Shown: piece after piece, positions 1 to 64,000 of the stretch
Layout of the letters: every line of letters begins with the position of its first letter
Numbering within the stretch: position 1 is the stretch's first letter
NCBI GenBank assembly: GCA_012523855.1
Contig: JAAYTB010000159.1
Location: forward strand, 1 to 64,000
DNA length: 64,000 nucleotides
Origin: Clostridia bacterium
Lineage (GTDB): Bacteria; Bacillota; Clostridia; Clostridiales; Clostridiaceae
Reading direction: 5' to 3'
Notes under the pieces: generated by a model
Database searches by the model: none
Told to the model about the DNA's origin: nothing
The model's input: only the letters and a program-made list of their open reading frames with translations
Program-made: the position numbers and the translations under genes

Positions 1-380
1 AGATTCCTCTTGAATATGCTAAGGTGTCAAGAAAAAAACGAAAGGTACTAATTACAGATATTATGGATAAGTTAGGTATAAGAGACAAAATGGACAAGTA
101 TCCAACTGAATTATCAGGTGGACAAAATCAACGTGTTGCTATTGCGAGAGCTTTGGTAAATAACCCTAACACCATATTAGCTGATGAACCTACAGGAGCC
201 TTAGATAGAAAGACTTCCCAAGAAGTTATGGATATATTAAAAAGTTTAAATAATGAAGGAAAAACTATTATTGTAGCCACTCATGATGAAAAAGTTGCCG
301 CAAATTGTAAAAGGATAATATGTATGGAGGATGGCAAGATTATCTCGGATAAAAGGATTAAGGAGGAAGTGAATGAATAA
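1..380 (+). CDS. ABC transporter ATP-binding protein (5'-truncated by window edge)
   Basis: Frame is open to the window edge; LSGGQNQRVAIARAL signature, Walker B ILADEPTGALD, H-loop VATHD. Confidence 0.9.
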   Translation, partial: IPLEYAKVSRKKRKVLITDIMDKLGIRDKMDKYPTELSGGQNQRVAIARALVNNPNTILADEPTGALDRKTSQEVMDILKSLNNEGKTIIVATHDEKVAANCKRIICMEDGKIISDKRIKEEVNE

Positions 381-807
381 AAAGTTTAGGCGTAGAATCA
401 TTAAATTTATTATTGGTATTGTGCTAGTAATTTCTATTATACTTTTGGCTGCAATATTTTTTAGTGTAGGCGATATAAAAAATGCAAGTGGAAACATAAC
501 TAAGCCTGGTCAATCTATTTCTCTTGATTTAGGACGTAGATATGTTAAAGCCTTTTTAGAGTTAGAAGCCACTACTTCCTCTAAAGAAAAAATAAAGTAT
601 TATATAAAGAGTCCAGATAATGAGATTTTAGAACAAGGGGAATTTGATGAAAGTAATAAATTAAGTGTTGATAAACAATATTCTGGCTATAAAGGAACCT
701 GGCATATAGAATTTGAAAATTTACCTGAGGGTGATTACATAAGTTATGAGTATTCATTTAAAGCAATGAATATTGGAAAAAAGGATAGGTTTGACTTACC
801 GAATTAA
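373..807 (+). CDS. hypothetical protein with N-terminal membrane anchor
   Basis: Overlaps the end of the ABC ATPase by 8 nt; N-terminal hydrophobic helix IIKFIIGIVLVISIILLAAIFF. Confidence 0.7.
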   Translation: MNKKFRRRIIKFIIGIVLVISIILLAAIFFSVGDIKNASGNITKPGQSISLDLGRRYVKAFLELEATTSSKEKIKYYIKSPDNEILEQGEFDESNKLSVDKQYSGYKGTWHIEFENLPEGDYISYEYSFKAMNIGKKDRFDLPN

Positions 808-811
808 ATAA

Positions 812-860
812 TAAAAACAAAGTACTTTGGAAGTATCATATCAAAGTACTGTGTTTTTAA
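812..860. terminator. bidirectional hairpin terminator between convergent genes
   Basis: aaaacaaagtacttt ... aaagtactgtgttttt inverted repeat between convergent CDSs. Confidence 0.75.
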
Positions 861-877
861 TTATTTCATTAAGTTAT

Positions 878-1975
878 TTATACATTAAATCTAAAGTTTA
901 CTACATCCCCGTCCTGCATTATATAATCTTTACCTTCTAGTCTGTAGTAGCCTTTTTCCTTAGCAGCAGCTTCAGAACCACATTCAACTAATTTGTCATA
1001 GCTTACAATTTCAGCTCTTATAAAGCCTCTTTCAATATCAGAGTGTATTTTACCTGCAGCTTGAGGAGCTTTTGTGCCTACCTTAATAGTCCAAGCTCTT
1101 ACTTCCTGTACTCCAGCAGTTAAAAAACTCATTAGACCTAAGAGCTTGTAGCTGGAGCTAATTAGCTTATCTAAACCAGTTTCTTCTAAGCCATAGTCTG
1201 CTAGTAACTCCTTTTTTTCTTCTTCATCTAAGGTAGACAATTCTTCCTCTAGCTTTGCGCAAACTACTATAACTTCAGACTTTTCATTTGAGGCAAATTC
1301 TTTAATTTTCTTAACAAATTCATTTTCTAAATTTCCACTCATTAAGTCATCTTCAGAGATATTAGCTACATATAGTACTGGTTTAGAGGTTAGTAAAAAG
1401 TAACCTTTTATAATTTCACTTTCATCTTCATTTACCTCTAAGGTTCTTACAGGCTTACTTGCTTCTAAATGAGCTTTAATTCTTTCCTGCAAGTCTAATT
1501 CAGCCTTAGCCTGTTTATCTCCAGAACGAGCTAATTTAACAGTTTTCTCCATTCTCCTATCTAAAACTTCAATATCGGAAAAGATAAGTTCAAGATTAAT
1601 AGTTTCAATATCTCTAATAGGGTCTACAGATCCGTCTACATGAACAACATTATCGTCTTTGAAGGCTCTTACTACATGAACGATAGAAGCTACTTCACGA
1701 ATATGAGATAAAAACTTATTTCCAAGGCCTTCTCCCTGGCTTGCACCCTTTACAAGTCCTGCTATATCATAAAATTCTATAGAGGCATGAATTTTTCTTT
1801 TTGTGTTATAAATTTTTTCTAAAACATCTAACCTTTTATCCGGAACTGCAACTACTCCAACATTTGGTTCAATAGTGCAGAAAGGATAATTGGCAGATTC
1901 AGCACCAGCTTGTGTAATTGCATTGAACAATGTACTTTTGCCTACGTTTGGTAAACCAACTATTCCTAACTTCAT
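878..1975 (-). CDS. ychF: redox-regulated ATPase/GTPase YchF
   Basis: MKLGIVGLPNVGKSTLFNAIT, DIAGLVKGASQGEGLGNKFLSHIREV, C-terminal TGS domain. Confidence 0.96.
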   Translation of the reverse strand: MKLGIVGLPNVGKSTLFNAITQAGAESANYPFCTIEPNVGVVAVPDKRLDVLEKIYNTKRKIHASIEFYDIAGLVKGASQGEGLGNKFLSHIREVASIVHVVRAFKDDNVVHVDGSVDPIRDIETINLELIFSDIEVLDRRMEKTVKLARSGDKQAKAELDLQERIKAHLEASKPVRTLEVNEDESEIIKGYFLLTSKPVLYVANISEDDLMSGNLENEFVKKIKEFASNEKSEVIVVCAKLEEELSTLDEEEKKELLADYGLEETGLDKLISSSYKLLGLMSFLTAGVQEVRAWTIKVGTKAPQAAGKIHSDIERGFIRAEIVSYDKLVECGSEAAAKEKGYYRLEGKDYIMQDGDVVNFRFNV

Positions 1976-2204
1976 CTATGTACATTCCTTTCTTAACTAA
2001 ATCTTTCATTGTATGATACCAATTTTTAATTATACCCCAGCAGCAAGTTTATTTCAACTTTCATTATCAATTTAAAAAGGCTGTATTCATTAAGGACTTT
2101 GTGGCAAAATATAATATATGTAACTAGAATATTGAGGAAGAAAGAAAAATAGGAAGGAGGAGAGTATTGATGTATTTGTCTAAAATACATCATACAAGAA
2201 AATT

Positions 2205-3425
2205 ATGGACAACATAAATATTATTAAATCGGAAAAGTTTAAAAACAATGCTATTTCTTTAGTTATACCTTTGGAACTAGATGATAGAGTTACAGAATAT
2301 AATTTAATAGCAGCTCTTTTAAAGAGAGGTACTAAGAACTATCCTAGTAGCAAGGCTATATGGGAACATCTGCAAAATCTTTATGGAGCAGTTTTTGATA
2401 TTGTAGTAACAAAGAAAGGTGAAAAACTATTCTTAAATTTCTACATACAGTGTATAAATGACATCTATGCTCTAGAAGGAGAAGCTTTATTAAAGGAAGC
2501 TTTGGATTTTCTTTATGAAGTAGTTAATAATCCTTTAGTTAGTGAAAAGGGATTTGATGAAAGTTATTTTGAAACAGAGAAGGAAAACTTAAAGGTCTTA
2601 ATAAATTCCAGAATGGATAACAAAGATAGCTATGCCTTGGAGAGGGTGCAGGAGATAATAACAGAAGGGGAGCCCTACTCTATATATAAATATGGTGATA
2701 TAGAAAGGTTGCAAGCTATTAAAAATAAGGATTTGCCTTCCCTTTGGCAGGAGATCTACAATAACAGTCCTAGGTTTCTTTTTGCCTGTGGAAATATTGA
2801 TGAAAAGGCACTTGGAGATAAGGTTTCCTTGTTGTCCAATAATACAGGAAAGGAAATAAGTATTCCTAAGACTTCCTTTAAGGGAGAGGTTAAAGAGATA
2901 AAAGAAGTTATGGATGTAAATCAAGGAAAACTCTGTTTAGGTTACAGAACTAATACAACTATATTCAATGGTGATTACTTCGGTCTTTCTGTTATGAACT
3001 CTATATTAGGGGGAGGGACCCATTCAAAGCTCTTTAATGAAGTTAGAGAAAAAAATAGCTTAGCCTATTACAGTTATTCCTTTATAGAAAAATTTAAGGG
3101 TCTACTTATAGTATCCTGCGGTATAGATTCTAGCAATTATGAAAAGGCAACTACAATTTGCAAGTCTCAAATGGAAGCAATAAAAGCTGGAAAGATTAGC
3201 AAGGAAGAAATAAATAGTGCAAAGAAAAAGCTTATTAGTGATCTAAGAACTATAACAGATTCTCAATATTCCTTTATGGATTATATATCAACCCTAAGAG
3301 CTTATGGTATAGAGTACAAGATCGAGGATATACTTAGTGAATTAGATAAGGTTGATATAGACAGAGTGGTTCAATGTGCAAATACTATAGAACTGAATGC
3401 AGTTTACTTTATGACAAAGGAATAG
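2205..3425 (+). CDS. ymfF: M16 peptidase-like protein, probably the non-catalytic partner (YmfF-like)
   Basis: M16-like fold motifs (GGGTHSKLFNEVREKNSLAYYSYS) without HxxEH; directly upstream of an HxxEH-containing M16 gene. Confidence 0.85.
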   Translation: MDNINIIKSEKFKNNAISLVIPLELDDRVTEYNLIAALLKRGTKNYPSSKAIWEHLQNLYGAVFDIVVTKKGEKLFLNFYIQCINDIYALEGEALLKEALDFLYEVVNNPLVSEKGFDESYFETEKENLKVLINSRMDNKDSYALERVQEIITEGEPYSIYKYGDIERLQAIKNKDLPSLWQEIYNNSPRFLFACGNIDEKALGDKVSLLSNNTGKEISIPKTSFKGEVKEIKEVMDVNQGKLCLGYRTNTTIFNGDYFGLSVMNSILGGGTHSKLFNEVREKNSLAYYSYSFIEKFKGLLIVSCGIDSSNYEKATTICKSQMEAIKAGKISKEEINSAKKKLISDLRTITDSQYSFMDYISTLRAYGIEYKIEDILSELDKVDIDRVVQCANTIELNAVYFMTKE

Positions 3426-3440
3426 AAAGGAAGTGATTAC

Positions 3441-4706
3441 ATGTTGGAAAGAGTATATTTTGATGCTATAAAGGAAGAAATGTACACAGGAGTTATTAAT
3501 GGCCTCAGAACTTATGTTATACCAAAGAAAGGTTATACAAAGAGCTTTGCCATGCTTACTACCAAGTTTGGATCAAATGATATAGAGTTTTCTAAAAAGG
3601 GAGGACCTATGAAGGAATATCCAAAGGGTATTGCTCATTTTTTAGAACATAAGCTCTTTGAAGAGAAGGAAGGTAACATATTTACTAGGTTTGCAGAAAT
3701 GGGAGCTTCTCCTAATGCCTATACCAGTGCCCAGATAACTACCTATTATTTTACTTGTACTGAAGGTTTCAATGAGAACTTGGAACTTCTTGTGCGCTTT
3801 GTATATAATCCTTATCTAACTGAGGAGAATGTAAATAAGGAAAAGGGGATTATAGAACAAGAAATTAGAATGTATGAAGACAATCCAGGCTTTAGAGTGT
3901 ACTTTAATGCGCTAGAAAGCATGTATCATAGCCATCCTGTTCGGTATGATATAGCTGGAACAGTAGAGTCAATTTATGAAATAACACCTGAACTTTTGTA
4001 TGACTGCTATAATACCTTCTATGTGCCAGAAAATATGGTGATGACAATAGTAGGAGATGTAGATATAGGAGCTATAGAAAAAATCCTGGCAAAAACAGTG
4101 CCTCAAGATAGGGACTCAGCAGATTTTACTGTAAGGAAGTATAGGGAGGAACCCGTAGTTAATCAAAGAAAAGTACATAAGAAAATGGGTCTAAGCATAC
4201 CAAACTTTATAATAGGCTTTAAGGATGACACACAGGGTCTTGATAAAAAGAACTACATTAGAAGAAAGTTGCAGATGGACGTAATTGGTAGACTTCTCTT
4301 TAGCAGAAGTTCATACTTATATGAAGAAATGTACAGTAGTGGTTTAATAAATGAAAGTTTTAGTTATGAATATGCTTTAGAAGAAGATTATTGCCATCTA
4401 ATAATAGGTGGAGAGAGCAGGGAAGCAGAAAAGGTTATGGAAAAAATTAAGGAGTACGTAAAAGAAAAGGCTGATATAGTAAATAGCCAGGACTTTCTAA
4501 GAGTAAAGAAAATGATGGTAGGTTCTTTTATAAGTAGGTTTAACAATATAGAAGGCCTTGGAAACTTTATAAAAGACTATTTTATAAGAGGAGTTAATCC
4601 CTTTGATTATTACGAGATCTTAAAGGATATTAATGAGGATGAAGTTGCCAAAAGACTGCAGTATTTAAGCAATGATGATAGATGGTGTATATCAATTATC
4701 GATTAA
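3441..4706 (+). CDS. ymfH: M16 family metallopeptidase (YmfH-like)
   Basis: GIAHFLEHKLFE zinc motif; paired with the upstream M16-like gene. Confidence 0.9.
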   Translation: MLERVYFDAIKEEMYTGVINGLRTYVIPKKGYTKSFAMLTTKFGSNDIEFSKKGGPMKEYPKGIAHFLEHKLFEEKEGNIFTRFAEMGASPNAYTSAQITTYYFTCTEGFNENLELLVRFVYNPYLTEENVNKEKGIIEQEIRMYEDNPGFRVYFNALESMYHSHPVRYDIAGTVESIYEITPELLYDCYNTFYVPENMVMTIVGDVDIGAIEKILAKTVPQDRDSADFTVRKYREEPVVNQRKVHKKMGLSIPNFIIGFKDDTQGLDKKNYIRRKLQMDVIGRLLFSRSSYLYEEMYSSGLINESFSYEYALEEDYCHLIIGGESREAEKVMEKIKEYVKEKADIVNSQDFLRVKKMMVGSFISRFNNIEGLGNFIKDYFIRGVNPFDYYEILKDINEDEVAKRLQYLSNDDRWCISIID

Positions 4707-4721
4707 AATAAAAAAATAATT

Positions 4722-4764
4722 TTTTTAAAAAAACCCTTCAAAAAAAGAAGGGTTTTTTATTTTT
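4722..4764 (+). terminator. Rho-independent terminator
   Basis: aaacccttc aaaaaaa gaagggtttttt followed by T-rich run. Confidence 0.85.
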
Positions 4765-4782
4765 ATATAGAATTATATGATT

Positions 4783-4832
4783 AAGTGGTTGAAAGTGGAG
4801 CGAAGTGGAGTGAATTTCATTAAAAGTGGAGT
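4783..4832 (+). promoter_or_regulatory. MraZ-box-like direct repeats (GTGG core)
   Basis: GTGG cores at 4785, 4795, 4805 and 4826 (spacing 10, 10, 21) upstream of mraZ. Confidence 0.75.
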
Positions 4833-4913
4833 AAGTTTATAAAAAAATCATAGATATCAAAAAATAAATTAAGGCTTGGATTTTGATGTCTAATAATCAT
4901 TCTGAGGTGTAAT

Positions 4914-5342
4914 ATGTTTATAGGTGAGTATCAACATGCCATTGATAATAAGAATAGAATGATTATACCATCTAAGTTTAGAGAAGAATTAGGGACAAGC
5001 TTTGTTATTACAAAAGGATTAGATGGTTGTTTATATGCTTACACCATGGATGAGTGGAAAATAATGGAAGAGAAGTTAAAGAAGCTTCCGCTTACCAGTA
5101 AAGATGCCAGAGCATTTGTTAGATTCTTTTTTTCAGGAGCTAACGAAGTAGGGCCAGACAAACAAGGAAGGGTACTTATTCCTCAAAATTTATTGGAATA
5201 TGCCGGAATTGAAAAGGAAATAGTAAGTATAGGCGTATCTACAAGAATTGAAATTTGGAGTAAGGCAAGATGGGATGAATACAATAATTCAGACATTAAT
5301 TTCGATGAGATTGCCGAAAAGATGAGCGAATTAGGCATATAA
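4914..5342 (+). CDS. mraZ: transcriptional regulator MraZ
   Basis: [36 protein letters not shown]; first gene of the dcw cluster. Confidence 0.97.
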
Positions 5343-5354
5343 GAGGGGAAGAGT

Positions 5355-6296
5355 ATGGAATTTAAACACATCAGCATCATGGCTGAACAATGTATTGAAG
5401 GATTAAATATTGAAGAAAATGGAATATATGTGGATTGCACTCTTGGTGGAGGAGGTCATTCAAGTTATATTTTGCAAAAGCTATCAGCAGAAGGAAGACT
5501 AATAGGTATAGATCAAGATATGGAAGCTATAAATGCTGCTAAGGCCAGATTAAGCCAGTATAAAAATGTTACCTATGTTAATGATAATTTTAGAAACATA
5601 AAAAATGTTTTAAATAATTTAGGCATAGAAAAGGTTGATGGCATATTAGCAGATTTAGGTGTATCTTCTTATCAATTAGACAATGCTGACAGAGGTTTTA
5701 GCTATATGAATGATGCGCCTCTTGATATGAGAATGAATAGGGACCAAGAGTTCAGTGCCTATGATCTTGTAAATGGTTACAGTGAAGAAGAGCTTGAAAA
5801 AATAATAAGGAATTATGGAGAGGAAAGGTTTGCTAGAAGAATAGCTAGATTCATAGTAGACAGAAGAGCTAAGAAGACCATAGAAAGTACTTTTGAATTA
5901 GTAGATATTATTAAGGCAGCCATACCAGCAAAGGCTAGAAGGGAAGGTCCTCATCCAGCTAAGAGAACTTTTCAAGCTATAAGAATCGAAGTAAACGGCG
6001 AATTGGAAATCTTAAATAGGTTTGTTGAAGATGGAGTGAACAACTTGGCAGAAGGTGGACGCATAGCAATAATAACATTCCACTCTTTAGAAGATAGAAT
6101 TATAAAGCTGAAGTTTAGGGAATTGGCAAATCCCTGCACCTGTCCTTCAGACTTTCCTATTTGCCAGTGTGGTAAAAAACCTTTGTTGAAGGTGATAACT
6201 AGAAAACCAATAGAACCAACAGAAGATGAAGTTGAAGTAAATCCTAGAAGTAGAAGTGCCAAATTAAGAATAGCTGAGCGAATATATACAAGATAA
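5355..6296 (+). CDS. rsmH: 16S rRNA (cytosine(1402)-N(4))-methyltransferase
   Basis: [38 protein letters not shown]. Confidence 0.97.
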
Positions 6297-6335
6297 ATAT
6301 TATGGTAGTTATATTTTGTGTGTGGGGTGAATAAA

Positions 6336-6836
6336 TTGTTAGAGGATAAGAAAATAGGATACGTAAGAGGTAGTGCCGCTCTAGCTCCAAGGAGACAGGA
6401 AAAAGAACCAAATAGACAAAGGGACTATGAAAAATTAAGAAAGTCTAAAATTGAAAGAGAAAATAGATTAAAGCATAAAAAAAATATGCAGAAGAGAAGG
6501 GTTCTTAAAACCATAGTAACCATTTTTATTGCTGGAATCGGTCTTATGTATAATGAAGGAAGAATATATGAAAAGCAACAGAGAATTATTGAAATAAACA
6601 ATGATATAAAATTAGTTAATCAGCAAATTGAAGATACTAAGTTTCAATTACTTAAGTTAAATAGTGTAGCTAATATTAAGGAAACTGCAGACAATGAACT
6701 TAATATGACAATACCAAAGAACACAGAAGCAGTTTATGTTGACTTTAGTAAAAATAATTTTGCAGAAGTACCCCAGGAGGAAAAAGAGAGTTTCGCTGAA
6801 GAAGTTTTAGGCAAGATTAAAAGTCTATTATTTTAG
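6336..6836 (+). CDS. ftsL: FtsL-like cell division protein
   Basis: Small coiled-coil protein with one TM helix between rsmH and a PBP; TTG start at 6336 after tggggtg. Confidence 0.75.
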   Translation: MLEDKKIGYVRGSAALAPRRQEKEPNRQRDYEKLRKSKIERENRLKHKKNMQKRRVLKTIVTIFIAGIGLMYNEGRIYEKQQRIIEINNDIKLVNQQIEDTKFQLLKLNSVANIKETADNELNMTIPKNTEAVYVDFSKNNFAEVPQEEKESFAEEVLGKIKSLLF

Positions 6837-6850
6837 CGGGGGTTGATGCA

Positions 6851-9052
6851 TTGAGCAAAAAAAACTATAGAGATACAGTGATAATAAAACGAAGAATGCT
6901 CATTTCTATGGGTGTTCTTACCGTTTTATTTTTTTCATTAAGCTTAAGATTATTTTATGTTATGGTAGTGCAATCTAACAAATATAAAGCACTAGCTATA
7001 GAACAATGGACAAATGAAGTAAAAATAGATGGCAGAAGAGGAAGTATATTTGATAGAAATGGTAATGAATTAGCTGTCAGTGCAAATGTTTATAGAGTGG
7101 ATTTAGCTATGAATACCATTAGGTCCTATGTTAAGAAAAATAATTTAACCTTTGAAATTATAGCACCTAAAATTGCTGAAGCTTTGGATATGGACACAGA
7201 GAAGGTTTTGAAGGAGCTATATAAAACACTGCCTAGTGGTAAGGATAGAGGGTCTGCCACTTTAGCCAGAAGAATTGATAAGGAAAAGGCTGACAAGGTA
7301 AGAGATCTTAAGATAAATGGAGTGCTGGTATCTCCGGATACTCAGAGATATTATCCGAAAAATAACTTTTTAGCTCATGTTTTAGGTACTACAAATTCCG
7401 ATGGTTATGGTCTTGCAGGAGTAGAATTACAGTATAATAGTGTTTTGAAGGGGATTCCTGGTTTGAGAATCACAGAAACAGATAGAAGGAGCGATGAGCT
7501 GCCATATACTATATCAGACTTTACTAAACCTGTAGATGGGAAGAATTTAATTTTAACTATAGATTCTACTATTCAAGGTTTTGCAGAAAAGGCGGCGGAG
7601 CAAGCCCTAAATGACAATAAGGCAAAAGCTGTGTCTATTATGGTAATGGACCCTAAAACTGGCGAAATATTGGCTATGGCAAACAAGCCGGATTTTAATC
7701 CAAATAAGCCTAGAGAAGGGGCTAACACTGCAGATGAAATGGCTAAACTTTGGAGAAATAGAATGGTAAGTGATACATATGAGCCTGGATCTATTTTTAA
7801 AGTTTATACAGCTATTGCTGCTATGGAAAAGGGCTTAGTTTCTGAATCAGATACTTTTAATTGTGGCGGTAGTAGAAAGGTTGCAAATAGGACAATCCGT
7901 TGCTGGAAGAGAACTGGTCATGGAGAACAAAATTTTGTTGAAATATTGGAAAATTCCTGCAATGTTGGCTTCATGGAATTAGGGGAGAGATTACAGGCAG
8001 AAGGGTTAAATGAGTATATTAATAAGTTTGGCTTCGGTAAAAAAACTGCCATTGACCTTCCTGGTGAGGCCAGAGGTATAGTGAAGAAGACTAAGGATAT
8101 CACCACAGTAGACCTGGCTACCATTTCCTTTGGTCAGAGTAATACTGTTACACCAATCCAGTACATGACAGCCTTTAATGCTATTGCCAATGGCGGTGTA
8201 ATGGTGACACCTCACATAATGAAAGCTGTAACCCATGTTAACGAAAAAAATCAGATGATTATAGATGAAACTTTTGAAACTTATAGTAAGAATTACGAAA
8301 AGAAGCAGATAGTTTCAAAAGAACAAGCAGATTTACTATGTTCTTACTTGGAGAAGGTTGTATCTGAAGGTGGTGGTAAAAATGCCTTTATTGACGGATA
8401 TCATATAGGCGGAAAAACCGGTACCGCCCAGAAGGTAAATCCTCAGACTGGTACATATGGAGCTGGGAAATATGTAGCCTCCTTTGCAGGTATGGCTCCT
8501 GTAGATGATCCTAAGGTAACAGTTTTTATATCCATTGATGAACCAGACCCTTCCAAGTATTACGCAGGGCAAATTGCAGCACCAGTAGCTAAACAAGTCT
8601 TTTTTGATATATTTAATTATCTTTCAATTAAGGGTGACGTATCTATTGAAGATACAATGCGTAGTATGCAAAAAGATGTCTTATTACCAGATTTAAGAGG
8701 CATGAAAAAAAGTGAAGCTAGCAGGGCTTTAAAAGAAATAAATCTGGAATATGAAATAGAGGGTGAAGGTGAAGTTATCAGTGATATGACACCAAAACCT
8801 GGATATACGGTAAAAGAAGGAGATAAAATTATTCTTTACACTACCAATGGTGGAAACTATAATAAAGATGTAGTGATACCAGACTTAACTGGTTATACTC
8901 AAGAAGAAGCTGAAACGGTATTAAGTAATTTAGGACTAGAATCTCAGTTTATAGGCGAAGGGCTAGTGGCAGACCAAAATATATCGCCGGGTAAAACTGT
9001 TCGGAAAGGGACTAGCTTAATCTTTGAACTGGATATAATTGGTGGCGATTAA
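6851..9052 (+). CDS. spoVD: Class B PBP with PASTA repeats (SpoVD/Pbp2X type)
   Basis: YEPGSIFKVYTA (SxxK), SCN, KTGTAQKV; two C-terminal PASTA domains; position between ftsL and murE. Confidence 0.93.
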   Translation: MSKKNYRDTVIIKRRMLISMGVLTVLFFSLSLRLFYVMVVQSNKYKALAIEQWTNEVKIDGRRGSIFDRNGNELAVSANVYRVDLAMNTIRSYVKKNNLTFEIIAPKIAEALDMDTEKVLKELYKTLPSGKDRGSATLARRIDKEKADKVRDLKINGVLVSPDTQRYYPKNNFLAHVLGTTNSDGYGLAGVELQYNSVLKGIPGLRITETDRRSDELPYTISDFTKPVDGKNLILTIDSTIQGFAEKAAEQALNDNKAKAVSIMVMDPKTGEILAMANKPDFNPNKPREGANTADEMAKLWRNRMVSDTYEPGSIFKVYTAIAAMEKGLVSESDTFNCGGSRKVANRTIRCWKRTGHGEQNFVEILENSCNVGFMELGERLQAEGLNEYINKFGFGKKTAIDLPGEARGIVKKTKDITTVDLATISFGQSNTVTPIQYMTAFNAIANGGVMVTPHIMKAVTHVNEKNQMIIDETFETYSKNYEKKQIVSKEQADLLCSYLEKVVSEGGGKNAFIDGYHIGGKTGTAQKVNPQTGTYGAGKYVASFAGMAPVDDPKVTVFISIDEPDPSKYYAGQIAAPVAKQVFFDIFNYLSIKGDVSIEDTMRSMQKDVLLPDLRGMKKSEASRALKEINLEYEIEGEGEVISDMTPKPGYTVKEGDKIILYTTNGGNYNKDVVIPDLTGYTQEEAETVLSNLGLESQFIGEGLVADQNISPGKTVRKGTSLIFELDIIGGD

Positions 9053-9068
9053 AAAATCTATCTAAAAT

Positions 9069-9128
9069 ATTGAAGATATCCAACCGTTATTCCTAGATAT
9101 AGGAAAAATGGTTTTGGCTATCTTTAAT
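9069..9128 (+). other. long imperfect stem-loop between spoVD and murE
   Basis: attgaagata ... tatctttaat outer stem with internal ttcct/aggaa stem; no clear poly-T tail. Confidence 0.6.
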
Positions 9129-9218
9129 ATCAGCTAGTAAACTTTGTGCAGAAGAAGGTTTATGAAAATATAAAGTGGCAATAATTTAAATATGTCATTA
9201 AGGCAAGGGGATGTTTGG

Positions 9219-10664
9219 ATGAAGCTCTTAGAAATTTTGCAGGGAATTGATTATCGTCTTATTCAAGGAAGTACTGATGTGGACATAAAAAGTCTTCAAT
9301 ACAATTCAAAAAAAGTTAGTGATGGTGACCTGTTTTTTTGCATAAAGGGTTTTTCTACCGATGGCCATAAGTATGCAGAAGCAGCACAAAAAAATGGTGC
9401 AAAGGTTATTATTGCTGAAAAGGAAATATGGGCAGGGGATGAGGTTACAGTAGTTTTGGTGGAAGACAGTAGAAAGGCTCTAGCTATCTGCGCCGCCAAT
9501 TACTATAACAAGCCTGCAGACAAATTAAAGCTTATAGGAATAACAGGAACTAACGGAAAAACTACTACTACTTATATGATAAAAGCTATTCTTGAAGAAG
9601 CAGGATACAAGGTAGGCTTGATTGGAACAATTTCTAACTATATAGGGGATGAAAAGCTTGCTGCAGAAAGAACTACACCAGAGTCTTTGGAATTGCAAAA
9701 GTTATTTGCAGATATGGTGGATAAAAAAGTAGATTATTGTATTATGGAAGTGTCTTCACATTCTTTGGAGCTCCACAGGGTTTATGGTCTTTCTTTCAAG
9801 TATGGTATCTTCAGCAATCTTACTCAGGACCATCTTGATTTTCACAAAACCTTTGAAAACTATTATAAGGCTAAGTTGGAGTTATTTGCCTATAGTGAAA
9901 AATCAATTATTAATGTGGATGACACTTATGGTTCAAAGATATACGGTGACGTGAAGAATGTTAAATTAACTTACGGCATAGACAAGGAGTCCGATTATAG
10001 AGCAAAGGATATTTACCTTCATTCTAGAGGGGCTAAATATAATCTGTGCTATAATGATAAGGAAGAGGAAATCAGTATATTTATACCTGGCAAATATAAT
10101 ATTTATAATTCCCTATCTGCAGCAGCAGTTTGTTTGTCAGAAGGTATAGACCTTGATGCTGTAAAAAAAGGCTTGGAAAAGGTGCAGGTGCCGGGAAGAT
10201 GTGAATTGGTTGGGAAAGAGTATAACTTAGATTTTGATATTATCGTAGACTATGCTCATTCGCCAGATGGCTTAATTAATATACTAAATACTGCTAGAGA
10301 GTTTACTAAAAATAGATTAATTTCTGTATTTGGTTGTGGAGGAAATAGAGATAAAAGTAAGAGGCCAATAATGGGTGAAATTGGATCAAGGTTAAGCGAT
10401 ATAGCGGTTATAACTTCAGACAATCCTAGAGATGAAGAGCCAATGGATATCATCGCCGATCTTCTTCAAGGCATTACTAAAGATAACTATATTGTTGTTG
10501 AAAACCGAAAAGAAGCTATAAAAAAGGCAATAGAAATTGCTAGGCCAGGGGATGTTATTGTTGTTGCAGGTAAAGGCCATGAGGATTATCAGATTTTCAA
10601 GAACAATAAGGTAATTCATTTTGATGAAAGAGAAATAATTAAAGAAATACTAGATCAAAGGTAA
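9219..10664 (+). CDS. murE: UDP-N-acetylmuramoyl-tripeptide synthetase MurE
   Basis: [37 protein letters not shown]; start at 9219 after caagggg. Confidence 0.96.
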
Positions 10665-10671
10665 GCCAGAG

Positions 10672-12045
10672 GTGATTTTAATGGAGTATATTTCCCTAGA
10701 AGAGATTTTAGAAGCAGTTGAGGGCAAGCTGTATCATAAAGGAAGCAATCTTAACTACAATGATATTTCCATTGATACTAGAAAAATAGCAGAAGGCAAT
10801 ATTTATATTGCAATTAAAGGTGAAGTTTTTAATGGAAATGATTTTGTAGAGGAGGCAGTACAGAAGGGCGCTCTACTGTGTATTGTTGATGAAATATCTT
10901 TCGATGTTAATAAGATTAAAAACAGTACAATTATAAAAGTTGATGATACTAAAAAAGCTTTAAAGAGCTTAGCTAAATACTATAGAAGTAAGCTTGATTT
11001 AAAAGTTATAGGGGTTACCGGTTCTACAGGTAAAACCACCACAAAGGATCTTATAGCTGCAGCTTTAAGTAGCAAGTATAAGGTTTTTAAGACAAAAGGA
11101 AATTTTAATAATGAAATAGGTTTGCCTCTAATGATTTTTAATTTAGATAGCAGTTATGATATAGCTGTTTTAGAGATGGGCATGAACAATCTTAATGAAA
11201 TTCATAGATTGGCAGATATAGCAAGACCGGATATAGCTGTTATTACCAATATAGGTATTTCCCACATAGAAAACTTAGGTTCTAGGAAGAATATACTAAA
11301 GGCAAAGCTTGAGATAACAGACTTTTTTAATAAAAATGGTCTGCTGATAGTGAATGGGGAAAATGACTTGCTATCTAACTTAGAAATGAAAAACATTAAT
11401 TTGATAAAAGTCGGATTTGAAGAAAAATTTTCCTATTACTCAGAAAAAGTATCATTATTTGAGGAAAGTATTGAATATAATGTTGTTGAAGAAAGTAAAT
11501 TATTATCTCCAAGGATTAGTATTAATGTACCGGGCAAACATAATGTTTTAAATTCATTGTTAGCGGTGGTATGTGGAAGAGTTCTAGGTTTAGAAATTAG
11601 CCAAATCAATGAAGGTTTCAAAAAACTAGAGGCTACTTCCATGAGATTAGATCTAATAAGATACCCTCGATATTCAATTATCAATGATTGTTATAATGCT
11701 AGTCCTGATTCAATGAAAGCAGCATTAGACGTTCAGTCCAATATGAAAGGAAAAAGAAAAATCGCTGTGTTTGGCACAATGAAGGAACTTGGAAGTGAAA
11801 GCTATAATGGTCACAAAGAAGTAGCTCATTATGCTAAACTTAAGGGGATAGATCTACTTATTAGTATAGGCGATACGGAAGAAGCTTATAGGGAAGGTTT
11901 CCAAAATGATGATAAATTTGTTCACTTTGATAGTGTAGAAGAAGCTGGACAATATATAAAAAGTTTGTTGCAGGCTGGGGATTTAATCTTATTTAAAGCC
12001 TCACGGTCAATGAAATTTGAGAACTTAGTGAATTTAATAAAGTGA
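10672..12045 (+). CDS. murF: UDP-N-acetylmuramoyl-tripeptide--D-alanyl-D-alanine ligase
   Basis: GVTGSTGKTTTKDLIA, NDCYNASPDSMKAAL. Confidence 0.95.
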   Translation: MILMEYISLEEILEAVEGKLYHKGSNLNYNDISIDTRKIAEGNIYIAIKGEVFNGNDFVEEAVQKGALLCIVDEISFDVNKIKNSTIIKVDDTKKALKSLAKYYRSKLDLKVIGVTGSTGKTTTKDLIAAALSSKYKVFKTKGNFNNEIGLPLMIFNLDSSYDIAVLEMGMNNLNEIHRLADIARPDIAVITNIGISHIENLGSRKNILKAKLEITDFFNKNGLLIVNGENDLLSNLEMKNINLIKVGFEEKFSYYSEKVSLFEESIEYNVVEESKLLSPRISINVPGKHNVLNSLLAVVCGRVLGLEISQINEGFKKLEATSMRLDLIRYPRYSIINDCYNASPDSMKAALDVQSNMKGKRKIAVFGTMKELGSESYNGHKEVAHYAKLKGIDLLISIGDTEEAYREGFQNDDKFVHFDSVEEAGQYIKSLLQAGDLILFKASRSMKFENLVNLIK

Positions 12046-12090
12046 TATAGAGCCAATGAAGGAGGGAACTACCCGAGAGGGGTGGGTAAA

Positions 12091-13056
12091 ATGGGTGAAT
12101 ATTTGAATTACACAATTATTTATGGAGTATTGATAGCTTTTGTAGTAGCTTCTTTATTAGGACCAGTAGTTTTACCAGCTTTAAGATGGTTTAAGTTTGG
12201 ACAGTTTATAAGGGAAGAAGGACCCAAGAGCCATCAAAAAAAGGCTGGTACACCAACTATGGGAGGAATAATATTTATTTTAGCCTCAATAATTACTTTG
12301 CCCTTTCTAGTAAAAAACCTAAAAGGGGAAGCAATGATGGCTCTTTATGCCTTTGTTGCTTTTGGAGTAATTGGTTTTTTAGACGATATGTTGAAAATTC
12401 TAAAAAAAGAAAATGAAGGCCTTAAGGCTTATCAGAAGATGGGTTTGCTTTTAATTGCTTCATTCATGTTTAGTTATTACGCTTACAAACATGTAGGAAC
12501 CAATATTATAATACCTTTTTTTGACCAGACCTGGAATTTAGGTGTTTTTTATATACCTTTTATGGTATTCTTTTTCGCCGGTACTACAAATGCTGTAAAT
12601 CTTACTGATGGTTTAGATGGTTTAGCAACCTCAGTAACATTATTGGTAATGACTTTCTTTACAATGATTTCAATGGGTTTAGGCAAATATGAGCTTGCTA
12701 TCTTTTGTGGAGTAATATCTGGAGCTCTATTAGGTTTCTTGAGATACAATGCTTTCCCAGCTAGAGTTTTTATGGGTGATACAGGATCATTAGCCCTTGG
12801 GGGAGCGGTGGCAGTGGTGGCTGTTATGCTAAAGCTTCCATTAATTATAATAATTGTTGGTGGTATATATTTAATTGAGGCACTGTCAGTTATTATACAG
12901 GTTGCTAGTTTTAAATTAACAGGGAAAAGAGTATTTAAAATGTCACCAATACATCATCATTTTGAAATGAGTGGCTGGCCTGAGCCGAAGATTGTTTCAA
13001 TATTTTCCATAGTAACTGTGGTATTATGTTTAATTGCATTTTTATCGTTATTATAA
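12091..13056 (+). CDS. mraY: phospho-N-acetylmuramoyl-pentapeptide-transferase
   Basis: [40 protein letters not shown]. Confidence 0.96.
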
Positions 13057-13093
13057 AGGATTTCCTAATTAGCAATTAATAGGAGGATAAAAG

Positions 13094-14212
13094 ATGAAGA
13101 AAACCGGGAGTAAAATGGGAGAAGCAGATTTTATATTATTTACGGTAATTATGATTCTCCTCTCCATTGGTATAATTATGGTATATAGTGCTAGTGCCTG
13201 GACCTCTGGAATACAAAAGGGAGATGATATGTATTATCTTAAAAGACAGTTAACATGGGCATTTTTTGGCATTATTGCTATGATTGCAACCATGGGCATA
13301 GATTATCATAAAATTAAAAGGGTAACCGGTGTGATAATGTTAATAACTATACCGCTCTTGTTTGCTGTATTTGCTTTTCCGCCAGTTAAAGGGGCTCAAA
13401 GATGGATCCAATTAGGATTTGCATCGATACAGCCTTCGGAAATAGCTAAATATGCTGTTGTCCTCTTTATGGCTAAGAGCATGGATCAAAAAGGAGATAG
13501 GATTCAATCATTATTTAAGGGAGTTATACCCTATTTGCTTGTGTCAGGAGTAATTGCTGCTATTATATTGGCAGAGCCAAACATGAGTATTGCATCAGTA
13601 ATAATGATGGTTACTATAATACTACTATTTGTTGCAGGTGCTAAATCATTTCACATATTTGGTTTAGTATTACCTACTGCCATACTTGGAGCAGGGATGC
13701 TAATATTTTCTGCAGATTATAGAAGAGCTAGATTTTTAAACTTTTTAGATCCATGGAAGGATGCGGCAGGAGAGGGATATCAGCTTATTCAGTCCTTATT
13801 GGCTTTAGGATCAGGAGGAATCTGGGGATTAGGTTTAGGTCAATCAAGACAAAAGTGTTATTATATGCCTGAGCCTCATAATGACTTTATTTTCGCCATC
13901 ATAGGAGAGGAGCTAGGATTGATTGGCGCTATCTTTATAATCACCTTATTCATAGTATTGGTATGGAGAGGGATTAGGACCGCAGTAAATGCTAAGGATA
14001 CATATGGTACCCTACTAGCAACGGGAATAACATCTATTATTGCTGTGCAGGCCATTGTTAATATAGCTGTTGTAACAGGCTCTATGCCAGTAACTGGTGT
14101 GCCACTTCCCTTTATAAGCTACGGTGGATCCTCATTGGTTATAAATTTAACTGCAATGGGTGTTTTGCTAAATATATCCAGACAAACTAATAGCAATAAA
14201 GGAAAGATCTAA
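13094..14212 (+). CDS. ftsW: FtsW/SpoVE family SEDS protein
   Basis: SEDS motifs AQRWIQLGFASIQPSE, PEPHNDFIFAIIGEELG, PLPFISYGGSS. Confidence 0.93.
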   Translation: MKKTGSKMGEADFILFTVIMILLSIGIIMVYSASAWTSGIQKGDDMYYLKRQLTWAFFGIIAMIATMGIDYHKIKRVTGVIMLITIPLLFAVFAFPPVKGAQRWIQLGFASIQPSEIAKYAVVLFMAKSMDQKGDRIQSLFKGVIPYLLVSGVIAAIILAEPNMSIASVIMMVTIILLFVAGAKSFHIFGLVLPTAILGAGMLIFSADYRRARFLNFLDPWKDAAGEGYQLIQSLLALGSGGIWGLGLGQSRQKCYYMPEPHNDFIFAIIGEELGLIGAIFIITLFIVLVWRGIRTAVNAKDTYGTLLATGITSIIAVQAIVNIAVVTGSMPVTGVPLPFISYGGSSLVINLTAMGVLLNISRQTNSNKGKI

Positions 14213-14242
14213 GGACCAGACTTTTAAGTCGGTCCTTTTTAA
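14210..14242 (+). terminator. Rho-independent terminator
   Basis: ggaccagactt ttaagtcggtcc ttttt. Confidence 0.75.
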
Positions 14243-14363
14243 ATATAAGAAACCAATACTTTTAAATTAAGGAAATATGTAAAAAGTTAATGAAATTCTA
14301 TAGAATAAATGGTATTATTAAATTATCTGTATTACATTTATAAGCAGAGGTAGGGGTATTTAG

Positions 14364-15143
14364 ATGGGAGATAGAAAGAAAAAAACAAATGAGCTTATAA
14401 GAAGAAGAAAAAAAAAGAGATTTATTAGGAAAACTATTATATTTTTTATACTGTCTCTTACTGCATTGACAGCATTTTTATTAAAGCATCCTTATTTTAA
14501 TATTACTGCTGTTGAAGTAACTAATAATCGCCTATTGGACAAAGACCTAATCGAAAGTTTATCTAATATAAATTTTGGAAGTAATATTTTCTATTTAAAT
14601 AAAAAGGAAGTAAGAAATCAGATTTTGACAAACTCTTATATTTCTGATGTAAAGGTTCATCGTAAATTGCCTTCAACTGTTGTATTAGAAGTAGTTGAAA
14701 GAAGGCCTCAATACTATATAGTTAAGGGGAAAGAGTATATAATTGTTGATAATGAAGGGGTTGCCCTTGAGAGTGTGCTCAGTATAGCTGCTTCTAGGGC
14801 AGATAGTAAAAGTCTTGTGGAAATTACTGGTTTAGATACATCACAAATAAAAGTTGGAGAAAAGATTGAAAAGAATAATAAAAAAATTGAGCAAATAGAG
14901 GTATTTTCTGATTTAATTCAACGTAATAAAAGAGAGGCTACAATTACGGCTATTGATCTTGAAAGGGATGCGGATATAAAAGTTTACTTTAAGGAAATTA
15001 TGGTTAAAGTTGGAAGTCTAAGTGATATGGAATATAAACTAAATAAAGCTATTAATATAATTATTCAAAATAATTTAAATGATTTAAAGGGGTATATTGA
15101 TCTTAGTTTTGACGGCGATCCGGTTATGTCAATTGAGGAATAG
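14364..15143 (+). CDS. divIB: cell division protein DivIB/FtsQ (POTRA domain)
   Basis: HPYFNITAVEVTNNRLLDKDLI, SDVKVHRKLPSTVVLEVVER. Confidence 0.9.
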   Translation: MGDRKKKTNELIRRRKKKRFIRKTIIFFILSLTALTAFLLKHPYFNITAVEVTNNRLLDKDLIESLSNINFGSNIFYLNKKEVRNQILTNSYISDVKVHRKLPSTVVLEVVERRPQYYIVKGKEYIIVDNEGVALESVLSIAASRADSKSLVEITGLDTSQIKVGEKIEKNNKKIEQIEVFSDLIQRNKREATITAIDLERDADIKVYFKEIMVKVGSLSDMEYKLNKAINIIIQNNLNDLKGYIDLSFDGDPVMSIEE

Positions 15144-15156
15144 GAGGGAGACATTT

Positions 15157-15897
15157 ATGAAGAAAATTATTTCACAGCTAACAGTAGCTATTGTATGCGC
15201 TTTGTTGGGTTTTATGCTTACTTATCAGTTTCAGCTGCTAAGAAAAGAAAAGAGCGCAAATGTTATAAATCCTAATGATTCAACTTATAATCAGTTAACA
15301 GTTGAATTGGAACAACTTAAGAAAACAAAAGAGGAGCTTGAAAAAAGTAATAGTAAATTAATAGATCAAATAAAGGCCTACGAAGAAACTGTAAGTAGCC
15401 CTGGAGATACTTCAAAGGAAATAAAAAAGCAATTAGATAAGTCAAGATTATTGCTTGGTGAAACTGATGTAGAAGGTAAAGGAATTACCTTAACCATCAT
15501 TCCAAGATCAGAGGGCATATTCGAGGCGGATGGTTTATATCAATATCCTCCTATAAGCCACTTTGAATTATCTTATTTAATTAATGAATTAAAGTATGCT
15601 GATGCGGAGGCTATTTCTGTAAATGACATAAGAATTACCAGTCAAACAGGTATTAGGTTGTCTGATGGCGGGAGAAGGATATTGATTGATAATGAACAAA
15701 TATATCCTTATTCTACAATAACTATTAAGGCTATTGGCAATCCAAATAAGTTAGAAAGTGCAATTATGTTTCCAAATACACTTAGCTTAGAAGGCTTGGC
15801 AGGTTATGTAACAGAAGTTGTTAAAAGTGATTCTATAAAGATTCCGAGAACAAGTAAGGTGTTTAAATCAGATTATTTGGAACCAGTAGAAAAATAA
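15157..15897 (+). CDS. DUF881 family protein (first copy)
   Basis: GETDVEGKGITLTI, LINELKYADAEAISVNDIRI; starts at 15157 after taggaggg. Confidence 0.88.
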   Translation: MKKIISQLTVAIVCALLGFMLTYQFQLLRKEKSANVINPNDSTYNQLTVELEQLKKTKEELEKSNSKLIDQIKAYEETVSSPGDTSKEIKKQLDKSRLLLGETDVEGKGITLTIIPRSEGIFEADGLYQYPPISHFELSYLINELKYADAEAISVNDIRITSQTGIRLSDGGRRILIDNEQIYPYSTITIKAIGNPNKLESAIMFPNTLSLEGLAGYVTEVVKSDSIKIPRTSKVFKSDYLEPVEK

Positions 15898-15912
15898 TAA
15901 AGAGGTGAATTT

Positions 15913-16251
15913 ATGATAGCTATATTGGGCTTATTGATCGGTGTAATTGCAGGTATATTATGGGATGTTAGTATACCTGAAAAGTTTTCTCCATATATTT
16001 CCGTAGCTATTTTAGCTTGCTTGGACTCAGTATTTGGAGCTATAAGGGCTAATTTATCTAATAATTTTCAAGCAGATATATTTATATCTGGTTTCTTTGG
16101 AAATGCTGCTCTGGCTGCTGGCCTTGCATATTTAGGTGATAAGCTTGGTATACCAGTTTATATTGCAGCAGTTATAGTCTTTGGAGGAAGAATATTTGAT
16201 AACTTCGCAATTATCAGAAGATTACTTATTGAGAAGGCTAAATCACGCTAA
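15913..16251 (+). CDS. sbp: small basic protein family membrane protein (Sbp)
   Basis: About 112 aa, multi-TM, SVAILACLDSVFGAIRANL; between two DUF881 genes. Confidence 0.88.
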   Translation: MIAILGLLIGVIAGILWDVSIPEKFSPYISVAILACLDSVFGAIRANLSNNFQADIFISGFFGNAALAAGLAYLGDKLGIPVYIAAVIVFGGRIFDNFAIIRRLLIEKAKSR

Positions 16252-16262
16252 GGAGTGATTGA

Positions 16263-17021
16263 ATGAAAGGGTATGAAACTAAAATATTTGTTTTTATTGC
16301 TAGTGTTATTGTGGGGATCTTGATTGTTATGAATATATCCTTTGGTCCGGCAGAAAAAACTGAGTTTTTAACTGCCGAAGAATATATGCAGGCAATCAAT
16401 GACAGGAGTAAGTTAGCTAATGACATTAGTTTGCTTAGAGAGCAATACACTGTGAATTACAATAAATTTCAGAACTATGTAGAAAATGCATCAAATCCCT
16501 CAGATTCATTAAAGATAATAGAAAGTATGAAAGAAGAATTAGCTAGAAATGAAAGATTGATTGGTATTGAAGCAGTTGAAGGTAAAGGGGTTTCCATTAC
16601 TATTGATGATTCTATGGAACTACATTTGAATAACCAGTTAAGCGATATGGAAATCAATAGTAGGATAGTTCATAATACTGATATCATAGAATTGTTGTAT
16701 CAATTAAACATTGCAGGAGCAGAAGCTATTTCTGTTAACGGAATGAGAATTATGAGTAATTCTGAAGTGGTTTGCGAGGGACCCTTTATTTTGATTAACG
16801 ATGTAAAGTTAGCAGCACCTTTCTATATAGATGCTATTGGCAATAGTGAAAGTATAAAGGAATATCTCTATGGTCAGGAGACTCATATCGGTATATTAAG
16901 TAATTTGACTAGTCCTTTTAGAAATCTCTATGTAGATTTTAATATGGAGGATAAGGTTAAAATACCTGCATATATTGGAAATTACGAGTTTAAATATGCA
17001 AAAGAAGTGAAAAATAATTAA
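16263..17021 (+). CDS. DUF881 family protein (second copy)
   Basis: IEAVEGKGVSITIDDS, LNIAGAEAISVNGMRI; same motifs as the first copy. Confidence 0.88.
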   Translation: MKGYETKIFVFIASVIVGILIVMNISFGPAEKTEFLTAEEYMQAINDRSKLANDISLLREQYTVNYNKFQNYVENASNPSDSLKIIESMKEELARNERLIGIEAVEGKGVSITIDDSMELHLNNQLSDMEINSRIVHNTDIIELLYQLNIAGAEAISVNGMRIMSNSEVVCEGPFILINDVKLAAPFYIDAIGNSESIKEYLYGQETHIGILSNLTSPFRNLYVDFNMEDKVKIPAYIGNYEFKYAKEVKNN

Positions 17022-17164
17022 TTTATTTGTTTGAATTTGAAGGAAATCTGTGATAATTGAAGAATAATACTTGTAAGGGGGAAATATTTGAATATATTAT
17101 CCCAGAATAAAAAATGAGAAGTAGGTGAAAATGTATATTTAGATAACAGCAGGAGGGGCGAAAT

Positions 17165-17833
17165 TTGAGTATAGAAAAAAATATACAATCACTAATGAAG
17201 GAAGTCGCAAAAGAGGTAACAGTAATAGCTGTTAGTAAGACAAAAACTATAGAAGAAATGGAAGTTGCCTATAATTGTGGCATTAGAGACTTTGCTGAAA
17301 ACAAGGCACAGGAGTTAAAATTAAAAGAGGAAACTTTCAATAAGGATGTTAGATGGCATTTTATAGGGCATTTACAAAGAAATAAGGTTAAATATATTGC
17401 CGGCAAGGTATTTTTAATACACTCCCTAGATAGCGTAAGGTTGTTAAGGGAAATAGAACGGCAATATGAAAAAATTAATTCAATAGCTAGGGTGTTAATA
17501 CAAATTAACATTGGTAGAGAGGAATCTAAAAGCGGATTAATGGTAGAAGAACTAGATGAAATTATTAATGAGCTAGCAAATTGCCAGTTTGTCCAGGTAA
17601 TGGGGCTTATGACTGTGTTACCTAAAGGGGATGAGAAGTCAAATAGAGGGTATTTTAAGCAAGTAAAAGAAATCTTCGATAAGTTAAGTCAATTAAAGGC
17701 TAAAAATATTACCATGAAATATCTTTCTATGGGAATGACAGGAGATTATAGAGAGGCAATAGAAGAAGGATCTAACATGATTAGAATTGGCGAAGGAATA
17801 TTTGGCAAAAGAAATTATAATAATCAGTTATAG
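17165..17833 (+). CDS. yggS: YggS family PLP-binding protein
   Basis: [60 protein letters not shown]. Confidence 0.94.
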
Positions 17834-17844
17834 GAGGAGAAAAA

Positions 17845-18300
17845 ATGGCAGGAAAAGTATTTAATAAAATGATGGGATTATTAGGATTAGAAGATGATTA
17901 TGATGATATCGAAGAAGTAGAAGATGAAATGGATTTGGAGGAAGAAAAGGCAGAAATAAATCCTCCAATGGCCACTAGCAAAAGGCAAAACAAGGTTGTA
18001 AATATCCATACTGCAACTTCTGCAAAGGTAATTATATCCAAGCCTACAGTTTTTGAAGATGCTACTGACATTTGTGATGATTTAAAGAATAGGAAAATAG
18101 TTGTAGTTAATACAACAGGACTAGAATCTAAAACGGCACAAAGGTTGCTAGACTTTATGGGTGGGGCTAGTTATGCCCTAGGTGGAGAGCTACAGGAAAT
18201 AGAAAGAGGAGTATATATTCTATCACCATCTAATGTAGAAGTTAGCAATGAACTTAAAAATGAATTAAGTAGCAAAGGCTTGTTCGGTTGGTCTAAATAA
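17845..18300 (+). CDS. sepF: cell division protein SepF
   Basis: [33 protein letters not shown]; acidic linker. Confidence 0.94.
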
Positions 18301-18311
18301 AGGAGGGAATT

Positions 18312-18572
18312 ATTATTACTATAACGACATTTATATTTTACGTATTTAGAGCAATAGAAACTTTAATATTAGTGGATGTAGTTGCATCTTGGATTAGACC
18401 ACGAAGAGATATCCCAGCTTTACAAGTTATAAATAGTTTGGTGGAACCGCTTCTGTATCCAGGTAGAAGGCTACAAGAAAAAGTAGCTCCTAATCTACCT
18501 ATTGATTTTTCCCCTTTTATAGCAATTATCATTTTAGATATTATTAAAAGTTTAATTTTAGGTTTACTGTAA
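18312..18572 (+). CDS. yggT: YggT family (YlmG-like) membrane protein with a probable ATT start
   Basis: Frame reads ATT ATT ACT ATA ACG ACA TTT ATA TTT TAC GTA TTT AGA GCA right after aggaggg at 18301; the first canonical start (GTG 18372) would drop the first TM helix. DVVASWIRPR and ALQVINSLVEPLLYPGR motifs. Confidence 0.85.
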   Translation: MITITTFIFYVFRAIETLILVDVVASWIRPRRDIPALQVINSLVEPLLYPGRRLQEKVAPNLPIDFSPFIAIIILDIIKSLILGLL

Positions 18573-18583
18573 AATTATTTTAT

Positions 18584-19351
18584 ATGAAAAAAGAAGATTT
18601 TCTTAAGGAAATGCAGGGTGAAGAAGAAGCGGTAATATTAAAACTTTATAATAAATTAACTTTAGCTGAAAAGATCGGCAAGCCCATATATACTAATGAA
18701 TTTTATACGCCAGGTATATGGAGTAAATTGTTGAAAGTAACTTCAAGAATTCAATTGCAGGCTAGGGCTTATGGAGCTTTTGAAGAGGCAGAAAGACGAA
18801 TAATATCTTTTAATAGCCTAGATCAATGGACTATGCCTGTTAAACTTGTTTCAATACTGAATAAATCAAAGTTTCACAATCTTCAGCATAAAGATTATTT
18901 AGGGGCTCTAATGTCCTTAGGAATTAGGCGTGAAAAGATAGGTGACTTAATTGTACAAGATAGCCAGTGTTACTGTGCAGTTTGTGAGGATATAGTTGAA
19001 TACTTAATAAATAATTTAAATTATATTGGTCAATGTCCTTGCCAGGTTACAGAAATAACGGATTTAACAGACCTACCGGCATATAATTTTCAGGAGAAAC
19101 AAATTATATCCACTTCCTTAAGGGCTGATTGTATAGTGAGTTCTATTTGCGGTTTATCAAGAAGCAAGAGTGTGGATTTACTGAAATCCGGCAGGGTTTT
19201 AATAGATTACATTGAAGTTAAGGAAAAGGATTTTGAAATAACTTTACCAACGACTATTACAATAAGAGGTTATGGAAAGTACAAGGTTTTAGATGTTTTG
19301 GGAAACAGCAGCAGAGGAAGGCTTAAAATACGATTGAAAAAATTTGTTTAA
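18584..19351 (+). CDS. ylmH: S4-domain RNA-binding protein YlmH
   Basis: C-terminal S4 domain (GLSRSKSVDLLKSGRVLIDY); between yggT and divIVA. Confidence 0.92.
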   Translation: MKKEDFLKEMQGEEEAVILKLYNKLTLAEKIGKPIYTNEFYTPGIWSKLLKVTSRIQLQARAYGAFEEAERRIISFNSLDQWTMPVKLVSILNKSKFHNLQHKDYLGALMSLGIRREKIGDLIVQDSQCYCAVCEDIVEYLINNLNYIGQCPCQVTEITDLTDLPAYNFQEKQIISTSLRADCIVSSICGLSRSKSVDLLKSGRVLIDYIEVKEKDFEITLPTTITIRGYGKYKVLDVLGNSSRGRLKIRLKKFV

Positions 19352-19367
19352 TGCGGGGTGTGTACAA

Positions 19368-19973
19368 ATGAGATTAACAGCTATGGATATTAAGAATAAA
19401 GAGTTTAAAAGCTCCCTTAGAGGCTACAATGGTGAAGAAGTAGATGATTTTCTAGAGCAAGTGACAGAAGATTATGAAGCAATGTATAAAGAAAATTCTA
19501 CACTTAAGGAAAAAGTTTTAACATTAAAGGAAAAGCTTGAACATTACTCAAAGATAGAGACCACTATTCAAAATACTTTACTGCTAGCTCAAAACGCTGC
19601 AGATCAAGCTAAGGTCCTAGCTCAAAAGGAAGCGGAAATTATTATAAAAAATGCTAATGATACAGCCCAGAAGATAATAGACAAAGCTCATATGGATGTT
19701 ATGAAAATCAACGATGAATATGAAAATCTAAAGCAGGACTTTTTTAAGTTTAGAGCAAAGTATAGGAATTTCTTAAAGACTCAGTTAGAAACTTTTGAAG
19801 ACTTGGAAAAAGATTTTGTTAAAAATTACAATGTAATTACTACAAAGGAAGAAAGTAAAATTAATAATTCCTTTGAGGTAGACAAGGGCTTTGAGGCAAA
19901 GGAAATCGATGAAGAGGGACTAAATAGTGACGAGCTAAACGAGATAAAAAGATTTTTTGTAAAAGATAATTAG
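19368..19973 (+). CDS. divIVA: DivIVA domain-containing protein
   Basis: MRLTAMDIKNKEFKSSLRGYNGEEVDDFLEQV. Confidence 0.95.
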   Translation: MRLTAMDIKNKEFKSSLRGYNGEEVDDFLEQVTEDYEAMYKENSTLKEKVLTLKEKLEHYSKIETTIQNTLLLAQNAADQAKVLAQKEAEIIIKNANDTAQKIIDKAHMDVMKINDEYENLKQDFFKFRAKYRNFLKTQLETFEDLEKDFVKNYNVITTKEESKINNSFEVDKGFEAKEIDEEGLNSDELNEIKRFFVKDN

Positions 19974-19981
19974 TAGTAGCT

Positions 19982-20036
19982 AAATCTCACTCTCTATTAT
20001 AGATGAAAATTTCTATGTAAGTAAGGAGTGAGATTT
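19982..20036 (+). terminator. hairpin downstream of divIVA
   Basis: aaatctcactc ... gagtgagattt, perfect 11-bp inverted repeat; weak T tail. Confidence 0.6.
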
Positions 20037-20128
20037 ATGTTTTACATTACATAAAAATTCCTCTTGATGACAAAATAAATAGTATGGAATGAAAATTAAT
20101 ACTTTTATTTTGAAGGGGTGGAAGGATT

Positions 20129-20737
20129 ATGGATAAGAACAATCTAAACTACTATAAGGGAAAATTACTAGCAGAAAGGAAGAGCGCTGAAAAATTTTTA
20201 TTGCAATTACAGAATAATGGTATGACTCATGGGCTTTTCGAAAGTTCCGCTGAATTATCATTTTACGACAATCATCCTGCAGACTTAGCTAGTGAAATGG
20301 AAACTATGGAGAAGGGTAGGGCTTTTAGAGAGCACGAAGTTACTATAATAAAAAAGATAGATGATGCTTTAAAAAGTATAGAGGACGGCACTTATGGTAC
20401 CTGCAAAAGATGCAAAAAGAAAATACCAGAAGATAGATTAGAGTTTTTATCTTATGCTGAACATTGTGTAAAATGTCAAAATGAAATAAGTACTAGAGCT
20501 ATGAATAATGATAGTGCAAGACCTGTGGAAGAAGAGGTTCTAGGCTATCCTTTTGGCTATGGCTACAATGATCATAGTGATGAAATTGGATTTGATGCAG
20601 AAGATAGTTATCAAAGTGTTTCTAGATTTAATCGAATGGAAGCTTCTAATGAATACCATGAAGATGATGATGTTGACTATGTAGAACCTATAGAAAGAAT
20701 CAGTAATGAGCAGTATAGAAGACAGCTGCCTGATTAG
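20129..20737 (+). CDS. TraR/DksA-type zinc finger protein (YteA-like)
   Basis: DGTYGTCKRCKKKIPEDRLEFLSYAEHCVKCQ. Confidence 0.9.
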   Translation: MDKNNLNYYKGKLLAERKSAEKFLLQLQNNGMTHGLFESSAELSFYDNHPADLASEMETMEKGRAFREHEVTIIKKIDDALKSIEDGTYGTCKRCKKKIPEDRLEFLSYAEHCVKCQNEISTRAMNNDSARPVEEEVLGYPFGYGYNDHSDEIGFDAEDSYQSVSRFNRMEASNEYHEDDDVDYVEPIERISNEQYRRQLPD

Positions 20738-20756
20738 TGCTTTAAGGGGGATGGAA

Positions 20757-21203
20757 ATGTATATTTTTATTATTATATTGGGTATAGTCATTGATAGAGT
20801 GACTAAGCTTTTGTCAATTAAACATTTAAAGGGGAAGGAAAGTATAACTGTTATTAAAGATTTTTTTTCTTTTGATTATGTTGAAAATGAAGGAGCAGCC
20901 TTTGGTATACTTCAAGGGAAACAATATATTTTAAGTGTAATTGCCGGAATAATGGTTATTGCCATGATTGTTTATTTAATAAAGTATAAGCCTAGTTCAA
21001 AGCTATTAAAACTAAGTTTAGCCCTGGTTATTAGTGGTGCTATCGGTAATTTAATAGATAGATTGTATTACAAATATGTAGTGGATTTTATATCTTTTCA
21101 CTATAAGGATGTCTATTATTTCCCAAACTTTAATGTGGCAGATATACTGGTAGTTGTAGGTACATTTTTATTGTCATTTTATATTATAAAGGATGTTGAC
21201 TAA
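20757..21203 (+). CDS. lspA: lipoprotein signal peptidase
   Basis: VENEGAAFGIL, GAIGNLIDRLYYKYVVDFI, FNVADI; start at 20757 after aaggggg. Confidence 0.95.
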   Translation: MYIFIIILGIVIDRVTKLLSIKHLKGKESITVIKDFFSFDYVENEGAAFGILQGKQYILSVIAGIMVIAMIVYLIKYKPSSKLLKLSLALVISGAIGNLIDRLYYKYVVDFISFHYKDVYYFPNFNVADILVVVGTFLLSFYIIKDVD

Positions 21204-22111
21204 TGGAAGAATTTACTTATCTAGTAGATGAAGAAAGCCAGGGAATGAGAATCGATAAATACCTTAGCCTAGTAATGGAAGATAGGTCTAGATCCTTTAT
21301 ACAGGGGCTTATTAATGATGGAAAAGTAACTGTAAATAATAAGAAGGTTAAGAGTAATCAAAAACTTAAGAAAAATGACCTAATTGAAGGGCTTATATGG
21401 GAGCTAGAAGAAGAAAAAGTAGAGGCTGAGAATATTCCTTTGGATATTTTATATGAAGATAGTGATATTATAGTGGTTAATAAGGCTCAAGGAATGGTGG
21501 TGCATCCTGCCGCTGGCAATACTAGTGGAACTTTAGTAAATGCACTATTATATCGTAGCAAGGAACTATCTAGAATTAATGGTGATATACGACCAGGTAT
21601 AGTGCATAGAATAGATAAAGATACTAGTGGCATATTAGTAGTTGCTAAAAATGATGATTCTCACATGAAATTGGCAGAACAATTAAAAGATCATTCTATG
21701 ACAAGAGTATATCTAGCATTAGTAGAGGGTGTAATAAAGAATGATAAGGGTACAGTAGATGCTAATTTGGGAAGACATCCAATAGATAGAAAGAAGATGG
21801 CTGTTGTTAAAGAGGGGAGAAGAGCTATAACTCATTATAAGGTTTTAGAGCGATTTGACAAATATACTCTAGTAGAATGCCGTTTAGAGACTGGAAGAAC
21901 CCATCAGATAAGAGTACACATGGCTCATATAGGCCATCCTGTAGTGGGGGATCCGGTTTATGGATACAAAAAACAAAGATTCAACTTGGAGGGTCAGTTA
22001 CTTCATGCAAAAATGCTAGGCTTTATACATCCTAGCACTGGAAAATACCTTGAGTTTCAAGAAGATTTGCCCTTATATTTTAAAAGGGTCTTAGAAATCT
22101 TGCGAAAATAG
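21203..22111 (+). CDS. rluD: RluD family 23S rRNA pseudouridine synthase
   Basis: S4 domain; GIVHRIDKDTSGILVVAKND, RLETGRTHQIRVHMAHIGHPVVGDP. Confidence 0.95.
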   Translation: MEEFTYLVDEESQGMRIDKYLSLVMEDRSRSFIQGLINDGKVTVNNKKVKSNQKLKKNDLIEGLIWELEEEKVEAENIPLDILYEDSDIIVVNKAQGMVVHPAAGNTSGTLVNALLYRSKELSRINGDIRPGIVHRIDKDTSGILVVAKNDDSHMKLAEQLKDHSMTRVYLALVEGVIKNDKGTVDANLGRHPIDRKKMAVVKEGRRAITHYKVLERFDKYTLVECRLETGRTHQIRVHMAHIGHPVVGDPVYGYKKQRFNLEGQLLHAKMLGFIHPSTGKYLEFQEDLPLYFKRVLEILRK

Positions 22112-22164
22112 ATGAAAAAGATAAAAAATTATGCTAAACTAGTGAAGAAATTAAGAGATTCCTT

Positions 22165-22270
22165 TAAATGATCCAGAGAGGTCATAAGGCAGACATATTT
22201 TGCATTAGTGATAATACTACATACGTGCATAGTACGCCTTACTGACATGATAAGGCATTTTTTAATGGAA
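22165..22270 (+). promoter_or_regulatory. PyrR-binding transcription attenuator leader
   Basis: ATCCAGAGAGGTCATAAGG (22171-22189) resembles the PyrR anti-antiterminator loop; terminator gccttactgacatgataaggcattttttaa at 22236-22265, upstream of pyrR. Confidence 0.92.
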
Positions 22271-22280
22271 AAATTCATAA

Positions 22281-22835
<555 letters not shown>

Positions 22836-22889
22836 CTTAAGATATATCTTTTAAAGTAATCCACTGAGATTAAAAAGGAGGAATTATTA

Positions 22890-24173
22890 ATGAAAAATTT
22901 TGTTGACGTAGATGAAAGACTATCTATTTTAAAAACCCTACCTTTAAGTTTTCAGCACTTATTCGCTATGGTAGGTGCTACTATACTAGTGCCTAAGCTA
23001 ACAGGATTAGATCCAGCTATGGCCCTGTTTTCTAGTGGTATTGGAACTTTGATTTATATACTTTGTACTAAGGCTAAATTACCTGCCTATGTTGGTTCAT
23101 CCTTTGCCTTTATTGGGGCTATGACTGTGGCAACTGAAAACTATGGAATTAAAGGTATGTTATCTGGAATAATAGCTGCCGGCCTAGTGTATGTAATTGT
23201 AGCTCTTATAATAAAATTTGCAGGTACAGATTGGTTGGACAAGGCTCTACCACCAGTACTTATTGGTTCAGTTGTTATTGTAATAGGTTTATCATTGGCT
23301 GGAGTAGCAGCTGAATGGGCAGGACTCACTGCAGAGACAATAGATTATAAGGTTTTAACTGTAGCAGCTGTGACCTTACTAATAGGTGTTATTGGAACTA
23401 TGTACTTCAAAGGTTTTGCAGGTATTATACCTATTCTTATTGCAATGGTTTCAGGGTATGGATTAGCCTTAATTATAGGCATAGTTCCTGAGGCGCATAT
23501 AAAAGAGATTCTTGGGGCTAGTATAATTAGAATTCCTGAGTTTCAGTTTCCTGAATTTAATATTAGTGCAATGGTTATGATGGCACCAATTGCCTTCGTT
23601 ACTTTAGCAGAGCATATTGGTCATGTGTATGTAACTAATAATGTATGTGGAAAAGATTTCACAAAGGATCCTGGTCTTCATAGATCAATTCTTGGAGATG
23701 GTCTTGCTACCTTGTTTGCAGGTTTAGTTGGAGGGCCTCCAAATACTACTTATGGTGAAAATATTGGGGTAATGGCCATAACAAGGGTTTACTCTGTATG
23801 GGTAGTAGGTGGTGCAGCCATACTAGCAATTGTACTTTCCTTCATAGGACCTATAGCAATGGCAATTAAGCATATTCCTAATCCTGTTATGGGTGGTATA
23901 AGCATATTATTATTTGGAATAATAGCTTCCTCAGGTTTCAGAGTTTTTGTGGAAAACAAGATAGACTTTGGTAGAAAGAAGAATTTAATAATTGCTTCTG
24001 TTGTAATAATACTAGGAGTAAGTGGTGCCGCTCTTAAATTTGTTGTAAAAGGTGCAGTAGTATCGGTAAATGGAGTTGCTCTAGCAACAATAGTTGGAAT
24101 AATACTAAATCTGATTTTACCTGAAAAAAGTGCCACTGAAAAAGAAGAAAAATTAGAAGAAAGTAAGAATTAG
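22890..24173 (+). CDS. uraA: uracil/xanthine permease family transporter (UraA/PyrP)
   Basis: LPLSFQHLFAMVGATILVP, YVGSSFAFIGAM, GGPPNTTYGENIGVMAITRVYS. Confidence 0.94.
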   Translation: MKNFVDVDERLSILKTLPLSFQHLFAMVGATILVPKLTGLDPAMALFSSGIGTLIYILCTKAKLPAYVGSSFAFIGAMTVATENYGIKGMLSGIIAAGLVYVIVALIIKFAGTDWLDKALPPVLIGSVVIVIGLSLAGVAAEWAGLTAETIDYKVLTVAAVTLLIGVIGTMYFKGFAGIIPILIAMVSGYGLALIIGIVPEAHIKEILGASIIRIPEFQFPEFNISAMVMMAPIAFVTLAEHIGHVYVTNNVCGKDFTKDPGLHRSILGDGLATLFAGLVGGPPNTTYGENIGVMAITRVYSVWVVGGAAILAIVLSFIGPIAMAIKHIPNPVMGGISILLFGIIASSGFRVFVENKIDFGRKKNLIIASVVIILGVSGAALKFVVKGAVVSVNGVALATIVGIILNLILPEKSATEKEEKLEESKN

Positions 24174-24179
24174 AATCTA

Positions 24180-24216
24180 GGATGCTCCCCTCATAAAGGG
24201 GACATCTTTTTTATTT
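24180..24216 (+). terminator. Rho-independent terminator
   Basis: ggatgctcccct cataa aggggacatctttttt. Confidence 0.75.
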
Positions 24217-24326
24217 TAAGAAAGTTCTTGTTGAATAATTGGATTATTAATGATAAAAATATATAGTAGACTAACTTTAGAGTTAGACTTTGGAACTAGG
24301 ATTATTTTTTATAAGGAGATAAATGA

Positions 24327-25451
24327 ATGAAATACGATTTAATAGCAACATCAACCTTTGGTATTGAAGCCATTACAGCAAGAGAGTTAAAAGACTTAGG
24401 TTATAAGGATATAAAAATTGAAAATGGTAGGGCAACTTTTAAAGGTGATGAAAAGGATATAGCAAGGACTAATATATGGCTTAGAACTGCAGACAGAGTT
24501 CTAATAAAGATGTCAGAATTTAAGGCTGAATCTTTTGAAGAACTATTTCAAGGGACAAAAGCTGTGAATTGGTGGAAGCTCATTCCTGAGAACGGCAAGA
24601 TGCATGTAACTGGAAAATCCATTAAATCTAAGCTTTTTAGTGTGCCTGACTGTCAATCTATAGTTAAAAAAGCAGTAGTAGAATCAATGAAGAGAAAATA
24701 TGGCAGAGAGATTTTTCCAGAGGACGGACCTGTATATAAAATTGAAGTAGGCATATTAAAAGACATAGTGACTCTTTCAGTAGATACTTCAGGACCGGGA
24801 TTACATAAAAGAGGCTATAGGGAAAGTGCAGGAGAAGCTCCTTTAAAAGAAACCTTAGCTGCAGCTCTAGTCCTTATAAGTAAGTGGACCCCAGACAGGC
24901 TCTTATATGATCCTTTTTGCGGTTCCGGCACTATACCTGTAGAAGCAGCAATGATTGGGAAGAATATAGCTCCAGGTTTAAGAAGGAACTTTGTCAGCGA
25001 AGAATGGCCTAGTATGAATAAGAGTATATGGAAAAGTGCTAGAAAAGAGGCTGAAAATGCTAAAAATGACTAGGAGTTTGTAATATATGGTTCTGACAAG
25101 GATGGAAAAATCTTAAAGACTGCAAGACAAAATGCCATAAAAGCAGGTGTGGAAAGTTTTACTAACTTTCAAAAGCTACCTCTAGAGGAATTTAGCTCCC
25201 GGAAGAAATATGCTTACATTATAACTAATCCACCTTATGGTGAAAGATTAGGAGAGGAAAAAGAGGTAAGAAAACTTTATGAAATTTTAGGTAACCTATA
25301 TAAAAACCATTCAGATTGGTCTTTCTTTGTCTTAACATCATATTATGAATTTGAAAAATGTTTTAGAAGAAAGGCAGATAAGAATAGAAAACTATATAAT
25401 GGTAGACTTTTATGCTACTATTATCAATACATAAATAATGAAAAAAAATAA
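24327..25451 (+). pseudogene. THUMP domain class I SAM-dependent RNA methyltransferase (RlmL/YpsC-like), interrupted by an in-frame TAG at 25071
   Basis: 24327-25073 carries THUMP, PFCGSGTIPVEAAMIG; the same frame resumes after TAG with EFVIYGSDKDGKILKTARQNAIKAGV and the catalytic ITNPPYGERLG. Confidence 0.88.
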
Positions 25452-25494
25452 AGAAGCAGTGCTTCTTTATTTTTTCATTATACTCTAAATATAT

Positions 25495-27237
25495 TTATAC
25501 CTTTTTTAAGTCTATGTCATAAGGATCTACATAGATAGTTTTATTGGTGCTATATATTACCATACCTGGCTTAGCTCCAGATGGCTTCTTTACATTTTTT
25601 ACATCTGTATAATCTACAGGTACTTTAGTTGAATCTTTAGCTTTGCTGTAATAGGCGGCTAAAATTGCAGCTTCCTCCAAGGTTTTATCTGTTATATTGT
25701 TATTGTTTTTTATTATAACATGGGAACCTGGAATGTTTTTTGTATGCATCCAGATGTCTTTTTTATCTGCAAATTTTAGGGTTAAATAATCATTTTGAAT
25801 ATTATTTTTACCTACATAAATGTCATTGCCGTCTGTTGATTGAAAGTGTAAGGGCTTGGATTGACTTCCCTTCCTTTTAGTAGGATTTTTTTTGAACTTT
25901 ATATATCCAGTCTCTACCAATTCCCTTCTAATATCTTCTATCTCATCGTAGCTGTCACAATTTAAAATATTAGTAAGCACTGACTGAAGATAGTCTAGTT
26001 CAGCTTCATTTTTTTCTAATTGCTCTAAGGCTGCTTCTTCTGTCTTTTTTAATTTATTATACTTTTTAAAATAATATTGAATGTTCTCTGAAGGAGTATT
26101 GTTTTCTTTTAGAGCTATGGTAACATATTCTTCATTTTCTGAATAATAGTTATAGACCTTAACTTCTTTATCTCCTTTATTAATGGAGTAGATATTAGCA
26201 GTTAACAATTCTCCATAGAGTTGATACTTATCTTTTTTACTACAGTCTACTAGTGATTTTTTTAGTATATTACTCTTTTTTTTGCATCTATCAATATTGT
26301 TATTAATAAGCTTTTGAAGATCTGAACTTTTCTGATTTAATCTATCTTGCTTATCCTTGATATAATAAAAATCATCTAATAGTTTGCTAGCACTATTGTA
26401 TTTAGTTTTTTCATAGTCCTTCATAGTTGCTAGATTTAAGCAATAGAAGTCTTTGTAATTACCTTTGCTATCTTTGTAGATGGTAAAGGCAAAGTTATTA
26501 TTAGTAATAGATTGAAAGAATTTTTTTGAAAATATTAAAAGTTCTTTTAAGGCATTTCCTTTATCAAGTTTATTGTTAACTTGAAAGAGAGATACAATTT
26601 CTTTTGATAACAAGGGGCTTACTCCTGTGAATATTTTACTTAAAATATTACTGCTTAATATGGAGTCAGGAGAATCAATCTTTATATTAGTTTCTTCGGA
26701 AAAATCAAAGGGATTTAATTTCTTCGATTCTGGTGGAAACTTATAATTAATTCCTGGATAAATGGAACGGTATGAGTTTATATTTGGAGTAATATGCTTA
26801 ATGCTATCCATTACAATATTATCCCTTTTTCTAATTAAGGTAATATTACTATGACGGCCCATTATTTCTATTATTAAAGTGTATATACTATCGAAGCCCA
26901 TTTCATCTCTACTTTCAAAATCTAGGCAAAGGATTCTATCACAATCCTTTTGTTCAAGCTTAACTAATTTAGCTCCAATCAAGTATTTTCTTAAAAGCAT
27001 GCAAAACATAGGAGGTTGCATGGGATTAGCTTTACTTCTTTCTGTAAGATGAATTCTAGGATAATTAGAGCTAGCACTAATTAAAAGTTTAATGTTCCTA
27101 TTGTCCTTTCTAATTGTTAATATAATTTCATCTTTTTCAGGCTGATTAACCTTATCTACTTTTCCCTTTAATATATTATCTTTAAGCTCTAAGGACAAAG
27201 AGTGCAAAAATATACCGTCTAAAGCCACGTACATCAT
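25495..27237 (-). CDS. rqcH: NFACT family protein RqcH (formerly FbpA-like)
   Basis: MYVALDGIFLHSL, central coiled coil, DIWMHTKNIPGSHVII; start 27237 has aggaagg SD on the minus strand. Confidence 0.93.
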   Translation of the reverse strand: MMYVALDGIFLHSLSLELKDNILKGKVDKVNQPEKDEIILTIRKDNRNIKLLISASSNYPRIHLTERSKANPMQPPMFCMLLRKYLIGAKLVKLEQKDCDRILCLDFESRDEMGFDSIYTLIIEIMGRHSNITLIRKRDNIVMDSIKHITPNINSYRSIYPGINYKFPPESKKLNPFDFSEETNIKIDSPDSILSSNILSKIFTGVSPLLSKEIVSLFQVNNKLDKGNALKELLIFSKKFFQSITNNNFAFTIYKDSKGNYKDFYCLNLATMKDYEKTKYNSASKLLDDFYYIKDKQDRLNQKSSDLQKLINNNIDRCKKKSNILKKSLVDCSKKDKYQLYGELLTANIYSINKGDKEVKVYNYYSENEEYVTIALKENNTPSENIQYYFKKYNKLKKTEEAALEQLEKNEAELDYLQSVLTNILNCDSYDEIEDIRRELVETGYIKFKKNPTKRKGSQSKPLHFQSTDGNDIYVGKNNIQNDYLTLKFADKKDIWMHTKNIPGSHVIIKNNNNITDKTLEEAAILAAYYSKAKDSTKVPVDYTDVKNVKKPSGAKPGMVIYSTNKTIYVDPYDIDLKKV

Positions 27238-27428
27238 TCCTTCCTGTGGTGACAAATTATATGTATAAATTTTTTTAAATCTACGACATGCTTTAATGTT
27301 ATGATAAAAAAAATACTATTGTCAAGTGTATAAGATATAAGATTTTTTTTAGTGTATGTTTAAAATCACATAAAGTGTCAATAATTAAATTAGATGTTTT
27401 TGCAAAGTACATTTTGAGGTGAAATTTA

Positions 27429-28925
27429 ATGATGGATACTTGCTTTTCCTTAAGTAAGCCAGATGTAAAAAGAATAGATTCTACGGTGTTAGATTTAGTG
27501 CCAGAGGATTTTGCTATTAAACATAGGATACTTCCCTTTATGGTTCAAGATGGCCTTTTGTATATAGCAATGGAGAAGAAGGAAGCTGGGGAGATAATTG
27601 CTCGATTGAGGTTAATAACTAATATGAAGGTATCTATAGTTGAATATAAAAGTGAAGATTTAGATAAACTTATTTTCCAAGCCTATAAGCATCTTAATTT
27701 CCTTAAGGCTATTGAAAATTTAAAAAATGAGATTAAAACTGAATATTTTAGGTTTAGCAATAGTAAAGAGCCAGAGTCTAATAGTAATGCTCCAGGTGTG
27801 AAAATTTTAAACCATATAATTAATACTGCCATTGAAAGGAGAGCCAGCGACATTCATTTTGAACCTTATGGCAGTTTTTTCCAAATCCGATATAGGATTG
27901 ATGGCAGTCTATGCAAGTTCTTTCAAATACCAATAGAGGTTTATGGTACCGTTACAAGTAGGCTTAAGGTATTAGCTCATATGGATATATCGGAAAAAAG
28001 AGCCTTTCAGGATGGGAAATGCAAACACTTTCATGGCAATAAGGAATTTGATCTGAGGGTGTCTTCTATACCTGTAGTCTATGGGGAAAAATTTGTAGTG
28101 AGAATATTGGATAAATCTAATTTATTTATTAGTTTAGATAAGATTTACTACAAAAAAGAGCAGAATAAATTAGTAAAAAACTTTCTTATGAAAGGCAGCG
28201 GCATAATTTTAACTACAGGACCTACTGGTAGCGGTAAGTCCACCACACTTTATGCTATGTTAAAGGAACTAAATAAGCAAAGTTGCAATATTACAACTAT
28301 AGAAAATCCCGTTGAGTATACAATGAAAGGTGTAAATCAAATAAATGTTAACCCTAAGGCGGGAATAACCTTCGCCGCTGGCTTAAGAAGTGTTTTGAGG
28401 CAGGATCCAGATATTATTATGCTAGGAGAAATTAGAGATGAACAGACAGCGGCTATAGCTATTAGAGCTGCTATAACAGGCCACTTGGTCTTATCTACTC
28501 TTCATACTCGGGATGCCAAAGGAGCTATTACAAGACTACTAGAAATGGGTGTAGAAAAATACTTGTTAGCAGATGCTTTGATAGCTCTCATAGCCCAAAG
28601 ATTAGTTAGGAAGATCTGTCCTAAATGCAAAGAAAGTTATTATCCTTCTCACTTTGAAAAGGAAATTCTCTCATTATCAAAGGATAAAAAATTGTTCAGA
28701 GGAAAAGGATGTTCTGATTGTAACTATAGCGGATATTCAAACCGACAGGTAATAAGTGAAATAATATCTATTGATGAGGATTGGAGAAGAAAATTATTAT
28801 TGGTCAATAATAATTTTGATGGCTTTAGAATTAAGAAAAAAGATAGCTTACAAGAGCAATGTAAGGCCTTAGTTATTGCAGGTATAACAACAAGCGACGA
28901 GTTTATTAAGGTTTATAAGGGATAA
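27429..28925 (+). CDS. GspE/PilB family ATPase
   Basis: GPTGSGKSTTLYAML, DPDIIMLGEIRDEQTA, CPKCKESYY...CSDCNYSG tetracysteine motif. Confidence 0.95.
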   Translation: MMDTCFSLSKPDVKRIDSTVLDLVPEDFAIKHRILPFMVQDGLLYIAMEKKEAGEIIARLRLITNMKVSIVEYKSEDLDKLIFQAYKHLNFLKAIENLKNEIKTEYFRFSNSKEPESNSNAPGVKILNHIINTAIERRASDIHFEPYGSFFQIRYRIDGSLCKFFQIPIEVYGTVTSRLKVLAHMDISEKRAFQDGKCKHFHGNKEFDLRVSSIPVVYGEKFVVRILDKSNLFISLDKIYYKKEQNKLVKNFLMKGSGIILTTGPTGSGKSTTLYAMLKELNKQSCNITTIENPVEYTMKGVNQINVNPKAGITFAAGLRSVLRQDPDIIMLGEIRDEQTAAIAIRAAITGHLVLSTLHTRDAKGAITRLLEMGVEKYLLADALIALIAQRLVRKICPKCKESYYPSHFEKEILSLSKDKKLFRGKGCSDCNYSGYSNRQVISEIISIDEDWRRKLLLVNNNFDGFRIKKKDSLQEQCKALVIAGITTSDEFIKVYKG

Positions 28926-28936
28926 ATTTATAAAAG

Positions 28937-30136
28937 GTGGAAGAAATGAGAAAGTTTCGATATGTGTCTATGAATAATGAAGGGGAGATAGTGAAAGGGC
29001 AATGGGAATGCAATAATATAAAAGAGTTAATTGAATATTTACATGAGAAAAAAGAGTCTTTGCTTTTTATAGATAAGGATAAGCTTAATTTTAAGAAAAT
29101 CACATTTAAGCAAGGAATTAAAAACAATGAACTGGCCTTATTTTGCAAGTATTTCGGAATCATGTTGGAAAGTGGTGTTCCACTGTTGGAAATTACCAAT
29201 ATTAACAGCTTGCAATTCAAAAAAGGAAAATTGTATGAGAATAATATGTATATTGCACAAGCTTTAAGAAGAGGGGAGGCCTTACATGAAGCTATAACTA
29301 ATTGCCCTTATAAGTTTCCTGAATTCTTTATTAATATGGTTAAAGTAGGGGAGGATTCAGGAAATCTAGGAGAAGTTTATAATAATTTATCTACTTATTA
29401 TTATAAAAAAAGCAAGCTTAGTAAAAAACTAATAGAAGTTGCCATTTACCCAACTTTTGTTTTCGTCTTTAGTATATTTTTAGCTATGATCCTATTGACC
29501 ACAGTGGTGCCTTCTATGCTAGATATGATTTTGTCTATGGGAGGGGACCTTCCCTTAGCAACAAAGATAACTTTGGCAGTTAGTTTTTTTCTTACCAATA
29601 ATTTTGGATATATTGTAGCTTTTATTTTAGCTACAATGGTTATTTTAAAAGTCTTAACAAAGGCTGGTAAGGTGAACTTTGATTTTATTAGGAGAAAACT
29701 CCCACTTGTAAAAGAGATTTTTTACAAAAGTTCTTCTTATGATTTTCTTTACGCTTTATATTTGCTTTATCACAGTGGAGTTAATATAGTAACCTCCCTA
29801 GAAGGAGCTGCACAAATCATATCGGATAGCTACATTAGGGAACAAGTTTTAAACAGTGCTAATTATATAAGAGAGGGTAGCAATCTAGCGGAGGCATTAA
29901 TGAATGTTGAAATAATTGATTACAGTAGTTTAACTATGATTTGTTTAGGAGAAGAAACAGGCAAACTAAGTGAAATATTGAGTCGCCTATTAATGATTAT
30001 TGAAGATGAATTGAGGTCCAAGTTAGAAAAATTACTTCAGCTTTTACAGCCTATATCTATATTGATTGTAGGTATTATAGTAGGCAGTATCGTGATTTCA
30101 ATTCTTTTGCCTATGTTTAGTTTGTATAGTCTATAA
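28937..30136 (+). CDS. type II secretion/type IV pilus inner membrane protein (GspF/PilC)
   Basis: MVKVGEDSGNLGEVYNNLS, CLGEETGKLSEILSRL; multi-TM. Confidence 0.94.
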   Translation: MEEMRKFRYVSMNNEGEIVKGQWECNNIKELIEYLHEKKESLLFIDKDKLNFKKITFKQGIKNNELALFCKYFGIMLESGVPLLEITNINSLQFKKGKLYENNMYIAQALRRGEALHEAITNCPYKFPEFFINMVKVGEDSGNLGEVYNNLSTYYYKKSKLSKKLIEVAIYPTFVFVFSIFLAMILLTTVVPSMLDMILSMGGDLPLATKITLAVSFFLTNNFGYIVAFILATMVILKVLTKAGKVNFDFIRRKLPLVKEIFYKSSSYDFLYALYLLYHSGVNIVTSLEGAAQIISDSYIREQVLNSANYIREGSNLAEALMNVEIIDYSSLTMICLGEETGKLSEILSRLLMIIEDELRSKLEKLLQLLQPISILIVGIIVGSIVISILLPMFSLYSL

Positions 30137-30153
30137 AAAGGTTGTGTTAAAGT

Positions 30154-30537
30154 TTGAAAAAAGCTTTTACTCTTATTGAACTAACAGTAGGAATATCAAT
30201 TATATTAATTTTAGTCAGCAGTGCTAACTTAGCCTATAAGTACTATATAAGGCACAGCAGGGATAGAGCTATTAGCTTCTTTAGTGAAGAAATTTTTGAG
30301 GCTGTTATTTATCTTTATGAGGATAGGGGGAATTCCCTTGATGATAGAGATCTGCTTCAAGGAGTTAAGGAGCTAACTAACAATGATTTATCTGTTAGGA
30401 AAATAAATATGGATGACAAATTAATTTACCTTATCTTTTGCTGTCAGCAAAGAGAATACCTGATGAAAATTGATTTGAAAAATTGTAGCTTTACAGTTAT
30501 TGAAATGGTAGGAGATAGGATTATTTATGAAAATTAA
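30154..30537 (+). CDS. type IV pilin-like protein (N-methylation domain)
   Basis: MKKAFTLIELTVGISIILILVSSANLAY class III signal. Confidence 0.85.
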   Translation: MKKAFTLIELTVGISIILILVSSANLAYKYYIRHSRDRAISFFSEEIFEAVIYLYEDRGNSLDDRDLLQGVKELTNNDLSVRKINMDDKLIYLIFCCQQREYLMKIDLKNCSFTVIEMVGDRIIYEN

Positions 30538-30976
30538 AAAAGCTTATACATTACTTGAACTTACGGTGGTTTTGTCAATTTTTAGTATTGTATTTTTGAT
30601 TTTTAGCAATGGCATAAAGGCCTATAAAAACTTTCAAAATGCCATAGTAGTTGAGCAATGCAGTAGTTCAATTATGACCTTTATTAATAGCTGTAAGCAA
30701 TACTGTTATAACAATGAAGTAGAAGGATATATTTTGTGTGACCAAGAGAAGAATAGATTGAGTTTTTATACTGGCAGTAGTCGAAAGAAGGTCTTAAAGC
30801 TTCCTCAAGGATGCAAATTACAGATGGTTAATACAGCTTCTGGTAGGCAAAGGCTAAATTTTGATTCAAAGGGTTTTACTTCAGATGCGTGTACTATTAG
30901 GTATTTAGATTTAAAAGATCTAGAACATAAAATAACTATAAGTGTAGGTACAGCTTATGTGGAAATTAAGGATTAG
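30527..30976 (+). CDS. type IV pilin-like protein
   Basis: MKIKKAYTLLELTVVLSIFSIVFLIF; overlaps the previous gene. Confidence 0.85.
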   Translation: MKIKKAYTLLELTVVLSIFSIVFLIFSNGIKAYKNFQNAIVVEQCSSSIMTFINSCKQYCYNNEVEGYILCDQEKNRLSFYTGSSRKKVLKLPQGCKLQMVNTASGRQRLNFDSKGFTSDACTIRYLDLKDLEHKITISVGTAYVEIKD

Positions 30977-31400
30977 TAAAGGGAATTCTTTATTAGATGT
31001 GATGATATCCCTGTGTATTTTTTCTCTATTATCTCTTTTTGCATTTGATATGTATATGGCCAAAGTTAGACTAAATAATCAAAATAATCAACTAGTAAAT
31101 TATATTAACTGTATGGAAGTAGCAGCTAATAATATATGCTTAAATCACAGCTATGATGAGTTGCTCACTTATAGGGATGAAGATCTTTGGTATATAAACC
31201 AGCAAGATTTAAATGTAGATAATCTTAGCCAAGGTCAAATCTTATCATTATTGAGCCCTAATATAGAAAATGATAGAACATATCTAAGTATTAGTATATC
31301 CGGTACAGATGTATTAAGGCTATCATTTAAACTGAAGTATTCTATTAATGGGAAGGTTGATGTTATAGAGTATGAAAGATATAAAGGCTGCTATAATTAA
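30957..31400 (+). CDS. pilin-like protein with atypical prepilin signal
   Basis: MWKLRISKGNSLLDVMISLCIFSLLSLFAF; Asp in place of the +5 Glu; overlapping gene order. Confidence 0.7.
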   Translation: MWKLRISKGNSLLDVMISLCIFSLLSLFAFDMYMAKVRLNNQNNQLVNYINCMEVAANNICLNHSYDELLTYRDEDLWYINQQDLNVDNLSQGQILSLLSPNIENDRTYLSISISGTDVLRLSFKLKYSINGKVDVIEYERYKGCYN

Positions 31401-31848
31401 GAGGCCTAGAAAAGGTTTTACCTTATTGGAAGTTACCACTGCTATATCTATTATGAGCATACTAATGCTAGCTATATTTTCCCTCTTTACTTTCTTTGTA
31501 AGAGAGTTTAAAAATGCAGCTGCAGAAAATCGGGAAGATTTTTACATAAATGAAGGGTTAAGGTTTATTGAAAATGAAATTTGTAGTGGAAATAAGGAAG
31601 TAAAGTTTCGTGAGGATCTTATAGAAATAAGAAGAACTTCTGATGAAAGGATGGATTTCATCAGGGAAAGTCAAGGGAATTTGATAATAGAATATACTTT
31701 AGCAGGAAGAAGTCATGGAACAAATGTGTTTTTAAAAAACATTTCAGATTTTAGCATAGATATTTATGAACAACTGGTAATAGTTAATATTGTGAACAGT
31801 AAGGGAGAAGTGCATAGAAAGTGTATAAATACTGGCTATATAAAGTGA
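31372..31848 (+). CDS. type IV pilin-like minor pseudopilin (PulJ/PilW-like)
   Basis: RPRKGFTLLEVTTAISIMSILMLAIFSLF. Confidence 0.8.
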   Translation: MKDIKAAIIKRPRKGFTLLEVTTAISIMSILMLAIFSLFTFFVREFKNAAAENREDFYINEGLRFIENEICSGNKEVKFREDLIEIRRTSDERMDFIRESQGNLIIEYTLAGRSHGTNVFLKNISDFSIDIYEQLVIVNIVNSKGEVHRKCINTGYIK

Positions 31849-32285
31849 AAAAAGGGCATATGTCAATATATGTTATGCTAGCAGGTGTATTACTTCTAAC
31901 TATTTCACTGGCCCTATTCAAATTTGAAATAGAAAGAAAAAAATCCTTAAGTTATAGGAGAAAGGCAGTAGAAAAAATTGATGAAAGGGATTATAGACGA
32001 GAAAAGGTTTTTTCTGATTTATATAAAATTTTAAAAGAAGCTGGTCACAATCATAATAAGACTAGTATTATTCAGTATTTGAAAAGTCATAGTTCAGACA
32101 TTGACTTGGATTTTGAAGGAATGAGCCTCCGCTTTATTCCAGAAAAAGAGCAGCTTTTGTTAATCTATAATCATAATGTTCATTATAATCGTGTAGAATA
32201 CTATGATTTTGATGTAGCTGAAGAAGGCCTCACATTTAATTTATTAACTAGTGATTTGATTGGGAGATATGATTATGTTTATTAG
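31845..32285 (+). CDS. possible GspK/PilX-like minor component
   Basis: GTG start 31845 overlaps upstream TGA (GTGA); KKGHMSIYVMLAGVLLLTISLALF lacks the +5 Glu; position in operon. Confidence 0.5.
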   Translation: MKKGHMSIYVMLAGVLLLTISLALFKFEIERKKSLSYRRKAVEKIDERDYRREKVFSDLYKILKEAGHNHNKTSIIQYLKSHSSDIDLDFEGMSLRFIPEKEQLLLIYNHNVHYNRVEYYDFDVAEEGLTFNLLTSDLIGRYDYVY

Positions 32286-32964
32286 CAAAGTTATGAAGGT
32301 ATATGACGATAATATAGAGCTAGTAATAGAAAAATTGAAAACTACAGGTCCAGGAAAGATTAAATTTATATTTTATGATGAAGATATCTATATAGATACA
32401 CTATCTATTCCTGTAGTTAAAAAAGCCTGGATCCATAATATAATTAATAATAAACTTATATATAATTTTGACGACATTGGCAAGTTTTCTTTTAGTTATG
32501 AGATTCTTACTAAGAAAGAAAATAAATATCTGATAGTTCTATATTGCATTAATTCCAGGAAAAATATTTTATATAAAAGTTTAGAGCCTAAACATAAGGT
32601 TGTTGGAGTATTTCTTATTCAACATTGTTATCACTATTTTGTCAAAGAACTTGTAAAAGTAAAAGATTTTATATTAGTTTTTAACTCGAAAAAATACACA
32701 TATGTAATCTTTTCTTATAATGGCTTCTTAAAGAAAAATATAATATTCAAGAATGGTGAGGTAGAGATAGGTGAAATTTTAGACTGTATTAATGAAATCT
32801 TATCCAATGAAGATAATGATGGAACTGTGAAGAATACTCCGATTATAATGATTAATTATGAAAAAGTGGATTCGCTAATGAAAATGTTAAGTGACTGCTC
32901 CTTTAGGAATATGGGAACAGTAGATGAAAATAGAATTATTAGAAAATATGTAGGTGTGTTATGA
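32275..32964 (+). CDS. hypothetical protein in T4P-like operon (PilM/GspL position)
   Basis: Location between pilins and small single-TM proteins; start ATG 32275 after gggag. Confidence 0.45.
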   Translation: MFISKVMKVYDDNIELVIEKLKTTGPGKIKFIFYDEDIYIDTLSIPVVKKAWIHNIINNKLIYNFDDIGKFSFSYEILTKKENKYLIVLYCINSRKNILYKSLEPKHKVVGVFLIQHCYHYFVKELVKVKDFILVFNSKKYTYVIFSYNGFLKKNIIFKNGEVEIGEILDCINEILSNEDNDGTVKNTPIIMINYEKVDSLMKMLSDCSFRNMGTVDENRIIRKYVGVL

Positions 32965-33434
32965 TGAAAAGACATAACTTTATAATGAAAGAATATGAGA
33001 AAGACCTTAGCAAAAGGGAAAATAAAAGGTTTATCTACACAGTGCTAATCCTATTTACTATTAATTTGATTGGCCTTTCATTCCTTAATTATAAAAAAAA
33101 TAAATTAAGCAATAGAACTAGCAAAGCTGTTTTTAAAGTAAGGGAGGAAGAAAGAATAAAGGAAAAAGAGGAACATACATATATCTTTGATTTACGGGAA
33201 AAGTTTGAAAGGTGTTTAGATAAATCCGTTAAGGTAAAGGCTTTCTTTTGGGAGGAAGGTAATATAAGAACTCAAATTATAGCAGTGGATGAAAGTCATT
33301 GTATAGATTTTATAAATAAATTGGAGGAAAGTGAAGTCTTCCAAATTATTGGCCTTTCCACCATAGATAGTACTGAAGAGGGCTATAAGTTATCTTTAGA
33401 TATTGCTACAAAGGAGGATAAGGATAGCAGGTGA
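32961..33434 (+). CDS. PilN/GspL-C-like single-TM protein
   Basis: Cytoplasmic N-term, TM FIYTVLILFTINLIGLSFL, then a coil/extracytoplasmic domain; position. Confidence 0.5.
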   Translation: MMKRHNFIMKEYEKDLSKRENKRFIYTVLILFTINLIGLSFLNYKKNKLSNRTSKAVFKVREEERIKEKEEHTYIFDLREKFERCLDKSVKVKAFFWEEGNIRTQIIAVDESHCIDFINKLEESEVFQIIGLSTIDSTEEGYKLSLDIATKEDKDSR

Positions 33435-33835
33435 AAAAGTTTTTGTACGCAACCGTCTGCACAATACTTATAATATTTTTTATAATACAAGGAAAACTTA
33501 TATTGTATGCTGAAAGGGAAAAGGAAAAAGTAAACTTACCTTTAGCAAATGAAAAGTCTAGCAAGCTATATGAAGAGAAAGAAGAAGAGATAACCTTAAA
33601 CAGAATAATGATGTTGCTTTACTCTAAGAATAGACAATATGAAGTGAAGAGCTTATCTTTTAAGGAGGATGGCAGGGCCTTAGAAGTGGAAGTCCACTAT
33701 TTAGGAAATATAAACCATATGAGGGAGGAATTTAAGGACCTTTTAGCTTTCTCGGGATTTGAAAAAGTTAGGAGCTATCAGGAAGATGATAGTGGTTTGA
33801 AAAAGCTTTACTTATCTTTTGCTCTTAATAAATAA
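33431..33835 (+). CDS. PilO/GspM-like single-TM protein
   Basis: N-terminal TM and small alpha/beta domain; last gene of the overlapping operon. Confidence 0.45.
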   Translation: MKKFLYATVCTILIIFFIIQGKLILYAEREKEKVNLPLANEKSSKLYEEKEEEITLNRIMMLLYSKNRQYEVKSLSFKEDGRALEVEVHYLGNINHMREEFKDLLAFSGFEKVRSYQEDDSGLKKLYLSFALNK

Positions 33836-33853
33836 GCCTTGTCAAAATAATAT

Positions 33854-33882
33854 TTGCAAATATCTATAAGTTTTGATAAAAT
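33854..33882 (+). promoter_or_regulatory. candidate sigma-A promoter for efp
   Basis: TTGCAA - 17 nt - TAAAAT. Confidence 0.5.
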
Positions 33883-33986
33883 ATCATTGGTTTGTACTAT
33901 AAAAAGGTAGTACTATGTGTTAACTGGTATTAATACACCTAATAAGGTAATAATATTAACGAATCTTATATTTGGAGGGATACTGA

Positions 33987-34544
33987 ATGATTTCAGCAGG
34001 AGATTTAAGAAAAGGAACCACTTTTGAGTTAGATGGACAAGTATTTACAGTTGTTGACTTTTTACATGTTAAGCCAGGTAAGGGGGCCGCTTTCGTAAGA
34101 ACTAAACTTAGAAATGTTATTTCAGGTGGAGTTACTGATAAAACTTTTAATCCAACAGAAAAAGTGCAGGAAGCTGTAATTGAAAGAAAAGAAATGCAAT
34201 ATTTGTATTCTGATGGTGAATTATACTATTTCATGGATCAGGAAACTTTTGAACAAATTCCTTTAAACTATGAAAAGGTTGAAGAGGCTATAAAATTCTT
34301 AAAGGAAAATATGTTTGCAATTATTAAATTTTATAAAGGGGAAGCTTTTTCAGTAGAAGCTCCAAACTTTGTAGAACTTCAGATAATTGAAACAGAACCA
34401 GGATTTAAAGGAAATACTGCAACAAATACACTTAAGCCTGCAAAGGTAGAAACAGGAGCAATAGTGAATGTGCCACTGTTCGTTAACGAAGGGGATACTA
34501 TAAGAATAGATACAAGAACTGGCGAATATATGGAAAGAGTTTAA
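33987..34544 (+). CDS. efp: elongation factor P
   Basis: [43 protein letters not shown]. Confidence 0.98.
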
Positions 34545-34582
34545 CAGCTTTTGAAATATTCCGCTTATAAGGGGTGTGTTTT

Positions 34583-34945
34583 ATGGACACGATAAAAACT
34601 AAAGTAGCCTATGTTCGGGGAATGATGGATGGGCTGGCAATTGATCTGGATACTAAAGAAGGTAAGGTTTTGTCAGCTATGTTGAATCTATTGGAGGATA
34701 TAGCAGATAAAATCGAGGAGATTGATTTTAGGCAGGAAGAGTTGGAGACCTATATTGATGATGATATATACGATCAAAATTCTGAAGCTAGTTTTGAAGA
34801 GGACGATTTCATAGAATTTCTTTGTCATCGATGTGGAGAAACAATATATGTAGATAAATCAATTGTTAATAACAATGAACAAATAGAATGTCCTAACTGT
34901 ACTTGCAATTTAATAAGTGACACAACACCCAATTTAAATGATTAA
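34583..34945 (+). CDS. CD1247 N-terminal domain-like protein with C-terminal zinc ribbon
   Basis: VRGMMDGLAIDLDTKEGKVLSAMLNLLEDIAD; CHRCGE...CPNC; located between efp and spoIIIAA. Confidence 0.75.
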   Translation: MDTIKTKVAYVRGMMDGLAIDLDTKEGKVLSAMLNLLEDIADKIEEIDFRQEELETYIDDDIYDQNSEASFEEDDFIEFLCHRCGETIYVDKSIVNNNEQIECPNCTCNLISDTTPNLND

Positions 34946-34958
34946 TAAATAGCTTTAA

Positions 34959-35000
34959 GAAAATCCTTAAGTAAAAATACTTAAGGATTTTCTTTTTGTT
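34959..35000 (+). terminator. Rho-independent terminator
   Basis: aaaatccttaagta aaaa tacttaaggattttctttttg. Confidence 0.85.
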
Positions 35001-35083
35001 TGTAATAATTTACCTACCTAGTAAATAAAAATTAATAAGAAGGGAGGTGAAACACTACTCTAAAACTTAGTGTTTAGAGTGAG

Positions 35084-36019
35084 ATGAAAGATATGGATAC
35101 CAATGAAATTTTAAGTATATTGCCACAGAAGGTTCAAAGTCTATTAAGAACAGTAACAAATAAGAGTAAGTTGCAGGAAATAAGAATAAAAACAAACCGT
35201 CCAATTATCTTGTGTATAGATAATGAAGAGCTGATTTTAAACTACATTGCTAGTCAAGAGGATTTGAGGACGGTGATGCAAAGGACAAGTAATTATTCTC
35301 TATATGCCTTTGAAGAGGAAATAAAACAAGGATTTATTACTATAAAGGGAGGGCATAGAGTAGGGATTTGTGGGAAGTGCGTTATTGAAGATAATAAGAT
35401 TAAAACAATAAAAAATATTGCATCTATAAATATCAGAATATCTAGAGAGATCCTAGGTTGTGCTGATAAAGTTATGCCTTTTCTTATAGAAGGAGGTCAA
35501 GTACTAAATACTATTATTATATCTCCGCCTAAGTGTGGTAAAACCACTATGCTCAGAGATATAGCAAGAAATATATCTACTGGTATGAGAGGGCTTAAGC
35601 TTAGTGGTAAAAAGGTATGTATAATTGATGAAAGAAGCGAGCTGGCAGCATGTTGTGAAGGTGTGCCACAGATGGATGTAGGTATCCGGACTGATGTTTT
35701 GGATAATTGCATGAAAAGTGAAGGGATAATGATGGCTATAAGAAGTATGTCACCAGAACTTATAGTCTGCGATGAGATAGGTACATACAGGGATATGGAG
35801 AGTATTTTATCAGCTCTCAGCTGTGGTGTGAATTTGATTACTACTATTCATGGTAATGGTTTGGATGATTTTTATAGCAGAGTAGTCTTTAAAGATTTAA
35901 TAAATAATCATGTTTTTAGGAGAGCTGTGGTTCTCAGTAATAGAAAAGGTGTAGGGACCCTAGAAGAAATTTATGATTTCACTAAGAAAGAATATATTTG
36001 GAGGAAACAATATGATTAA
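35084..36019 (+). CDS. spoIIIAA: stage III sporulation protein AA (secretion-type ATPase)
   Basis: ISPPKCGKTTMLRDIARN, IDERSELAACCEGVPQMDVGIRTDVLD; start of an eight-gene operon. Confidence 0.96.
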   Translation: MKDMDTNEILSILPQKVQSLLRTVTNKSKLQEIRIKTNRPIILCIDNEELILNYIASQEDLRTVMQRTSNYSLYAFEEEIKQGFITIKGGHRVGICGKCVIEDNKIKTIKNIASINIRISREILGCADKVMPFLIEGGQVLNTIIISPPKCGKTTMLRDIARNISTGMRGLKLSGKKVCIIDERSELAACCEGVPQMDVGIRTDVLDNCMKSEGIMMAIRSMSPELIVCDEIGTYRDMESILSALSCGVNLITTIHGNGLDDFYSRVVFKDLINNHVFRRAVVLSNRKGVGTLEEIYDFTKKEYIWRKQYD

Positions 36020-36530
36020 AGTATTAGGAGCTGTATTAATAGTAGCTGCCTCTACTTTTATAGGCTTTATGATTGCAGAGTTTACTAGAAAGCGGCTCTT
36101 GCAACTAAAAGAATTAGAAGGAGCTTTAATTCAACTTGAAAATGAAATTTTATATACAAGGACAGCCTTGCCAGAAGCTTGCCTTTATGTGTCCTTTAAA
36201 AGTAAGTATCCAATAAATACTGTGTTTGAAAGAGTGTCAAATTTACTGCAGGAAAATAGAACAGACTCAGTTTATGATGCCTTTTATAAGACATTAGAGG
36301 AAAATATTGAGGGCTTGTATGTAGCTAAAGAAGATAAGGATATATTATTAGATCTGGCCAAGGCATTAGGAGAGTCAGATTTAGAAGGCCATAAAAAAGT
36401 TTTTAATTTGGCGGAACATAATCTAAAGACAAGGATACAGTCCCTAGAGGGAAATGTGGACAAGAATATTAAGATGTATAGATATTTAGGATTTTCCTTA
36501 GGCGCAGCTGTAGCTATTTTACTAGTTTAA
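36012..36530 (+). CDS. spoIIIAB: stage III sporulation protein AB
   Basis: Operon position; ELEGALIQLENEILYTRTALPEA. Confidence 0.93.
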   Translation: MIKVLGAVLIVAASTFIGFMIAEFTRKRLLQLKELEGALIQLENEILYTRTALPEACLYVSFKSKYPINTVFERVSNLLQENRTDSVYDAFYKTLEENIEGLYVAKEDKDILLDLAKALGESDLEGHKKVFNLAEHNLKTRIQSLEGNVDKNIKMYRYLGFSLGAAVAILLV

Positions 36531-36545
36531 TGGAGGTATGGTGGG

Positions 36546-36743
36546 ATGTTGGATATTTCATTGTTGTTTAAGATAGGTGCTACCGGGGTAGTATTGATAG
36601 TTTTGGATAAGGTGTTAAAAAGCAATGGCAAGGATGATATTGCTGCAATAACTAATTTAGCAGGTATAGTAATCATCCTAATGATGGTTATTAATTTAAT
36701 AGCAAAACTCTTCAATGAAGTAAAAGTTATGTTCCAATTGTAG
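36546..36743 (+). CDS. spoIIIAC: stage III sporulation protein AC
   Basis: 65 aa with two TM helices; operon position. Confidence 0.93.
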   Translation: MLDISLLFKIGATGVVLIVLDKVLKSNGKDDIAAITNLAGIVIILMMVINLIAKLFNEVKVMFQL

Positions 36744-36751
36744 GTGATGAT

Positions 36752-37135
36752 ATGGAAATAATAAAGATAGTTGCTTTTGCTTTTGTAGCCTTGTTCATTG
36801 TTTTGATATTTAAAGACAGGCGAAATGATATTGCAGTACAAATAAGTATAGTGGCAGGATTATCAATATTCCTCTTTATGCTATCGAAAATTACTGCTGT
36901 ACTTCAGTTTTTAGAACAATTGGCTACAAAGGCTAATATAGATTTTATTTATTTGAATACAGTTTTAAAAATATTAGGCATTGCTTATTTGGCCTCCTTC
37001 TGTAGTGAAATATGCAGGGATGCTGGTGAAAATAGCTTGGCATCAAAAGTGGAGTTTTCAGGTAAGATACTAATTTTAGTATTAGCTATACCAATACTTA
37101 TGGCTGTATTACAGTCAATTCTAAAGATAATGTAG
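36752..37135 (+). CDS. spoIIIAD: stage III sporulation protein AD
   Basis: Operon position; YLASFCSEICRDAGENSLASKVEFSGK. Confidence 0.93.
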   Translation: MEIIKIVAFAFVALFIVLIFKDRRNDIAVQISIVAGLSIFLFMLSKITAVLQFLEQLATKANIDFIYLNTVLKILGIAYLASFCSEICRDAGENSLASKVEFSGKILILVLAIPILMAVLQSILKIM

Positions 37136-37143
37136 GTGAAAAA

Positions 37144-38295
37144 ATGAAAAAAGTAATAGTAATCTTAACATTTATATTTATTCTCACCGCTCCTAAAAAG
37201 GTTTTGGCAGATGAGGGGCAAGGAATAAGTATAAATGAGGAAGAGAAAATAGAAAGCTTATACAACTATATAACTAACATGAAGAGTAAGTATGAGATTT
37301 TAAACGACTTAGATGTTAGAGAATTTGTAGATAATTTTATACAGACTGGTGATGGTGGAGTATCAAATGAAGATATTTATAAGGTGATACTTACATATTT
37401 ATTTAAAGAGCTAGCAGCATCGGCAAAATTAATGATAATAATTGTGATAATTGCCGTAGTGGCTGCTTTACTCCATAATCTTCAGACAGCTTTTAGCAAT
37501 GAAGGACTTTCTAATATAGCCTATTTTGCTTGTTATTCAGTGCTTATTATTGTAGTTTCCAACAGTTTTATTTTAGGCTTGAATTTGGCAAAAGATACAA
37601 TTCAACAGATGACGGATTTTATGACTGCTTTAGTGCCTGTGCTTATAATGCTGGTTGTCAGTGTAGGTGGAGTTACGGAAGCGGCCGTTATGAATCCTAT
37701 AATCGTATCAGGAGTTATTGTTGCTGCTAGAATTTATACTACTGTAATAATCCCTTTAATTCTAATAGGCTTTATAATGCAGTTTGTTAATAATATATCC
37801 GATGATTATAAAATAAGTAAGTTAACAAAGTTAATTAATCAATGGGCTCTGTGGATACAAGGGATAATAATGACAATATTTATTGCTATTTTAACTATTA
37901 GAGGAATTACTGCCACCACTATAGACCAAGTAACGGTAAAAACAGCTAAGTTTGCAGTGGATAACTTTGTGCCTATTGTAGGAAAGTGCTTATCTGATGC
38001 CATTTCATCAGTGGCAGGTTACTCAATATTATTAAAGAATTCCCTGTCTGCTCTTGGGTTAATAATAATAATTTTGATTATGGCACTTCCTATTCTAAAA
38101 GTTTTTATTTTAGCTATGATGTATAAATTTACTGCGGCTATGATTGAGCCTATTAGTGATAAAAAATTTGTAAACTGTATCACTAACGCTGGTGATTCTT
38201 TGATATTAATAGCTTCTTGTTTGGTTTCAGTTTCAGTAATTTTCTTTATTATGATTTCTATATTGGCATCAGCAGGAAAGGTAATAATGGGGTGA
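37144..38295 (+). CDS. spoIIIAE: stage III sporulation protein AE
   Basis: Multi-TM; operon position; SVAGYSILLKNSLSALGL. Confidence 0.93.
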   Translation: MKKVIVILTFIFILTAPKKVLADEGQGISINEEEKIESLYNYITNMKSKYEILNDLDVREFVDNFIQTGDGGVSNEDIYKVILTYLFKELAASAKLMIIIVIIAVVAALLHNLQTAFSNEGLSNIAYFACYSVLIIVVSNSFILGLNLAKDTIQQMTDFMTALVPVLIMLVVSVGGVTEAAVMNPIIVSGVIVAARIYTTVIIPLILIGFIMQFVNNISDDYKISKLTKLINQWALWIQGIIMTIFIAILTIRGITATTIDQVTVKTAKFAVDNFVPIVGKCLSDAISSVAGYSILLKNSLSALGLIIIILIMALPILKVFILAMMYKFTAAMIEPISDKKFVNCITNAGDSLILIASCLVSVSVIFFIMISILASAGKVIMG

Positions 38296-38332
38296 TTTGA
38301 TAAATGATTATTAGGGGAATAGGTGAGATAGG

Positions 38333-38920
38333 GTGGAAGGACTAAGGATATGGGTTGTTAACATTTGTACTACAGTTTTCTTTATAACTGCTGTAGAAAT
38401 GATACTTCCTGATAATAATTTGAAAAAGTATGCTAAATTTGTTTTAGGTTTAATTCTCATGACTGTTATTATAAATCCTCTGGTGAAGTTTCTTAACCAA
38501 GGCTCTGAAATAACAACCTTTATAGACAAGACTTGTTCAGTTATGGAAGATCAGTTCCCACATGATAATAAAGATTTAAGAGAGAAGAGTATTAATAATA
38601 CTCTAGAGGTGTTCAAAATGAATTTAGAAAAAACCTGTGAGGATAAATTGAAAGAAAAGTATCCGAAGTCTGTTAGTGAAGTAAAGGCTGAAGTAGATTA
38701 TGATTCAGAGGCTGAACAGTATGTTGTAAAAAGCGTTAAAGTAGGTATTAATAAGGGGCTGGTTAAAAAAATTGAGAATATAGATATTAGTACAAGTACT
38801 AATAGTGTAAAAGAAAGTATGGATTACAGCGAAGCTGGTATGGAGGTTAAAAGTTACATTAGTAACTTATTAGATCTTCCAGAGAATAAAGTAACAGTAT
38901 ATAGGTTAGATAAACAATAG
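38333..38920 (+). CDS. spoIIIAF: stage III sporulation protein AF
   Basis: MILPDNNLKKYAKFVLGLILMTVIINPL; operon position. Confidence 0.92.
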   Translation: MEGLRIWVVNICTTVFFITAVEMILPDNNLKKYAKFVLGLILMTVIINPLVKFLNQGSEITTFIDKTCSVMEDQFPHDNKDLREKSINNTLEVFKMNLEKTCEDKLKEKYPKSVSEVKAEVDYDSEAEQYVVKSVKVGINKGLVKKIENIDISTSTNSVKESMDYSEAGMEVKSYISNLLDLPENKVTVYRLDKQ

Positions 38921-38953
38921 ACCTAATCTATTAATTAATAGGAGGAGATAGAA

Positions 38954-39547
38954 ATGAACTCAAATAAGTTGGTGGAATATATAAATAAACTGACTTCTAA
39001 GAAAAATCTGTACAATCTCATTGTGGTTTTCTTGTTAGGAGTACTGCTGCTGATCATGTCCAACTTTTTCAAGGGACAGCCTACCGTTGCTGTTAATACT
39101 TCAGCAGATCTTGAAGAAAATAAAAGCAAATCAGGTGAAGAGTTTGAACTATCAGCTACAGAGGAAAAGTTAAAAACCGAGTTGAAGGCTATGCTGTCTC
39201 AGATTAAAGGAATTGGGAAAGTGGACTTAATGATAAATTTTGAATGTAGCGAAGAGTACATACCGGCAGAGGAAAAAAACACTAGTAAGAGCATTACTAA
39301 TGAAAAAGACAATGAAGGAGGTGAAAGAAAGATTACTCAAGATACAGATGGAACAAAAATAGTTGTTTCTACTGATGGAAATGTTACTAAACCAGTAATG
39401 TTAAAAAAAATAAATCCAAAGGTTGAAGGAGTTATTATAGTAGCAGAAGGGGCAGAAGATGAAAAAATAAAGAAAGATATTGTACTAGCTGTATCTAGTT
39501 TGTTTGGAATTCCAAACTATAAAATACAGGTATTTACAATGAATTAA
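38954..39547 (+). CDS. spoIIIAG: stage III sporulation protein AG
   Basis: KNLYNLIVVFLLGVLLLIMSNFF; LSQIKGIGKVDLMI; VEGVIIVAEGAED. Confidence 0.92.
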   Translation: MNSNKLVEYINKLTSKKNLYNLIVVFLLGVLLLIMSNFFKGQPTVAVNTSADLEENKSKSGEEFELSATEEKLKTELKAMLSQIKGIGKVDLMINFECSEEYIPAEEKNTSKSITNEKDNEGGERKITQDTDGTKIVVSTDGNVTKPVMLKKINPKVEGVIIVAEGAEDEKIKKDIVLAVSSLFGIPNYKIQVFTMN

Positions 39548-39582
39548 GTGCATATAATTGAATAGTAATATTGATGGGAGGA

Positions 39583-40125
39583 ATGAAATTGAATAAAAAA
39601 CAAGCTGGTATAATTGTTACACTTCTAGCACTAATTGTATGTGCAGGAATATTGGCAGCAAAAGTTAATGGCCCATTAGAGGTGGCAGAAAGTGGTTTTA
39701 ATGAGGAAGGTGGTGTTCTTACTTTTGGTAATGAAAACACCAAAACAAATGAAACAAGCGAAACAAGTTCTAGTAGCTTTTTTGCTACTGCACACACACA
39801 GAAAGAGCAAACAGATCAGCAATCACTAGCTAATTTAAGATCTGTAGTTGACGATGAAGGTTTGTCAGAAGAGCAAAAGGCTGTTGCAACAGAGAAATAT
39901 TCTAAAATGGTAGTGGCTCAAGACCATGAGAAAAAGATAGCACAGCATCTCAAAGGAAGAGGATATGACGATGTAATATGTTATTTAGAAAATGATTATA
40001 CTAAAGCAAGAGTTATTCTTAAGACTGATAAGGAAGAGTTATCAGAAACTGATGGTAAGGTTATAAGGGATATAGTACAAAGTGTAGCAAAAGTAAGTGA
40101 TGTTGAAGTTGAATTACGACAATAA
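39583..40125 (+). CDS. spoIIIAH: stage III sporulation protein AH (SpoIIQ-interacting)
   Basis: LNKKQAGIIVTLLALIVCAGILAAKVN; operon position. Confidence 0.92.
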   Translation: MKLNKKQAGIIVTLLALIVCAGILAAKVNGPLEVAESGFNEEGGVLTFGNENTKTNETSETSSSSFFATAHTQKEQTDQQSLANLRSVVDDEGLSEEQKAVATEKYSKMVVAQDHEKKIAQHLKGRGYDDVICYLENDYTKARVILKTDKEELSETDGKVIRDIVQSVAKVSDVEVELRQ

Positions 40126-40204
40126 TATTTGTAAAATATTATTGCCTTTGATATAATATACATAAGATTGAATATTGCCTAGTGCAAGTTAAGGAGGAGC
40201 AATT

Positions 40205-40597
40205 ATGGATGAGAATATAAACACTTCAGTGAATATGGGAATCGTAAAAATATCTGACGACGTAGTAAGCGTTATTGCAGGTTTGGCTGCAGCAGAGGTA
40301 AAGGGTATAACTGGTATGAGTACTGGTTTAGCTGGAGGAATAACACAAATTTTAGGCGGAAAAAAGAATCCTTCAAAAGGTATTAAGGTAACTGTAGGAG
40401 AAGATAGTGCTTCCATAGACATAGTTGTGGGAGTAGAGTATGGAGTAAAGATACCTGAAATTGCAAAAGTTGTTCAAGACAATGTAAAAAAGGCAGTAGA
40501 GACAATGACAGGACTAAAGGTGTCTGCAGTGAACATATTTGTGCAAAATGTTATCGTTCCAAAAATTGAGAGCGGTAAAGATCTAATGGAAGAATAA
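40205..40597 (+). CDS. Asp23/Gls24 family envelope stress protein
   Basis: VVSVIAGLAAAEVKGITGMS, VEYGVKIPEIAKVVQDNVKKAVETMTGLKVSAVNIFVQNV. Confidence 0.95.
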   Translation: MDENINTSVNMGIVKISDDVVSVIAGLAAAEVKGITGMSTGLAGGITQILGGKKNPSKGIKVTVGEDSASIDIVVGVEYGVKIPEIAKVVQDNVKKAVETMTGLKVSAVNIFVQNVIVPKIESGKDLMEE

Positions 40598-40599
40598 AG

Positions 40600-40636
40600 G
40601 GATACCCTCTGTTTTAATTCAGAGGGTTTTTCTATG
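40600..40636 (+). terminator. Rho-independent terminator
   Basis: taccctctg ttttaatt cagagggtttttct. Confidence 0.85.
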
Positions 40637-40735
40637 TTTTTTTATAATTATTTATTATTTTAAAAAAATAGTGTATATTTTTTTAAAATAATAGTTGATA
40701 ATAGAATAAGATTAAAAATTTTGGAGGATGAAATT

Positions 40736-41149
40736 GTGAATAGAAGATTATCAAGAGAAGAAGCTGTAAAATTGATATATCAAATATCTATTAATAAATA
40801 TGCTTCTCAAGAAGCTATAGAAAATTATTTTGACCAATATGAAGGCGACCTAGAGGAAGTTGATATGGAATATGTTAAGTCTATAGTTGAAGGAGTAAGT
40901 AATAATATTAATAGGATAGACGAGATAATTGAAAAACATTTGATAAACTGGAAGGTGAACAGAATATCGAAAATTAATTTGGCCTTATTGAGGTGTAGCG
41001 TTTATGAAATATTAAAGGATAAGGAAACTTCAGCAGCAGTATTTATTAATGAGGCTATAGAGATAGCGAAAAAATACTCGGAGGATAAATCTGTAGCCTT
41101 TATAAATGGAGTTTTGGATAGAATAGCAAAAAGTCAAGTTGATTTTTAG
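40736..41149 (+). CDS. nusB: transcription antitermination protein NusB
   Basis: NRRLSREEAVKLIYQ, NLALLRCSVYEIL, AVFINEAIEIAKKYSEDKSVAFINGVLD; GTG start at 40736 after ggagg. Confidence 0.94.
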   Translation: MNRRLSREEAVKLIYQISINKYASQEAIENYFDQYEGDLEEVDMEYVKSIVEGVSNNINRIDEIIEKHLINWKVNRISKINLALLRCSVYEILKDKETSAAVFINEAIEIAKKYSEDKSVAFINGVLDRIAKSQVDF

Positions 41150-41160
41150 GAGGTGTTTTT

Positions 41161-42009
41161 GTGGGGGTAAGAATTGATGGGAAAGCTTTAGCGGCTACAT
41201 ATAAGGAGAATATTAAAGATTTTACAGATTCTCTTTTAAAAGAAGGGAAGAGGCTACCTTGTATTGCGGCCATTATAGTCGGTGAAGATGGAGGATCCCA
41301 TTATTATTTAAACAATGTGAAAAAATTATGTTCACAGCTAGGTGTTGCTATAGATGAATATTTAGAAAAGGATAGCATAAAGGAAGAGGAGCTTTGTAAA
41401 CTGATTGCTAAGCTTAACCATGATGACAAGGTTGATGGTATTATGCTTTTTCTGCCTTTGCCTAAGCACATTGATGAAAAAAAAGTAACTTCACTAATAT
41501 CCTATGAAAAAGATATAGATTGCTTAACAGATGTAAATAATGGTAAATTTTACAAGGGAGAGTCTAGTTTCGTACCTTGTACACCATTGAGCGTATTAAA
41601 TTTAATTAAGAGTACTGGAGTAAAGCTTCCAGGAAAAAGGGCTGTAGTTATAGGAAGAAGTAACATAGTTGGAAAACCAGTTTCTCAGTTGTTGCTAAAT
41701 GAAAATTGTACTGTTACCATATGTCATTCGAAAACTGAGAATTTGAAGGGAATATGTAGTGAAGCAGATATATTGATTTCAGCCATAGGTAGGCCCTTAA
41801 TGATTAATGAGGAATTCGTAAAAGAAGGGGCTATAGTAATAGATGTTGGAACAACATCAGTAAATGGGAAAATTACTGGAGATGTACAATATGACAAGGT
41901 TATTAATAAAGCTGCCTTTGTAACACCAGTCCCCGGTGGTGTGGGAGCATTGACCACTACTATGCTTATAAAAAATGTATGTGAGGCTTATGAAAAAAAT
42001 GTATATTAA
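41161..42009 (+). CDS. folD: bifunctional methylenetetrahydrofolate dehydrogenase/cyclohydrolase
   Basis: [45 protein letters not shown]. Confidence 0.96.
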
Positions 42010-43201
42010 AACACTGACTGTTAGCGCTCTTAATAATTATATAAAAAAGGTCATGGATAATGATTACATACTAAACAATGTTCATGTAAAAGGGGAAATT
42101 TCAAATTTAAAGATACATAATAGTGGCCACATTTACTTTAGTTTAAAAGATGAATTTGGAAAAATTAATGGAGTAATGTTTAGAAGTGATGCAGAAAACT
42201 TAAAGTTTATACCTGAGAATGGTATGGATGTTGAAGTTACAGGGAGGGTATCCCTATATCTTAAGGAGGGAAACTATCAACTTTACTGCAATAAAATGGA
42301 GAGAATAGGTGTAGGGGATCTATATGTAGCCTTCTTGAAACTGAAAGAAAAGTTGGAAAAAGAAGGTTTGTTTGACGAGGGCAGAAAGAAGGCTATACCT
42401 GCTTTTCCTAGAAGAATAGCTGTAATTACTTCGCCAACTGGAGCAGCAATTAGAGATATAATTAATGTGGCTAAAAGAAGAAATAAAAATTGCGATATAT
42501 TAATATATCCTGCTCTTGTGCAAGGTAAAGCTGCTAGCCAAGAGATAATAGAGGGTATAGAGTATTTAAATACTCTTGAGAATGTTGATACTATAATTAT
42601 TGCCAGAGGCGGTGGTTCCATAGAGGAATTATGGTCTTTCAATGACGAAGAGTTAGCCTACGCCGTATACAATTCAAAGAAGCCTATAATTTCAGGAGTA
42701 GGTCATGAAACAGATTTTACAATTATCGATTTTGTAAGTGACCGAAGAGCTCCAACACCTTCTGCTGCTGCTGAAATCGCAGTACCTTCCTTTGTGGAAA
42801 TGGAAGAAAGAATTGGAGTACTAAGAACATTGCTCAATAACAATATATATAATACAATTAATAGTAAAAGCAATGGGTTAGAAAGATTAAGAAGTAGGCT
42901 AAAGTTAAATAGTCCTATCAATGAAATAGTAAATTCCTATAATCACATAGACAACTTAAGGAACAGTTTATGTCATCATATGAAATTAAATTTAGAAGTT
43001 AAAAAGGAGCAGCTTAAGAAAAATTATGCATTATTAGCTGCCTACAATCCATTAAATATATTAAATAAAGGTTATTCTGTAATACAGGATAAGGAAAATA
43101 ATGTTATAAGCACTATAGAGGTATTAAAAAAGCAAGAAAAGTTGAATATCCTTTTAAAGGATGGCAAAATAGAAGCAAAGGTTAGCTTTGAAGGAGAATA
43201 G
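41990..43201 (+). CDS. xseA: exodeoxyribonuclease VII large subunit
   Basis: [53 protein letters not shown]. Confidence 0.96.
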
Positions 43202-43202
43202 T

Positions 43203-43427
43203 ATGGTGAAGAAAAAAGAAAGTTATGAAGATTTATTATTGAAACTGGAAGGTATTATAGCTAAAATGGAAACTGGAGATTTATCTTTAGATGAATCTAT
43301 TAAATATTATGAAGAAGGTATGAAAGCTTGTAATAGCCTATATAAAATATTAAATGAAGCAGAAGGCAAAATAAAGCTTTTAAGTAATGGAGAAGAAATA
43401 GATTTTGTTAGTGAGGAGAAAGTATGA
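43203..43427 (+). CDS. xseB: exodeoxyribonuclease VII small subunit
   Basis: SYEDLLLKLEGIIAKMETGDLSLDESIKYYEEGMKA. Confidence 0.95.
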   Translation: MVKKKESYEDLLLKLEGIIAKMETGDLSLDESIKYYEEGMKACNSLYKILNEAEGKIKLLSNGEEIDFVSEEKV

Positions 43428-44293
43428 TACTAGAAGATTTAAAAAATGATATCAGCCAATGGTTAAAAGATTATTATATAGATAAAAATAATTACAATTC
43501 ATTAATTTATGAGGCCATGACTTACAGTTTATCTGTAGGAGGAAAAAGAATTAGACCAATTCTTTTAATGCTTACTTATGGTTTGTATAAAGAAAACCAT
43601 AAAGATGTAATTGAAATGGCGGCGGCTATAGAAATGATTCATACTTATTCTCTAATACATGATGATCTGCCTAGTATGGATAATGATGATTTAAGAAGAG
43701 GAAAGCCCACTTGTCATAAGGTTTATGGGGAAGGAATAGCTATTTTAGCTGGTGATGCTTTATTAAATGAGGCTGCAAGCATACTGGTAAAGTACGCTGT
43801 AAAAAATGGAGAAAGAGCACTAAGGGCGGCGGATATCATTCTTGAAGCCAGTGGTCCTGAAGGGATGATAGGCGGTCAAATTGTTGATATATTAAGTGAG
43901 AATAAGAAGATAGACTTTGATCAACTAAATTATATACATAAAAACAAGACAGGGGCCTTAATAAAGGCTGCAATCCAGGCAGGAGCCATTATGGGTGGTG
44001 CTGATGAAAATGAAGTGGAAGTTTTGACTAATTATGGTGAAAAGCTAGGTTTGGCTTTTCAAGTTAAGGATGATATTTTAGATGTTATTGGAGAAGCTAA
44101 TGTTTTAGGTAAAAGGATAAATAGTGATTTAGAAAATAATAAAACCACATATGTTACTGAATATGGCTTAGAAAAGTGCAAGAAAATTTGTAGTGATTTA
44201 ACTTCTGAATGTATTAGTTTATTAGATAAATTGAATTTAAATACTGTAGAATTAAAAAAGCTAACTAATTTTCTTTTGAATAGAGAATACTAA
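43424..44293 (+). CDS. ispA: polyprenyl (farnesyl/geranyl) diphosphate synthase
   Basis: GGKRIRPILLML, IHDDLPSMDNDDLRRGKPTCHK, AFQVKDDILD. Confidence 0.95.
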   Translation: MILEDLKNDISQWLKDYYIDKNNYNSLIYEAMTYSLSVGGKRIRPILLMLTYGLYKENHKDVIEMAAAIEMIHTYSLIHDDLPSMDNDDLRRGKPTCHKVYGEGIAILAGDALLNEAASILVKYAVKNGERALRAADIILEASGPEGMIGGQIVDILSENKKIDFDQLNYIHKNKTGALIKAAIQAGAIMGGADENEVEVLTNYGEKLGLAFQVKDDILDVIGEANVLGKRINSDLENNKTTYVTEYGLEKCKKICSDLTSECISLLDKLNLNTVELKKLTNFLLNREY

Positions 44294-44350
44294 AACTATT
44301 ATTAAGGTTTGCAAGAATGAGTTTCTAATTTAAAAAACGAGAAGGAAGAT

Positions 44351-46243
44351 TTGGAAATGTATAAAGTACTTGGAAGGTTTGATGAGCCTACTGCAATTCA
44401 AAAAATGACTTTGGCAGAACTAGAAATACTAAGCGAGGAAATTAGGTCTTTTTTGATAGATAAGGTATCAAAGACTGGGGGACACTTAGCTTCAAATCTT
44501 GGAGTAGTGGAATTAACAATAAGTTTATATAATGTTTTCGATTTTAAAAAAGATAGACTGATATGGGATGTAGGACATCAATCCTATGTGCATAAAGTTT
44601 TAACTGGTCGCATGGAAGCTTTTGATACACTAAGGCAATATGGTGGGTTAAGTGGCTTTCCTAAGCCAGAGGAGAGTACTTATGATATGTTTATAACTGG
44701 ACATAGCAGTACATCAATTTCTGCAGCTTTAGGTATGGCTAGAGTTAGAGATTTGAAAAAAGCAGATTACTGTATTGTGTCAGTTATAGGAGATGGAGCC
44801 TTAACTGGTGGCATGGCTATGGAAGCTCTTAATGATGTAGGTGATAGGAAAACTAAAATAATTATCGTATTGAATGATAATCAGATGTCCATCGCTAATA
44901 ATGTAGGGGGAATATCTACCTACCTCAGTCAATTAAGAGTAGGACCAAGTTATACTCGATTAAAGAATGAGTTTAACTCTACCTTGTTAAAAAGTAGCCT
45001 AGGTAAAGGTGTAGTGAATGGTATTAATAAGATTAAAGATAGTATAAAGCAGTTTATAGTGCCTGGAATGCTTTTTGAGGAGATGGGTTTAACCTATTTA
45101 GGTCCAATAGATGGACATAATATTAAAGAAGTAAGTAAGGTACTAGCTTTAGCAAAAAATACCGATGGACCAGTTATAATCCATACTATCACTCAAAAAG
45201 GAAAAGGATATGATTTTGCTGAAAAAAATCCTAACAAGTTTCATGGTGTAGGTCCCTTTGATTGTGATAGTGGGGAGATTTGTTTTACTAGTGGTAGTAC
45301 CTACTCTAAGGTTTTTGGTGATGAGCTTGTAAAGATTGCAGAAAAAAACAGGAAAGTAATAGCTCTTACTGCGGCAATGAAGGATGGTACAGGTTTAGTA
45401 GAATTTTCAAAGAAGTTTCAGGATAGATTTTTCGATGTAGGTATAGCTGAACAGCATGCGGTAACTTTGGCAGCAGGTATGGCTAGGGATGGTGCTAAAC
45501 CCGTATTTGCGGTGTACTCAACTTTTTTACAGAGAGCCTATGACCAAATTGTTCATGATGTTTGTATAGGCAAATTACCGGTGGTATTAGCCATTGACAG
45601 AGCTGGAATTGTAGGAGAAGATGGCGAAACTCATCAGGGTATATTTGATTTATCATATTTGTCCCATATACCTAATTTGACTATATTAGCACCTAAGTGT
45701 ACAGAGGAGCTTAGGGTTATGTTAAGGTGGGCTGTAGAGTATTCAGGTCCAGTAGCTATTAGGTATCCAAGAGGTGGAGATGTAAAAGAACTAGACTTAG
45801 AGCCAGTGGGAAAAATAGAGCTGGGTCAATGGGAAGTGCTGAAAAGTGGAGGAGACATAGCAATATTAGCGGTAGGTAAGATGGTTGGCCATGCAATCTT
45901 GGCTGCTAAAATACTTGAGGAGAAGGGTATAGCAGTTTCTGTCATAAATGCTTACTGTGTAAAACCTTTAGACTATAGTTTAATAGATGATTTATGTGAA
46001 AAAGCTTGCAAAATTGTTACTGTGGAAGATAATGTTATCAATGGAGGTTTTGGCTCTTTGGTATTAAGTTATATAAGTAATAAAAATAAAAAAACTGAAG
46101 TTTTAAATTTAGGCTATAAGGATGAATTTGTTGAACAAGGGAGTCCTGAAATATTGTATTCATTGTTTGGTTTAGATCCAGAGGGAATTGCAAAGAATAT
46201 AATGACCAGATTTGATAAAGGAGTTAATGATGAGCAATACTAA
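44351..46243 (+). CDS. dxs: 1-deoxy-D-xylulose-5-phosphate synthase
   Basis: [61 protein letters not shown]. Confidence 0.97.
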
Positions 46244-47042
46244 AGAGAGATTAGATATATTACTTGTTGAAAAAGGTATTTTCCAGTCTAGGGAAAAAGC
46301 TAGGGCTGCTATAATGGCAGGTGAAATTTATGTTAAGGGTATGAAGATTACTAAATGTGGACATATTGTAAAAACAGAAGATCCTATAGAATTTAGGGGA
46401 AATACTATGCCCTATGTTAGCCGTGGTGGATATAAACTAGAAAAGGCAATTAAATCCTTTAACATTCAATTAGAAGGTAAAGTTTGCATGGACATAGGTG
46501 CATCTACAGGAGGCTTTACTGACTGTATGCTTCAGAATGGAGCAAAAAAAGTATATGCTGTAGATGTAGGATACGGACAATTTGCATGGAAACTAAGAAT
46601 AGATCCTAGAGTAGTTTCTATGGAAAGGACTAATATAAGGTATGTAAAAGCAGAAGATTTACAGGAATTATGCGATTTTGCTTCCATTGATGTTTCTTTT
46701 ATATCCTTAAGTAAGGTCTTACCAGTTGTAAAAGATCTGTTACTGGAAGCAGGTGAAATCGTTGCTCTTATAAAACCTCAGTTCGAAGCCGGTAGAGATA
46801 AGGTTGGGAAAAAAGGCGTTGTAAGAGAAAAAAGCACCCATAAAGAAGTAATAGAAAATGTGGTAAGTTTTGCTATAAAAGAGGGCTTCTATGTAAAGGG
46901 CTTAGATTATTCTCCAATAAAAGGTCCTGAAGGGAACATAGAGTATTTGCTCCATTTGAAAAAAGGTGCTGCTGAAGATGTAACTTTTAATGAGAAGCTT
47001 ATTGATGAAATTGTTGAAGGGTCCCATAGCAATTTAGATTAA
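46227..47042 (+). CDS. tlyA: TlyA family rRNA (cytidine-2'-O)-methyltransferase
   Basis: S4 domain; [45 protein letters not shown]. Confidence 0.95.
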
Positions 47043-47089
47043 GTTTTTTGGCAAAGAAAAGTTTATGAGGACGAATACTGGGAGGTATA

Positions 47090-47920
47090 ATGAAGTATAT
47101 AGGATTAAACATAAACAGTTCTAAGGATATTGATGGAATAATTTTAAAGGAAGTAGAAGATTGTATAGCTAAGGTATTTCAACATAGTGAAATATTAGTT
47201 GTTCAAGATGCCCAGGGAATGAACAAAGACCTTTTAAATAAAATTGAAATGATGATTACTCTTGGTGGAGATGGAACAATTATAAGAATGGGAAGAATAC
47301 TATACAATTATAATATACCAATATTTGGAGTCAATATAGGTAATTTGGGTTTTTTAGCAAGTGTGGAGAAAGATGAGTTAGAGAGAGCTTTGATTGAAAT
47401 AAAACATAGAAATTTTAAGGTAGAAGAGAGAATGTTGCTAAATTGTGAAGTTATAGATGGTGATAGGACCTTAATATGCCCCTCTCTTAATGATATTGTT
47501 CTTGCTAAAGGTGCCTTATCAAGAATGATGAAGTACGAAATTAAGGTGGATGATAAACTATTTGCAGAATTTAGTGCAGATGGTGTAATAGTATCAACGC
47601 CTACCGGTTCTACCGCCTATGCCCTATCCTCAGGGGGACCAATAATATATCCTACATTAAATCTTATAGAAATCGCTCCGATATGTCCTCAATCGCCGGG
47701 GTTAAGGCCTATAATATTAGATCCTAAATCTATAATTGAAGTTAGAATTAAGGATTGGAGGGAAAGGGCTTTTTTAACCATAGATGGGCAAGAATATTTA
47801 GAAGTACATGAGAACGTATGTATTAAAATTACTCAATCAGATTATAAATGTAAGTTAGTACGATTAAATGATTATGACTATTTTAGTGTATTAAGAGATA
47901 AAATAATTTGGAGAACATGA
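47090..47920 (+). CDS. nadK: NAD(+)/NADH kinase
   Basis: ITLGGDGTIIRMGR, FGVNIGNLGFLA, VSTPTGSTAYALSSGGPI. Confidence 0.96.
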   Translation: MKYIGLNINSSKDIDGIILKEVEDCIAKVFQHSEILVVQDAQGMNKDLLNKIEMMITLGGDGTIIRMGRILYNYNIPIFGVNIGNLGFLASVEKDELERALIEIKHRNFKVEERMLLNCEVIDGDRTLICPSLNDIVLAKGALSRMMKYEIKVDDKLFAEFSADGVIVSTPTGSTAYALSSGGPIIYPTLNLIEIAPICPQSPGLRPIILDPKSIIEVRIKDWRERAFLTIDGQEYLEVHENVCIKITQSDYKCKLVRLNDYDYFSVLRDKIIWRT

Positions 47921-47947
47921 GAAATAAGTTGTGAGGGAGAGTAAATA

Positions 47948-48403
47948 ATGAAGGTTTTACGACATGCAAAAATAATTGAAATAATAAATTCTATGGAAAT
48001 AGAAACCCAAGAAGAATTATCAGATGAGCTAAAAAGATGTGGAATGGATGTAACACAAGCTACTGTGTCAAGAGATATTAAAGAATTGAAACTAATAAAG
48101 GTTTTGTCTAATAGTGGCAAATATAAGTATGTGACTACCACACCGGAGCAAAATTTCTTATCAAACAAATTAGTAAATATATTTTCTCAGACTGTTCTAT
48201 ATGTTGAAAACGTTGAGAATATGGTTGTTATAAAAACTATCACCGGATCTGCATCAGCGGCGGCTGAAGCTATTGATTCTCTAAGCTTTGAAGAAATTGC
48301 AGGGACTATAGCTGGAGACAATACAATTTTTATTCTTGTTCGCAGTGTAGCCAAGGCTCAAGAACTGGTTAAAAAGATAAAAAAATTGCTAAATAATAAT
48401 TAA
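47948..48403 (+). CDS. argR: arginine repressor
   Basis: [32 protein letters not shown]. Confidence 0.95.
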
Positions 48404-48461
48404 CTAAGAAAACATTAAAGATAAAAGTGTAAATACACTGTTACATTGGGGAGGTTATTAG

Positions 48462-50186
48462 ATGCTTCTACAAATCAATATTAAGAGATTCGCCTTAATT
48501 GAAGAGCTTTCTTTAAATTTTGAATCTGGATTTAATATACTCACCGGTGAAACCGGTGCTGGTAAATCTATTTTAATAGATGCTATCAATTATGTTTTAG
48601 GAAGCAAGTTTAATAAAGATCTGATTAGGACAGGTGAGAAAAGTACTTATGTAGAGGCAGTATTTAGTATTGACACAGATAACACAAAAGCTATACTTGA
48701 TGAAATGGATATCGATTACGATGACCTTGTGATTATAAGCAGGGAAAGCTTTAGTTCAGGACGAAGCGTTATAAAAGTAAATGGAAAGTCTATTATCTTA
48801 ACTGCTTTAAGAACTATAGCAGCAACTTTAATCGATATACATGGACAACATGAAAATGTAAATTTGTTAAGTTCTAACACTCACATATATTATTTAGATG
48901 GTTATTGTGGAGACAAGATTACGGAAGTATTTAATGAGTATAGAAAACATTTCAATAAGCTCAATGAAATTGATTCTAAAATTGAAAAGCTGAAAGGTAA
49001 TTCGGAGCAAAGTGAAAAGATGGCTAGCTATATTCAATTTCAAATAGAGGAAATTGAAAAGGCTAAATTGAAGGTTGGAGAAGATAAGGAGTTAGAAGAA
49101 AGAGCCTTAGTGCTAACTAATGCTGAGAAGATCAGTAGTGTTTTAAACAAGAGTTATGAAATGTTGTATAACGGCATAGGATCGAATCCATCTGTATACG
49201 ATATGCTGGATACTGTAATTAAAGATATAAGAAGCATTGAAGATAAAGTAAATGTAGCTAAAGAAATTGGAGACAGCTTAGAAGAAGGATTTTTCATTAT
49301 AGAACAAAATATTGATGAATTAAGATCTATTAAAGATACTTATTACTATGATGCAGATGAACTAGCTGACTTAAATAGCAGGATCTATGAAATAGGAAGA
49401 ATGAAGAAAAAGTATGGCGAAACAATAGAAAGTATTTTAGACTATAAAAACAAATTGCAGGAGCAATATGAAGATATAATAAATAAAGACCAAATCATAA
49501 ATAAGTTAAATAAAGAAAGAGGGGAAGTAGAAGCTAAATGCAGGGAAGTAGCAGAGGAAATACACCATATAAGACAGGAAAATGCCTTAATCCTAGAAAG
49601 TAAAATCAAAGAACAATTAACGGATATAGGAATGGGCAAAAGTACCTTTAAGGTTCAAGTGGACAAGAAGTCTCAGCTAAGGAACAATGGTTTTGACAAG
49701 GTTCAGTTTATGATATCAACTAATCCTGGTGAACCGTTAAAGCCCCTTGATAAAATTGCTTCTGGCGGAGAATTATCCAGGATAATGCTGTCTTTAAAAA
49801 CAGTATTTATTGATAGAGACATGATACCTACAGTAATATTCGATGAAATCGATACAGGTATTAGTGGTGCCATAGCTCAAAAGGTAGCTGAAAAGATGTA
49901 TTTAATCTCCTGTAAGCATCAAGTTTTCTGCATCTCCCATTTGCCACAGATTGCTACCATGTCAGACGTTCATTATAGAGTTTATAAAGAAGTTATTGAC
50001 AATAAAACCTATACTAACGTGAAGAAACTCACCTTGGAAGAAAAGATTGAGGAAATTAGCCGTATGATTGGTGGCATAGAAGTAACAGAAATAACTATTA
50101 ACAACTCTAAGCAACTTGTTGAGATGGCAAATGGTTTAAAAAAAGTTATTTCCAGTTCAGTAAGACTAGAGAATTCTGCAGTTTAA
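48462..50186 (+). CDS. recN: DNA repair protein RecN
   Basis: FNILTGETGAGKSILIDAI, IDIHGQHENVNLL, ASGGELSRIMLSLKTV, IFDEIDTGISG. Confidence 0.97.
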   Translation: MLLQINIKRFALIEELSLNFESGFNILTGETGAGKSILIDAINYVLGSKFNKDLIRTGEKSTYVEAVFSIDTDNTKAILDEMDIDYDDLVIISRESFSSGRSVIKVNGKSIILTALRTIAATLIDIHGQHENVNLLSSNTHIYYLDGYCGDKITEVFNEYRKHFNKLNEIDSKIEKLKGNSEQSEKMASYIQFQIEEIEKAKLKVGEDKELEERALVLTNAEKISSVLNKSYEMLYNGIGSNPSVYDMLDTVIKDIRSIEDKVNVAKEIGDSLEEGFFIIEQNIDELRSIKDTYYYDADELADLNSRIYEIGRMKKKYGETIESILDYKNKLQEQYEDIINKDQIINKLNKERGEVEAKCREVAEEIHHIRQENALILESKIKEQLTDIGMGKSTFKVQVDKKSQLRNNGFDKVQFMISTNPGEPLKPLDKIASGGELSRIMLSLKTVFIDRDMIPTVIFDEIDTGISGAIAQKVAEKMYLISCKHQVFCISHLPQIATMSDVHYRVYKEVIDNKTYTNVKKLTLEEKIEEISRMIGGIEVTEITINNSKQLVEMANGLKKVISSSVRLENSAV

Positions 50187-50250
50187 TATAAAAAGCAAGA
50201 AAGTCTTGTATAACTAATTAAATATATACATAATTTAATAGATATTTGAA

Positions 50251-50302
50251 AGAATAAAATCATAGCTGTTTTTTCTATGGTTTTATTCTTTTTTTGTTTT
50301 TT
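50251..50302 (+). terminator. Rho-independent terminator
   Basis: agaataaaatcatag ctgtttttt ctatggttttattct ttttttg. Confidence 0.9.
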
Positions 50303-50506
50303 TTTTATGAATAAATTGAGATAAATGTTAAAACATATTTGTACATTCAAATTAAAGTTTTGGATTTCAATGAAGAGATATTATAGCATAACTAATTTCT
50401 AAATCGGGAAACTTAAAAGCAAAGACTATGAAAAGGAATGACAAGATAATAAATAAAAGTATAGCTTGTTTATATTAATAGTTTAACGAAAAAGGAGGTT
50501 AAAATA

Positions 50507-51733
50507 ATGGGTAGAAAAAAACTTAATAAAATAATGTATATTTTAACTCCTCTTATATTTCTAATTTTAGCATTATTTTTTTCCATAAAAGAAATTCCTG
50601 ATACCATGTTTATTCGTATGAAGGAAGATGTGAAATCTAACTATGTCTTTCGGATATACGAGGAACAGAATGTTCCTACTGCTTCTATAGGCAGTGAAAA
50701 GCAAATAAAAAATGAATGCAAAATGAATGTAAAGTTTCTAGGCTTGTTTCCGGTTAAGTCTGTTAATGTAAAAAGAGTTCCGGATATTAGCTTATACCCA
50801 GGTGGCACAAGTATTGGAGTAAAGTTAAATACAAAAGGTGTTTTAGTAGTAGCTCTAAGTGATATTGAGGTAAATGGAAAAAAGATATCGAGTCCTGCAG
50901 CACAAAGTGGTATAATGGTAGGAGATAGTATTTTAACTGTAGATGGAAAAGCTATTAAAAGTGCAGAAATGTTATCAGAAACTATTAATGAATGTGGAGG
51001 AAGAGAAATAAAAATAGAATTAGAGAGAAAAGGACAGACTTTAAAAAAGCTAGTTAAACCAGTAAGGGCTTCTAAGGAAAACAAGTATAAGGTAGGTTTA
51101 TGGGTTCGAGACTCTACTGCTGGTGTTGGTACCTTAACATTTTATGATAGTAAAAGCGGTAATTTTGCAGCACTAGGTCATCCAATAACGGATGTAGATA
51201 CTGGTACTATACTAAGTATAGATAAAGGTGAACTAATCTCTTCTTCTATAATAAATATTAGAAAGGGTAGTAGAGGAACTCCAGGTGAATTAAAAGGAAT
51301 ATTTGTCAATGAAGATAAAATCATTGGTAAGGTAACTGACAATACAGAATGCGGTATATTTGGAAAAGCAGATAAAAGTATTCTGAAGAATCATAAGGTA
51401 AAGCCAATGAAAATAGCCTTAAGAGATGAAATAAAAGAAGGAGATGCTAAAATTATTACAACCCTTGATGAAAGTGGACCAAAATACTATGATATTAAAA
51501 TAGAAAAACTATTAAGTCAAGATAAACCTGGACCTAAAAGCATGATTATAAAAGTAACTGATTCAAAACTTTTGGAAAAGACCGGTGGTATAGTTCAGGG
51601 AATGAGCGGAAGTCCTATTATACAAAATAACAAAATAGTTGGTGCTGTAACTCATGTCTTGATAAATAAGCCGGATACAGGATATGGCATTTATATCGAA
51701 TGGATGTTAAAAGATTCCAAAATATTAAAATAA
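50507..51733 (+). CDS. spoIVB: SpoIVB peptidase (PDZ, S55 family)
   Basis: PDZ region SPAAQSGIMVGDSILTVDGK; GFAALGHPITDVDTG-type motif, VQGMSGSPIIQNNKIVGAVTHVL; recN-spoIVB-spo0A synteny. Confidence 0.96.
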   Translation: MGRKKLNKIMYILTPLIFLILALFFSIKEIPDTMFIRMKEDVKSNYVFRIYEEQNVPTASIGSEKQIKNECKMNVKFLGLFPVKSVNVKRVPDISLYPGGTSIGVKLNTKGVLVVALSDIEVNGKKISSPAAQSGIMVGDSILTVDGKAIKSAEMLSETINECGGREIKIELERKGQTLKKLVKPVRASKENKYKVGLWVRDSTAGVGTLTFYDSKSGNFAALGHPITDVDTGTILSIDKGELISSSIINIRKGSRGTPGELKGIFVNEDKIIGKVTDNTECGIFGKADKSILKNHKVKPMKIALRDEIKEGDAKIITTLDESGPKYYDIKIEKLLSQDKPGPKSMIIKVTDSKLLEKTGGIVQGMSGSPIIQNNKIVGAVTHVLINKPDTGYGIYIEWMLKDSKILK

Positions 51734-51735
51734 CT

Positions 51736-51770
51736 GTGAAGGCTGTCTTGAAAAAGACGGCTTTTTCATA
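51736..51770 (+). terminator. Rho-independent terminator
   Basis: aaggctgtctt gaaa aagacggctttttc. Confidence 0.8.
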
Positions 51771-51826
51771 AAAAAATGCAAAAATAAAAATTTGGATAAA
51801 ATTTACACACTTTTTTTCATTAACTA

Positions 51827-51855
51827 GAAGGATTTTTTTTAACTTTGTCGAATTA
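51827..51855 (+). promoter_or_regulatory. sigma-H-like promoter overlapping a 0A box upstream of spo0A
   Basis: GAAGGATTT (51827-51835) - 11 nt - GTCGAATTA (51847-51855); TTTGTCGAA (0A box) at 51844-51852. Confidence 0.8.
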
Positions 51856-51900
51856 ATAATTTGTTAAGATATGGAATCAAATATTGAAAGGAGAATAAAA

Positions 51901-52713
51901 ATGGAAGAAGCTAAAATATCAGTGCTTATCGCCGATGATAATAAGGAATTTTGTAACATTTTAAATGATTACTTAGCTAATCAGAGAGATATCATTGTTA
52001 CAGGTATTGCAAAAGATGGAATTGAGGCCATAAAACTAATTTCTGAGCATAAACCAGATTTAATTGTACTAGATATAATTATGCCTCATTTAGATGGACT
52101 TGGTGTATTGGAAAGATTAAATGCTATGGATTTAGATCCAAAACCAAGAATTATTGTATTGTCTGCAGTTGGACAAGACAAAATAACTCAAAGAGCTATA
52201 ACTCTTGGAGCAGATTATTATGTAATTAAGCCTTTTGATATGGATGTGTTCACAAAGAGAATTAGGCAACTATTCAATAATACCATTTCTAGTGATGAAT
52301 TAAAGAGGACTGTTGTAGTAGATGAGCCTGCAGAAGTTAAAGTTTCTCAAAAGGAACCTATGGACTTAGAAACAGAGATTACAAATATCATACATGAAAT
52401 TGGAGTTCCTGCACATATTAAAGGATATATGTATTTAAGAGAAGCTATAACCATGGTAGTAAATGATATGGAGCTTTTATCAGCAGTAACAAAGGAGTTA
52501 TATCCTTCTATTGCTAGAAAGTATAATACAACTGCCAGCAGAGTAGAAAGAGCTATTCGTCACGCTATTGAAGTGGCCTGGGGAAGAGGTCAGGTTGAGA
52601 CTATTAATAAGTTATTTGGTTACACCATCCATAACGATAAGGGCAAGCCAACCAATTCAGAGTTTATAGCTATGGTAGCAGATAAACTGAGACTGAAAAA
52701 TAAGGTAAGTTAA
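51901..52713 (+). CDS. spo0A: sporulation transcription factor Spo0A
   Basis: Receiver domain [15 protein letters not shown]-terminal [22 protein letters not shown]; start 51901 after aaaggag. Confidence 0.97.
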
Positions 52714-52729
52714 TACTTTTTTAGATTTT

Positions 52730-52765
52730 TAAGAGGCGTTACTTTTAAAAGATGCCTCTTTTAAA
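52730..52765 (+). terminator. Rho-independent terminator
   Basis: aagaggc gttacttttaaaagat gcctctttt. Confidence 0.75.
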
Positions 52766-52858
52766 TTATATTTGAGATTATACACACCACTAGCTAATTT
52801 TTTAAAAAACGGTAGATAAGGTTTCAGATTTAATAAGCTTTAATAAGGAGGCAGCAAG

Positions 52859-53389
52859 ATGGATTATTCTGAAAAAACTATTAAAGAAGAAGTTATATTT
52901 AAAGGTAGGGTAATAGATGTAGTTGTGCAAGATGTAGAGGTGTTTAATGGTAATGTGGCCAAAAGAGAAATAGTAAGACATCCAGGAGGCGTTGCTGTAC
53001 TGGCCTTTACAGATTCAAACAAGATCTTATTTGTGGAACAGTACAGAAAGCCCCTAGATAAGCATTTGATAGAGTTACCGGCAGGGAAATTAGAAAAGGG
53101 TGAAGATCCAAAGGAATGTGGTATGAGAGAACTAGAGGAGGAAACAGGATATAAGTCTGAAAACTTTACTTACTTAGGCAAAATAGTAAGTAGCCCTGGA
53201 TTCTGCGATGAATATATTTATCTTTATAAGGCAGAAAATCTTATTAAAGGTAGTCGCGGGGGAGATGAGGACGAATTTATTAACTTGAAAGAGTTTTCAT
53301 TAGAAGAGGTAAAAAATAAAATCAAAAAGGGAGAAATTATTGACGGAAAGACTTTAGCGGCTCTGTTACACTATTTTCTTAACTTCTAA
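52859..53389 (+). CDS. nudF: NUDIX hydrolase (ADP-ribose pyrophosphatase)
   Basis: Nudix box GKLEKGEDPKECGMRELEEETGY. Confidence 0.93.
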   Translation: MDYSEKTIKEEVIFKGRVIDVVVQDVEVFNGNVAKREIVRHPGGVAVLAFTDSNKILFVEQYRKPLDKHLIELPAGKLEKGEDPKECGMRELEEETGYKSENFTYLGKIVSSPGFCDEYIYLYKAENLIKGSRGGDEDEFINLKEFSLEEVKNKIKKGEIIDGKTLAALLHYFLNF

Positions 53390-53494
53390 TTATCCTAGGA
53401 ATATAATCCTCTAAGGTGTCATAATTATTAAGTGAGATTTATATAATAAATTCACTTACTGTATAAAAAGGTACACCTTAAGGAGGAAAAAGTA

Positions 53495-54142
53495 ATGAGA
53501 AAAATAAAAGCAAAGAATAATGTGTCAAGACATTTTCAAGAAAGTATGTGGCTGTATGTAATTACACTGGTTTGTCTCTTTACAGGGACTGTTTTAGGGA
53601 TTTACACCGTTAAATACATGGGGGACATGGAAAGACAAGACTTAATCAACTATTTTTTAAGTTTCACCAACAATTTAGGTTCAATTGAAGTAAATAACAA
53701 GGCTATTTTAATTGAAAGTATAAAAAGTAATTTGCCAATTATAATTTGTTTATGGATTTTAGGACTTACTATTATAGGAATTCCTGCCATACTAATTATT
53801 GATATTATAAAAGGATTTTCTCTAGGATTTTCTCTTTCTACCGTATTTTATGGATTGAGCTATAAAGGAATATGGTTTACACTGTTGGGAGTACTTCCGC
53901 AGAATATAATTTATATACCTTGTATTATAGTTTCCTCAGTGCTGGCCATGAGGCTTTCCCTCTTTAAATTGAAAGATAAGGTCAATAAGCAAGTTAATTA
54001 TAATAAAAGCTATTTTGTTGAATATTCTATAACCTTTTTAATTATAACCCTTATAATGATTTTAGGTTTTATTTACGAAGCCTATATAACGCCTAAAGCC
54101 TTGCAAAGCTTAGCAATATTATCAGGGAGTGTATATGCCTAA
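53495..54142 (+). CDS. spoIIM: stage II sporulation protein M
   Basis: SpoIIM-like multi-TM protein; spoIIM-small ORF-xerD synteny. Confidence 0.9.
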   Translation: MRKIKAKNNVSRHFQESMWLYVITLVCLFTGTVLGIYTVKYMGDMERQDLINYFLSFTNNLGSIEVNNKAILIESIKSNLPIIICLWILGLTIIGIPAILIIDIIKGFSLGFSLSTVFYGLSYKGIWFTLLGVLPQNIIYIPCIIVSSVLAMRLSLFKLKDKVNKQVNYNKSYFVEYSITFLIITLIMILGFIYEAYITPKALQSLAILSGSVYA

Positions 54143-54366
54143 TGATAAAAAAAGATATAGTTGGCTTCATAATAACCTATATTAAATGCTTGCTTGTTTT
54201 GATAGTGTTAGGTTATTTATTACCTATGTTTTTTGATTACCTATTATTTTACTTTTATAAAAGAAAGGTTATTTATAAGAATAGTATTTTTGTTATTGAT
54301 ATACATAATAATATTAATATATTTCAATATTATTACAATGCCTTTAGAAGTTACATAACTTATTAG
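54142..54366 (+). CDS. small membrane protein (positionally equivalent to B. subtilis YqzK/DUF4227)
   Basis: TAATG junction with spoIIM; 74 aa with N-terminal TM region; no recognised motif. Confidence 0.55.
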   Translation: MIKKDIVGFIITYIKCLLVLIVLGYLLPMFFDYLLFYFYKRKVIYKNSIFVIDIHNNINIFQYYYNAFRSYITY

Positions 54367-54435
54367 TATTGAGAACAATAAAATAATTCTATATAATAAA
54401 GTAAGATACTATAGAATAAGTTGGTAGGTGTATTT

Positions 54436-55317
54436 ATGAATGAGCTCATTAATAAATATTTGACATACATAAGTGAAGATAAAAACTTAAGTTCAAATAC
54501 TATTGACGCTTATAAGCGGGACATAAATAGATTTAATAAATTCCTGCAATATAACAATTTGTCCTTTGATGAAGTAAATAAAATAACTATTATGACCTAT
54601 ATAGATAACTTAAGCAAGAAAGGGAGGAAACAATCTTCCATCGCTAGAAATGTAATATGTCTAAGAAATTTTTATAAATACTTGGTTAAAAGTGGCTACA
54701 TCGATAGTACTTCTGTCATAGATTATGAAATACCTAAATATAAAAGAAATACACCAGAAATATTAACAATAGAGGAAGTTAATAAATTATTATCCATACC
54801 AGATTCTAATTCAATTAAGGGTATAAGAGACAAAGCCATGTTGGAGATGATGTACGCTACAGGAATAAAAGTAACCGAAATGCTGAATCTTACAGAAGAA
54901 GATATAGATCTAAGATTTAAATATTTGAAGTGTAGAGGTACAAAAGGAATGGAAAGAATTATTCCACTAGGCAAGTATTGTGTTGAGTGTATGGACAAGT
55001 ACCTTAAGGTTAGAGAAGAGCTCAATGTGTATGGCCTGGATTATCTTTTCTTAAATAACAGAGGCGGAAGGATGACAAGGCAAGGATTTTGGAAGATTAT
55101 TAAGGATTATGGTAATAAGGCTAATATTGATAAGGAAATAAATTTGTATACTTTAAGACATTCCATAGCAGTTCATTTAATAGAAAATGGTGCAGATATG
55201 AGATCCTTAAAGGAACTATTAGGCTATAAGGATATCTCAGCAGTTCAAATGTATGTAGATGTAATTGAAAAAAGAAGGTTAATGGAAGTTTATAAAAATA
55301 CTCATCCTAGAGCATAA
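54436..55317 (+). CDS. xerD: tyrosine recombinase XerD
   Basis: LSSNTIDAYKRDINRF, LYTLRHSIAVHLIENGADMRSLKELLGYKDISAVQMYVDV. Confidence 0.88.
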   Translation: MNELINKYLTYISEDKNLSSNTIDAYKRDINRFNKFLQYNNLSFDEVNKITIMTYIDNLSKKGRKQSSIARNVICLRNFYKYLVKSGYIDSTSVIDYEIPKYKRNTPEILTIEEVNKLLSIPDSNSIKGIRDKAMLEMMYATGIKVTEMLNLTEEDIDLRFKYLKCRGTKGMERIIPLGKYCVECMDKYLKVREELNVYGLDYLFLNNRGGRMTRQGFWKIIKDYGNKANIDKEINLYTLRHSIAVHLIENGADMRSLKELLGYKDISAVQMYVDVIEKRRLMEVYKNTHPRA

Positions 55318-55346
55318 AAGCAGCTTTGCTGCTTTTATTATTTTTT
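55312..55346 (+). terminator. Rho-independent terminator
   Basis: aaaagcagc ttt gctgctttt attatttttt. Confidence 0.85.
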
Positions 55347-55397
55347 GTGATAATATAAGACTAATTGGAAAAAATAAATGTGAGAGGAGGATTAGAA

Positions 55398-56567
55398 ATG
55401 AAGAAAAGAATTATTAACACTGTTTTGTTCACCTTATTAGTTGCTTTATTTGTAAGTTCTTTTAACATAAGGGCAAAAGCGGAAGGGGACGGAATAAAGG
55501 TAGAAGCAAAATCCGCACTATTAGTAGAACCAAGTACTGGTAAGATTTTATATGAATATAATTCTCATGAAAAATTTGCCCCAGCTTCCGTTACTAAAAT
55601 AATGACTATGTTGTTAGCTATGGAAGCTATTGATAGTGGGAAAATAAAGATGACAGATAAGGTTACAGTTAGTGAGAACGCAAAAAAAATGGGTGGAAGC
55701 ACAATGCTCCTTGATACAGGGGAAATAAGGACAGTGGAAGACTTGTTGAAAGGGATAGGAATTGCTTCAGGTAATGATGCAGCAGTGGCAATGGCAGAGT
55801 ACCTAGGTGGAAGCGAAGAAGCTTTTGTGAATATGATGAACCAAAGGGCACAGGCTCTTGGTATGAAGGATACATCCTTTAAAAATTGTACCGGTCTGCC
55901 GGAAGATAATCACTATACCTCCGCATACGATATATCTTTAATGTCTAGAGAATTGCTAAAACATCCCACTATATTAAAATACACAGGAACCTACATGGAA
56001 ACAATAAGTGAAGGCAGAAGGACCCCCATAGAGCTAGTTAACCATAATAAGCTAGTTAGGTTCTTTAAAGGCTGTGATGGCTTAAAAACCGGATTTACCA
56101 ATGAGGCAAAGTATTGTATTTCAGCTACAGCCAGCAGAGATGGAGTTAGGATGCTATCAATAATAATGGGTGCACCTACCTATAAAATACGAAATAGAGA
56201 TGCAAGCATGTTGCTTAACTATGGTTTCTCAAAGTTTGAAAGTAAGCAGATAGTAAAGAAAGATGATGAACTAGAAAAAGTTGTACTAAATAAAAGTGGA
56301 GATAAGTTCTTTATAGCTAAGGCCTCAGAGGATTTATCTATAAGTGTTGAAAAAGGTAGCCCTTGCAAAATTACGAAAAAAGTAATAATTGATCAAAATA
56401 AAAAAGAATATAAAAAGGGAGAACTCGTAGGCTATTGTGAATACTCTAATAATGGAGAAGTTATTGCAAAGATAAAGGTCTATTGCGATAGGGATGCTAA
56501 AAGGTCTTCAGGCTTCTTTGATAGTCTAAAATTTAATTTTAAAAACTTATTCAAACATTCCATATAA
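55398..56567 (+). CDS. dacF: D-alanyl-D-alanine carboxypeptidase (DacF-like)
   Basis: FAPASVTKIMTMLLAMEAI, SGNDAAVAMAEYLGGS, GLKTGFTNEAKYC. Confidence 0.92.
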   Translation: MKKRIINTVLFTLLVALFVSSFNIRAKAEGDGIKVEAKSALLVEPSTGKILYEYNSHEKFAPASVTKIMTMLLAMEAIDSGKIKMTDKVTVSENAKKMGGSTMLLDTGEIRTVEDLLKGIGIASGNDAAVAMAEYLGGSEEAFVNMMNQRAQALGMKDTSFKNCTGLPEDNHYTSAYDISLMSRELLKHPTILKYTGTYMETISEGRRTPIELVNHNKLVRFFKGCDGLKTGFTNEAKYCISATASRDGVRMLSIIMGAPTYKIRNRDASMLLNYGFSKFESKQIVKKDDELEKVVLNKSGDKFFIAKASEDLSISVEKGSPCKITKKVIIDQNKKEYKKGELVGYCEYSNNGEVIAKIKVYCDRDAKRSSGFFDSLKFNFKNLFKHSI

Positions 56568-56592
56568 AAAAATCCTGTAAAAGGGAGAGGAA

Positions 56593-56672
56593 AAAGCAAA
56601 AACTTTAGCTTTGTAAAGTACCTAAAAAGTGATAATATAAAAAGGTACCTTATAAGGCCAAGTTTTTGCTTT
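56593..56672 (+). other. about 30-bp long stem-loop between dacF and scpA
   Basis: AAAGCAAAAACTT ... AAGTTTTTGCTTT perfect outer arms; inner TAAAGTACCT ... AGGTACCTTA. Confidence 0.75.
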
Positions 56673-56774
56673 CTTGTTTAAGTGTAGTAATTATATGGTT
56701 TTAATGATATATTATTTATGTGATTGAATAAATTTTATGTTTTTTGATACAATATGAAAGGGGGTGGCAGCACA

Positions 56775-57530
56775 GTGGACTTTAATATAAAAATTTCTGA
56801 TTTAAATTTTGAAGGCCCTTTCGATTTACTTCTTCACCTTATAAAGAAGAATGAAATGGATATTTATGATATAAAGATTTACCATATAACCAATGAATAT
56901 TTGAATTACTTGAACCAAATGAAAGAAATAGATCTAGAAATAACTTCTGAATTTATAGTTATGGCATCAACATTATTAGAAATAAAATCTAAAATGCTGT
57001 TACCTAAAACTAACGAAAAAAATGAGGAAGAGGGAGACCCAAGAGTGCTGCTAGTGGAGAAACTATTAGAATATAAAAGGTTTAAGGCAGTAGCAGCCTT
57101 CTTTAAAGATAGAATGGGAGATACTGGTTTCTTATTTAGCAAAAAGCCAGAAATAATTGACGACAAGCCTCAAAACAGTGATAATGAAGATATTTTCAAG
57201 AATATAACAATGTTAGATTTATATAATCTATATAATGAGTTGATAAATAGATATAGAAACAAAAAGAATGAAAACAATACTTTACCTAGCCATATACCTG
57301 TAGATAAATTTAAAATTGAAGATAAAATGGTTGAATTAATTACGAAAATTCAAAGAGGAAACAAGTATAGGTTTACGGAACTAATACAGGTTTGTGAAAG
57401 TAAGATGGAAGTAGTAGTTTCTTTTTTGGCCTTGCTGGAACTAATTCGAATAAAAAATGTTAAGGTTTACCAGGAATCAAACTTCAGAGAAATTTATATT
57501 GAAAGGGTGGAAACTAATGAGGAAAGATGA
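56775..57530 (+). CDS. scpA: segregation and condensation protein A
   Basis: FEGPFDLLLHLIKKNEMDIYDIKI, EFIVMASTLLEIKSKMLLP; GTG start after ggggg. Confidence 0.95.
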   Translation: MDFNIKISDLNFEGPFDLLLHLIKKNEMDIYDIKIYHITNEYLNYLNQMKEIDLEITSEFIVMASTLLEIKSKMLLPKTNEKNEEEGDPRVLLVEKLLEYKRFKAVAAFFKDRMGDTGFLFSKKPEIIDDKPQNSDNEDIFKNITMLDLYNLYNELINRYRNKKNENNTLPSHIPVDKFKIEDKMVELITKIQRGNKYRFTELIQVCESKMEVVVSFLALLELIRIKNVKVYQESNFREIYIERVETNEER

Positions 57531-58134
57531 AATTCTTCAGACAGAGATGAAAGAAACTTCAAATAAGGAAAAATACTTTTCCATTATAGAATCCCTTCTT
57601 TTTGTTAGTGGAGAGCCTATGAAATTAAAACAAATTGCAGAAATTTTAGAATGTAGTTCCCCATACGCAAAAAAGATTTTAAAAGAGATGATGTTTAATT
57701 ATGAAGACAGCCATAGAGGAATTAAGCTAGTAAAGATGAACGATGAGTATCAATTGGTGACCAAGGCAGAAAATAGTGAATACGTGTTAAAAATATTAAA
57801 AAGCAGTCATAGACAAGCCCTTTCCCAGGCATCATTAGAAACTTTAGCTATAATAGCCTATAAACAGCCTATTACAAGAGTGGATATAGACGAGATAAGA
57901 GGGGTAAAAAGTGACAGTGCTGTAAATAGGCTGCTGGAGAAAAATCTTATAAAGGAAGCAGGACGATTAGATGTACCTGGCAGGCCTGTTTTGTTTGCTA
58001 CTACTGATGAGTTCTTAAAACATTTTAACCTTCAGAATATAAAAGAATTACCGTCTATAGAGAGGATAATTGATGAATATTTAGATGAGGATCATGGGGA
58101 AATCAAGGAAGAGGCAGCTGCAGATAGTGACTAG
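57517..58134 (+). CDS. scpB: segregation and condensation protein B
   Basis: IIESLLFVSGEPMKLKQIAEIL, ALSQASLETLAIIAYKQPITRVDIDEIRGVKSD. Confidence 0.95.
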   Translation: MRKDEILQTEMKETSNKEKYFSIIESLLFVSGEPMKLKQIAEILECSSPYAKKILKEMMFNYEDSHRGIKLVKMNDEYQLVTKAENSEYVLKILKSSHRQALSQASLETLAIIAYKQPITRVDIDEIRGVKSDSAVNRLLEKNLIKEAGRLDVPGRPVLFATTDEFLKHFNLQNIKELPSIERIIDEYLDEDHGEIKEEAAADSD

Positions 58135-58175
58135 TTGACAGGTTAGGCTTTGAATTAAATTAGAGCTATTAACAA

Positions 58176-58220
58176 TAAGCATCTTCTTACTATGTTAAGA
58201 AGATGCTTATTGTTTTGCCT
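58176..58220. terminator. bidirectional terminator between scpB and ytfJ
   Basis: aataagcatcttctta ctatgt taagaagatgcttatt. Confidence 0.9.
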
Positions 58221-58279
58221 ATAGCACAAACTAAGAGACAGTAAGCTAGAGGCATAATAGTGTTTTTTAGGTAAAACTA

Positions 58280-58768
58280 TTAAATTGTATCGGATGTTGT
58301 ATCGGAAGTCTCTGCTTTTACATTAGAATTTTCTTCCTTCTTGTTTTTATTTGTTCCCTTTAGTAGATCAATAATTTGAGGAACAGAATCTATTATTCTG
58401 TCACAAGTGTTTTCATGATCTACAGATAAAAGCCTTACTGAATCACCTTTTATTACGAGAAAGGCAACAGGTTTCAGAGATACGCCAGCGCCGCTTGCAC
58501 CGCCAAAGGGTAATTTATCGGTTTTTTCAAACTCCTTTTTTTGATTGAATTCGCTACCACCTGAAGCAAAGCCAAAGGAAACCTTTGATATAGGCAAAAT
58601 CACTGTACCGTCGCTGGTTTCAATAGCTTCTCCAATAATAGTATTTACATCGATCATATCTTTAAAGTTTTCCATGGTGCTTTGCATTAAGCCTTCAATA
58701 GGATGATTATTCATAAATATATTCCCAAGTATATGGGAATTCACCTCCTTAAAATACATAGATGACAA
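58280..58768 (-). CDS. ytfJ: GerW family sporulation protein YtfJ
   Basis: TIIGEAIETSDGTVILPISKVSFGFASGGSEF, GGASGAGVSLKPVAFLVI. Confidence 0.94.
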   Translation of the reverse strand: MSSMYFKEVNSHILGNIFMNNHPIEGLMQSTMENFKDMIDVNTIIGEAIETSDGTVILPISKVSFGFASGGSEFNQKKEFEKTDKLPFGGASGAGVSLKPVAFLVIKGDSVRLLSVDHENTCDRIIDSVPQIIDLLKGTNKNKKEENSNVKAETSDTTSDTI

Positions 58769-59252
58769 ATATCATATATATAATTTTTGCTAAATTGAAT
58801 GATATTATACAATTTAAGCTAAAATTAAACATTGGATCATTATAATGGCGAATAATGTTATAGTGGTATTCTTTAATGTTAAGCAAAAAAGAAAATTGGT
58901 TATATAAGATACTGTTGGCACCGTGAAAAAGGCCATAGCTAATAGCTGTGGCGGCAGCATCTTCAAATCCATAATTTAAATCAAATTTTATTCTTGCAGA
59001 AAGCTTATGTTTTCTGTTAGAAATTTTATATAGAATTTTTCGCATCTTACTAGGCAAAAAATTTATAAATTTGAACTCAGAATTTTTTGCTGTCTTAGGA
59101 TTAGCCTTATGCTTTGTTATCTTCTTTTTATAATTAAGTTGTTTGTTGAAAATATAAACATGAAGCTTTCCATCTTTATAAATCACAGATAGTTTTATAC
59201 TTAAAGGAAAAAATAAAATAATAATTATTATAATAGCAATCCAGTAATACAT
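58749..59252 (-). CDS. DUF2953 domain-containing protein
   Basis: N-terminal TM; FDLNYGFEDAAATAISYGLFHG; overlaps ytfJ start. Confidence 0.8.
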   Translation of the reverse strand: MYYWIAIIIIIILFFPLSIKLSVIYKDGKLHVYIFNKQLNYKKKITKHKANPKTAKNSEFKFINFLPSKMRKILYKISNRKHKLSARIKFDLNYGFEDAAATAISYGLFHGANSILYNQFSFLLNIKEYHYNIIRHYNDPMFNFSLNCIISFNLAKIIYMIFVIYVF

Positions 59253-59426
59253 AAAACACTCCTCCAGAGTTGAGTAACATTATATATTATAACCATTAAT
59301 ACGAAAATATTTCATATAAACCTTAATAATTAATTTCAAGGAGAATTTCATAAGGTTATTTCAGTGAAAATTACAAAAACTAATATAGGTAATATGAAGA
59401 AAAGGCTAAAAGTGAGGTGTTATATT

Positions 59427-60545
59427 TTGCATAAGTGGGAAAAAAATATTTGTTTACTGTTGCTTTTCTTTTCTATTCTATCTTTAGGGATACCAGGTAA
59501 AGAGGTTAAAGGGGAACCTAATGGTAAAAGGAAAGTTCCTGTGGTATATGCAAGAAACGCAGTAGCCATAGATGCTAAAAGTAAAAGGGTTCTATATGAA
59601 AAAAATGCACATCTAACAACAGCAATGGCTAGCACCACTAAAATCATAACTGCCAGTGTGGCCCTAAGGTATGGTGATTTAAATAAAAAAGTAACAATAA
59701 GTTCTAGGGCGGCCAGTATTAGAGGTTCTGTGGTAGGATATAAAAAAGGTGAGGAGATCACTATCAAGGAATTAATTTATGGATTGATGTTGAAAAGTGG
59801 TAATGATGCAGCTATAGCCATAGCAGAAGGTATATCTGGTAGTGTTGAGGAATTTGTACGATTAATGAATGAATATGCTACACAAATAGGACTAATAGAC
59901 ACCCATTTTGAATCACCTCATGGATTAGATAGTGGAAAACATTATAGTTCTGCCTATGACTTAGCTTTAGCAACAGCTCATGCAAAGGAAAATGATTTGT
60001 TTAATAAAATTGTGGCTACAAAAGATATAGGTCCAGGCAGTGAAGGTTTTACTAGGGGCTTTCATAATATTAATAAGATATTGTGGCAGGTAGCAGGAGC
60101 TAACGGAGTAAAAACTGGATATACAGGTCAGGCGGGTAAATGTTTAGTTAGCTCTGTAAATATGGAGGGCAACGATATTATTATAGTTGTGATAAATTGT
60201 CCTGGTAGGTGGAAGGAAACTGCAAAGATCAATGATTATGTAAAAAATACCTATGAAATAAAAGATATAGTAGAAGAAAATGAAAGTATGAAAACTCTTT
60301 CTGTAGAACACTCTAAAGATAAATTAAATTTAAAAAGTAAAAAGTCTATAAAGATTCCTGTGAAAAAGGGTAGTGAGCTAGATGTAAAAGTGAAGTTACC
60401 GAAAGAAATAGAAACGCCAATCTATGCTGGTGGGAAAGTAGGGACTTTAAATGTATATGAAGATAAAAATTTAATCTTCACTATGCCCCTCTATTCTGAT
60501 AATGATGTTAGAAAAAATAAAGGTCTATTCAGATTCTTTAAATAG
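59427..60545 (+). CDS. D-alanyl-D-alanine carboxypeptidase (DacB-like)
   Basis: TTAMASTTKIITASVALRY, SGNDAAIAIAEGISGS, GVKTGYTGQAGKC; TTG start at 59427 after gtgaggtg gives a clean signal peptide. Confidence 0.9.
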   Translation: MHKWEKNICLLLLFFSILSLGIPGKEVKGEPNGKRKVPVVYARNAVAIDAKSKRVLYEKNAHLTTAMASTTKIITASVALRYGDLNKKVTISSRAASIRGSVVGYKKGEEITIKELIYGLMLKSGNDAAIAIAEGISGSVEEFVRLMNEYATQIGLIDTHFESPHGLDSGKHYSSAYDLALATAHAKENDLFNKIVATKDIGPGSEGFTRGFHNINKILWQVAGANGVKTGYTGQAGKCLVSSVNMEGNDIIIVVINCPGRWKETAKINDYVKNTYEIKDIVEENESMKTLSVEHSKDKLNLKSKKSIKIPVKKGSELDVKVKLPKEIETPIYAGGKVGTLNVYEDKNLIFTMPLYSDNDVRKNKGLFRFFK

Positions 60546-60577
60546 CTATAATGAAGTGTTTAATTTCTATATGAAAA

Positions 60578-60606
60578 TTAAAGGGGAGCCCTTGGCTCCT
60601 TTTGAA
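60578..60606. terminator. hairpin terminator between convergent genes
   Basis: aaaggggagcc ctt ggctccttttg. Confidence 0.7.
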
Positions 60607-60610
60607 ATAA

Positions 60611-61888
60611 TTAGACTAATTTCTGATTCATTACATCTGTTAAATTAAGTTTTTCAATTCTTCCTTTAACCGATTGTATATCTGTTGTATACATTCCTCG
60701 GTCCACCATTCTCTTGAAATACTCTGCACCTGCAAAGGTGTATCTATTTCTCCTTCCTTCTTTAGTAGACAGTTGATAATTTGCAAAGGTGATTAGATCT
60801 CCTAAGACTGTAGTTCTAGGAAGAATTAACAAAGGCATACCAAGGGCATATCGGACTGCATTGTGACCAGCTAGAGAACCTGTAGTTATGGCTTCTGTAT
60901 GACCAACAAACAAGCCTGCTTTTTCTCCTCCTACAAAAATATTGTCTAAGCCTTTTACCTTCATGTCATCGCTACGAGGTGCTACAGACAGATAACGGAT
61001 GGAGTTTCCTTTTCCTCCAGCATAGGGATCTACATATTTTGCATCTTCTAGTCCATTAATTTTTCTTAATTTATTTAAAGGATAGTAGGAGGTCATCAAC
61101 TTAGCGTGTCCAGTATCTAACAAGACTATATTTTCAGCGAATTCTTTAAGTGCATATTGCTGGCAAACTTTTAATTTTAGTTTATCTATATTAATATCTT
61201 CAGCAGGTACTTTTAATACAACTACACCTTTTTCATCTAATTCCTTAACAATTTCTTTGGATAAGCTATCTTTTGCTAGTTTGCATGAACCACTGAAAGC
61301 ACCGAAGACATCATCTTCTCTTTCTCCCTGCAAATCATCAATACCTGCTCTAGCACTAATGCTGACTCTAGGACCGAAAGCTGGACATCTTAGTATACAC
61401 ATAGAACAGCCATTGCCATATCTTAAGCAGTTACCCATAGGCCCAGTGGAACCGGTGGTTTCTACAAATACATCACCTTCATAAAAGCTACTATCTGATA
61501 AAAAAATACCTGTAATTTTATTTCCGGATTTTTTTACATCTACAACCCTTGAAGTTAATCTAATATTTACGCCAATACTTTTTAAGTGATCTGTTACTGC
61601 TCTCTCTACTTTATTAACGTCATAAAGCCATGCATGTTTATGCCCTGGAAATTCAATATTCTTGTGCCTGCTCAATTTGTCAGTGATATTTATTAAATCT
61701 CCAGCACCAATAGCTATTAATTCCTCAGAAGCGGTAAATCTTCCGTTGTTTCTCATAATGCCACCTACATTGCCTAGTCCAAGTAGCATATCTGTTTTTT
61801 CAAATAGTGTAACATCGGCTCCTGCTTTTTTGGCAGTTATTGCAGCGGCGCAGCCTGCCCAACCTCCTCCAATGATAATAACTTTCAT
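60611..61888 (-). CDS. FAD-dependent oxidoreductase, uncharacterised, with internal Cys cluster
   Basis: MKVIIIGGGWAGCAAAITAKKAGADVTLFEK Rossmann motif; CLRYGNGCSMCILRCPAFGPR; GLDNIFVGGEKAGLFVGHTEAI. Confidence 0.85.
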   Translation of the reverse strand: MKVIIIGGGWAGCAAAITAKKAGADVTLFEKTDMLLGLGNVGGIMRNNGRFTASEELIAIGAGDLINITDKLSRHKNIEFPGHKHAWLYDVNKVERAVTDHLKSIGVNIRLTSRVVDVKKSGNKITGIFLSDSSFYEGDVFVETTGSTGPMGNCLRYGNGCSMCILRCPAFGPRVSISARAGIDDLQGEREDDVFGAFSGSCKLAKDSLSKEIVKELDEKGVVVLKVPAEDINIDKLKLKVCQQYALKEFAENIVLLDTGHAKLMTSYYPLNKLRKINGLEDAKYVDPYAGGKGNSIRYLSVAPRSDDMKVKGLDNIFVGGEKAGLFVGHTEAITTGSLAGHNAVRYALGMPLLILPRTTVLGDLITFANYQLSTKEGRRNRYTFAGAEYFKRMVDRGMYTTDIQSVKGRIEKLNLTDVMNQKLV

Positions 61889-62868
61889 ATTAACCTTCTC
61901 CCCTCGAATAATTTTTTGGGCTCAGTTTGGACTTTACATAGACGTTTTACCACCTGTCCCTTATATCGTGCACTACAACTACCGCAAACTCCTTCACCAC
62001 AACACATTCTAGCATTATTGCAGCATGAAGTTTTTACTCTATCATTTACATATTCCACTATCTTTAAGTTTAATATGTCTGCTCCATTGCAGTGAACAAG
62101 GTTAATTTTTTCCTCTTCTATAGCTCTATCTATTATTTCTTTAACTTCTTCGGTTATCTGGCCTTTATCTAGGGTATTACAATTAATAACTTTGCAATCA
62201 TATTTACTTAAGTATTCTTCCACAAAAGTATTTTTGTAATTGGCCTTATCCAGGACAACTATTAGCTTATTACCATTTGAATATAACTTTCTTAACACTG
62301 GAACCATAGGAGCTTGACCAATCCCTCTGGCTACTATTAGGGAAACTCCATCTCTTGCTGTATACACATTTCTTAAACCGAAGATTCCATTCCAAAAGGG
62401 AGCTCTTATAAGGATGTTTTCATTTTCTTCAACACTAGCTATAGTTTTGGTTTTAATACCTTTGATCTCCATGGCTACTTTAATCCAGTTTTCTTCTGTA
62501 TTCACATCCATAATGGACATAGGTGCATCATAAAATTGTGTTGATTTAGTACTTCTCATAAAAATGTAGCTACCTGGATGAATCAGATCTTGAGCAATTT
62601 TATGGGTAGTAAGTAATGTGAAGATTATTAGTTTTTCTTCTATTACCTTTTTCTCTAAGACTTTGCAAAAGTAAGTTTTTCTTTGACTTTTTGCTTTCTC
62701 TCCATTCCAAACATATTCTTGATATATACAGACACCCTTCCAATTTATACAATCGCAAAAGGTTTTTCCGGATAGTTGTGAACATAATATGCACTGGCCA
62801 ACTTCAGCCAAATGGCACGGGCAAAATTCTGTTCCAGCATCTATGCAATCCGTTACCTCATAATTCAT
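61885..62868 (-). CDS. Dihydroorotate dehydrogenase electron-transfer subunit-like FAD/NAD reductase with Cys-rich N-terminus
   Basis: FNR-like ARGIGQAPMVPVLRKL; C-terminal CGEGVCGSCS 2Fe-2S motif; N-terminal CIDAGTEFCPCHLAEVGQCILCSQLSGKTFCDC; ATGA overlap with the next gene. Confidence 0.85.
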   Translation of the reverse strand: MNYEVTDCIDAGTEFCPCHLAEVGQCILCSQLSGKTFCDCINWKGVCIYQEYVWNGEKAKSQRKTYFCKVLEKKVIEEKLIIFTLLTTHKIAQDLIHPGSYIFMRSTKSTQFYDAPMSIMDVNTEENWIKVAMEIKGIKTKTIASVEENENILIRAPFWNGIFGLRNVYTARDGVSLIVARGIGQAPMVPVLRKLYSNGNKLIVVLDKANYKNTFVEEYLSKYDCKVINCNTLDKGQITEEVKEIIDRAIEEEKINLVHCNGADILNLKIVEYVNDRVKTSCCNNARMCCGEGVCGSCSARYKGQVVKRLCKVQTEPKKLFEGRRLI

Positions 62869-62983
62869 TTTTAAACCTACCTTTCTTCCATTAATAACCT
62901 GAAGACATAAAGTAATACTATACTATTAAACTATTTAATTTATTAAATTTTGTTACTATATTAACAGGTAAAAAGTCTGCTAA

Positions 62984-63031
62984 GGGACGGTTCAATACAT
63001 TTGAAAAAGTTTAAAAGTATTGAACCGTCCC
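62984..63031. repeat. palindromic element (15-bp arms) with GGGACGGTTC core
   Basis: GGGACGGTTCAATAC (62984-62998) and GTATTGAACCGTCCC (63017-63031), 18-nt loop. Confidence 0.85.
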
Positions 63032-63055
63032 CTGTAAATAATTTTAAAAAGATGG

Positions 63056-63084
63056 TTGACATTGTAAACTAAGGATGATATATT
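63056..63084 (+). promoter_or_regulatory. sigma-A promoter of the SAM-riboswitch transcript
   Basis: TTGACA (63056-63061) - 17 nt - TATATT (63079-63084). Confidence 0.85.
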
Positions 63085-63132
63085 TATATAAATTACTTAT
63101 AAAACGTAGCGAAATACTACGATAATAACAAT

Positions 63133-63240
63133 TCTTATCAAGAGAGGTGGAGGGAAAGGTCCTGTGAAACCCAGCAACCAGCATGTATTATTGTCATGTA
63201 TGGTGCTAATTCCTTCAGTGAAAGCTGAGAGATGAGAGAA
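63133..63240 (+). ncRNA. SAM-I (S-box) riboswitch aptamer
   Basis: TTATCAAGAGAGGTGGAGGGA...CCCTGTGAAACCCAGCAACC-type core (cctgtgaaacccagcaacc), ggtgctaattcc, gatgagagaa closing strand. Confidence 0.96.
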
Positions 63241-63251
63241 ACTAGTTGATA

Positions 63252-63284
63252 AAGTCTCTTTCATTGAAAGAGACTTTTGTTTTA
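63252..63284 (+). terminator. riboswitch expression-platform terminator
   Basis: aaagtctcttt cattg aaagagacttttgtttt. Confidence 0.9.
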
Positions 63285-63326
63285 TTAATTAAATCATATA
63301 AAAGTGATATGAATAATAATATTTAA

Positions 63327-64000
<674 letters not shown>

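Follow-up and report, generated by a model that had tools for sequence, protein, structure and literature searches.

The 64,000-nucleotide stretch of Clostridia bacterium DNA that was analysed (hereafter 'the window'; contig JAAYTB010000159.1 of assembly GCA_012523855.1) contains, beside the gene efp, an operon that is a second type IV pilus machine, kept at that position by nearly all Clostridium species and not peculiar to the genome in which it was noticed. Among the 68 named Clostridium and Clostridiaceae loci with enough flanking DNA to be informative, the operon adjoins efp-spoIIIA in 66, and 63 of the 68 also possess the PilM module; the recurrence of this gene order argues that the arrangement is not due to chance. 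Both its processing peptidase and its retraction motor seem to be supplied by genes outside the operon, and the reading that we favour, with a probability of roughly two in three, is that of a second type IV filament, with both of those activities encoded in trans, that possibly serves DNA uptake.

Ten co-directional genes make up the operon (Table 1): one each for PilB and PilC, five for pilins and three for tail proteins. Their domain matches upheld the proposal of an earlier note that this region is a type IV pilus-type operon of GspE/PilB, GspF/PilC, pilin and PilMNO-like genes. The assembly ATPase, the platform protein and the pilins with a prepilin signal by which the type IV filament superfamily is recognised are all present. 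The first two intergenic gaps measure 11 and 17 nt, after which successive genes overlap by 11, 20, 29, 28, 26, 4 and 4 nt; that most adjacent genes overlap was as first described, but the range given then (4-26 nt) widens to 4-29 nt, and some gene starts are mechanical first starts, such that the real overlaps may be smaller. Promoter-like sites barely exceed those of shuffled sequences (46 versus 38.8, sd 5.8). The last operon gene ends 151 nt before efp and 1,248 nt before spoIIIAA (35084), in agreement with the original estimate of about 1.2 kb, and its proximity to spoIIIA is a consequence of efp-spoIIIA synteny. A functional link to SpoIIIA was weighed but not retained, given that efp intervenes and that a strong terminator-like hairpin parts the operon and efp from spoIIIAA.

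Table 1. Genes of the efp-linked operon and neighbouring features, in window coordinates
Feature	Position	Strand	Basis of assignment
pilB1-type assembly ATPase, 498 aa	27429..28925	+	T2SSE/PilB, E 4.5e-121
pilC/gspF platform protein, 399 aa	28937..30136	+	T2SSF/PilC, E 6.3e-46
Pilin 1, major-pilin (GspG/ComGC) position	30154..30537	+	N_methyl domain; cleavage site KKA/FTLIE (cut at the slash)
Pilin 2, ComGD-like	30527..30976	+	E 1.6e-9 over residues 4-126; N_methyl domain
Pilin 3, ComGE/GspI position	30957..31400	+	Orthologue comparison
Pilin 4, ComGF-like	31372..31848	+	E 1.1e-9 over residues 14-149; N_methyl domain
Fifth pilin-like protein, ComGG/GspK position	31821..32285	+	Position and N-terminus; family match weak
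Divergent PilM, 234 aa, actin-like fold	32260..32964	+	AF2, Foldseek and profile matches
Divergent PilN	32961..33434	+	Profile matches; Pfam PilN weak (0.016)
Divergent PilO, 134 aa	33431..33835	+	AF2 topology; best profile matches are O proteins
efp, conserved downstream neighbour, outside the machine	33987..34544	+	
Terminator-like hairpin between efp/CxxC gene and spoIIIAA	34957..34994	+	

The three tail proteins are divergent forms of PilM, PilN and PilO. When 44-54 members of each tail family were scanned against Pfam, no consistent family emerged, and a search of the PDB with the PilN profile returned unrelated matches only; fold prediction and profile comparison were therefore used. The AF2 model of the PilM-like protein (pLDDT 90.5) found as its best Foldseek match a solved PilM structure (5eox, E 6e-10), followed by FtsA and GspL, and the model of the PilO-like protein (pLDDT 85) displays the expected topology of one transmembrane helix and an alpha-beta-beta-alpha-beta-beta domain, with a weak Foldseek match to the GspL periplasmic domain and PilN. 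When compared with 14 assembly proteins from other pilus clusters, the profiles of the three families each ranked the proteins of the same letter first, including the N-terminal half of a fused PilMN. The PilN family bears an N-terminal motif, NFLPxWY, in which F7 and P9 are at least 90% conserved, and which is degenerate in the window copy (NFIMKEY). The PilMNO-like identity first suggested for these genes was thereby confirmed by profiles for all three and by structural models for PilM and PilO, and the operon contains the PilM/N/O assembly module of a monoderm type IVa pilus, the fold match of PilO being weak.

The assembly ATPase of the window retains intact Walker A, Walker B, His box and C4 zinc motifs, and is devoid of the 24-residue c-di-GMP-binding (MshEN) motif, which occurs in none of 61 efp-linked PilB proteins as opposed to all 12 of the PilB proteins used for comparison; c-di-GMP binding has been described for PilB2 of Clostridium perfringens (Hendrick 2017, as cited in PMC6958937). 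A phylogenetic tree of PilB proteins splits the efp-linked PilBs of Clostridiaceae from all others (support 98/97). The efp-linked PilBs of sister families do not come out as the nearest relatives of this group in the tree, so that descent from the complete efp-linked cluster of those families is indicated by synteny only. Kinship of PilB1 with ComGA was also considered and dropped, because the ComGA model gives 262-282 bits to all full-length PilBs and fails to separate the efp-linked proteins from the others.

Branch lengths of PilB1 amount to 0.5-1.6 changes per site in several lineages, and this fast evolution, the very low transcription of the C. perfringens pilB1 operon both in liquid and on plates (PMC6958937), the reduced loci of four genomes (G008, G014, G016 and G061) and the fragmented genes of a fifth (G044) might be taken as signs of a decaying remnant of an ancestral efp-linked type IV pilus that is functionless in many species. 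The intact catalytic motifs of the window PilB1, the retention of gene order and of a recognisable ATPase, platform protein and PilM in 63 of 68 named loci, and the conservation of minor pilin positions beyond the N-terminal helix all argue against such decay, and make it improbable.

The pilins of the operon were compared with those of related machines. Pilins 1, 2 and 4 carry N_methyl prepilin domains; to recognise pilin 3 and the ComGG-like fifth protein, comparison with orthologues was needed. Among 15 aligned rows, pilin 2 matches ComGD and pilin 4 matches ComGF in every row, and pilin 3 matches ComGE in 11; the minor pilins follow the order of comG (GD-GE-GF-GG). The window copy of pilin 3 has Asp in place of Glu5, and the fifth pilin-like protein has no Glu5 and a hydrophobic N-terminal helix. 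The curated cut-offs for ComG proteins were missed throughout, by scores (in bits, against the cut-off) of 280/300 for ComGA, 130/240 for ComGB, 12.5/75 for ComGC, 38/70 for ComGD and 39/80 for ComGF. The pilin order also parallels GspG-H-I-J-K, and the ATPase and platform protein score slightly better against GspE and GspF than against PilB and PilC models, as might be expected of a pseudopilus of the type II secretion kind, used to export proteins through the cell wall. However, those GspE and GspF scores fall under their curated cut-offs, the minor pilins match Gsp models at the N-terminus only (and ComGD or ComGF over nearly their full length), and a strict type II system requires an outer-membrane secretin, in a host that is monoderm by family placement. 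A pseudopilus is accordingly regarded as very unlikely, and the earlier suggestion of an uncharacterised secretion apparatus found no positive support.

Pro22 is confined to the first pilin, where an automatic count located it in 30 of 62 loci (31 with L088, which the pattern missed). It has been lost from pilin 1 in the genus of the window, and the window operon contains no Pro22-bearing major pilin, in keeping with the prior observation that no classical major pilin was visible. This counts against the filament reading that we favour. Among loci with readable pilins, half (those of cold-adapted species included) similarly lack an operon Pro22 major pilin; in the window genome the shaft pilin may therefore come from its groEL-linked pilus cluster. 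These features are compatible with an accessory role in adhesion or twitching, in which an alternative tip complex and motor would build or cap the (PilA2-type) pili of the main locus and tune adherence rather than DNA uptake, and deletion of pilA4 in C. perfringens indeed lowered adherence by 42% (PMC6958937). The operon's PilB is, however, the sole PilB in 22 family genomes, where there is no second cluster for it to cap; an accessory role of this type is considered rather unlikely. The 42% loss of adherence would be equally compatible with an adhesin and with a DNA-uptake pilus.

The absence of a peptidase and a retraction ATPase from the window was verified: neither PilT nor an A24 peptidase was found there, and across the whole of contig C87 the sole T2SSE-type match is the operon's own PilB. 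What had seemed a peculiarity is probably a matter of location. A search of the genome placed pilT on contig C112, in the arrangement sigK-pilT-ftsA-ftsZ (pilT and ftsA being separated by a glycosyltransferase), and thus a retraction ATPase is encoded outside the operon. The prepilin peptidase PilD was not found in the draft genome, nor was its neighbour guaB, for which an empty search with a 70-residue query was repeated with a full-length query and sister genomes as controls. Because guaB is missing as well, the probable place of pilD is an assembly gap within this genome's second pilus cluster, which is linked to groEL. A prepilin peptidase is present in 27 of 30 relatives, and an A24 peptidase occurs in all 22 members of the family that have the efp-linked type as their sole PilB (21 confirmed as efp-linked, and G017 linked on the other side). 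In some genomes the A24 peptidase could belong to a Tad system.

In the second type IV filament that we favour, PilB1 and PilC1, together with the cytoplasmic ring protein PilM and the membrane proteins PilN and PilO, would polymerise the pilins of the operon after their cleavage by a PilD encoded elsewhere; pilin 1 would fill the major-pilin slot, and the four minor pilins (in the order ComGD-GE-GF-GG) would form a priming or tip complex. Retraction, if any, would be driven by the PilT of sigK-pilT-ftsA-ftsZ. The resulting short or rare pilus would most likely capture ligands outside of the cell wall, and the best single candidate for such use would be DNA, passed to ComEA and ComEC. Both proteins are encoded in the window genome and in all 30 genomes searched, and this universal presence makes them uninformative for co-occurrence. 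A more specific version, in which this operon represents the competence pilus that Clostridia have seemed to lack, with ComG-type minor pilins and a PilMNO-bearing motor independent of c-di-GMP, is possible but tentative; if so, the models for Com systems would miss the operon because its ComG proteins score under their thresholds. The competence-like character suggested by the earlier note is a possibility that fits the near-full-length ComGD and ComGF matches, the comG order and the presence of ComEA and ComEC, but not the curated ComG cut-offs. The nearly universal operon, having ComG-like minor pilins, a PilM/N/O set of its own and no c-di-GMP switch, is a concrete candidate to fill a gap: ComEA and ComEC, through which competent bacteria import DNA, were present in all 30 genomes searched, yet Com systems were detected in only 1 of 336 Clostridia genomes (PMC7212644).

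With the Com pilus of Bacilli (comGA-GG), the operon shares the order of ATPase, platform protein and pilins (major-GD-GE-GF-GG) and the near-full-length matches of pilins 2 and 4; unlike that system, it contains PilM, PilN and PilO, its first pilin is not a ComGC, and its ComG scores lie below the curated cut-offs. With monoderm type IVa pili (the C. perfringens main locus and the pil locus of S. sanguinis), it shares PilB, PilC, PilM/N/O and pilins with class III signal peptides, and it differs in having no pilD or pilT, a shortened PilM (234 aa), a small PilO (134 aa), a PilB without the c-di-GMP motif, and ComG-like minor pilins. A survey from 2011 (PMC3244431) describes as a general pattern that most Gram-positive bacteria in which pilT occurs possess, in addition, a second pil operon from which it is absent; its passages on the subject do not discuss efp linkage, PilM/N/O identity or loss of the c-di-GMP motif.

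The closest counterpart is the minor pilus operon of C. perfringens, pilB1-pilC1-pilA4-CPE1841..CPE1836 (Soncini 2020, PMC6958937), a putative orthologue as judged by gene count and order. Its opening genes are the same as those of the window operon, and sensu stricto Clostridium relatives agree with it in having nine genes in the same order (B, C, four pilins and three tail genes), the window operon having ten on account of its additional fifth pilin-like gene. Soncini and colleagues could assign no function to the last genes and assumed that PilM, PilN and PilO are supplied by the main locus, whereas the tail genes are recognised here as divergent PilM, PilN and PilO within the operon itself. 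The correspondence would open the unexplained pilB1 operon of C. perfringens to study in harmless, tractable species such as C. ljungdahlii, which carries the locus. The operon would also show that a single cell can run two differently controlled pili with one peptidase and one retraction motor common to both. In C. perfringens, as in the window genome, pilT lies apart from the operon, at a pilT-ftsA-ftsZ locus that in some species includes a glycosyltransferase after pilT.

The run of nine to ten overlapping genes that the earlier note described beside efp and spoIIIA comprises ten genes; the overlaps, put there at 4-26 nt, extend from 4 to 29 nt, and the first two spacings are instead gaps of 11 and 17 nt. 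In a motif scan the window's PilB was found to retain its Walker A, Walker B, His box and C4 zinc motifs.

Features of the operon and of the surrounding window
Feature	Position	Strand	Basis or remark
Ten-gene operon	27429-33835	+	gene calls
PilB/GspE ATPase	first operon gene	+	domain/profile matches
PilC/GspF platform	second operon gene	+	domain/profile matches
Four proteins with prepilin-type N-termini	after platform gene	+	domain/profile matches
Fifth protein, hydrophobic N-terminus	ComGG/GspK position	+	position
Three tail proteins	operon end	+	without clear Pfam matches
THUMP-type RNA methyltransferase-like gene	24327-25451	+	one in-frame stop, 25071-25073
Small protein with CxxC-CxxC C-terminus	34574-34945	+	between efp and spoIIIAA; conserved in most Clostridium loci
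SAM riboswitch RF00162	63132-63238	+	79.6 bits; only Rfam match within the window

The interrupted THUMP-type gene is either a pseudogene or the product of a sequencing error; the part of the copy seen in sister genome G003 (L018:1-1026) has no stop at the matching place.

The suggestion that the operon ends in three PilMNO-like proteins was borne out by structure prediction and profile comparison. The model of the first, a 234-aa protein (mean pLDDT 90.5), was matched by Foldseek most closely to solved structures of PilM from Pseudomonas and Thermus, and then to FtsA and the GspL cytoplasmic domain, with E-values down to 6e-10 and modest TM-scores of 0.43-0.57; its family profile found only Myxococcus PilM among PDB sequences, at a non-significant 0.42. 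The second family, like the others drawn from 80 named loci fetched via SpoIIIAA alignment, carries a near-constant N-terminal NFLPxWY motif (degenerate in the window copy), which is similar to the stretch with which PilN begins and binds PilM. The model of the third protein (pLDDT 85) has a single membrane helix together with an alpha-beta-beta-alpha-beta-beta domain; its fold was matched weakly to PilN and to GspL periplasmic domains. When compared with 14 M, N and O proteins from other pilus clusters, each family profile ranked same-letter proteins first, among them the N half of a fused PilMN, in a specific pattern of individually weak scores. We take the three to be divergent PilM, PilN and PilO.

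Among the pilins, the second and fourth match ComGD and ComGF, respectively, in all 15 aligned rows, and nearly over their full length in the window copy; the third matches ComGE in 11/15, and the fifth was assigned by position to the ComGG/GspK place. The first belongs to the short pilins of PilA/GspG type in 14/15 rows, but the window copy does not. Every ComG model scored the operon under its curated cut-off, so that under the curated definition it does not count as a Com pilus; such systems were reported from 1 of 336 Clostridia genomes (PMC7212644). Pro22 is confined to pilin 1; a pattern search found it there in 30 of 62 loci, a count that rises to 31 with L088, a locus misread by the pattern. 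Loci whose operon holds no Pro22 major pilin (L066, L071, L073, L077, L083-L089 except L088, and others) include those of cold-adapted Clostridium, and retain the ATPase, platform, minor pilins and PilM/N/O.

Locus maps showed that PilB adjoins efp in 66 of the 68 named loci (of 80) whose contig reaches far enough upstream, and that a PilM-like protein is also present in 63; no such operon adjoins spoIIIAA in C. brassicae (L070) or C. pascui (L108), and no PilM was recognised in L112, L117 or L099. Clostridiaceae efp-linked PilBs separate from all others with support of 98/97, in a tree that gives no source cluster for them. The efp-linked clusters examined in two sister families are type IV pilus clusters of fuller content: three (L032, L033, L034) contain both pilT and pilD, and a fourth (L047) contains pilT. 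Reduced efp-linked loci, superficially comG-like, were seen in G008 (L049/L048), G014 (L028) and G061 (L175); their ATPases are short (about 290-300 aa), without the N-terminal domain, and no PilM/N/O was recognised.

The earlier note had found neither peptidase nor PilT in the window. Elsewhere in the genome, pilT was located on contig C112, in the order sigK-pilT-glycosyltransferase-ftsA-ftsZ (L003, L156), a context like the one reported in C. novyi and C. tetani (PMC6958937); a sigK-like gene also precedes the complete pilus cluster of a sister family (L032), which suggests an old common neighbourhood. A second pilB-pilC lies behind groEL on contig C155, which stops just past pilC. No A24 peptidase was found in the draft. 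Since pilD of the sister genomes adjoins guaB where the groEL-linked cluster ends (the two halves being on different contigs in G002), and guaB, present in 3/3 sisters, is also missing from the draft, the absence is probably an assembly gap. A24 peptidases are present in all 22 family members whose only PilB is of the operon's type (21 verified beside efp, G017 on the dapF side only), and were not matched in G008 and G014, of the reduced loci. Some might serve a Tad system instead; in G004, G007, G009, G011, G013 and G017 a search at E <= 0.001 gave no ATPase of Tad type. PilD and PilT encoded elsewhere probably serve the efp-linked machine.

The 24-residue MshEN c-di-GMP motif (consensus from PMC11731258) was found in 12/12 other Clostridiaceae PilBs and in 0/61 efp-linked PilBs scanned, some longer members of which have an apparent degenerate N-terminal remnant. 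C. perfringens PilB2 is described as binding c-di-GMP (Hendrick 2017, as cited in PMC6958937); the efp-linked PilB1 is predicted to have lost this binding, and the efp-linked machine would be uncoupled from c-di-GMP.

We read the operon as encoding a second type IV filament machine that has PilM/N/O of its own and ComG-like minor pilins. DNA uptake is the favoured function, at a probability of about one in three, and its main rival is adherence: deletion of pilA4, in the minor operon of C. perfringens, lowered adherence by 42% (PMC6958937). That nine-gene operon, pilB1-pilC1-pilA4-CPE1841..CPE1836 (Soncini et al. 2020, PMC6958937), is expressed at very low levels, its function being given as unknown, and its PilM/N/O were supposed by those authors to be supplied by the main locus. 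Because its gene order, gene count and pilT context agree with those of sensu stricto Clostridium loci, the efp-linked operon is likely its orthologue, a comparison drawing on these three features. A passage of Imam et al. 2011 (PMC3244431) states that most Gram-positives with pilT carry a second pil operon without it. The finding does not amount to a new kind of system; it concerns an operon that is well conserved but poorly understood.
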